Positions 1 to 31,256 of a stretch of 31,256 bases of DNA are shown here, in pieces. How positions within the stretch are numbered: position 1 is the first letter of the stretch; the number at the start of each line of letters is the position of its first letter. Under the pieces are notes generated by a model. That model saw only the letters and a program-made list of their open reading frames with translations, was not told the origin of the DNA and did no database searches. The position numbers and the translations under genes are program-made. Source of the DNA: a virus; the IMG/VR virus record IMGVR_UViG_3300021093_000248, positions 1 to 31,256 of that record; one strand, 5' to 3'.

Positions 1-412
1 CCTAAGGGGGTGAGCTTCAAGGGGAGGCCGCCTGCGTACTACTGCGCCAAGGCAGAAAAAGTTCCAGGATTTATCTCTCTCACGCGGGGGGACTCGGGTA
101 AATCCACCGGAAAACTCGAAACTCCTGTCCTGGAGCGGGATTTGAGTTTTCCGAAAGGTACCGGAAAAGTCCAGTTTCGGAAAAGTCCTGACCCTGGTTC
201 GGTAGCGGATACGGCGGACGAGACGCATGGGACGCAGAACGAGCCAGGGACTTTTCCGAAAGGGGACTTTTCCGAAAGCCACCGGAAAACTCAAACACCT
301 TGCGCCGCAAGCAATTTCGAGTTTTCCGGTGACCCCCGTGTGAATAGGGTTTTGCCCGTGGAACCGGCAACCAAGTCGACCTTCGAGGAGGCTGCCGCGT
401 TCTGGGATTAAA
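1..412. other. Left-edge region without a convincing gene
   Basis: Open frames exist on both strands here: plus strand from the window edge to a stop at 411, and minus strand 80-370. Neither translates to a recognisable domain. Both are dominated by peptides generated from the TTTTCCG DNA repeats (for example FPKG repeated on the plus strand). The plus frame has no well-spaced ribosome binding site. The plus frame could be the end of a gene starting outside the window, but I read the stretch as non-coding or regulatory. Confidence 0.4.
108..331. repeat. Array of eight TTTTCCG/CGGAAAA elements (iteron-like)
   Basis: Eight copies of TTTTCCG or its complement lie in about 224 bp, near 108, 147, 162, 178, 251, 267, 282 and 321. 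Two are a perfect 16-bp tandem, GGGACTTTTCCGAAAG at 247-262 and 263-278. Others form inverted pairs: CACCGGAAAACTC at 280-292 against GAGTTTTCCGGTG at 319-331, and 144-158 against 161-172. Clustered direct and inverted short repeats next to early genes are typical of replication origins or multi-site operators. The function is inferred; the repeats are directly visible. Confidence 0.7.
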
Positions 413-436
413 AAATTAAAACGGTCCGTCTTTTTA

Positions 437-450
437 TGCTACTGTGTAGC
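437..450 (+). promoter_or_regulatory. Extended -10 promoter with internal dyad
   Basis: TGCTACTGT at 437-445 fits an extended -10 (TGnTAnnnT). It lies inside the dyad GCTAC-TGT-GTAGC at 438-450. No good -35 is visible; TTAAAA at 416-421 is a weak candidate. Similar sites precede other genes at 4554, 7103 and 7438. It probably drives the gene at 513, although a hairpin terminator lies in between. Confidence 0.5.
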
Positions 451-459
451 AGCACTAAA

Positions 460-480
460 AAGGCCCCAGACCGGGGCCTT
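460..480. terminator. Hairpin terminator, probably bidirectional
   Basis: An 8-bp perfect stem pairs 460-467 (AAGGCCCC) with 473-480 (GGGGCCTT) around a 5-nt loop. A run of A before it gives a T tract on the minus strand, so termination should be better for leftward transcripts; rightward it is followed only by CTTTGGTGTTT. It sits between the promoter at 437 and the gene at 513, so it could also act as a leader hairpin or attenuator. Confidence 0.65.
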
Positions 481-512
481 CTTTGGTGTTTCCCCCGAAA
501 CACAAATTTATT

Positions 513-1310
513 ATGCCTTATCCGCAAGAGTTTGTGAACACAGTACGTGTTCGCATGGAGTCCGAGTGGTACGACCCTGACTATGTGCAGGATCTCGACA
601 ATCTCCCTAAACAATGTCTAAAAGTTATTAAAGAAGAAAATGATTACGAAAGCGCAGTAAGATATAAAAAAGGTATAATGTTTGATTTGTTAAAGCAAAT
701 CTATGGTTGCAGTCACCCGGATAAAACAAAGATAGAAATTGATCCGGGAACTGGCGAAACTAAAACAACTACACGAAAAGGAAAAACTTATTCACCTAAA
801 CCTCAGTATTATCACTTTTTTGCCTATACAGCGTATGCGTTATTGCATGGGGACATCCGAGAATTAAACTGGAGAGCACCGTATAATGGTAATATGCAGG
901 GACAAGACGTTATGCACGCAATAAATAAATACGGAATATACGGATTAACGGAAGAACTAAATTCTACTTTCAATAAAAAATTTTTTGTTTCAAAATTTGC
1001 AGCTTTATATGCGCGTATGTTTAATGCCGATCCACGTTTTAAAAACTGTACGGCTGAACCAGCAGAATTAAAAACTGAAATTAGAGAATCACCTCTAACC
1101 TATTGTAGCGACTGTAAAACTATACGAATTGCTTGGGATATTAACAAAACTGCTTACACACCCGGACATCCAAAATATACCGAACTTTTAAGTAAATTCA
1201 AAGAACAGGTGCTTAAAAAAGAATTTGAAAAAAGCACAACTGAAGATCAAGCTCGATACTTAGAGCGCCGTGGAACGCTTCTAAATTTTAACGATGAGGA
1301 TATCGCCTAA
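513..1310 (+). CDS. AT-rich gene of unknown function, 265 aa
   Basis: I do not recognise this protein. The start is taken at ATG 513 (MPYPQEF); a TTG at 483 would add ten residues and lacks support. The product is soluble, rich in Lys, Tyr and Phe, without signal peptide or membrane segment. One CxxC pair (YCSDC) in the last third hints at a metal or structural site. Base composition is striking: roughly the first 100 bases and last 40 look like the GC-rich neighbours, while the interior is very AT-rich (positions 961-1020 contain 14 G or C in 60). That suggests acquisition from another genome. As the first gene after the promoter and terminator at 437-480 it may be an early host-takeover or accessory gene, but nothing in the sequence proves this. 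Confidence 0.75.
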   Translation: MPYPQEFVNTVRVRMESEWYDPDYVQDLDNLPKQCLKVIKEENDYESAVRYKKGIMFDLLKQIYGCSHPDKTKIEIDPGTGETKTTTRKGKTYSPKPQYYHFFAYTAYALLHGDIRELNWRAPYNGNMQGQDVMHAINKYGIYGLTEELNSTFNKKFFVSKFAALYARMFNADPRFKNCTAEPAELKTEIRESPLTYCSDCKTIRIAWDINKTAYTPGHPKYTELLSKFKEQVLKKEFEKSTTEDQARYLERRGTLLNFNDEDIA

Positions 1311-1371
1311 ATTGCCTAACCTGTTTTTGGGGCTGCTTCGAGCAGCCTCTTGGTTGCTTTGGAGGGATCCG

Positions 1372-1656
1372 GTGTCTAAGACCAAGACTGAACCGAGACC
1401 GCCGAGACCGCCCAGGCGTCCCACGTTGGCGCTGACCAACGGTCCCATCCCGGACGAGGTGTTTGCCGTGGTGCGGACCAGCTGGTTCAAGCAAGGCCGC
1501 ACCGTCGAAGTCGACGAGTTTTCCATCATGGAGTGCGACGACGCCCGCACCATTTTCCACTACACGGTTGGGCAGGCTCTGCGCCAGGGGGCCGACGTAT
1601 CCGTAATGTCCGTTTATCCGCCCGAAGCGCTTGGAATCCCCCGCAACAAAGAGTGA
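1372..1656 (+). CDS. Hypothetical protein, 94 aa
   Basis: The start is GTG 1372, chosen because GGAGG lies at 1361-1365 with good spacing; the frame is open upstream to about 1294 but without a ribosome binding site. The N-terminus is rich in Pro and Arg (residues 8-17) and likely disordered. It is followed by a compact mixed segment containing VDEFSIMECDDARTIFHYTV. No family recognised. Its 3' end overlaps the next gene by 26 bases, implying co-translation. Confidence 0.7.
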   Translation: MSKTKTEPRPPRPPRRPTLALTNGPIPDEVFAVVRTSWFKQGRTVEVDEFSIMECDDARTIFHYTVGQALRQGADVSVMSVYPPEALGIPRNKE

Positions 1657-1882
1657 CCGTCGCCCCAAAGGCAAGGGCCGCAACTTTACGGTCAATCTCA
1701 GGATGACCCGTGAGGAGATCGAGGCGGCCCGCACTCTTGGCGGCGGCAACATCAGCATGGGATGCCGGCGTGCCATCCGATACGCCTGCTGGAAAGACAT
1801 GAGTCCCATGAGTCTCAGCACGATGCTGCGTTCGGCTGCTGTGCTGGCGGCCGAACTGGAAGCCCAACAGCCCCGAGTGTGA
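1631..1882 (+). CDS. Ribbon-helix-helix-like protein, 83 aa
   Basis: A basic N-terminus (residues 7-17) is followed by FTVNLRMTREEIEAAR and then GNISMGCRRAIRYA. This is the strand-helix-turn-helix pattern of small CopG/Arc-type ribbon-helix-helix repressors, which dimerise and bind operator DNA through the beta strand. The only in-frame start before the domain is TTG 1631, inside the preceding gene, so coupled translation is likely. A candidate binder of the CTACTGT dyads in this window, but that link is inference. Fold assignment is by pattern only. Confidence 0.65.
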   Translation: MESPATKSDRRPKGKGRNFTVNLRMTREEIEAARTLGGGNISMGCRRAIRYACWKDMSPMSLSTMLRSAAVLAAELEAQQPRV

Positions 1883-1983
1883 AGTTTTACAACCGGCCTA
1901 CTAGGCAGACTGCTTGTTCTGTGCAAGGGTAGTGATCGAGGGGGCAGGCAACTGCTCCATCGCTTCCCTACTACTCAAGGACT

Positions 1984-2229
1984 ATGGCCACCAACACCAC
2001 CCTTCCGACGGACAGGCTCAGCACGTGGTACTTCGCCGTGCGCTGGGGCCGGTACCACATCGAACAATCCATCGAACGCGCCAGGGCAAACGGCTTCGAG
2101 CCGACTTACGACGAGTACCAGCTGCAGCAACTGGATGAGCTGGAGCAATTCCTGAAAATGACCTGGGACGAATGGATGGAGGACCTTATGGGTTACCAGA
2201 CTGCCCAGGAGGTGTCTTATGGAGTCTGA
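1984..2229 (+). CDS. Hypothetical protein, 81 aa
   Basis: ATG 1984 has AAGG five bases upstream. The protein is acidic and rich in aromatic residues: STWYFAVRWGRYHIEQSIERA followed by an amphipathic Glu/Leu/Gln helix (YDEYQLQQLDELEQFLKM). No known domain recognised. It overlaps the next gene by 11 bases. The 101 bases upstream (1883-1983) hold no gene and no clear promoter. Confidence 0.7.
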   Translation: MATNTTLPTDRLSTWYFAVRWGRYHIEQSIERARANGFEPTYDEYQLQQLDELEQFLKMTWDEWMEDLMGYQTAQEVSYGV

Positions 2230-2497
2230 GATCGTTGAAATCCTTGATCTTGCTTTCCGCCCCGATGGTCTTGTGGAGTGCGAGGCCGTTGTGGAGCAGA
2301 TGGTGCTTAGGCGCCACCAAAGCCACGAAGAACCGGCCGAATGGGGTCCTGCTGTGTGCCGAGGCTCCTTCTACCTTTGTGAAGACGACGTAATCCCTGC
2401 GACCGATGCTGGAGTCCGACGCATGTTCAGCAACCGCATCCAAAACTGGGAGATCCTTGATGCTTCTGACTGGGAGGACGACGGCGAGGACTATTAG
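2219..2497 (+). CDS. Hypothetical acidic protein, 92 aa
   Basis: ATG 2219 follows GGAGG (2209-2213) with five-base spacing and overlaps the previous gene. The product begins MESEIVEILDLAF and ends in a very acidic tail (SDWEDDGEDY). No family recognised. A highly acidic small early phage protein can be a DNA mimic or a host-enzyme inhibitor, but no specific evidence points there. Confidence 0.7.
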   Translation: MESEIVEILDLAFRPDGLVECEAVVEQMVLRRHQSHEEPAEWGPAVCRGSFYLCEDDVIPATDAGVRRMFSNRIQNWEILDASDWEDDGEDY

Positions 2498-2732
2498 AAA
2501 CGAGGCGTCTTACGACGACTGGGATTACGGCACCGAACCGATCCCTATGGATACCAGCTGGGTTGTTCCACACGATCTGACCCAGCTGATTACTCGGCTG
2601 GTTGATGCGTTTGATGCAACAGAAAGCATCAACCACACCGTGCTGGCACGGGTAGCTATCCACGAACTGCTCAAACTGCCTGAGGCAGTTCTGTTGCAGC
2701 TTCGCTCACAACACCCCTATCACACCTCTTAG
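2460..2732 (+). CDS. Hypothetical protein, about 90 aa, start uncertain
   Basis: The well-behaved part runs from EASYDDWDYGTEPIP to the end and contains an amphipathic helical region (DLTQLITRLVDAFDATESI). ATG 2460 is chosen because GGGAG lies seven bases upstream, but its first 14 residues overlap the previous gene in another frame and look like shadow sequence. Alternatives are a non-standard ATT at 2493, overlapping the upstream TAG and preceded by GAGG, or ATG 2547. No function can be named. Confidence 0.55.
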   Translation: MLLTGRTTARTIRNEASYDDWDYGTEPIPMDTSWVVPHDLTQLITRLVDAFDATESINHTVLARVAIHELLKLPEAVLLQLRSQHPYHTS

Positions 2733-2745
2733 GTAGTACAGTACC
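2732..2745 (+). promoter_or_regulatory. Near-palindromic site before the HTH gene
   Basis: GGTAGTACAGTACC is nearly palindromic and contains TACAGT (2737-2742), a possible -10 element about 20 bases before ATG 2764. It shares the ACAGTA core of the CTACTGT dyads elsewhere in the window. Its position suggests promoter plus operator, possibly autoregulation by the HTH protein. Confidence 0.4.
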
Positions 2746-2763
2746 AACGCTTTTCTCAGCACT

Positions 2764-3153
2764 ATGCTCACCATTCTCTCTGATACACAAGTACGCCTTC
2801 TGGCGGACAGCATCAAGACCATCGAAGAACACCTCGGCGAACTGCGCTCCGTGATGGAGGCGTCCCAGACCGTCAACTTCGAGCTGGCCAGTAGCAAAGT
2901 TGCTACCCCCGCACCGCGTAAGCAAGCGAAGTCTCAAGTTAAGACTCGTGTGTCTCGCCGCAAGAGAGGGTATAAAGCGCTGAATACCAAGCAAGTGCTG
3001 GAGATCAAGCGTCGGCTGGCGACTGGTGAAGGTGCCAGTGCAATCAGCCGTGATTACAAAGTGCATCTCAGCACTATCAATGCGATCAAGTGGGGCAAGA
3101 CCTGGAAACAGGTGGATCTGAATCAGTCGGCTGCATTGACGATCCAAGCATGA
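2764..3153 (+). CDS. Helix-turn-helix DNA-binding protein, 129 aa
   Basis: Residues 1-35 form a predicted helix; 47-70 are a basic linker (KQAKSQVKTRVSRRKRGYK). Residues 73-113 read as a homeodomain-like HTH of the resolvase C-terminal type: LNTKQVLEIKRRLATGEGAS, then AISRDYKVHLSTINAIK with the recognition helix around HLSTINAIKWG. It lacks a catalytic recombinase domain, so a small transcription regulator or DNA-organising protein is most likely. Its stop overlaps the next start as ATGA (coupled translation with dCTP deaminase). Confidence 0.7.
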   Translation: MLTILSDTQVRLLADSIKTIEEHLGELRSVMEASQTVNFELASSKVATPAPRKQAKSQVKTRVSRRKRGYKALNTKQVLEIKRRLATGEGASAISRDYKVHLSTINAIKWGKTWKQVDLNQSAALTIQA

Positions 3154-3662
3154 TCTTGTGTGACGTTGAGATCCTGGCCCTCTGTACTGAGGGCCTTGTT
3201 GATCCGTTCAACCCAGCGATGATCAATCCCGCCAGTCTTGATGTGAGGCTGGGGCAAAATCTGCTGGTGGAGTGGGAGGCCGGTCCTGAACTGCGGGAGT
3301 TTTCGCTCGCGGGTTACACCGAGGATCGGCCGTTTTTACTCCCGCCGGGGGAGTTTGTGCTGGCCGAGACGGTGGAGACTTTTTTCTTTCCATCGTTTCT
3401 GGCGGGACAGTTTGCACTGAAGAGTTCCAGGGCAAGACAAGGAATTGAGCACCTGATGGCGGGCTACTGCGATCCGGGTTGGCAAGGTTCCAAGTTGACG
3501 CTGGAGCTGCAAAATGCTCGGCAATTGCATCCGGTCAAGTTGTGGCCTGAGATGCGGATCGGGCAGATGGTGTTTCACCGGATGTCCCAGACACCGGCCG
3601 AGGATTACTCGATTACTGGCCGGTACAACTTCGATCAAAAAGTCACTGGAGCGAAGCCGTGA
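3150..3662 (+). CDS. dcd: dCTP deaminase, 170 aa
   Basis: Deaminates dCTP to dUTP in the cytosol, feeding thymidylate synthesis for phage DNA replication. Visible motifs: INPASLDVRLG (residues 26-36), LLPPGEFVLAETVE (63-76), KSSRARQG (91-98, phosphate-binding Ser/Arg) and YCDPGWQGSKLTLELQN (106-122), whose Glu119 corresponds to the catalytic Glu of Dcd. Length is close to, slightly shorter than, cellular Dcd. The start is ATG 3150, giving an ATGA overlap with the HTH gene; a longer in-frame start at 3090 is a shadow of that gene. A dUTPase relative of the same superfamily is the main alternative. Confidence 0.88.
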   Translation: MILCDVEILALCTEGLVDPFNPAMINPASLDVRLGQNLLVEWEAGPELREFSLAGYTEDRPFLLPPGEFVLAETVETFFFPSFLAGQFALKSSRARQGIEHLMAGYCDPGWQGSKLTLELQNARQLHPVKLWPEMRIGQMVFHRMSQTPAEDYSITGRYNFDQKVTGAKP

Positions 3663-3901
3663 GCGATATGGTATCCCATCCCCCGCATTACACGCGGGGG
3701 CGTGTGGAAGTGATTGACTTCATCGAGGATTGTGTTGTTGACGCTCCAGATGCGGTGGTTGGTGGTTTGCAGTGGCAAGTCATCAAATACGTCAGCCGTT
3801 TGTGGTTGAAAGACAACTCGCTCCAGGATGCCAAGAAATGTCGCTGGTATTTGGACAGACTGATTAGCAAACTTGAATCCGAGCAGTACCGTGGCACCTG
3901 A
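3659..3901 (+). CDS. DUF3310-type protein, 80 aa
   Basis: The pattern HPPHYTRGRVEVIDFIED, then WQVIKYVSRLWLKDN and DAKKCRWYLDRLI, matches the small phage family DUF3310 (a nucleotide-kinase-like or SaV-type annotation is sometimes used), whose exact function is not established. GTG 3659 overlaps the dCTP deaminase stop as GTGA, so the two are probably co-translated. Its place between nucleotide metabolism and replication genes fits an early role. Confidence 0.8.
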   Translation: MSDMVSHPPHYTRGRVEVIDFIEDCVVDAPDAVVGGLQWQVIKYVSRLWLKDNSLQDAKKCRWYLDRLISKLESEQYRGT

Positions 3902-4094
3902 TCAGTACAAATTTGAAATGTTGCGTTTTGACGAGAGCGCCCAGATCAATACGGCGCTTTCTGTCAAGACCAAAGGGATTTTGGCCAGCGAAGTCGTGGC
4001 AGTGTTTGCCGACTTTTTGCAGGCTTGCGGCTTTCATGCCAACACGGTGGGTGATGCGTTCCAGGAAATTGGGGATGAACTGTCCAGCATGTAG
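3891..4094 (+). CDS. Hypothetical protein, 67 aa
   Basis: GTG 3891 starts inside the end of the DUF3310 gene. The product begins MAPDQYKFEMLRFDE and contains TALSVKTKGILASEVVAVFADFLQACG in two successive helices. It is acidic and soluble. No family recognised. It overlaps the following zinc-ribbon gene by 20 bases. Confidence 0.6.
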   Translation: MAPDQYKFEMLRFDESAQINTALSVKTKGILASEVVAVFADFLQACGFHANTVGDAFQEIGDELSSM

Positions 4095-4542
4095 TTTGAA
4101 TCGAGTTACGGTCCTGGAAAGTCGCAAGCGGGCCGATGGCGCTCGGAGGCGTAGATATAAATGCCTAGCCTGCGGGTATCGGTGGACTGTGTTTTATGAG
4201 GGCGCTTGCGACCGGCGGGTTCGACTGGTGCGACGTAAAGCCCCAGAAAGGCGAGTGCTGACGATGCGCCAGGCTGTTTACGTCATGCTGTCGGAAAAGA
4301 GTTCGGCGACCTTGGCGGAAAAATACGGGGTGACGCGCCAGGCCATTGATTTGGTGCGGCACGGGAAGACCTACTGCGAGGTCTACAAAAAGCTCCAGCA
4401 AAAGGGGCGGAAACTGCGGACCGGTGGACGGTATGTCTGTGAGCAGTGCGTTCACTGGCGCGGGGACAGCCGGTGCGATTTCGGGTTTCCTGATGCCGGC
4501 GGCGACTTTGCTACAGATTGTTCGCTTTTCCGACAGCTGTAG
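4075..4542 (+). CDS. Zinc-ribbon / HTH / Cys4 regulator, 155 aa
   Basis: Residues 3-41 are a zinc ribbon with C3-x2-C6 and C30-x2-C33. The intervening VLESRKRADGARRRRYKC strongly resembles the N-terminal ribbon of NrdR, the repressor of ribonucleotide reductase genes, but the NrdR ATP-cone is absent. Residues about 64-97 form a helix-turn-helix (TLAEKYGVTRQAIDLVRHGK). Residues 122-149 hold a second cysteine set (C122, C125, C134, C149). ATG 4075 is preceded by AGGAAA; a longer open frame upstream is a shadow of the previous gene. Likely a DNA-binding regulator, possibly touching nucleotide metabolism given dcd nearby; the target is unknown. Confidence 0.72.
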   Translation: MNCPACSLNRVTVLESRKRADGARRRRYKCLACGYRWTVFYEGACDRRVRLVRRKAPERRVLTMRQAVYVMLSEKSSATLAEKYGVTRQAIDLVRHGKTYCEVYKKLQQKGRKLRTGGRYVCEQCVHWRGDSRCDFGFPDAGGDFATDCSLFRQL

Positions 4543-4547
4543 CCGGG

Positions 4548-4573
4548 CTACTGTGCTACACTACTGAAGTAGT
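4548..4573 (+). promoter_or_regulatory. Promoter with dyad before the polymerase operon
   Basis: CTACTGT at 4548-4554 is followed by an extended -10, TGCTACACT (4554-4562), and a perfect 6-2-6 dyad ACTACTGAAGTAGT (4560-4573). The ATG at 4590 is 27 bases beyond the -10. The arrangement suggests a promoter overlapped by an operator. Confidence 0.55.
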
Positions 4574-4589
4574 CGCCCCACCAGGCACC

Positions 4590-4877
4590 ATGAACGATTT
4601 TGCCAAGGTCTCTGAGTTGATCGCTGACTTCCAGCGACGGCTCGAAGTTGTAATCAAGCGCGATGGCGCACGGGCTATGCAGGATATGCATATTCCGCTG
4701 GATTTGTTTGCGTTGATCGAGGATGAGCTTTTGCCTGTACTTGAGCAGTGCATTGACTCCATCGAATACGATCCGACGCCTAAGCATTTGTGGGATAACC
4801 ATGGGGGTGAACCTCCTGTGACTCAATCTGAGCTTCACGAAATTGCCCGTGCTTTTCACGTGGGGATGCACAGCTGA
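4590..4877 (+). CDS. Hypothetical protein, 95 aa
   Basis: First gene after the 4554 promoter. It is largely helical and acidic: FAKVSELIADFQRRLEVVI, then LDLFALIEDELLPVLEQCID, ending HEIARAFHVGMHS. No known domain. Its stop overlaps the polymerase start by one base (TGATG), so it is probably co-translated with it; a polymerase accessory role is possible but unsupported. Confidence 0.7.
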   Translation: MNDFAKVSELIADFQRRLEVVIKRDGARAMQDMHIPLDLFALIEDELLPVLEQCIDSIEYDPTPKHLWDNHGGEPPVTQSELHEIARAFHVGMHS

Positions 4878-6715
4878 TGGCAAAGTTTGAGTATCTGCTC
4901 GGCATTGAGCATCTGCACACGATGTTTAATGCCACGACGGTTGCGTTTGACTGTGAGACGACCCAGCTCCAGCCGAAATTTGGCGGGTTACGGTTATTGC
5001 AGTTAGCGGCGTTGGATCGTGAACCAGTGGTTATTGACTGCTGGGAATTGGAAGATCACCACTGGATTGAACTGGAAGAGTTTTTTGCGACCAAGCGTTA
5101 CTGGCTGGCACACAATGCTGTTTTTGATTTGGGATGGCTGCAGGAACACGAGATTTACCCCGAGGGGGAGGTGCTCTGCACCATGCTGGCCAGTCGGATC
5201 TTGACCAACGGGCTGCTGAACGTGAAGCACGGTCTGCAGCATGTGGTTAAGCGGTATCTCCAGCTGGAGATCTCGAAGGAAGAACAGAAGAGTGACTGGA
5301 GCCAGGATCTGACGCCGAGCCAGTTGGAGTATGCGGCGTATGACGTGCAGTTGTTGACCCAGTTGGATGGGCCGATCAATCAGCGGATGGCTGAGGGGAA
5401 TCTGCACAAGGCATGGTTTCTGGAGTGCAAGGCGTTGCCGGCGATGGCGCAGCTTTGGCGAACCGGCCTGCCGTTTGATCGCACGTCACTAGAAACGCTC
5501 CAACAGGATTTGAAGGAAGACCATGCTCGCCTTGGAGCAGAGTTTGTGGAGGCATTGGATGCCGCGTTGCCAAACCATAAAAAACTACCGCGTGATCCTG
5601 ATGGTGGCTTGAATTTGAGATCAAAAGCAACGGGGTCGGTTCGAGCGGGCACTAAGCAGGAGGCCGGTTTTAATCTCAACAGTCCCAAGCAACTGCTGGA
5701 TGTATTTACGGCTTTGCTGGGGCGGCAGCCGGTTGGGACAGATGGCAAGGCCAGCGCCAGTCGGCAGGCATTGCGGGAGTATGCCGGGGACCACAAAGTG
5801 GTGGCGGATTATCTGGCATGGAAGCGGGTAGAGAAGCGGCGTCAAATGGTGGAGGCACTGCTCAAACACTTGGAGCCGAACGGGTTTATCCGTGCTAGCT
5901 ACATGCAGCTTGGGGCGGACACCGGGCGTATGTCGTGTCTCAGTCCAAACCTGCAGCAAATTCCAAGAGATTCAAGGTTTCGGGCGTGTGTAAAAGCTCC
6001 AGGCGGGTGGAAACTGGTGGTTGCGGACTACGCCCAGATGGAGCTGAGGCTGGCAGCAGCCGAGGCCGAGGACGCTTTGATGATTAAAGCGTTCCAGGAT
6101 GGGATGGACTTGCATACATTAACTGCGATGCAAATTTATGGAGTTTCTGAAAGCGAAGTCACGAAAGATATGCGCCAAGTTAGTAAGTCTGCGAATTTCG
6201 GTTTGCTGTATGGATCGGGAGCAAGAGGACTGCGTAATTATGCAGCAGGAATGGGGATACAAATGGATCTTGATGAAGCTGCAGAAATCCGAGCAAAGTT
6301 CCACGCTGCGTATAAAGGAATTAGCGGGTGGCAACGCGAAAATGCTCGATTGGCTGATGCGGCTAAAGGCAATGCCGCGATCAGGATTCGTCTCTCCGGG
6401 CTCAGGCGGTTTCTTCCGGGAGACCACAACTCGCTCACGGTGCGATGTAACACCCCGATCCAAGGGGCTGGTGCGGCCGTGCTCAAGCGAACCCTTGGCA
6501 AACTTTGGCCACTGTTAAAAGCTGATGGCGAAGAAGTGGTCCGCCTCGCAGGTGTCATTCATGACGAAGTTGTTCTTCTCGTTCGTGAAGAACACGCTGA
6601 AGTCTGGGCGCTCCAGTTAGCTGGAGTGATGCAGGAGGCTGAAGCGAAATGGCTTGATGCTGTTCCAGCGTTGGCTGAGGCTAAAGTCGGCGACTCTTGG
6701 GTGGAGGCGAAATGA
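4877..6715 (+). CDS. Family A DNA polymerase with 3'-5' exonuclease, 612 aa
   Basis: Replicates phage DNA. The N-terminal DnaQ-like proofreading domain shows D25 and E27 (AFDCET), D84 (AHNAVFDLGWL) and Y152/D156 (EYAAYDVQLL). The polymerase domain shows motif A at D384 (VADYAQMELRLA), motif B (RQVSKSANFGLLYG, Phe441 at the O-helix site equivalent to E. coli Phe762) and motif C at D563 (VIHDEVVLLV). There is no 5' nuclease domain, as usual for phage enzymes of this size. An AT-richer patch near 6105-6350 lies across motif B. No helicase or primase is encoded in this window. Confidence 0.95.
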   Translation: MAKFEYLLGIEHLHTMFNATTVAFDCETTQLQPKFGGLRLLQLAALDREPVVIDCWELEDHHWIELEEFFATKRYWLAHNAVFDLGWLQEHEIYPEGEVLCTMLASRILTNGLLNVKHGLQHVVKRYLQLEISKEEQKSDWSQDLTPSQLEYAAYDVQLLTQLDGPINQRMAEGNLHKAWFLECKALPAMAQLWRTGLPFDRTSLETLQQDLKEDHARLGAEFVEALDAALPNHKKLPRDPDGGLNLRSKATGSVRAGTKQEAGFNLNSPKQLLDVFTALLGRQPVGTDGKASASRQALREYAGDHKVVADYLAWKRVEKRRQMVEALLKHLEPNGFIRASYMQLGADTGRMSCLSPNLQQIPRDSRFRACVKAPGGWKLVVADYAQMELRLAAAEAEDALMIKAFQDGMDLHTLTAMQIYGVSESEVTKDMRQVSKSANFGLLYGSGARGLRNYAAGMGIQMDLDEAAEIRAKFHAAYKGISGWQRENARLADAAKGNAAIRIRLSGLRRFLPGDHNSLTVRCNTPIQGAGAAVLKRTLGKLWPLLKADGEEVVRLAGVIHDEVVLLVREEHAEVWALQLAGVMQEAEAKWLDAVPALAEAKVGDSWVEAK

Positions 6716-6876
6716 GGTACGCACCATGTAATTACGTGGCGTTATTGCGTACGCCAGGTGGTTTGCTGCAAAAAGCCACGATCATGGCAGATAGTATGAC
6801 CCAAGCGCACCATACAATCCGGGAACTATGGCCGGGCCTGAGGATGGTCAGATTGACGAAGGAGGATGACTGGTAG
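6712..6876 (+). CDS. Small protein, 54 aa
   Basis: A short gene overlapping the polymerase stop as ATGA, so almost certainly co-translated. The product begins MRYAPCNYVALLRTPGG and ends MVRLTKEDDW. Its pattern (beta strand, then MADSMTQAHHTIRELWPG helix, then strand) looks like a compact alpha/beta fold resembling the product of 7696-7947. Function unknown. Confidence 0.65.
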   Translation: MRYAPCNYVALLRTPGGLLQKATIMADSMTQAHHTIRELWPGLRMVRLTKEDDW

Positions 6877-7102
6877 CAATGTGAGTCTCATGAGTCCAAG
6901 GTCGAAGACCGGCCGGGAACTGGTGCTCCAGTGGCTCTATGACGAGATTCGGCGGGCTAAAACCGCCGATCTTCATAGGGCCGCTGCTTTTTTGGAGTGG
7001 GCCAGGGGGATTCGAGCCGGATGCGCCAAGCAACGAGGGAAGGCGCGGACGGCTGAAGCCAGTGGCTGGCGCAAGTATGTCGACGCCCCAGCGCGGTGGT
7101 AG
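6866..7102 (+). CDS. Hypothetical basic protein, 78 aa
   Basis: Basic and helical: SKTGRELVLQWLYDEIRRAK, then HRAAAFLEWARGI, then a Lys/Arg-rich tail. ATG 6866 directly abuts the GGAGG at 6861-6865, so GTG 6881 or ATG 6890 may be the true start. No family recognised; the charge suggests nucleic-acid contact. Confidence 0.55.
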   Translation: MTGSNVSLMSPRSKTGRELVLQWLYDEIRRAKTADLHRAAAFLEWARGIRAGCAKQRGKARTAEASGWRKYVDAPARW

Positions 7103-7115
7103 TGCTATTGTGTAG
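7103..7115 (+). promoter_or_regulatory. Extended -10 promoter, TGCTATTGT
   Basis: TGCTATTGT at 7103-7111 matches the extended -10 at 437 with one change. GCTATTGTGTAGC around it keeps the same dyad. The ATG of the next gene lies 22 bases downstream of the -10. Confidence 0.5.
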
Positions 7116-7133
7116 CAGAGTAGACCGTATGTT

Positions 7134-7388
7134 ATGCCGCTCCAGCACGGGAGGAAGTTGTACTGCCAGATTCTGTTGGACCAAAACCGGTATGCGTTGC
7201 TGGACCGGTTGGCTTCGCGGGAAGGCAAGCGCACCACGGCGTTGATGCGGGAGATGGTGTACATCATGCTGGAGAAGATGCTGCCGGCGTCGGAGTACAA
7301 GGCAGCTGAAGCAGCAGATAGGGCAGCGTGGGCGGATTCAGTAAAGCGGCGAGTAGAGGGGCGCCAGCGTTCCAAGGAAGACTCATGA
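7134..7388 (+). CDS. Ribbon-helix-helix-like protein, 84 aa
   Basis: KLYCQILLDQNRYALLDRLA followed by GKRTTALMREMVYIMLEKML is the strand-helix-turn-helix signature of Arc/CopG-type repressors; the tail is charged. It sits immediately behind its own dyad-containing promoter (7103), which suggests autoregulation. With the product of 1631-1882 there are two such proteins in the early region. Fold call is by sequence pattern. Confidence 0.65.
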   Translation: MPLQHGRKLYCQILLDQNRYALLDRLASREGKRTTALMREMVYIMLEKMLPASEYKAAEAADRAAWADSVKRRVEGRQRSKEDS

Positions 7389-7436
7389 GACGCAGTCACA
7401 AACTTTAATAAATCTGCGGCTTATTCAAGGTTTGGG

Positions 7437-7453
7437 CTACTGTTTCACAGTAG
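7437..7453 (+). promoter_or_regulatory. Perfect 7-3-7 dyad with -10 element
   Basis: CTACTGTTTCACAGTAG has perfect 7-base arms (CTACTGT / ACAGTAG) around TTC. TACTGT at 7438-7443 may be the -10. The next ATG is at 7469. This is the cleanest copy of the dyad family. Confidence 0.55.
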
Positions 7454-7468
7454 TTTCGGGGTAAGGCC

Positions 7469-7699
7469 ATGACGAGGTTTGTGGTAATGGCTGGTAGCCA
7501 GTACGTCACGGCAACGTACGAACAGACAGGAGATGGGATTGGGCTCACGTCCAACCAAGAGGATGCTGGATCGTGGGTCACTTATGAGCGGGCTGTCGAG
7601 GCGGCGCGAATTGTGGCTAAATGCCTCGGTGGTTTTGTTAGTGTCCATAGCGTTACTGAGCCCAACTACCCGAGAAGCTGGGCCGTCACACGCAAATGA
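7469..7699 (+). CDS. Hypothetical protein, 76 aa
   Basis: First gene after the 7437 dyad. It appears to be a small alpha/beta protein: strand (TRFVVMAGSQYVTATYE), helix (YERAVEAARIVAKCLG), strand (FVSVHSVTEP). No function recognised. Its end overlaps the next start as ATGA. Confidence 0.7.
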   Translation: MTRFVVMAGSQYVTATYEQTGDGIGLTSNQEDAGSWVTYERAVEAARIVAKCLGGFVSVHSVTEPNYPRSWAVTRK

Positions 7700-7947
7700 C
7701 AGAACGTTCCGGTGCAGATAACTACTTCGAGCTGGTTATTTGGTTGCCCGGTCAAGGTCCCATGCGGGATCTAGTCCGGGCTAAGACCATCCAGGAGGCA
7801 ATTCATTGGGCAAAATTCCGGTACAAAAATGCCAAAGTGGAGATTGCACAGCCTTCAGCCAAACCTGAACTGGCGCGGTCGCATACCAGTCCTGGGTTGT
7901 TGAAAAAACGCCACCTTAAAAACGCCAAGCAATCGCCTGAAAAATGA
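7696..7947 (+). CDS. Hypothetical protein, 83 aa
   Basis: N-terminal half reads strand (YFELVIWLPGQ), helix (TIQEAIHWAKFRYKNAKVEI), then a basic tail (LLKKRHLKNAKQS). Similar in layout to the 6712-6876 product. No family recognised. Both ends overlap neighbours as ATGA, so it is coupled on both sides. Confidence 0.7.
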   Translation: MTERSGADNYFELVIWLPGQGPMRDLVRAKTIQEAIHWAKFRYKNAKVEIAQPSAKPELARSHTSPGLLKKRHLKNAKQSPEK

Positions 7948-8108
7948 CTGAAAATGTTGTGCAGATCCGCCAGGAAGCGGTAGCTGAAGTTTTGCGCCAG
8001 CAAGCTAGGCAGGACAAGCTGGATTGGATGTACTTTGAGGATGGGCGTAACGAGCCTATGCACGAAATGCATAGCCTCTATACCGGGCTGGCTCAGTCGC
8101 GGTCGTAG
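7944..8108 (+). CDS. Small protein, 54 aa, last plus-strand early gene
   Basis: Starts MTENVVQIRQEAVAEVL at an ATGA overlap with the previous gene. It is helical and acidic, with a Met/His-rich segment (PMHEMHSLYTG). The last 16 bases overlap the convergent minus-strand gene ending at 8093. No function recognised. Confidence 0.6.
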   Translation: MTENVVQIRQEAVAEVLRQQARQDKLDWMYFEDGRNEPMHEMHSLYTGLAQSRS

Positions 8109-8308
8109 CCGCAGAGTTCGGAGAGGTTGTCGGCGGCTTCGTGGATGGCCCAATTCACCTTGGTGCGCTCCATGTGGTAGAGCGTGTTGAGGAGCAGGGC
8201 GGCTTCGAGGAGGCCGTTCCAGTCCTTTTGTTCGTAGCGCTGGCGGAGCCAACGGTCTTGGGCATTTTGGGTGAGCTGGTGCTCGACGGATTGTTCAAAG
8301 GGGCGCAT
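8093..8308 (-). CDS. Small protein, 71 aa
   Basis: Soluble and helical: MRPFEQSVEHQLTQNAQDRW, then YEQKDWNGLLEAALLLNTLY, ending in NLSELCGYDRD. It follows the C39-like peptidase by two bases and is the last gene of the leftward late cluster. I recall similar small proteins next to lysis genes of cyanophages, unverified. The 3' end meets the plus-strand gene tail to tail with 16 bases shared and no terminator between them. Confidence 0.65.
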   Translation of the reverse strand: MRPFEQSVEHQLTQNAQDRWLRQRYEQKDWNGLLEAALLLNTLYHMERTKVNWAIHEAADNLSELCGYDRD

Positions 8309-8310
8309 GG

Positions 8311-9036
8311 TTAGGCGGGGCGAATTTTCAGGTACCAGCCCGAATCCGGGCCGTCCACGAGCCAGCGCTTCAACCAGTTTTTGCGGGAATATGCAATTGC
8401 GGCGCCACCTTTATGGCTTGTATAGCCGCCGTTTACTAGATCGGCGTCTCCGTTTGGGTCGTTGTGGATGAAATGGGTTGGGGTGAAGCCGGTGACGACG
8501 CTCCAGTGGCCACCGCCTGTGGGTTTGTCGACAGGACCTTTGTGGAGCCAGCCGACTGGAGTGGGATAGCCCATGCGGATTTCGGATTCCAAGGTTTCCA
8601 CGGTGCCCTCCATCTCGAAGGTGGCGCGGAGTCCCAGGGTTTTTAGGGCCAAGATTTGGGCTTTGGGGTCGGTGGTGTCGCCGAATTGGCGGCGGATGCG
8701 GTTGTATTCGTGGTCGCCGCTGATCTTGCCCCAGTAGCGGGCAACCATGGCGCAGCTGGAGCTGAAGCACTCGCGGTAGCCGGTAGGACCGTTGTCGAGT
8801 TGGTACTCGTAGCCGACTTTGAGGTTGACGCTGGTGGCGGTCTCGTCACGGCGACTGTGGTCTGGTTCGGTTTGTTTGCCTGAGACGCTCCAGGTTTTGA
8901 ACCAGCTTTGGTTGCGGCCGAGAATATGCGGATTGGCCTTGTTGATGGCAAATTCCAGCTCAGTCACGGCCGCCATTTGATGCGGTAGTCCCTTGTAGTA
9001 CCGGAACAGATCAATTAGGCGGATCGGGTTGTTCAC
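8311..9036 (-). CDS. C39-like cysteine peptidase, candidate endolysin, 241 aa
   Basis: A papain-fold domain of the C39_2 type is suggested by RECFSSSCAMVARYW (Cys90 aligns with the catalytic Cys), GHWSVVTGF (His177) and HNDP (Asp193). The N-terminal 60 residues (NPIRLIDLFRYYKGLPHQ and on to WFKTWS) form a separate module that may bind cell wall. No signal peptide. With small membrane proteins beside it and no other lysozyme or amidase in the window, it is the best candidate for the cell-wall-degrading enzyme. GTG 9036 is chosen over GTG 9069 because the upstream gene runs to 9011; the start remains uncertain. Confidence 0.65.
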   Translation of the reverse strand: MNNPIRLIDLFRYYKGLPHQMAAVTELEFAINKANPHILGRNQSWFKTWSVSGKQTEPDHSRRDETATSVNLKVGYEYQLDNGPTGYRECFSSSCAMVARYWGKISGDHEYNRIRRQFGDTTDPKAQILALKTLGLRATFEMEGTVETLESEIRMGYPTPVGWLHKGPVDKPTGGGHWSVVTGFTPTHFIHNDPNGDADLVNGGYTSHKGGAAIAYSRKNWLKRWLVDGPDSGWYLKIRPA

Positions 9037-9208
9037 GGCTCCAGGGGGCGTGGATTGACATAGCACCACCTAGGAGGCGGCTGTCACCAGTTTGCAATGC
9101 ATCGTCAATGGGATGTTCCACCACAATGGGAGGAAGGGTATTGGGCGGTTGGGCAGCGTGCCAGTCGGCTTCGGCGCGTGTGATCTCAAGTGAGACCTTG
9201 GCGCTCAG
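9011..9208 (-). CDS. Overlapping small gene with probable CTG start, 65 aa
   Basis: The frame reads SAKVSLEITRAEADWHAAQ, then PPNTLPPIVVEHPID, and on to a TGA at 9011. There is no ATG, GTG or TTG near its beginning. CTG at 9208-9206 overlaps the upstream TGA as CTGA, mimicking the ATGA couplings used elsewhere here, with AAGGGA upstream. ATT earlier in the frame is another possibility. The composition and lack of stops look coding. It overlaps the peptidase start by 26 bases. Function unknown. Confidence 0.5.
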   Translation of the reverse strand: MSAKVSLEITRAEADWHAAQPPNTLPPIVVEHPIDDALQTGDSRLLGGAMSIHAPWSREQPDPPN

Positions 9209-9345
9209 CGCTTTTTTCCCTTCAAGGAATACAGGATTTGCAATACCAGTTGAAGGATGCTATTGCTTTTGAGCGGGCTGATAGCAATCAGCTCGGAAAC
9301 AGCAGCAATGATGATCCAGAAGGCTGGATGGTTGACGAAGTCCAT
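9205..9345 (-). CDS. Small membrane protein, 46 aa, holin candidate
   Basis: Starts MDFVNHPAFWIIIAAVSELI with a hydrophobic helix at about residues 8-22. This is followed by a second amphipathic or hydrophobic stretch (NSILQLVLQILYSL) and a basic end (KGKKR). A short protein with one or two membrane helices next to a peptidase gene fits a holin or antiholin. It is too short for any domain assignment. Confidence 0.6.
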   Translation of the reverse strand: MDFVNHPAFWIIIAAVSELIAISPLKSNSILQLVLQILYSLKGKKR

Positions 9346-9421
9346 GGAAGCAAAAAAGAGTGCTTTGTGTAAGTCTAGAGTGCGTGGCTAGCTATGTCAT
9401 GCGCCAGTGCTGCAGTAATCG

Positions 9422-9436
9422 CTACATTTTATGTAA
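9422..9436 (+). promoter_or_regulatory. Dyad and possible promoter for the HNH gene
   Basis: TACATTTTATGTA at 9423-9435 is a perfect 5-3-5 palindrome, preceded by GC as in the other GCTAC sites. TACATT may act as the -10. The HNH start is at 9449, so any mRNA leader would be very short. Confidence 0.35.
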
Positions 9437-9448
9437 TGGTGCGTTTGC

Positions 9449-9760
9449 ATGGATACGCACACCGATGGAACAGAATTTTTTAATAAACGGGAGGTTAAGG
9501 CCCGTTTTAGGGAGCACATTTTGAATTTTTGGGGAAATAAGTGTGCATACTGCAGAGAACCGTTGGGTAGATCTGGCACATTAGATCATGTGCGGCCCAA
9601 GTCAAAGGGTGGAAAAACGAGGCGTTCCAATCTTGTAGCTTGCTGTTATAGCTGCAATATGAGGAAGGGCTCGAATGTTGATTGGCTTGACTGGTTCAGG
9701 ATGCAGGAGTTTTGGGAGCCCCACCTGGAAGATGCGATAAGGTTATGGATTAGTCAGTAG
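9449..9760 (+). CDS. HNH endonuclease, 103 aa
   Basis: A zinc-bound HNH nuclease: C32-x2-C35 (CAYC) and C66-x2-C69 (CYSC) hold the metal, with D46-H47 (LDHVRPKSKGG), N61 and N70 forming the active-site pattern. It cuts DNA. It is the only plus-strand gene inside the minus-strand late region, sitting between small lysis-region genes, which suggests a free-standing homing-type mobile gene. A packaging-associated HNH protein is the alternative, but those usually lie beside terminase. The tail overlaps the convergent neighbour by 11 bases. Confidence 0.85.
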   Translation: MDTHTDGTEFFNKREVKARFREHILNFWGNKCAYCREPLGRSGTLDHVRPKSKGGKTRRSNLVACCYSCNMRKGSNVDWLDWFRMQEFWEPHLEDAIRLWISQ

Positions 9761-9932
9761 GTTTGTTCCAGCCGGCGCCTTCGGCGTACATGTAGGCGAT
9801 GTATTCGTCTTCGGCGTAACGGCAGATACTACCTTTGCACATGCGGTAGTAGGTGTGGCCGAACTCGTCTTCAAGTTGTTCGATCGTGAAGCCTTGGCCG
9901 AGATCGACGATGCTGACAACGTTGGAGGACAT
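9750..9932 (-). CDS. Hypothetical protein, 60 aa
   Basis: Starts MSSNVVSIVDLGQGFTIEQL and contains DEFGHTYYRMCKGSICRYAEDEYIAYM, a small beta-rich acidic protein with two cysteines that may pair. A longer open frame to 10004 overlaps the upstream gene and is not used. Located just downstream of the membrane/coiled-coil protein at 9941. No function recognised. Confidence 0.6.
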   Translation of the reverse strand: MSSNVVSIVDLGQGFTIEQLEDEFGHTYYRMCKGSICRYAEDEYIAYMYAEGAGWNKPTD

Positions 9933-9940
9933 GATTCCGC

Positions 9941-10189
9941 TCAAAAGCCAGCTTTTTGGTAGCCGATTTCGAGCTGGCGCACACGTGAGTCGAGAGAAGC
10001 CCATTGCTGGCGGTTATCGCTTTTGATTTCTACTACGTCGGAAGCAATCTGGCTCATTCTTTCATCGAGACGGGCAAAATTGGCTTGTTGTTGCAGAAAC
10101 AAGCCAGTCGCACCAACGATTATGGGCGCAGAAACACCAATAAGGATCTTGCCAATGATGGAGCCGTCTGGCTCGCGCTCGGATTGCAT
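9941..10189 (-). CDS. Membrane-anchored coiled-coil protein, 82 aa
   Basis: A short charged N-terminus (QSEREPDG) is followed by a membrane helix at about residues 10-29 (IIGKILIGVSAPIIVGATGL). A heptad-like helix follows (FARLDERMSQIASDVVEIKS and on to SLDSRVRQLEIGY). This layout resembles XhlA-like or spanin-like lysis helpers, or the small coiled-coil membrane proteins found next to phage lysins. ATG 10189 is used; TTG 10198 has a better-spaced AGGT. The role in lysis is inferred from shape and location. Confidence 0.6.
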   Translation of the reverse strand: MQSEREPDGSIIGKILIGVSAPIIVGATGLFLQQQANFARLDERMSQIASDVVEIKSDNRQQWASLDSRVRQLEIGYQKAGF

Positions 10190-10215
10190 CGTTGGCAAGG
10201 TGACCTGTACTTAGA

Positions 10216-10371
10216 TTAGCTGCTCTGATCCATTTGTTGAAGGCGCTCGTATGGGTCAGGCATCCCTTTGAGAATTGCCAAAGCCCTGCGATAGTAATGG
10301 TTGTCGGTTTTTCCGGCCGCTTCGAGCGCGGTTTTTATTTTGCGCCAGTTGTCCAGAGTTTGCGGGTCCAT
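10216..10371 (-). CDS. Small protein, 51 aa
   Basis: Starts MDPQTLDNWRKIKTALEAAG and continues as a second helix (YYRRALAILKGMPDPYERL). It overlaps the upstream TAA by one base (TAATG). I recall very similar short proteins in cyanophage structural regions, without known function; that resemblance is from memory. Confidence 0.65.
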   Translation of the reverse strand: MDPQTLDNWRKIKTALEAAGKTDNHYYRRALAILKGMPDPYERLQQMDQSS

Positions 10372-10520
10372 TAGTTGCCTTGCCCGCGATACCGCTTGCG
10401 GCGGCCGTTGCGGCTGGATGCTCCAAGGTGAGTGTGGAGCGAGCGGCCTTGCCGGGTCTTTTTGGGCGGACCCGGCTGGTGCTCGATCGCCTTGACGCCT
10501 TGCTTGGATTTAACGGCCAT
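10371..10520 (-). CDS. Small very basic protein, 49 aa
   Basis: Starts MAVKSKQGVKAIEHQPG, continues PPKKTRQGRS and ends RRKRYRGQGN. Almost no acidic residues, no hydrophobic core, so probably an extended nucleic-acid-binding peptide, like a small ribosomal or virion DNA-binding protein. It is in a tight group of three short genes downstream of the fibres. Not to be confused with the out-of-frame open stretch 10256-10564 on the same strand. Confidence 0.65.
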   Translation of the reverse strand: MAVKSKQGVKAIEHQPGPPKKTRQGRSLHTHLGASSRNGRRKRYRGQGN

Positions 10521-10560
10521 GGGTGATAATCCAGTGTGCGGTCAGCCTTTAACAAGGCGG

Positions 10561-10722
10561 TCACGGCAGCGGCACGCTTCGTTCGTCATCTTCGTCTCGG
10601 CAGGGATCGACGTAGCCCCAGCGGCCCCAGTAACCGCGCCAGCGGGTATCCGTGTTGACCCAGCGGATGTTGCCGATCTTGCCGGCGTGGCTGCAGACGT
10701 AGATAAAGGGAAGCTCAGTCAT
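10561..10722 (-). CDS. Small Trp-rich protein, 53 aa
   Basis: Starts MTELPFIYVCSHAGKIGN, then IRWVNTDTRWRGYWGRWGY, then an acidic stretch (CRDEDDERS). The strand-rich, tryptophan-rich core suggests a compact beta fold. No family recognised. It follows the 10737 gene by 14 bases. Confidence 0.6.
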   Translation of the reverse strand: MTELPFIYVCSHAGKIGNIRWVNTDTRWRGYWGRWGYVDPCRDEDDERSVPLP

Positions 10723-10736
10723 TGAAGTGGCTGGAA

Positions 10737-11156
10737 CTAATCAAGCCCGAGAGCTGCCTTGATCTCGTCAGGGCTGGCAGCAGCTTCAATTTCTGCCTGC
10801 ACCTGGGCGTACTTGTCGCGGATCAGTTGGCGACCAGCTTCAGCAGCGGTGGCATCCATGCCAGGAAGTTGCAGCGAGATCACACGGTCCAGCGGGGCGA
10901 ACTCCTCAGCACGTTGGGCGCGGCGTTTGTCGTGACCGATCTCTTTGGCATGGTCGAGGTCCACTTCCACGGCGGCACCGTTGGCGACCCACGCACCACG
11001 GAAGGTGCGATCACTGGGGATGGCGTCGTCTTCGACGATCTCGTAGGCCACGCCTTCAGGCACATCCTTAGCGGCGACTTCTTCGATGCTCAGCTCACCG
11101 GTGGGGATGATGACGCTGACGCCGCCGGATTCGTTTTGGTAAATGATTCGTGTCAT
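10737..11156 (-). CDS. Fibre-associated small protein, 139 aa
   Basis: Starts MTRIIYQNESGGVSVIIP and contains IPSDRTFRGAWVANG. The second half is a charged helix pair (LPGMDATAAEAGRQLIRDKY and on to ASPDEIKAALGLD). Proteins of this kind commonly follow phage tail-fibre genes and are thought to act as assembly chaperones or fibre accessory proteins; here it directly follows the fibre at 11166. Ribosome site for the upstream gene and short spacing indicate one transcript. Confidence 0.6.
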   Translation of the reverse strand: MTRIIYQNESGGVSVIIPTGELSIEEVAAKDVPEGVAYEIVEDDAIPSDRTFRGAWVANGAAVEVDLDHAKEIGHDKRRAQRAEEFAPLDRVISLQLPGMDATAAEAGRQLIRDKYAQVQAEIEAAASPDEIKAALGLD

Positions 11157-11165
11157 GGGGTTACC

Positions 11166-11822
11166 TCAGCGGAAGACAGCAATACCGACATAAGAAACAT
11201 CATAAAATGCTGTATTTTGGAACATTGTCGTTAACCTTACCGCAGTTGTTGTAGGGACATGCGCTGCTCTGTTTTGACTTACATTGATCAGATTATCGTT
11301 CCCATCTCCAGCACATCCAACAGTTGTATAGTTCACATCCGCCAATGCCGTCGTGAAGTTCACCGTATAGTCGCCCGTTCCGTTGTCCGTAATGCTGCTG
11401 ACGTTGTAGCTGGCGCGGATTGCCACGGCGCCGGTGCCGTTGAAGTTGACCCAGGCGCGGCAGGTCTGCCCACCAATTACAGCCGGGCTGACAACCTTAT
11501 TGGCCGCATAGAATGTGACAGGAGCGCTGCTCAGTGTTGCGTTGGCGTTGGCGCTTAATGTGACGGAAGTGCTAACGATTGTGCTTACTGTGGTGCCGGG
11601 CGTGATGCCCTGACCCACCACATACATGCCAGCGACAATGCCAGTGGCTGATGCGACTGTCAGGCTGGTGGTGCCAGAGGTGACGCTGCCGGTGGTATTG
11701 ACGCCTGTAATGTCGCTGGTGCCGGCCATTGCTGCCCCAGTCACCGTGCCATCAGAGGCAAGCACGAGGTTGGCGCTACTGGCCGATCCGTGCTGGATGT
11801 TTGTGGTCTTCAGCGTAGACAC
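11166..11822 (-). CDS. Short tail fibre, fourth of the series, 218 aa
   Basis: N-terminus MSTLKTTNIQHGSASSANLV is a typical attachment segment. Residues about 45-108 form a Thr/Ser/Val-rich beta repeat (TSLTVASATGIVAGMYVVG). The C-terminal head starts near CRAWVNFNGTGAVAIRASYN and includes NVSSITDNGTGDYTVNFTTA, a receptor-binding head module common in phage fibres. Expected as a trimer on the tail tip or baseplate. It lies between two small chaperone-like genes. Confidence 0.75.
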   Translation of the reverse strand: MSTLKTTNIQHGSASSANLVLASDGTVTGAAMAGTSDITGVNTTGSVTSGTTSLTVASATGIVAGMYVVGQGITPGTTVSTIVSTSVTLSANANATLSSAPVTFYAANKVVSPAVIGGQTCRAWVNFNGTGAVAIRASYNVSSITDNGTGDYTVNFTTALADVNYTTVGCAGDGNDNLINVSQNRAAHVPTTTAVRLTTMFQNTAFYDVSYVGIAVFR

Positions 11823-12086
11823 TTAGTTCACCTCCTCATTGGGGTAGGGAAAGCGAGCACGAATGTCAGCGACAGTAGACTGCCACTCTTCGATGGTTGC
11901 CTCGCCGCGCTGCGCTTTGAAGAACAGCGGGTCGGCTTCACTGACGTAGGCGGCGGCTCGTGCTGCTCGCTGCTGCTCGACAGTTGGCACCGACACTGGG
12001 CGGTTTTGGATTTCTGCAATCTCGGCGGGGGTCAGTGGGACGACCTTCTGCTCGCCTGTGATGACGTTGACTTCAATGCGTTCCAT
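11823..12086 (-). CDS. Fibre chaperone-like protein, 87 aa
   Basis: Starts MERIEVNVITGEQKVVPLTP, then RAAAYVSEADPLFFKAQRGE and a WQSTVADIRARFPYP ending. The EADPLFFKAQRGEA...W...IRARFPYP pattern is common in small proteins next to phage tail fibres. Immediately downstream of the fibre 12089 (two-base gap) and upstream of the fibre 11166. Chaperone function is inferred from context. Confidence 0.65.
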   Translation of the reverse strand: MERIEVNVITGEQKVVPLTPAEIAEIQNRPVSVPTVEQQRAARAAAYVSEADPLFFKAQRGEATIEEWQSTVADIRARFPYPNEEVN

Positions 12087-12088
12087 AA

Positions 12089-12724
12089 TCAGCCCTCGTA
12101 GAGAATGTTGATGGTCCCGGCGTCAAAGGTGTCGGTGCCGTTGACGGTGGTGATGCGTACTCGGTCAAGGGTCCCTCCAAGAGCTATTGACGTTCCACCA
12201 AAATTGGCGGCATTGCCATCAGATCGACCGGTTACTTGACTGCAAATCCAGTTATTTGAGCCGAGTAATGTTAAAACCGCGTGGCCATGGCTGATTACAG
12301 ACGCAGCGTTGGTGCCAGTAATAAGAAGTCCACTCGTGTTGGTTGTACCAAAAACAAAGTTACCTGCTTGACAGGCAATGCCTGAGCCAACATATCCGCT
12401 TGAAACTACACCGCCTGATGTTCCCAATCTTAATAAAAGAAGGCTGCTTCCGTTGGTACTCACCCCGTCAAGCATCACCGTCACCCTCTTCACCCAACTC
12501 GGAATCCCAGTAAAGTCAATGCTGGTGCCGCTGGTGGAGGCAACGGAGGTGCCGCTAGTAATGGTTCCGCCTTGAATGGTCTTATTGGTCAGTGTCTGTG
12601 TGCCATCTGTGGTAACAATCGTCCCACCCGTGCCAGGCAGCGTGAAGGTCTGATCGCCTGCGACGGCTGGTGCGTCGATCTGGCTGTAGCCCGATGTCGA
12701 GCCATTGAGGCGTAAGGGGCTCAT
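12089..12724 (-). CDS. Short tail fibre, third of the series, 211 aa
   Basis: N-terminus MSPLRLNGSTSGYSQIDAPA and TFTLPGTGGTIVTTDGTQTL (shaft-like repeat), then a head with GIPSWVKRVTVMLDGVSTNG and the ending ITTVNGTDTFDAGTINILYE, seen in many phage fibres. ATG 12724 overlaps the upstream stop as ATGA; a start at 12772 lies inside that gene and is rejected. Receptor-binding candidate. Confidence 0.75.
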   Translation of the reverse strand: MSPLRLNGSTSGYSQIDAPAVAGDQTFTLPGTGGTIVTTDGTQTLTNKTIQGGTITSGTSVASTSGTSIDFTGIPSWVKRVTVMLDGVSTNGSSLLLLRLGTSGGVVSSGYVGSGIACQAGNFVFGTTNTSGLLITGTNAASVISHGHAVLTLLGSNNWICSQVTGRSDGNAANFGGTSIALGGTLDRVRITTVNGTDTFDAGTINILYEG

Positions 12725-13041
12725 GGTGTCACCTCCAGGGGCTTGGGATACTTGGCTTTGACAGCAGTACAAGCTGCGTAATAGGCGTCCAGCTTGCTGG
12801 TGTCACCCTCTGATGCCCAGTACAAGGCGTCCGCTAGCTCGGTAACTGGCGGATACTCAGGAGCACGTTGCCTTTGGTAGGCAGTGGCATTGGCTTCCGC
12901 TTCAATCTCGGCTGCAGCTTTGTTAACCCTGGCTTGATCCAGCTCGACCTGATTGCCGTTGGCGTCGAAGGCTCCAGTGCCATCGTCAATCGTGACGACG
13001 TTGGGATAAGCCTTGCGGATAGCTTCGTGATTGAATGTCAT
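12721..13041 (-). CDS. Fibre chaperone-like protein, 106 aa
   Basis: Starts MTFNHEAIRKAYPNVVTIDD; the end LADALYWASEGDTSKLDAYY then AACTAVKAKYPK is an XkdW-like pattern. It is coupled by 4-base overlaps to fibres on both sides (13038 upstream, 12724 downstream). Likely an assembly helper or minor tail component. Confidence 0.65.
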   Translation of the reverse strand: MTFNHEAIRKAYPNVVTIDDGTGAFDANGNQVELDQARVNKAAAEIEAEANATAYQRQRAPEYPPVTELADALYWASEGDTSKLDAYYAACTAVKAKYPKPLEVTP

Positions 13042-13571
13042 GCTGCTACCTCCAGCAGGGTAATTGACGATGCCGCACTGGTATCGTCAGATGCATTGCG
13101 TCTATTGATGCCACCAGTAATTGCGCTGCTCATTCTCATTTGAATCTTATATGTTACCGAGCTAGTGGTTGTTGGAGAATCTAGAAAACTTAGGTTCAGA
13201 TTGCCCATTGAATCAGAACTACTTGTAGCGCCGCCGGTGGGAAACCAAAACTTTGAACCAATAAATGTTTTGCTGTCCGTACCGATGTAAATAGCAGTGG
13301 ATGATTTTACAAGTTGCAGTATTAGATATGCTCCATTTGCCCCGCCGACGCTAACATCTCCAAATATTAAGATTTTATTGGAAGAACTTGACGGGGTAAT
13401 TGAAGCTGACAAGCCTGTGATGTCGGTGAAAGTTGTGCTTGAGGTTGTGAAATTATCCGTCTTCGCCGTCTGCACCACCTGCAGCACATTGCCCGGAAAC
13501 TTAGGTTGAGCAGAAATCCCGGTAGCCGTAAGGCCACTGATGCTGCCAGTCCCGTTAATCGTGATAGGCAT
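13038..13571 (-). CDS. Short tail fibre, second of the series, 177 aa
   Basis: Begins MPITINGTGSISGLTATGI (attachment segment) and has the head VLQVVQTAKTDNFTTSSTTF, TDITGLSASITPSSSSNKIL and a C-terminal ITLLEVAA, a beta-sandwich head module common in environmental phages. AAGGAG lies about eight bases before the ATG. The central part is clearly more AT-rich than its neighbours. Confidence 0.75.
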   Translation of the reverse strand: MPITINGTGSISGLTATGISAQPKFPGNVLQVVQTAKTDNFTTSSTTFTDITGLSASITPSSSSNKILIFGDVSVGGANGAYLILQLVKSSTAIYIGTDSKTFIGSKFWFPTGGATSSSDSMGNLNLSFLDSPTTTSSVTYKIQMRMSSAITGGINRRNASDDTSAASSITLLEVAA

Positions 13572-13582
13572 TGTGGTTCTCC

Positions 13583-14164
13583 TTAAAGAACGACCCAGCT
13601 GGCGCCCGACGGTACGGTGACCGTGATGCCAGCGTTAATAGTTACAGGTCCAGTACACATGGCGTTTTTGTTGGTGGTAAGGGTGTAGTTGGTGGTAATT
13701 GTTTGGGCGTTTTCGTAGAACACGTCATCCGCGCCACCGCCGGTTGCTCCGCCGCCGATGGCGCCCCAAACAGCATTTTTATAGCCCTCAAACTGGTTAA
13801 GTGTAGTGTTGTACCGAATCATCCCGTTGACAGGGCTGCCGGGACGTTGGCCGGTGGTGCCGTCGGGAAGTTCCAGGGCACTTGTTGTGCCGAGAATCAC
13901 GTCGCCCGTAAAGGTGGCGCCAGCAAGAGAAGCAAGCCCGAGATTGGTGCTGGCCAGTGTGCCAAGCGTCACCCAAGCGTTGTTGGCCGAGTTGCGGATT
14001 TTCAGCAAGCCGGTGGTCGTATCCGCCCACAACTGGTAGGCATACATGGTGGTTGGCTCCACCGCGCCACTGTTGTTTGTGGCGATTGCCGATAAGGCGT
14101 TATTAAGGTCACTCCTGACGGCGGCACCCGTACCGTTAGAAATGATGTAGTCGTGCTGGGCCAT
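13583..14164 (-). CDS. Short tail fibre, first of the series, 193 aa
   Basis: N-terminal MAQHDYIISNGTGAAVRSDL and TMYAYQLWADTTTGLLKIRN segments are typical of fibres that attach to the tail tip. Residues about 105-135 carry QRPGSPVNGMIRYNTT followed by FEGYKNAVWG, a module shared with the collagen-like fibre at 28701. The end (NAGITVTVPSGASWVVL) is a common fibre terminus. A strong AGGAGG precedes the ATG. Directly downstream of the tail-tip protein. Confidence 0.75.
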   Translation of the reverse strand: MAQHDYIISNGTGAAVRSDLNNALSAIATNNSGAVEPTTMYAYQLWADTTTGLLKIRNSANNAWVTLGTLASTNLGLASLAGATFTGDVILGTTSALELPDGTTGQRPGSPVNGMIRYNTTLNQFEGYKNAVWGAIGGGATGGGADDVFYENAQTITTNYTLTTNKNAMCTGPVTINAGITVTVPSGASWVVL

Positions 14165-14187
14165 GAGCGGGCGACTTTCCTCCTAGT

Positions 14188-17100
14188 TTAGACGCCTTTA
14201 CCGTAACCTACCGCAGACCAGTTGAATTGTCTGCTAACGGCAGTCCCGCCACTGTTGCGAAATACAACTGTAAAGCCAGTGCTGCTGACGTTGCTAACGG
14301 CAAAAAAGTCGCCGCTTTGCATGTTCTGGGCAGTAATACCGACGCTAGGCAGGTAGGCGTTGAGGCTGCCTAGTAACGCCGTCCCAGTAAAAAATGGTTT
14401 GTTGAACGTCACGTTGTAACTGCCTGCACCTGAGGTGACTGTGGCCAGCGACTGATCTACCCAACGCTGGAAGCTGGCTGCATATCCCAGTTCGTCGATC
14501 AGGATGTTTTGTGCCGGATCGTTGCTGGTTAGCTCAGCTTTGAACTGGAAACCGCGACCGGCAAAAGTGCCGTTGGCAAATTCTTGCCAACTTGACCAGA
14601 CAGGCGAACCAGCAGGATCGTCTGGTGTACGGCGCAAATATAATTTAGCGTTAACGGCGTCAATTACGCCACCGTCCCAATCGGTCCAGGTATCGACTTC
14701 GCCCGATCGGTAATCAATTAGATCATTTGGATAAAAACCTCGGGTGACAAAATACCGACTGAGATCCAGTGAAAATGCAGCGCCAAGATCAAGTGTATTT
14801 GTAAACTCATAAGTGCCGGATGGTTGCGTGCTGCCAAGATAATCAAGCGATGCAATCAAGTCAAAATCTGCAATGGCGTCAATCAAGGCATCGCCATCTA
14901 ATGCCAGTGCATCAAATTCTTCGCTGTAGAAAACATCGGTCTTGTTGCCTTGGAATGGCGGTGTGTCTTGATCCTCCCGCCGCGTTTGGATAATTAGCGG
15001 TCCCAATGTGTCGGGTAGATCGACAATCACGCTGGTTTCGTTTGTCGATTGCCGGCCGCCATCGTCTTCAAACTTGACGAGAATTTCGCCTTCAACCAGT
15101 GGAACAATGGCTTCGGTGTTGTAGCCGGCAATGGCTGGAATAAGGTCAACGCTGTTGCTCCAGGTGCCAGTACCATCTGTAAGGTTGGTATGGCGAATGT
15201 GAACGCGGCCGCCAACTTTTACATCCAGGTCAACTGTTGCATCCCAGCGCAAGCGGGCGCTGTTGGCGCTGATTGGTTCGATTGTCAGGTTTTGCACCTG
15301 ACCGGGTGGGGTCAGTTTGCCGAACAGCGTGAACGTAGCAATCGCCGGTTCGCTGCGCTTGCCAATAGCGCTAAGGCTGTAAACCAGCACTTCAAGCCGC
15401 CCATCTTTGAGGTCGAGCAGCTGAATGCTGGATGCAGTGGATTGTGCAACGCGCCAGTTGTCACTGTTTAGGCGGTATTGGATAAAGAAACTGCTTGTTT
15501 TGCGGACTGGGCTGATCCAGCTCAGTTCAACGGCGGTTTTTACCGTCTGGCCATCGATATAAAGGTGTTCGGTGGCTGTAAGGTTGCTAGGTGGATCGGG
15601 GACAATGTTTAGGTTGCTGATGTCCCTAAATTCCAGCTTGATGTCGGTTTCGATTGCGTCGTAGATGCTCGCGTTGTAGGTAAGTGCCGTAACGTTAAAT
15701 ACGGCATTTTCGCCTTCGCCAACACTCAAAACACGGAACTGGTTTGCCTGAATATCGTTGGTTTCGATTAACCAGATGCCTTCTGATGCTGGCGCGATAG
15801 AAAATGGAACGGCAACTGTAAATGTTGTGCCAGCTTGAGAGGTAATGGCGCGGGTTTCTGCGATGCCGTTAGGTAGCAGTACCGACATAGTTGGGACTTT
15901 AGTCAGATCAAGCGTTAGCCCGGAATCATCGATGGTGACAGTTGTTGTCGTGCCAGATACGACGCGGCCGGAACGGCGAGCGCCAGATTTGACTGGATCG
16001 GCAATGTTGATGACCATGCCAGGTCGCAGGATGATGCCGCTATCGATGCTTACGCCGAATGAAACTGTCTCGGTTAAGTTTTGCTCTGATAGCAATGCCC
16101 ATTTGCCGATGCGGTGAGCTTGGCCACGGCTGTAACAACCAAAAGCACGAATGTCTTTGTTGATGACGCCATATTTAGCGACAGAATCGCTATCTTCGAC
16201 ATACTCAAATTCCACCTCGCCCAGCATGTCGTAGTTTTGATAAGCCACGGTTGCGGTAGTGTGTCGAACTTTTTGCGACGTACCAGAATAAGTAAAGTTA
16301 CCGTTGATGACGTTGCTAGTTCCAAGTAGATATTGCGCGTCTGATGGGCGATCCTGCAAGATGACAATAGAACCAGCGCCGTAGTAAGTAATGCCCCTAA
16401 ACAGTGCTACAAATTCTTGGATGACGGTATAAAGTTCATCTCGACTGTTGATGACAACATGTGACTGGAAGCGTGGTTCCAGTCCACCGAAACCGTTGCT
16501 AACTAAGACGTTACAGTATTGACTGATGGCATAAAAATCAAACTTGTCCAGTGAAGATTCTGGAATACCTGCGCCGTATCTTGTGTTAGTGAGCAAATCC
16601 CATAGGCACCAGGCTGGGTCGGCGCACCATGTTGCGGCGCCAAACGTGCCATCCCAGACACCGTTATAGGTGACGCGACCGAGATAGGTTGTTGTATCGA
16701 CAGTTGCGTTAGACGGCAGGCGTACTTTGATGCCACGAATAAGGTATTTGCGGGCTGGGATGCTATTAAACTGCCGGGCATCAAATTTGAGATACGCCAG
16801 TGCGCTGTTGGGATAGCGCAGTTTTTGTTCAATGATTTCTGTGTAACTTGCCCAGATTGTTCTGTTTTGACGTTTTCCGGTGGTTTCGTCTGCTGATACA
16901 CGCACCACGCGGACATCGACTGGGAATGAACCGTTTAGGGCAATCGTGTAATCGCGTTGGTATGCGTTGGTTGTTTTGCCGCTGATTGTATTGTCAATGT
17001 AAGTGGTGTAACCGCCACCGTTATATTGAATTTGAATCTGCAGTCGAACATCAAAACCTAGAATATCGCCTTCGTCTGTGATGCGCTGCAGAGACGGGAT

Positions 17101-17565
17101 CTGCATTGTTACGCGAACTATATTTACATCCGAGTCTGTAATTGTGCGAGTAATTGACGTACTGTTCAAAACTTCAACGTTAACAGCATTTTCAGACTCT
17201 GCACTGGGCAGATCGGAAATATATGCCTGGGCCTGAGTTCCGGTGCGGAAATCGTATGCGTATCCAGTAAAGTTGTTGCCGCCACTTGCTGATACGACTG
17301 GTGTTTGATTCAGGAAAACGCTTTGCAGTCCGTTGTCTAGTCCTTGGATTTCACCTTCGCTGATTAGATCCAGGACGCTGGCATATTGGACCGATTCCAG
17401 TGAATCGTTTTCTTCGACTGGTGTGCGTACAGGTGGCGGCGGAGCCTGTACGACTGTAACCGGCTGGACAACTGTAACATTTTGCTGGCCACCACCACCG
17501 CCACCACCGCCTTTACCGAAGCCGCCGCCACCGCCACCGCCAGCACCTTGGATTGTGCGTGTCAT
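14188..17565 (-). CDS. Tail tip / host-specificity protein (lambda gpJ-like), 1125 aa
   Basis: Forms the trimeric tip of the tail and helps recognise the host. A Gly-rich start (residues 7-27) and a Pro/Val linker precede VLDLISEGEIQGL (about 65-77), a hallmark of this family. The central hub domains follow; about 653-750 and 752-850 are two fibronectin type III-like domains (PPSNLTATEHL..., PPGQVQNLTIEPI...). The C-terminus is a fibre-like beta domain. Length matches lambda gpJ (about 1130). The position after I-, K- and L-like genes confirms the assignment. Confidence 0.93.
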   Translation of the reverse strand: MTRTIQGAGGGGGGGFGKGGGGGGGGQQNVTVVQPVTVVQAPPPPVRTPVEENDSLESVQYASVLDLISEGEIQGLDNGLQSVFLNQTPVVSASGGNNFTGYAYDFRTGTQAQAYISDLPSAESENAVNVEVLNSTSITRTITDSDVNIVRVTMQIPSLQRITDEGDILGFDVRLQIQIQYNGGGYTTYIDNTISGKTTNAYQRDYTIALNGSFPVDVRVVRVSADETTGKRQNRTIWASYTEIIEQKLRYPNSALAYLKFDARQFNSIPARKYLIRGIKVRLPSNATVDTTTYLGRVTYNGVWDGTFGAATWCADPAWCLWDLLTNTRYGAGIPESSLDKFDFYAISQYCNVLVSNGFGGLEPRFQSHVVINSRDELYTVIQEFVALFRGITYYGAGSIVILQDRPSDAQYLLGTSNVINGNFTYSGTSQKVRHTTATVAYQNYDMLGEVEFEYVEDSDSVAKYGVINKDIRAFGCYSRGQAHRIGKWALLSEQNLTETVSFGVSIDSGIILRPGMVINIADPVKSGARRSGRVVSGTTTTVTIDDSGLTLDLTKVPTMSVLLPNGIAETRAITSQAGTTFTVAVPFSIAPASEGIWLIETNDIQANQFRVLSVGEGENAVFNVTALTYNASIYDAIETDIKLEFRDISNLNIVPDPPSNLTATEHLYIDGQTVKTAVELSWISPVRKTSSFFIQYRLNSDNWRVAQSTASSIQLLDLKDGRLEVLVYSLSAIGKRSEPAIATFTLFGKLTPPGQVQNLTIEPISANSARLRWDATVDLDVKVGGRVHIRHTNLTDGTGTWSNSVDLIPAIAGYNTEAIVPLVEGEILVKFEDDGGRQSTNETSVIVDLPDTLGPLIIQTRREDQDTPPFQGNKTDVFYSEEFDALALDGDALIDAIADFDLIASLDYLGSTQPSGTYEFTNTLDLGAAFSLDLSRYFVTRGFYPNDLIDYRSGEVDTWTDWDGGVIDAVNAKLYLRRTPDDPAGSPVWSSWQEFANGTFAGRGFQFKAELTSNDPAQNILIDELGYAASFQRWVDQSLATVTSGAGSYNVTFNKPFFTGTALLGSLNAYLPSVGITAQNMQSGDFFAVSNVSSTGFTVVFRNSGGTAVSRQFNWSAVGYGKGV

Positions 17566-18269
17566 ACCACGTCAAGCCCCACGCTGATGACAGCCGAACC
17601 AGTAAAGCACCGACCGTAGCAAATCGGAACCGGCAATCCCTGCTTGGACGTATTGACGATACCCGAGAAACTAAAAGACTCCAAGCGGACTGATTCTTTG
17701 CGACTACTTGCTGCGGCACTGGAAGATCCGCCCATGGCCCCCAAACCGCCAGCGGCTGCACCTGTATCGGCAATCAAAGCACCCATGCTTGGTTGTGGTG
17801 AAATGATCTGTGCAATACCGCCAAGAATCATTGAAAAACCGAAAGCTGCAATACCTGTGGCAACCCATGTGGCTACGAGACCTGTTCCGCCACCAGCCAA
17901 AGCAAGTCCAGGCAACAAAGCACCCGCGGCCGGACCTACTACAACTGCCAAGGCAATAAATCCTATTCCTATAAGAATATTGCCAACATCACCGCCGGCT
18001 CCGGTGACTACAGGCGTGATGCTAAAAACGTCGCGTTCGCTCCAGGGGAAGACCAAGAGTTCGCCGCCAACTTGATTGGTGATTTTTTCGCGGCCGAGAG
18101 TGACGCGGAAGTTCATGCCGTCCGCTTCTTTATCCATCAGCCAGCCTTCGAGGCCGGGAAAATTAACGCACAGCGCCTTCAATGCTTCAGCCGGGCTGGC
18201 AACGTCAAATTCAAAGCGGCACTGACCCAGTTTTTTACGGAGTGCGCCGTAGACCTTAACGACTTTCAT
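17562..18269 (-). CDS. Tail assembly protein (lambda gpI-like), 235 aa
   Basis: N-terminal 80 residues form a ubiquitin-like segment (MKVVKVYGALRKKLGQCRFE and ITNQVGGELLVFPWSERDVF). Two long hydrophobic glycine/alanine stretches follow (residues about 93-118 and 128-152). Then comes a Gly/Ala/Ser-rich linker and a C-terminus PVCIC-like in layout (GLPVPICYGRCFTGSAVISV). This is the gpI family, needed to build the tail tip but absent or minor in virions. It overlaps gpJ-like and gpK-like genes at both ends. Confidence 0.88.
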   Translation of the reverse strand: MKVVKVYGALRKKLGQCRFEFDVASPAEALKALCVNFPGLEGWLMDKEADGMNFRVTLGREKITNQVGGELLVFPWSERDVFSITPVVTGAGGDVGNILIGIGFIALAVVVGPAAGALLPGLALAGGGTGLVATWVATGIAAFGFSMILGGIAQIISPQPSMGALIADTGAAAGGLGAMGGSSSAAASSRKESVRLESFSFSGIVNTSKQGLPVPICYGRCFTGSAVISVGLDVV

Positions 18270-18969
18270 GCCGTAGGACCATGGCCGTACTCTTTACATA
18301 GTAGCCGCCGTACACGTCCCGGCTGGACAGGCGTCCTTGGACGTGATGTAGGATCTGTTGCTCGCCAAGGTAGATGGCGCCGTGGTTGGGCAGTTCGGCG
18401 CCAAGCTGCATCAAGATGCCGTCGCCGTATTGCAGGTCCTCGAATGGTACTTTGCGGAAGCCTTGGGAGGTGAAATTTTCGACGTATAGATTTTCGTTTC
18501 GTAGCCAGAAATTATCGCGGCGTTCAAAGTCATCCAAAGTAAGGTCCCATTCGCGGCGATACCAGTCGCGTGCCAGGGCATAACAATCCACTACACCGAA
18601 GACAAATTCACGGCCTACATAAGGCAACTCGAAATCCTTGGGTTCGCAGTAACCCCATTCCTCGGTCTTGGGGTTAACGATGATCCATGGCAAACCTGTG
18701 TTATTGCAGGCAATCTGGTCTGCGGCTGACGGTTCTGGCCGGCTGGTCGGATGGCTATGCACCACGGCTACGATTTCGCCTTGATCTTCGGCGATTGCGT
18801 AATCTTCGGGGTCAAGTATGAAATGTTCGCTTGGCGTTACGGCGAGATTTTGACAAGGGAAGAACCGGCGGCGGCCTTTGACGACATGGATCAGACCACA
18901 CATCTCGTAGGGGTCTTTTGTCTTGGCATGAGCCAGAATTTCGGTCTTCAAGTCGGGGCTAAGTTTCAT
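18256..18969 (-). CDS. JAMM + NlpC/P60 tail protein (lambda gpK-like), 237 aa
   Basis: Two peptidase domains in one protein. The N-terminal JAMM/Mov34 metalloprotease shows E22 (YEMCGL) and HSHPTSRPEPSAAD (H71, H73, S81, D84). The C-terminal NlpC/P60 domain shows C129 (VVDCYALARDWY) and H196 (LPNHGAIYLG), with H208/H209 beyond. Such tail-tip proteins process tail components and cut peptidoglycan during DNA entry. It overlaps the L-like gene (4 bases) and I-like gene (14 bases). Confidence 0.93.
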   Translation of the reverse strand: MKLSPDLKTEILAHAKTKDPYEMCGLIHVVKGRRRFFPCQNLAVTPSEHFILDPEDYAIAEDQGEIVAVVHSHPTSRPEPSAADQIACNNTGLPWIIVNPKTEEWGYCEPKDFELPYVGREFVFGVVDCYALARDWYRREWDLTLDDFERRDNFWLRNENLYVENFTSQGFRKVPFEDLQYGDGILMQLGAELPNHGAIYLGEQQILHHVQGRLSSRDVYGGYYVKSTAMVLRHESR

Positions 18970-19859
18970 TGGGCAAGTCCAGCGCCAGGGAATGAACCAA
19001 ACGGCAGCGGTGAGTTAAGACCAAACCGCAGTCGGCAGCTGCCAAGGCGTTTGCCGCATTTGTCCTGAGCTAGGGTTCCAACCACTTGGTCGTTGGCATT
19101 GAAGAAATTTGAGCCGGTGTAGCTGCACTCAGCCGAACGGTACTGCCACTGGCAGATATTCGCAATGATCTGGCGTTTAGGCAGCATCATGCCGGGCAGG
19201 TCAAATTTGCTGGCTAGTTCCCACTGCACAATATCGCGGGTTTCCGCAGCTTTGCGATCGACGTACCAGATTTCATCGGGAAATTTGGCATACGGGTCGG
19301 CGGCAGGTTCGCCATCTAGGTATTTTTTCAATGTGCGGATACGGCGGACTTCAGCGGCACCGAGGTCATTGCCTGGGGTGATCGCATTGGCCAGCAGCAA
19401 CAAAGCACTGATTTCGCCACCAAGGTTTGATACCGTCAGCGTTGGTCGTGGCAGTGTTCCACTGCTGGAGTAGTCGAAACCTTCGGCCTGGATGGGTAGC
19501 CGAATGTAGACGTTGTTGTTCCAGATGATGTTGCCGGTGACGTTGGCATTGACGCCAGCATGGAAGTAATACGTGTCATTGCTGCCGTGCAAGTTTTGGT
19601 CTAGTTCCAGCTCAAATAATTCGATGATTGCGTTTGGTGCAAATGATGAAACATCTTGATAAACGCTGCTTATGGCTTGCCAGGTAACACTTCCGTCTAC
19701 GACGACACTGCCAATATCAGTTGGCCAGACTGGCTCGGTTGATCCGGTTGTCCCGGCGCCAGTGACTCGAAAGACAAGGCCGCTGGGTTGCTGGACGGTG
19801 GCGCGGACAATGGCACCAACGGATTTTGCGGTGGTGGCGGTCCAGGCTGTATAGGCCAT
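18966..19859 (-). CDS. Minor tail protein (lambda gpL-like) with extra N-terminal domain, 297 aa
   Basis: Residues about 75-297 are the gpL domain, part of the tail tip hub. Four cysteines, C236, C245, C268 and C275, have spacings 9, 23 and 7, which as I remember equals lambda gpL, where they hold a 4Fe-4S cluster. Residues 1-65 (AYTAWTATTAKSVGAIVRAT, then GTTGSTEPVWPTDIGS and VVDGSVTW) are an added beta module frequent in phage virion proteins and possibly glycan-binding. One-base abutment with the M-like gene. Confidence 0.9.
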   Translation of the reverse strand: MAYTAWTATTAKSVGAIVRATVQQPSGLVFRVTGAGTTGSTEPVWPTDIGSVVVDGSVTWQAISSVYQDVSSFAPNAIIELFELELDQNLHGSNDTYYFHAGVNANVTGNIIWNNNVYIRLPIQAEGFDYSSSGTLPRPTLTVSNLGGEISALLLLANAITPGNDLGAAEVRRIRTLKKYLDGEPAADPYAKFPDEIWYVDRKAAETRDIVQWELASKFDLPGMMLPKRQIIANICQWQYRSAECSYTGSNFFNANDQVVGTLAQDKCGKRLGSCRLRFGLNSPLPFGSFPGAGLAQ

Positions 19860-20200
19860 CAGAATTCAAACACTTGGCGGAACGTTACTTCGATCTTGCT
19901 GCGCTGGAACTCGAATAGTTCGCGGGTCCAGCTTTCGCAGACCCATTTATAGCTGGTGTTTGTTCCAGGGGGCGTCCAGTCGAAAGAGTCTGAGTCGGCA
20001 GCACGGGCATCTAGAAATGCTTCGATTTCGTCGGCCTCTGTGTCGGTGACATTAAACGTAAGGCTCCACTCCTTTGGATTTTGGTTGAGGCCGAATATCA
20101 AGCGTTGTTCATAGCCGTCGCCAAACTGGACGCGGCGCACCATGGGTTTGCTGGTCTTGGTGGCCGAGTAGGTTGGTTTGTAGGCAGGGAAAGTGGCCAT
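19859..20200 (-). CDS. Minor tail protein (lambda gpM-like), 113 aa
   Basis: Contains the family pattern VRRVQFGDGYEQRLIFGLN, then EWSLTFNVTDTEADEIEAFL, DSFDWTPPG and a final VTFRQVFEF. This is the gpM/Phage_min_tail family, which joins the tube to the tail tip after the tape measure is in place. It sits exactly between tape measure and L-like protein, sharing a base with each. Confidence 0.93.
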   Translation of the reverse strand: MATFPAYKPTYSATKTSKPMVRRVQFGDGYEQRLIFGLNQNPKEWSLTFNVTDTEADEIEAFLDARAADSDSFDWTPPGTNTSYKWVCESWTRELFEFQRSKIEVTFRQVFEF

Positions 20201-23082
20201 TAGGCGAGCAAGCCTCCGGGACGTTTTTGTTTGACGATCTCATTCTGGACGGCGGCCGAGATCAGTACGCCTAGTTGTTTGGCGGATTGATCATCGCCGG
20301 CAGCTTTTGTTCCAGACGCATCAACGTTGACGATCACGCTAGTGCTGCTACCCCCTAACTGATGGTTAGGAACGATCGTGCCACTGGAACGAGGGACAAA
20401 TAGTTCTGGTCCGCGTTCTCCGACGATTGAGGGGCGACCTACAGGAGGATTTCCACCATCGGCAAAAGCCATCATCTGTAGTACGCCTGCATCTGTACCT
20501 GCGTACGGAACGGGAGCTGGGATTGCAGGTACAGGGTTAACTAACTTTTTGACAAAACTAAGGGCTTGCTCAATGACATAGATCTGGATTAACTGTCGTG
20601 CGATAGCAGTAAGAACATTTGCGGATAACTGGCGCAAAGAATTGCTCCAGTTTTCGCTTCCTTGGATGAGTAGGTCGAAGGCACTGACCATGGTGTCCCC
20701 AAGAGTTCCTGCTATTCCATCTGCAATCTCTTTTTGTTTATCCATTACAAGTTTTTGTTTCTCGTATTCAGCGGTGAGCAGACGATTCTGGTCGACAACT
20801 TGGGCAGCTTGTGCCGGCCCCACGCCAGTGGCCAACAATTCTTGGAGTTGACGCTGGAGCTGGTATTCTTTTTCGGTGCCGTTTATTTTTGCTTGCAGCA
20901 GAGCGTTCTCTTGCTGGACGCTAAGTAACGCTTCGTCTGCTTTCTGTTTACGATCCTGTTCGTATGCAGCAAGTTGTTGGATTGTATCAGCTTGGCTTCT
21001 CAGCAGTTTTTCTTCGATAATCTTGGTCTGTAGGGCTTTTTCGGCTGCAGGTAATTTTTTGTCGATTTCAATTGCGGCAGCAGCACTCAGTAGTTCGGTT
21101 TCGCGTTGAATACCCTGAAGACGAATCTCCAGTTCTTTGTCGCCCTTTAGGCGTGCATCTGCAATAAGATTTTCGGCAACTGTTACTTGTTGTGCCAGGG
21201 CAAGTTCGCGTGCCAGCTCAGGAACGCGGCTTTCACGCTCAGCTCCGGCTTTTTTACCTTTTCCTCCGCCTCCTCCGCCTGACGGAGGAAGTTGAGAAGG
21301 TGCTTGTATGCGACCTATCTGTCCCTGAACGACAGGTTTTGGTGCTTTAAGTATGCCGCTTTCGTACCCAAATCGTTGTAATTCATTTCGTATTAACTGT
21401 TCTCGGATAATTTGAAAATCTGCTTGAGCTTGAGGAGAAATTATATTAGGACCCGCAGCTAATTGACGACCTTGAGCTTTACTCGGAAAACGACGTGCCG
21501 CCATGCTCATGGCTTCTTTTTCAATAGTCTGTAATTTTTCAGGACTAAGAATTTTACCGCTTTTTGCTTGAATTTGAGTGCGCAATAATTCAGTGTTTAT
21601 TGTTTCTGTTAGTATATTTAAGGCTTGAGTTGCTTCTAATATAATTGTATTTATTGCAGGAGAAAGTACATTGAGTAGAGCTGCAGCAACCCCACCAACA
21701 GCTGTAGCTGTATTACCTAGTGCTACTGTAAATTGGTCAAAAGCAGATTTTGGTTTTTGTCCTGCTTCTAAACCTTTATTTCCCATATCTACCAGTACAT
21801 CCGACAAAGTTTGAACAGATATTTTTCCGTCTTTAGCCATTTCTAAAATGGCCGTACGACTAACTCCATATTTTTGCGCTAAGGCTTCTTGTATTGGAAT
21901 ACCTTCGCTTGTAAGTTGATTAAGCGTGGCTTGTGTTACTTTTCCGCTTTCAAAAGCACTTGTAAATGCGTTAGTAACTTTATCAATTTTGCCACTATAT
22001 GTTTCTGTTAATTGACTTACGAGTCGTACAGCATCGGCTTGTTCCTCTAAAGATAAACCCAACCCCCGGATATTTTGAACAGAAGCCTGAAATTTATCAA
22101 AATCCGTGCCAGCTTGTTTGAAGGCGGTGGCAAGTAGTTGGGTTTGTTGGGCGCTAAAGCCGATGTCAGCGGCTAATTCTTTGACTTGATTGGCTTGGCC
22201 TGCAATTTGACCGAGCAGCGTACCAAGCAAAGATCCAGCAAAGCCGCCGGCACCGCCGAACGAACCGCCGACTGCCCCACCGATAGCGCCGCCGGTTGCA
22301 GCGCCGCCACCTTGACCGAACAGTAGGGGAAAAGCTCCGCCAATAATGGCGTTGCTGGCAATACCACCTAGTCGTCCGCCGCTTCCGCCGCCACCGCCAC
22401 CTGTTTTACCCGCACTGCGTGCAGCAAGCCGCTTATCAAAATCAGCCAAAATGGCAGCGTCTGTCTGTTTAGTTAATGCAAGTTCTTTTTTGGCAAGTAG
22501 TTCTAACTGCTTAAGTTTATCCTCGAAAACATTTTGATCGTTTTGAATTTCTAGGTTATTTAATGTTTGTTCGTGTTTTAATGCTGCTTGAAACGCGGTG
22601 TTAGATGCTTTAACGCTGGCTTGTTCCAGTCCAAGAATTTGATTTAGACGTCCCCGTAATGGGGTACTCAAAGTTACCTGACTTGCAGCCGCAGGCCCGA
22701 TAGGTTCCGTAAAACGAGTTGTTTCAAAAATACCTGCAGATGTAAGTTTACGAACACGTCGTATTTCTTCGCGTTTACTACGTTCTTGATCGAGCAAGTT
22801 TATTTTACGCTGCAGAATTGCGTTTGCTTTTTCTTCTGCTGTTATGTACTCTTGGATTGCTTTTGTTTCAGCTTTAGTCCCGGCAGTGACAAGGTTTAGG
22901 GTATTTGCGGCTTTGTTTAAGTTATTTACATAGTTCTGGATGTTTTGAACAAGTCCGCCCCTTTCGCCAACAACTTTATTGAGACTTTCAGCTGCGCTCG
23001 AAGATTTATTTAATTCGGAACGAAGTTGTTCTAACTTGCGTACGCCTTTTACGCCGATTTCGATTTCTGCTCTGTAAGCCAC
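20200..23082 (-). CDS. Tape measure protein, 960 aa
   Basis: Sets tail length and is ejected with DNA. Long N-terminal coiled coil (residues 1-225), Gly/Ala hydrophobic segments at about 230-297 and 450-480, a second coiled-coil region (about 620-790), and a C-terminal SIVGERGPELFVP then SGTIVPN motif (about 885-905) common in tape measures. At roughly 1.5 angstrom per residue the tail would be near 140-150 nm. Start GTG 23082 has only a weak ribosome site. The interior from about 21310 to 23060 is much more AT-rich than the flanks (21601-21660 has 17 G or C in 60). Confidence 0.93.
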   Translation of the reverse strand: MAYRAEIEIGVKGVRKLEQLRSELNKSSSAAESLNKVVGERGGLVQNIQNYVNNLNKAANTLNLVTAGTKAETKAIQEYITAEEKANAILQRKINLLDQERSKREEIRRVRKLTSAGIFETTRFTEPIGPAAASQVTLSTPLRGRLNQILGLEQASVKASNTAFQAALKHEQTLNNLEIQNDQNVFEDKLKQLELLAKKELALTKQTDAAILADFDKRLAARSAGKTGGGGGGSGGRLGGIASNAIIGGAFPLLFGQGGGAATGGAIGGAVGGSFGGAGGFAGSLLGTLLGQIAGQANQVKELAADIGFSAQQTQLLATAFKQAGTDFDKFQASVQNIRGLGLSLEEQADAVRLVSQLTETYSGKIDKVTNAFTSAFESGKVTQATLNQLTSEGIPIQEALAQKYGVSRTAILEMAKDGKISVQTLSDVLVDMGNKGLEAGQKPKSAFDQFTVALGNTATAVGGVAAALLNVLSPAINTIILEATQALNILTETINTELLRTQIQAKSGKILSPEKLQTIEKEAMSMAARRFPSKAQGRQLAAGPNIISPQAQADFQIIREQLIRNELQRFGYESGILKAPKPVVQGQIGRIQAPSQLPPSGGGGGGKGKKAGAERESRVPELARELALAQQVTVAENLIADARLKGDKELEIRLQGIQRETELLSAAAAIEIDKKLPAAEKALQTKIIEEKLLRSQADTIQQLAAYEQDRKQKADEALLSVQQENALLQAKINGTEKEYQLQRQLQELLATGVGPAQAAQVVDQNRLLTAEYEKQKLVMDKQKEIADGIAGTLGDTMVSAFDLLIQGSENWSNSLRQLSANVLTAIARQLIQIYVIEQALSFVKKLVNPVPAIPAPVPYAGTDAGVLQMMAFADGGNPPVGRPSIVGERGPELFVPRSSGTIVPNHQLGGSSTSVIVNVDASGTKAAGDDQSAKQLGVLISAAVQNEIVKQKRPGGLLA

Positions 23083-23136
23083 GGCGGCGTGCCACAGTCT
23101 GGTACTTCAGTTTACGGCAGAAAGAAGCCGCCGGGG

Positions 23137-23669
23137 TTAGCGGCGGCGTCGGGCTTTTTCCATCTCCTTTTGTTGGTCCTCGTTGAGGATTTGGAAGTAG
23201 GCGCTCCAGCCGAGTAATTCCTCGGCGGTCATGGTGGTGCGGACTTGTTGGAGGCTGAGGCCGAGTTCTTTGGCCACGCCGAACTGGAGCATGAGCCAGT
23301 TGTCCTTGCGGAGTTCGGCGCTTAGCTCTTTGGGTCGATGGGCTCGGCGTCGTCAGTGATGATCGCCAGCATCAGCTTTTGGAGATCGGCATCCTTGACC
23401 TCGTTCTTGAGGATGTCGATTTCGCCGGCGGCAAACAGCTTTTGGCCGCCTTCGTCGCAAGCCTTGGTGATGAGGAGTTGGAGGGCGAACGCTCCAGCAT
23501 CGTCGGATTTGGCGTTGCGTTGGGCGCGTTCGCGCTCGGCCATGGTCAACGGGCTGACCCACATCTCGAAAACGCTGCCATCGCTAAGTTCGACTTCCTT
23601 TTTGGTGGGTTCCAGGTTGGCGGCCTTGCGGAGCCGGTCGATGGCGCGAACGGGGATCGAAGCTGGCAT
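23137..23669 (-). CDS. Tail assembly chaperone, -1 frameshift fusion (gpGT-like), 177 aa
   Basis: A -1 slip at CCCAAAG (23334-23328) would continue the 0-frame chaperone after Lys114 into 63 more residues: ELSAELRKDNWLMLQFGVA, then ELGLSLQQVRTTMTAEELLG, WSAYFQILNEDQQKEMEKA and RRRR, stopping at 23137. The tail contains the GWSAYFQ-type pattern typical of the T part of lambda-like G-T proteins. Without the frameshift this frame has no good start. Both products are expected to coat the tape measure during tail assembly and to be absent from virions. Confidence 0.85.
23322..23669 (-). CDS. Tail assembly chaperone, short form (gpG-like), 115 aa
   Basis: The unshifted product. It begins MPASIPVRAIDRLRKAANLE, has an EVELSDGSVFEMWVSPLTMA segment typical of chaperones just before tape-measure genes, and ends IDPKS at a TAA two codons after the slippery site. 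It binds the tape measure and recruits tube protein. It follows a promoter-like site (23693-23698) and a terminator, so it starts a new transcription unit. Confidence 0.88.
   Translation of the reverse strand: MPASIPVRAIDRLRKAANLEPTKKEVELSDGSVFEMWVSPLTMAERERAQRNAKSDDAGAFALQLLITKACDEGGQKLFAAGEIDILKNEVKDADLQKLMLAIITDDAEPIDPKS
23328..23334 (-). promoter_or_regulatory. Programmed -1 ribosomal frameshift site CCCAAAG
   Basis: The mRNA reads GAC CCA AAG AGC TAA in the 0 frame, giving C-CCA-AAG, an exact X-XXY-YYZ slippery heptamer. The stop lies directly after AGC, which would favour slippage. The -1 frame then stays open for 63 codons. Position between chaperone and tape measure is the conserved place for this event. 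Confidence 0.85.
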
Positions 23670-23692
23670 ACCAAACGGTTGGGTGTGATTGT

Positions 23693-23707
23693 AGTGTAAC
23701 GCAGTAG
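23693..23707 (-). promoter_or_regulatory. Promoter before the tail chaperone
   Basis: Read leftward: CTACTGCGTTACACTAC, almost the same as CTACTGTGCTACACTAC at 4548 on the other strand (two changes). TACACT at 23698-23693 is the probable -10, about 23 bases before the ATG at 23669. It follows the terminator at 23713-23739. Confidence 0.55.
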
Positions 23708-23712
23708 ACAGT

Positions 23713-23739
23713 AAAAAACCCCGGTTTGCGGCCGGGGTT
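23713..23739 (-). terminator. Rho-independent terminator after the tube gene
   Basis: A perfect 8-bp stem AACCCCGG/CCGGGGTT (23739-23732 with 23724-23717) around a 7-nt loop, followed on the minus strand by a run of six T. It ends the tube-protein transcript shortly before the chaperone promoter. Confidence 0.85.
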
Positions 23740-23765
23740 GGTATCCCTTACTTGGTCCTAGGTTA

Positions 23766-24536
23766 TCAGGACTGGGCGAAGTCGAAGGTGGGGGTGCCAG
23801 CGGGACGGAAGTTGACGGTCACCGATTGGGCGTCGTCGGGGTTGATGTTCAGGCTGGCCGAGGTCAGCACCGCATCAAACGAGATCGAGCGGCTCAAAGT
23901 CTCGCTCAGGGTGCCGCCGCTGAAGACGCGGTCGGTGTAGAGCTTGAAGGCAGCGCCATCTTGTTGGCGCTGGAGCACGTCCTCGATCATCCGGTTGGAG
24001 AGGGCGGCGTCCTCGTTGGTCATGTAGACCGTGGCAGTGCCACTGCCGTCGCCGAAGCCGCTGATGTAGGTGCGGAAGGGGACGTACTGGCCGGGGGTTT
24101 GACCGATCGTGGTGACGTCGATCTCGGCGCGGGTGATCTCGAAGCTCCAGTCGCGGACTTGGCCGACGACGGCGTAATCGGCGTAAGCGACCTGGAACTC
24201 GTTGGGGGCGACGGCAGTACCGTCGTCAGTGAGATTTAGGGCAGCGCCGCCGGAGGTCGTGGAAACCTGCAGAGCGCCGGTGGCGGCGGTGTAGGCAATC
24301 ACGTAATAAGTAGTCGCGCTAGACAGAGGCGCGGGAAGAGTGCCGGAACCGGAGCCGCCGGTCTGGCTATCGACAACGCTGAATTTGACAGGGTCGCCTA
24401 CTTTGAGGTTCAGATAGGTCTGGACCGTGATGGTTTCAGTAGCAGTGTTGACACCGGCTTCACCGAAAGTTCCGGTGGTGCCAGCGGGCTTGTAGTAGAG
24501 AGCGCCGGACGTGCCGGACAGAACGGTGGTGGCCAT
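23766..24536 (-). CDS. Major tail (tube) protein, 256 aa
   Basis: Forms the stacked rings of the tail tube. The tube core is visible in VGQVRDWSFEITRAEIDVTT, FGDGSGTATVYMTNEDAALS, and SRSISFDAVLTSASLNINPD then SVTVNFRPAGTP. Residues about 28-105 are an inserted Thr/Ala/Gly-rich beta segment (VGDPVKFSVVDSQTGGSG, TTYYVIAYTAATGALQVSTT) that could project from the tube. It is isolated by its own promoter-like site (24590) and terminator (23713), as expected for a very abundant protein. Confidence 0.9.
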   Translation of the reverse strand: MATTVLSGTSGALYYKPAGTTGTFGEAGVNTATETITVQTYLNLKVGDPVKFSVVDSQTGGSGSGTLPAPLSSATTYYVIAYTAATGALQVSTTSGGAALNLTDDGTAVAPNEFQVAYADYAVVGQVRDWSFEITRAEIDVTTIGQTPGQYVPFRTYISGFGDGSGTATVYMTNEDAALSNRMIEDVLQRQQDGAAFKLYTDRVFSGGTLSETLSRSISFDAVLTSASLNINPDDAQSVTVNFRPAGTPTFDFAQS

Positions 24537-24589
24537 AGGGGCGTACCAGATGGATATGCAGTGGGGCGGGACACTGCCCGGCTTTTACC

Positions 24590-24598
24590 AGAATAGCA
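24590..24598 (-). promoter_or_regulatory. Extended -10 TGCTATTCT before the tube gene
   Basis: TGCTATTCT on the minus strand is close to TGCTATTGT at 7103 and to the TGnTATAAT extended -10 consensus. It lies 53 bases before the tube-protein ATG, just outside the upstream gene's stop. No -35 is obvious. Confidence 0.4.
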
Positions 24599-24605
24599 AC
24601 AGTAT

Positions 24606-25037
24606 TTAGCTGAGCACTGTTGCGATCCAGTTTGTTTCAATTCGGCCGACGAAATGTGGGGCATCTTCAGTAGAAGAAAATGTCGGACCACTGATCTCGC
24701 CAACTCGCATGAAAACGCCGGAATTGGGTTTTGCTGTGGCGTTGATTGTTTCCAGTGTGTTGACAGCGGCGGTAATTAGGGTCTGGTTGCGGGCAGGACC
24801 TTTGCCTTTTTCGGTAAAAATGCGGATGACAAGGGCTCCACGGGCGTTGTCCATGCTGGTGGTAAGCATGGGCTCATTGGTGAGGCCGAAAGTGATGTTG
24901 ACGCGGACGTATTCGGTCGTGGTGTTGGGCGGGACGGCCGTGATGTTGTCGAAGAAGACCGGAACTGCCGGTACCAGTGCGCTAAATGCGGTCAGCAGCG
25001 GATTTTCCAGTGCAGCGCGGATTGACTGATAGTTCAT
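24606..25037 (-). CDS. Tail terminator protein, 143 aa
   Basis: Fits the gpU/DUF4128-type terminators that cap the tail tube and join it to the head. N-terminal YQSIRAALENPLLTAFSALV helix, then VRVNITFGLTNEPMLTTSM, ARGALVIRIFTEKGKGPARN and the final VGRIETNWIATVLS strand. Its place between the gp10-like neck protein and the tube protein agrees. It overlaps the previous gene as ATGA. Confidence 0.8.
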   Translation of the reverse strand: MNYQSIRAALENPLLTAFSALVPAVPVFFDNITAVPPNTTTEYVRVNITFGLTNEPMLTTSMDNARGALVIRIFTEKGKGPARNQTLITAAVNTLETINATAKPNSGVFMRVGEISGPTFSSTEDAPHFVGRIETNWIATVLS

Positions 25038-25600
25038 TTGAATCCGATCTTAAGACCGTCTAAAGTTACGCGGATAGTTTTTTCAAAGAAACCACCACCA
25101 AAATAATTTGAATACCAGTCCAAGGGAGCCGTGGCTCGGTTTGAACGGGTGCCGCTTTCTAACTCACCTCGACGACCTCCAAGTGGGCGAGTTCCATAAC
25201 GCGCTGGCTTCAACGGAGTTTGTGTAGTTGGTTTTTCCGGGGTAAAAGGAACAAGGTCCCGAGCTTGATCTGCGTACGAGGAAAAATTAGAAATCGTAAA
25301 AACAACTTTGTCGGTGCTGAAAAATGTACGACTAAGTGTACGAAGGGCTTGTCTACCTGTAAAAGGTGCGGTAGAAAAAACAATAGGGACTGGATCGCCT
25401 TCACCGCCTGTGCCACGTGCCGATTGACCTTGCGGACCACGGATTTCCCAAGAATTTGAAAACCGCCCCGTCCAGCGAGGGCCGATTTTTTGAAGATCGG
25501 CTACAGCGTTCTGGGCAGCAAGAGTAGGGCCACCTACGGTCAGCGAACTGACCGTTTTGTCGTAATCACGCAATAAGTCACCAAAAGGTTTACGTGCCAT
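25034..25600 (-). CDS. HK97 gp10-like neck/tail completion protein, 188 aa
   Basis: Starts MARKPFGDLLRDYDKTVSSL and contains IGPRWTGRFSNSWEI, the typical 'T-G-x-L/F-x-N-S-W' region of tail completion proteins. FTISNFSSYADQARDL follows, typical of this group. The gene is visibly more AT-rich than its neighbours in the middle (about 25060-25400). It shares one base with the upstream neck gene and overlaps the terminator gene by 4 bases. Confidence 0.75.
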   Translation of the reverse strand: MARKPFGDLLRDYDKTVSSLTVGGPTLAAQNAVADLQKIGPRWTGRFSNSWEIRGPQGQSARGTGGEGDPVPIVFSTAPFTGRQALRTLSRTFFSTDKVVFTISNFSSYADQARDLVPFTPEKPTTQTPLKPARYGTRPLGGRRGELESGTRSNRATAPLDWYSNYFGGGFFEKTIRVTLDGLKIGFK

Positions 25601-25977
25601 TACTGGGGTCTCGCGATGAGGGTGTGCATTATGGGGGAATCGCCGCGATAGCTGGTGATGGCGATGATTTTGGCCTCGCGGGTGACACTGTCTTGGGTGT
25701 ACTGGATGCGGTCGGCCTCGGTGGGATAGTACGAGCCAAGTTCGGCGGCGCCGATAATGACTTTGATGTCGGTTGACTGATACAGACCTTCGGATTCGCG
25801 GGGGTTGAGGCGAGTGATGACGGCTTTGACGGTTACGTTGGTGTCCGCGCCAGTGACGGCGCCAGTCGTGGGGTTGTAGGTGCGAGGTGTAGTGGTTTTG
25901 ATGTACGTGATGTTCTGGCCCCAGTCTCCGAGGATGGAGGCCGGGATGGAGGCGAAGGTGGTGTCGATTAGGCCCAT
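25600..25977 (-). CDS. Head closure / neck protein, 125 aa
   Basis: Starts MGLIDTTFASIPASILGDWG at ATG 25977, one base after the upstream stop; a start at 26016 lies inside that gene. A beta-barrel-like protein: ITYIKTTTPRTYNPTTGAV, TVKAVITRLNPRE, IKVIIGAAELGSYYPTEADR, MHTLIARPQ. Length and order (connector, closure, completion, terminator) fit the head closure (stopper) role. Assigned mostly by position. Confidence 0.7.
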   Translation of the reverse strand: MGLIDTTFASIPASILGDWGQNITYIKTTTPRTYNPTTGAVTGADTNVTVKAVITRLNPRESEGLYQSTDIKVIIGAAELGSYYPTEADRIQYTQDSVTREAKIIAITSYRGDSPIMHTLIARPQ

Positions 25978-25978
25978 G

Positions 25979-26509
25979 TCAGCCTCGGAAGGCGCGAAGT
26001 TGGAAGCCGCCGGCACCGCCGATGGTGTAGGCGCCTAAGTATGCCTGGAGCCAAGGGTAGACGTCGAAGATGTTGTTGATGGGGCCATTGGATTGGCCTT
26101 CTTTGTATTGGACGCGGAGTTCGCCGAGTTCGACCTCGCGGTAGAGCTGGTCAGGGTCGTTTTGGGTGTTGGTGATGGCGTCGGTGTCGTTGGCGAGTTC
26201 GCGTGCCAGCTCGTAGGTCGCGAACTTGATTTCCTTGGGGATGACAGAACAGACCAGTTCAACGCGGTCGATCAACCAGTTGTTGCGGGGCCACTTGAGG
26301 GCTTGGCCGTTGTCGCAGCGGTCGCCGTAGAAGTTAAGGCTGTCAATCCAGCGGGTGGCGGAGATCAGGGCGCGGTTCTTTTGGTCGTCGGTCTTGGTGG
26401 TCCAGGTCGACGAGTCGGGGATAGTCTCGAAATACGAGTTGGCCTCGGCCAGCGTGACGTAGCTGTTGGCCGATGCAGAACTCAAAGTGGCGTTAATTGA
26501 TGCAGGCAC
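25979..26509 (-). CDS. Head-tail adaptor, DnaT-like family, 176 aa
   Basis: The first gene after the capsid transcript terminator. SYVTLAEANSYFETIPDSST, then ALISATRWIDSLNFYGDR, ALKWPRN and IPKEIKFATYELARELAN match the phage 'DnaT-like ssDNA-binding' family, which by gene order is a head-tail adaptor that binds the portal. The DnaT name is historical and should not be read as function. Start GTG 26509 follows GGAGG with a long 12-base gap. Confidence 0.75.
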   Translation of the reverse strand: MPASINATLSSASANSYVTLAEANSYFETIPDSSTWTTKTDDQKNRALISATRWIDSLNFYGDRCDNGQALKWPRNNWLIDRVELVCSVIPKEIKFATYELARELANDTDAITNTQNDPDQLYREVELGELRVQYKEGQSNGPINNIFDVYPWLQAYLGAYTIGGAGGFQLRAFRG

Positions 26510-26534
26510 AATACGTCACAGCCTCCGTCTTATC

Positions 26535-26543
26535 AGTGTAGCG
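26535..26543 (-). promoter_or_regulatory. Promoter after the capsid terminator
   Basis: Read leftward: CGCTACACTGATAAG, with TACACT (26540-26535) as the -10, the same hexamer as at 4557 and 23698. It lies about 25 bases before the GTG at 26509 and directly after the capsid terminator. Confidence 0.5.
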
Positions 26544-26548
26544 GCAAT

Positions 26549-26574
26549 AAAAAAGCCCCACCCGAAGGTGAGGC
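26549..26574 (-). terminator. Rho-independent terminator with UUCG loop
   Basis: On the minus strand GCCTCACC-TTCG-GGTGGGGC forms an 8-bp stem with one G-T pair and a very stable UUCG tetraloop, followed by six T. It sits 22 bases after the capsid stop codon. Confidence 0.88.
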
Positions 26575-26595
26575 CGTTAAAGATTTGACCGAAGG

Positions 26596-27675
26596 TCAGA
26601 TCGTGCTGGTATCCAGCGGGCTGTTGACGGTGAGCTGAACCAGGGGGATCAGGTCGATGTCGTAGGTGGCGGTCCAGTTACCAGCGGTAGAGAGGCCACC
26701 GTTGGTCGGGTTGTCGCCGGCATCGCCCCACTTGGTGCCCATCACGTGGTAGGCGCCGTGGTAGTCGACCGAGAGCACGTCCTGCTTGGACAGGATGTTG
26801 CGGTCGGCTTCGATGCGGAGGTCCTGCTGCACACCCTCCATGATGGTGCCCGACTTTGTCAGGTAGCAGAAGAACTCGCGCTGGTGGCCAGCGGTGCCAG
26901 GGGCAACGGTGTTCACCAGGGGGTCGATGATGACGCGGCAACCGGCGAACTCGCCGATTTCACGGGCACCAACGCCCACACCGCCGCCACCCCAGACAAC
27001 GCTGCCGGCTGCTGCCAGAGCGGAAGTCGAGAAGGTCAACAGGCCCACCTGATACAGGTAGAAGCCGACCGAGGGGTGGACGACCAAGATGTCGAGTTCG
27101 CTACCACGCTCACCCAGAAGGGCGCGAGCGCGAGACACAGCAGCACCGGTCAGGAAGTTGGCTTCGGCACCACCAGAGGCAGCGGCGACGCCCAGATCCA
27201 GTGCGTTGGCGGACAGCGCGGTACCGAACAGACCGGCCAGTTGGCTGAACAGACGCTGGCTGTTCAGTTTGTTGATGGCGTCGGCAAGCTGGTTGCGGAT
27301 GTGAAGCATGGGGTCTTCACCAGCCGCGAGCATTGCAACGTCGTCCACTGCATACGCAAAACCGCGATGGCAGATGGTGGCGATCTGGGTGGCGGTGCCG
27401 ATCTTCTGAGGGGTCAGGTAGCCGGCGTTGCTGGTGCCCCAGGTGGCCGTGCCGTTCATGATCTCCTCGGTGGGAGATACGGGGTTGAACTCGGGCACTT
27501 GGATGCGGGTGCCGCCTTCGCGGGCATCCAGCAGAGGAGTACGCACCACGGCGCCGCTCTTCAGGAAGAGGGAACGCTCTTTGATGGCCTCAGACACATA
27601 GGTGCTGAGGTTATTGCGCTTGACGATGTCCGCAAGAAGAACACCGCCGGAATAGTTCTGGAAAGGAGCAGCCAT
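26596..27675 (-). CDS. Major capsid protein, 359 aa
   Basis: Forms the icosahedral head. Begins MAAPFQNYSGGVLLADIVKR; shows GGTRIQVPEFNPVSPTEEIM, the AYAVDDVAMLAAGEDPMLHI spine-helix region and LNSQRLFSQLAGLFG, ending with DQRI-like refolded beta segments (GTIMEGVQQDLRIEADRNIL and VDYHGAYHVMGTKWGD). This fits an HK97-fold capsid protein without a long N-terminal delta domain, consistent with the separate scaffold gene. Strong GGAGG nine bases before the ATG and a tight terminator show high expression. Confidence 0.9.
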   Translation of the reverse strand: MAAPFQNYSGGVLLADIVKRNNLSTYVSEAIKERSLFLKSGAVVRTPLLDAREGGTRIQVPEFNPVSPTEEIMNGTATWGTSNAGYLTPQKIGTATQIATICHRGFAYAVDDVAMLAAGEDPMLHIRNQLADAINKLNSQRLFSQLAGLFGTALSANALDLGVAAASGGAEANFLTGAAVSRARALLGERGSELDILVVHPSVGFYLYQVGLLTFSTSALAAAGSVVWGGGGVGVGAREIGEFAGCRVIIDPLVNTVAPGTAGHQREFFCYLTKSGTIMEGVQQDLRIEADRNILSKQDVLSVDYHGAYHVMGTKWGDAGDNPTNGGLSTAGNWTATYDIDLIPLVQLTVNSPLDTSTI

Positions 27676-27743
27676 TGGGCCTCCGAAAGGTCAGGGGGTT
27701 TGCGTCCCAGTCACAGACTTGGGTGGTGGTGCCTCACTGAGGC

Positions 27744-28466
27744 TTAAAGACCGGCTTCCCTCTTCAGCACTGCTGCGAGTTCAGGGTCTTGGGCGGACAG
27801 CATCATCTGCTGCGTTAAGTTAATACTACCTTCCTTCCAAGGATTATTCATACCTGGAGCGACAGTAGAAGTTGGGTTGGGCTTGGCGCCCATGCCAGCG
27901 GCAGAACTTGGCTTGAAGTGATGTTCAAAGCCGGAGCCGGGATTTTTCAGGTTGTTTAGATATGCCTGAAGGTCTTGTTCCACGCCGCCGTTGAGGACGA
28001 CGACGCTGCCGGTTTCGTTTTTGCGGAGGTTACCTTGGAGCAACATCAGCATTTGCTCGGCGTTGATTGCGCCAGCCTGACTGATGGCGGCCATGGCCGC
28101 TGTTCGCATCGTGGCGGCTTCGTTTGAGTTGCGAAGGTCCTCAAGTTGGCGGTTCAGATCGGCGATTTGCTGATCTTTTTCTTGCGCCGTTTTGTTGGCC
28201 TCTTCCCACAGATCTTTCCACTGGCCTTGGTCTTGGAGGACTTTTTTGCGTTGGTCGTCCTGCTTTTTGTAGACCTCGTCTAGCTTGGCCTTGATGCCTT
28301 GGAAACGTTCCTCGGCTTCAGCGGATTGGGCTTTCAAGGCTTGGATCTGGGACTCGTACTCAGCCTTGATGCCGGTGACATCAGGGGTGGGTTGAGCGGT
28401 GTCGGCTCCAGCCACGGGCTGGGGTGGAGTCGCCACAGGCGTCTCCTGGATGACTTGCTCTTCCAT
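27744..28466 (-). CDS. Scaffolding protein, 240 aa
   Basis: An acidic Pro/Thr-rich N-terminus is followed by a long coiled coil (about residues 32-115: KAEYESQIQALKAQSAEAEE and EKDQQIADLNRQLEDLRNSN). The C-terminal part contains GFEHHFKPSSAAGMGAKP and ends QDPELAAVLKREAGL. Scaffolds organise capsid assembly and leave the head. Its position directly upstream of the capsid gene supports the call. A small palindrome (GCCTCAGTGAGGC) lies at its stop codon. Confidence 0.85.
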   Translation of the reverse strand: MEEQVIQETPVATPPQPVAGADTAQPTPDVTGIKAEYESQIQALKAQSAEAEERFQGIKAKLDEVYKKQDDQRKKVLQDQGQWKDLWEEANKTAQEKDQQIADLNRQLEDLRNSNEAATMRTAAMAAISQAGAINAEQMLMLLQGNLRKNETGSVVVLNGGVEQDLQAYLNNLKNPGSGFEHHFKPSSAAGMGAKPNPTSTVAPGMNNPWKEGSINLTQQMMLSAQDPELAAVLKREAGL

Positions 28467-28469
28467 GCG

Positions 28470-28655
28470 TTAGAACTCGGGGATTTCAGGGGTTTCGGTG
28501 ACAAACACAGGCTCGCTGGTGGCCTTTTTGCCAGCCTTGCGGGCGGGTTTTTCGGGGGCGGGTTCTGCTTTTGCAGCCCGCGCAGCTTCATCCATTTCGA
28601 CCATTTCCCAGTGGAAACTGCCGTCTGGTTGCTGCACGTAATCCAGGCTTTTCAC
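28470..28655 (-). CDS. Small hypothetical protein, 61 aa, start uncertain
   Basis: Starts at GTG 28655 (MKSLDYVQQPDGSFHWEMVE), followed by a Lys/Ala/Pro-rich low-complexity tail. The frame stays open upstream for 11 more codons (KRTFYSPL...), directly after a TAG, without a standard start; the true N-terminus may have been lost or may use a rare codon. It precedes the scaffold by three bases. No family recognised. Confidence 0.55.
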   Translation of the reverse strand: MKSLDYVQQPDGSFHWEMVEMDEAARAAKAEPAPEKPARKAGKKATSEPVFVTETPEIPEF

Positions 28656-28700
28656 CAGCGGACTGTAGAAAGTGCGCTTCTAGTCTAGAACAAAAGAAGA

Positions 28701-29771
28701 TTAGGTAATCGTTGCGCCAACGTCGTCGACACCTGCGGGAGAGAGATTTACCCATGCGCTTCCTGTGTAACCCTCGAAGCAGCCGGCGGTTGTGTTGAAA
28801 CGGATCATGCCGGTGGCTGGAATGCCAGGGCGTTGGGCGGTGGTGCCAGTTGGAGCTTGGATGTATTGGTTGGTGGTGTAAAAGGTGCTGTTGAGGGAGA
28901 CAACACCACTAGATACGGAGATTCCAGTGCCGGCCGTTACGGTGGCGTTACTGCCGGCGGGGCCTTGGGGGCCGGTATCTCCTGTAGGGCCTTGAATACC
29001 TTGAGGGCCTTGATCGCCTGTATCGCCTTTATCTCCTTTGTCGCCTTTAGGACCAGTAGCGCCGGTTGGACCTGTGGCGCCAGTTGGACCTTGATCACCT
29101 TGGGGACCGGGATCGCCTTGAGGACCTTGGGCGCCGGTTGCACCAGTGGGGCCGGCTGGACCTGTGGGACCGGTGGCGCCGGTTAAACCTTGAGGACCGG
29201 TATCGCCTTGAGGACCGATAGCACCAGCTGGACCGGTTTCGCCTTGGGGGCCGGCAGGACCGGTTAGGCCGATGGGACCCTGGTCGCCTTGTGGACCTTG
29301 TGGGCCTTGGGAACCGGTCGCTCCGGTGGGGCCGGCGGGGCCAGTTTCACCTTGAGGACCGATTGCTCCTGTTGATCCAGCTGGACCTGCAGGACCGGCG
29401 GGACCAATCGCGCCAGTGGGACCGGTAGGACCAGTGGGACCTGTTGGGCCGGCGAGGCCTGCAGGTCCTTGTGGACCGGCAGGACCGGCAGTTCCATCGC
29501 CGAGGTTGCCGCCGATTGTGAGTTGAGTCGTACGGATACGACCCTGCATGTCCTTGGTGCCGAGTGCAACGGGTTCGGCAGGCCAACCACTGCTGGATTT
29601 GGGGCCGTATAGCTGTTTGGTGCGGCGGTCGATGTACCAGTCGCCGCTGTTGCCTGTGTCGCCGGGGGGACCGTCGCCAGATAGCAACGTGGTGAGGTTT
29701 TTGAGTTTTTTGCTAAGTTTGACGAGTGCGGTGACTTGGGCCAGCGTCAGGTAATCCTGTTTGGTGGCCAT
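28701..29771 (-). CDS. Collagen-like fibre protein, 356 aa
   Basis: Residues 1-35 are a helical N-terminus ([20 protein letters not shown]), then [16 protein letters not shown], a short motif often found before phage collagen-like shafts. About 61 Gly-X-Y triplets follow (residues 91-273), rich in Pro, Thr and Ala plus KGDKGDKGD. The C-terminal head has [16 protein letters not shown] and [12 protein letters not shown], the module also present in the fibre at 13583. Expected trimeric, probably an adhesive fibre on the head or neck. Placement between portal and scaffold is unusual. Confidence 0.88.
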
Positions 29772-29775
29772 TGCG

Positions 29776-31256
29776 TCAACCCATCATTGCTTGAATCAGT
29801 CTCTCTACCTGATCGGTAGAAAGTCCTTCGCGTTCTTCCTCTGTGGCTTCCTCTTCGGCGGATTCAGGGGCTTCGGAAAACTCGTCCTCGCCGTTAAGCA
29901 TTGACATTCCAGACGAGAGGATTTCGCCTTGGCGGAGGATGTCGCGGAACTCTTCGCGGTCGATGACTTGTTGCGCGAACAAGGCCGTCAGAGCCGTAAT
30001 GTCTTGGCCGATGAGGCGATCGATGTCGAAGTCGCGGCTGACGTAGACCTTGGGGGGTTCCAGTTGGAGGTAGGCGGCGGCGAGGTTGAAGGCGCCTTGG
30101 AGGGTTTGCTGGAGATCTAGGGAGACCATGGACAGCATGGAGTTGGTGTCGACGCGATCAAGGCGGCGGGCATCGGCAGATTCGGCGACAAATTTTTGCT
30201 GGCTCAGAGTGCTGATGCCGAGCGTCGCCATCTGCATCTGGAGTTCTTTGATTTCGGAGGATTGGGCCTCGAAAGCACTTGATGCAGGCTCCACGTAATA
30301 AGCCTTGTTGCCGGGCTGCATCGCCAACGCATAATTAACGCTGATAGCAAGGTCCTTGGTCTGGTCGTCCCAGCCTTCGAGGACGAGCATGGGTTGGCTG
30401 GCGACATGGAGGCTATGAATGAGGTCGGCTTGGCGCTGGAAGTGGGCCAGGTTTAGGTAGGCAATGTCCAGCAGAGGCGGTTTGCTTACCAGGGTGTCGA
30501 CTTTGTTGGAATACAGGGTGACTAGGGGGATTTCGCCGAGGCTGTACGAGCCAGATTCGATCAGTTCGTAGTCGCCGCCGGTGGGGCCGGTGATGTTGAA
30601 GGAGTTGGGGTACGGCATTTGTCCGTACATGTCCTTGCGGCTTTCCTGCTGGCGGTAGATCTCGTAGCGGCCGGGCTCGATGACGCGGACTTGGTCGTAC
30701 ACCTTTTCGCCGAAGCGGCCGTCGGGGACGATGGCTTTTTCGGCAATGCGAATCTGGATCAGCTTGCCGTAGTTGACCTCGCGGTCCAAACGCCAACCGT
30801 AGACGTTTTGGGGTTCGACCTCGATCCAGTAGGGGCGGCGGTTAAGGGCGCGTTCCTCGGCGAGGCTGCGGGCTCCGGTTGGGGCGGGGAAATCGACCAG
30901 CGTGTGGCAGTGGCCGTAGGTCAGCGCGCAGATCAGGAGGCGGCGGGCGTACTCATCAAGGTCGGAGCCACAGCCGTCGACGTCCTTGGCGAAAATTTCG
31001 CTCCAGTAGGGGTCGCCTTCGAGGACGATCGGTTTGCGGAGGACCAGACCGGCGGCGGCACGCACCAGACGTTGGGTGAAGGGAGAGAAGACGGCGCGGT
31101 TGACGCGGGCCAGGTAGGCCGTGTAGTCCTCGCGGGGTTCTAGGGGGAGGAAGGTTTCGCTGTTTTCGCGCAGGTATTCGGTGCCGAGGGTGACGGCTTT
31201 CATGATTTCCCAGCCGCGCATCATGTCCAGCACGGCGCGGGTCCGCGAGAACGGTG
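29776..31256 (-). CDS. Portal protein (DUF4055-like), partial
   Basis: The dodecameric ring through which DNA enters and leaves the head. The frame is open to the window edge ([18 protein letters not shown]), so the 5' end is missing; the visible part is about 493 codons. Patterns include [60 protein letters not shown] and [20 protein letters not shown], like DUF4055-type portals, with an acidic C-terminus. The next gene outside the window would be expected to be terminase. Confidence 0.8.

Follow-up and report, generated by a model that had tools for sequence, protein, structure and literature searches.

A mirror-symmetric array of short repeats within a viral primase-helicase gene is a probable recognition region of a phage replication origin

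The window analyzed here, i.e., the whole stretch of 31,256 nt, is an incomplete virus record that starts within a gene. Its positions 1..411 (plus strand) hold the 3' end of a primase-helicase (PH) gene cut by the contig end, with 95% amino acid identity to residues 703-838 of the L005 protein (tblastn). In the relatives L005, L086 and L087, the frame seen at 10-411 extends upstream to proteins of 833-838 (about 835) amino acids, encoded by the full genes L005:1777-4293, L086:1829-4330 and L087:1339-3846. The repeat array at 108-328 thus lies inside a gene, since ORF 10-411 represents the terminal part of a longer frame that the contig end interrupts. The window starts at the same homologous base as two other contigs (L003:1, L010:1) and further contigs continue upstream; this shared start may be an assembly break common to the samples.

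Directly after the PH stop, the inverted repeat I10 provides a hairpin (AAAAAGGCCCC/GGGGCCTTCTT, 457..483, plus strand), which is, judged by its sequence, a possible terminator. The early genes begin at 513, in agreement with the original prediction, which had placed the array just upstream of the early cluster. Just downstream of the array lies an AT-rich ORF of no known family (513-1310, about 36-46% GC). Since L086 holds an HNH endonuclease gene in the same slot (L086:4439-5137), the slot is apparently a hot spot for insertions. At the far end of the window, a collagen-like Gly-X-Y repeat protein is encoded on the minus strand (28701-29771), next to a DUF4055 portal gene (29776-31233). The nearest annotated phage of the portal is cyanophage S-2L (37.5%), and the marine single-cell virus AG-345-A17 matches it with 85.7% over 38% of the protein, which suggests a cyanobacterial host. 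S-2L was discarded as a comparison for the array, as its PrimPol is unrelated and no array was found in it.

PH is composed, in this order, of Prim-Pol, PriCT-2, a RepA-like helicase, a C-terminal winged helix and a disordered tail. Pfam matches were obtained for PriCT_2 (2.3e-15) and AAA_25 (5.1e-17), and the Prim-Pol match is weak (3.7e-4, just below the cut-off). The ATPase part of the full-length model resembles RSF1010 RepA and DnaB. The C-terminal domain is modeled as a winged helix with residue 680 within its third helix (H3); here, we claim the fold class alone, because the Foldseek result had no E-value below 0.001. In the AlphaFold2 model of the full PH, some 100 residues of very low confidence form the tail, after which comes a C-terminal helix. 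The array is carried by the codons of the disordered tail (61..354, plus strand; residues ~723-820 of L006/L005, pLDDT under 50), while the codons of the C-terminal helix lie beyond it (361..405, plus strand; residues 823-837, with W837 near-invariant). The winged helix is absent from the window, and its recognition helix was read from relatives, with 95% amino acid identity in the tail.

The array consists of eight exact TTTTCCG elements on both strands, namely elements 1 (108..114, minus), 2 (147..153, plus), 3 (162..168, minus), 4 (178..184, minus), 5 (252..258, plus), 6 (268..274, plus), 7 (283..289, minus) and 8 (322..328, plus). We could confirm these eight elements in both orientations as well as the exact tandem and the inverted pair of the original prediction. 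That is, GGGACTTTTCCGAAAG is found in exact copies at 247 and 263 (with elements 5 and 6 in copies 1 and 2), and CACCGGAAAACTC (280-292) and GAGTTTTCCGGTG (319-331) are inverted copies of each other. Its statement that the array is far denser than chance is borne out, too: the entire 31-kb window shows 18 TTTTCCG compared to 6.3 expected from dinucleotide shuffles, such that eight within 221 nt are far beyond chance.

We also compared the element centers of both halves, i.e., 111-, 150+, 165- and 181- with 255+, 271+, 286- and 325+. All centers pair with one of opposite strand (111/325, 150/286, 165/271, 181/255) and every pair sums to 436. The two halves of the array therefore mirror each other exactly around position 218, on opposite strands. 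Its left arm (105..188, plus; inverted repeat I1, 84 nt, 76% complementary) and its right arm (248..331, minus; 84 nt) hold four elements each, the latter mirroring the former. The spacer around the dyad center (189..247) has 59 nt and 64% GC and shows no AT-rich melting region.

Since the array stretch is translated, one may ask whether the codons of a repetitive protein tail give rise to the DNA repeats. The original prediction had seen no gene that explains the array, and had named as its refutation a translated frame 10-411 whose codons do so. The array is inside the translated PH gene, so the first view does not hold as worded, but the PH codons give no account of the repeats. The elements encode differing peptides, fall in two frames and both orientations, and eight copies were never reached in 100 synonymous-codon shuffles. 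When the window is compared with L005, L087 and L086, all 56 element positions are invariant, whereas 62/171 interleaved ones vary; for third codon positions, the numbers of variable sites are 0/20 and 29/56, respectively. On these grounds we reject an origin of the repeats at the protein level, to which we assign a negligible probability.

To study the array across the PH family, we gathered 113 PH homologues with stop codon, of which 110 tails formed 49 clusters at 90% identity. The same elements occur in L005, L086 and L087, and in 39/49 clusters the dyad score exceeds those of all 20 synonymous shuffles of the own tail; a search of related genomes had been proposed as a check by the original prediction. 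The dyad center is located 165-205 nt upstream of the stop codon in all 39 clusters with a significant dyad. For 10/49 clusters, the dyad is weak or missing, i.e., not above the own shuffles, and the tails of L102 and L082 show no clear array, be it by loss or since the word is too degenerate to be detected. The top words reach 6-9 copies in the array region compared to 2-4 in other windows of the PH gene, and all six near-complete relatives have one such cluster per genome, located in the PH gene. The word itself differs between lineages (TTTTCCG, TTTGTCAAAAG, TTGGCAAAAG, TGTTCCG, and TGTCC followed by CA, CC, CG, A, G or T). An alignment of TTTTCCG to TGTCCG was dropped, since the orientation set by the mirror reads the word of the window as TTTCGGAAAAG, beside TTTGTCAAAAG in sister clades. 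Spacing inside the arms is constant per clade, while the spacer between the arms varies; in one clade, the site positions are 82.5/40.5/21.5 (L156), 93/51/32 (L112) and 111/69/50 (L105). Neither the array region nor PH had a match in the INPHARED phage collection, and none was found among the genome contigs.

The 229-nt array strand has a predicted fold of -75 kcal/mol (z -11.5), and stem-loops are located 3' of the Prim-Pol helicase gene in pRN1 and phage BIP-1 (PMC4234260). Both would fit an origin recognized by its structure, i.e., a cruciform or stem-loop as proposed for pRN1 (PMC4234260), where the repeats merely follow from the stem. For such an origin, a continuous stem should be conserved between the arms. 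We observe an arm-to-arm complementarity of 87% inside the sites compared to 42% between them, so what is conserved are the sites and not a continuous stem. Furthermore, several arrays have many copies of one orientation or no perfect dyad, and the identity of the word covaries with a residue of the recognition helix, as detailed below. Structural recognition is thus rather improbable.

To find the protein that reads the word, we used 171 pairs of relatives with at least 85% identity over residues 1-630 and scored which alignment columns change when the word changes. Residue 680 of PH, within H3 of the winged helix, ranks first among 430 columns with a phi of 0.86 (171 pairs, which are non-independent). 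It outranks even the PH columns that are encoded by the array itself. In automatically assigned classes, TGTCCC[C/G] goes along with K680 (9/9), TGTCCCA with R or S at 680 (18/18), TGTCCT with G680 (3/3), TGTCCA with Q, T or R at 680, and TGTCCG with E677 (4/4). On a tree computed without the winged helix, the word changes its class 16 times, and K680 and TGTCCC[C/G] change together in 5/5 independent pairs, for which the floor of the sign test is p=0.0625. As a comparison, we scored eight further proteins (the HTH protein, SSB, exonuclease, dCTP deaminase and four small neighbors), which show a phi of at most 0.40 compared to 0.77-0.86 for residue 680 in the same pairs. Because residue 680 covaries with the word and the eight other proteins do not, the sequence data strongly support PH as the putative binder of the array word.

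This differs from the original prediction, which had found no iteron-binding protein of a known type nearby and proposed four regulators as candidates: the gene of the likely binder contains the array and is truncated by the contig end. None of the four is likely. The zinc-ribbon protein (4075) is found near the array in 3/37 array-bearing relatives, and the ribbon-helix-helix type, of which the window has two, in 10/37; both were rejected, as most relatives lack them there. The HTH protein (2764) occurs in 33/37, yet none of its columns exceeds a phi of 0.25, compared to 0.80 for residue 680 in the same pairs.

Instead of being bound by the winged helix, the words might serve the Prim-Pol domain as template sites for primer start. 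Their common core GTC resembles known primase trinucleotides, e.g., that of T7 primase. For the pRN1 primase, the trinucleotide is GTG (PMC4234260). The covariation speaks against this, since changes of the word track residue 680 of the winged helix and no Prim-Pol column is among the top 15 for word change, which renders primer start sites highly improbable.

Covariation tells who binds and not for which purpose. The array could therefore be a multi-copy operator by which PH regulates itself, or a regulator the downstream genes, with no role as an origin. The early genes start right behind the array, and repeats bound by an initiator can repress, too. On the other hand, the array is about 300 nt from the stop and thus in the last part of a coding gene, away from the PH promoter, it is the sole such cluster in the near-complete relatives, the arrays of other phages are likewise found 3' of a primase-helicase gene, and the HTH protein, SSB and other genes show no covariation. 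We thus consider an operator unlikely, yet it is the most probable of the alternatives discussed here. A packaging or recombination site (pac, cos or att), in contrast, has next to no probability. Dense conserved inverted repeats do generally occur at such sites. Here, the array is within a replication gene with the portal at the far end of the window, and its surroundings showed neither an integrase nor a tRNA. The packaging option of the original prediction gains no support.

Among the three functions put forward originally, a replication origin is the one best supported. We read the array, from its sequence and that of its relatives, as probably being the region of multiple sites at which a phage replication origin is recognized. 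It would be placed within the gene of its own initiator PH, which would bind it. As expected for an iteron origin, copies of a short word are clustered at one locus per genome. The array-linked gene encodes a PH with a winged helix whose H3 residue covaries with the word, which makes PH a strong candidate for an initiator specific to this word. In the putative mechanism, the winged helix would read the short element via its recognition helix H3, and several PH copies would dock with their winged helices on each mirror arm. Docking would load helicase and primase onto the DNA at PH's own gene, presumably with one helicase ring per arm. The mirror symmetry suggests two rings and two forks.

A bidirectional origin would often flip the GC skew, which had been named as a check. 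In 6/6 near-complete relatives its sign is unchanged through the array, which gives no support for bidirectional replication; a unidirectional or later rolling mode would fit the one-signed skew. The skew is positive along nearly the whole strand (G001, G006, G007, G009, G012 and G013, i.e., L167-L184, as well as the window), though the structural genes of the window are mostly on the opposite strand, and it may result from unidirectional replication. We also screened for an AT-rich DNA unwinding element. The mean AT content at the center is 0.41 and no clear AT-rich bin is observed from -400 to +560, which, like the skew, speaks against a simple bidirectional origin. We thus state that the array would work like, rather than is, a classical origin of iterons and unwinding element.

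To assess how far such arrays extend, we scanned 2.9 million viral contigs by pattern alone, the pattern being three TTGTCCCA words with 10-bp spacing. This resulted in 32 loci, of which 19 are at the end of a homologous PH gene and 10 just 3' of a distant gene with clear Prim-Pol, PriCT-1 and AAA_25 where tested. For the loci L222, L226 and L232, no recognized primase-helicase is nearby. Ten matches of a TTTTCCG-pair pattern (L188-L191, L193-L197, L200) come without PH and were taken as chance. Another type of Prim-Pol/AAA_25 gene likewise has word arrays immediately at its 3' side (L203:7020-8921, L206:38-751, L214:5674-7674, L234-L237, L239), several of them with a central hairpin, e.g., ACACACCTATAGGTGTG.

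In named records, arrays directly 3' of a related gene were found for Idiomarinaceae phage 1N2-2 (8 CGGTACA), Alteromonas phage PB15 (8 TGGTTCA), Salicola phage CGphi29 (5 TGTCCCC), Rhizobium phage 16-3 (15 CGTGACA), Roseobacter phage CRP-811 (11 CTACAAA) and the environmental record MW202867 (8 TGGGACA). All six arrays were matched by 0/100 shuffles. No array was found for the PH2-like phages Nigel (Mycobacterium) and GB2A (Caulobacter). Given the named phages and the scan, the wider pattern is a primase-helicase gene followed by an array on its 3' side, from which the family of the window differs in that the reading frame runs through the array.

We tentatively go one step further, to a reading that we rate somewhat below even chances. 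This phage family may keep its origin within the disordered-tail codons of its own PH, with up to 8-10 sites in exact mirror arrangement. Each arm would be a rigid module on which one helicase ring lands, the spacer would vary in length, and initiator and word would co-evolve with one recognition-helix residue per base. If so, origin specificity would be predictable from sequence and would have been switched at least a dozen times (given the class changes on the tree). In uncultured phages, origins have seldom been pinpointed. An origin-like array is directly readable here at the PH 3' end in about a hundred sequences, along with a testable residue-to-base code and independent cases in isolated phages. 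This provides a natural data set of an initiator that changes its site while this site is locked in the initiator's codons, and the mirror serves as a symmetric template to study how replicative helicases are loaded in pairs. For mirror arrays inside the gene, motif turnover and residue-base covariation, we found no earlier report in the open-access literature.

Concerning the protein, PrimPol-PV1/PrimQH have a primase, PriCT, a RepA-type ATPase and a C-terminal winged helix, which is suspected in origin recognition (PMC5862659). PH follows this order with its PriCT_2 and AAA_25 matches, weak Prim-Pol, RSF1010 RepA fold and winged helix. The likeness is one of domain order; origin arrays or a covariation of motif and helix were not found in the passages covered. 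RSF1010 has a RepA-type hexameric helicase as ATPase, too, and an iteron origin (PMC4234260), but distributes the functions over three separate proteins which PH would combine in one chain. The pRN1 protein orf904 and phage BIP-1 show Prim-Pol, helicase and C-terminal winged helix with a putative stem-loop origin just 3' of the gene (PMC4234260). They differ by an SF3 helicase and a stem-loop origin without iterons, compared to the RepA-type helicase and word arrays here.

Concerning the location, RepA of PY54 and N15 is a primase-helicase. According to the title of a study cited in PMC10612081, the repA gene of PY54 suffices as a minimal replicon, so the origin should be within the initiator gene, as proposed here for PH. 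In PICI/SaPI, an AT-rich region on the 3' side of the Pri-Rep gene is flanked by two sets of iterons (PMC6092414). Two sets that flank a center at the 3' end of such a gene are common to both systems, but the PICI/SaPI origin is outside the gene and flanks an AT-rich region, while the array studied here is inside the ORF with a center of 64% GC. In phage lambda, the iterons lie within the initiator gene O (PMC5043065). The shared trait is that repeats bound (here: probably bound) by the initiator are inside the initiator's own gene, while no O family was among the PH Pfam matches. In the lambda origin, O dimers bind 19-bp repeats that adjoin one another next to an A+T-rich region, whereas the array has up to 8 short sites in one large mirror, no A+T-rich center and a primase-helicase as putative initiator. 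Together, the lambda origin in O, the PICI/SaPI iterons 3' of rep and PY54 repA are known precedents for the array described here.
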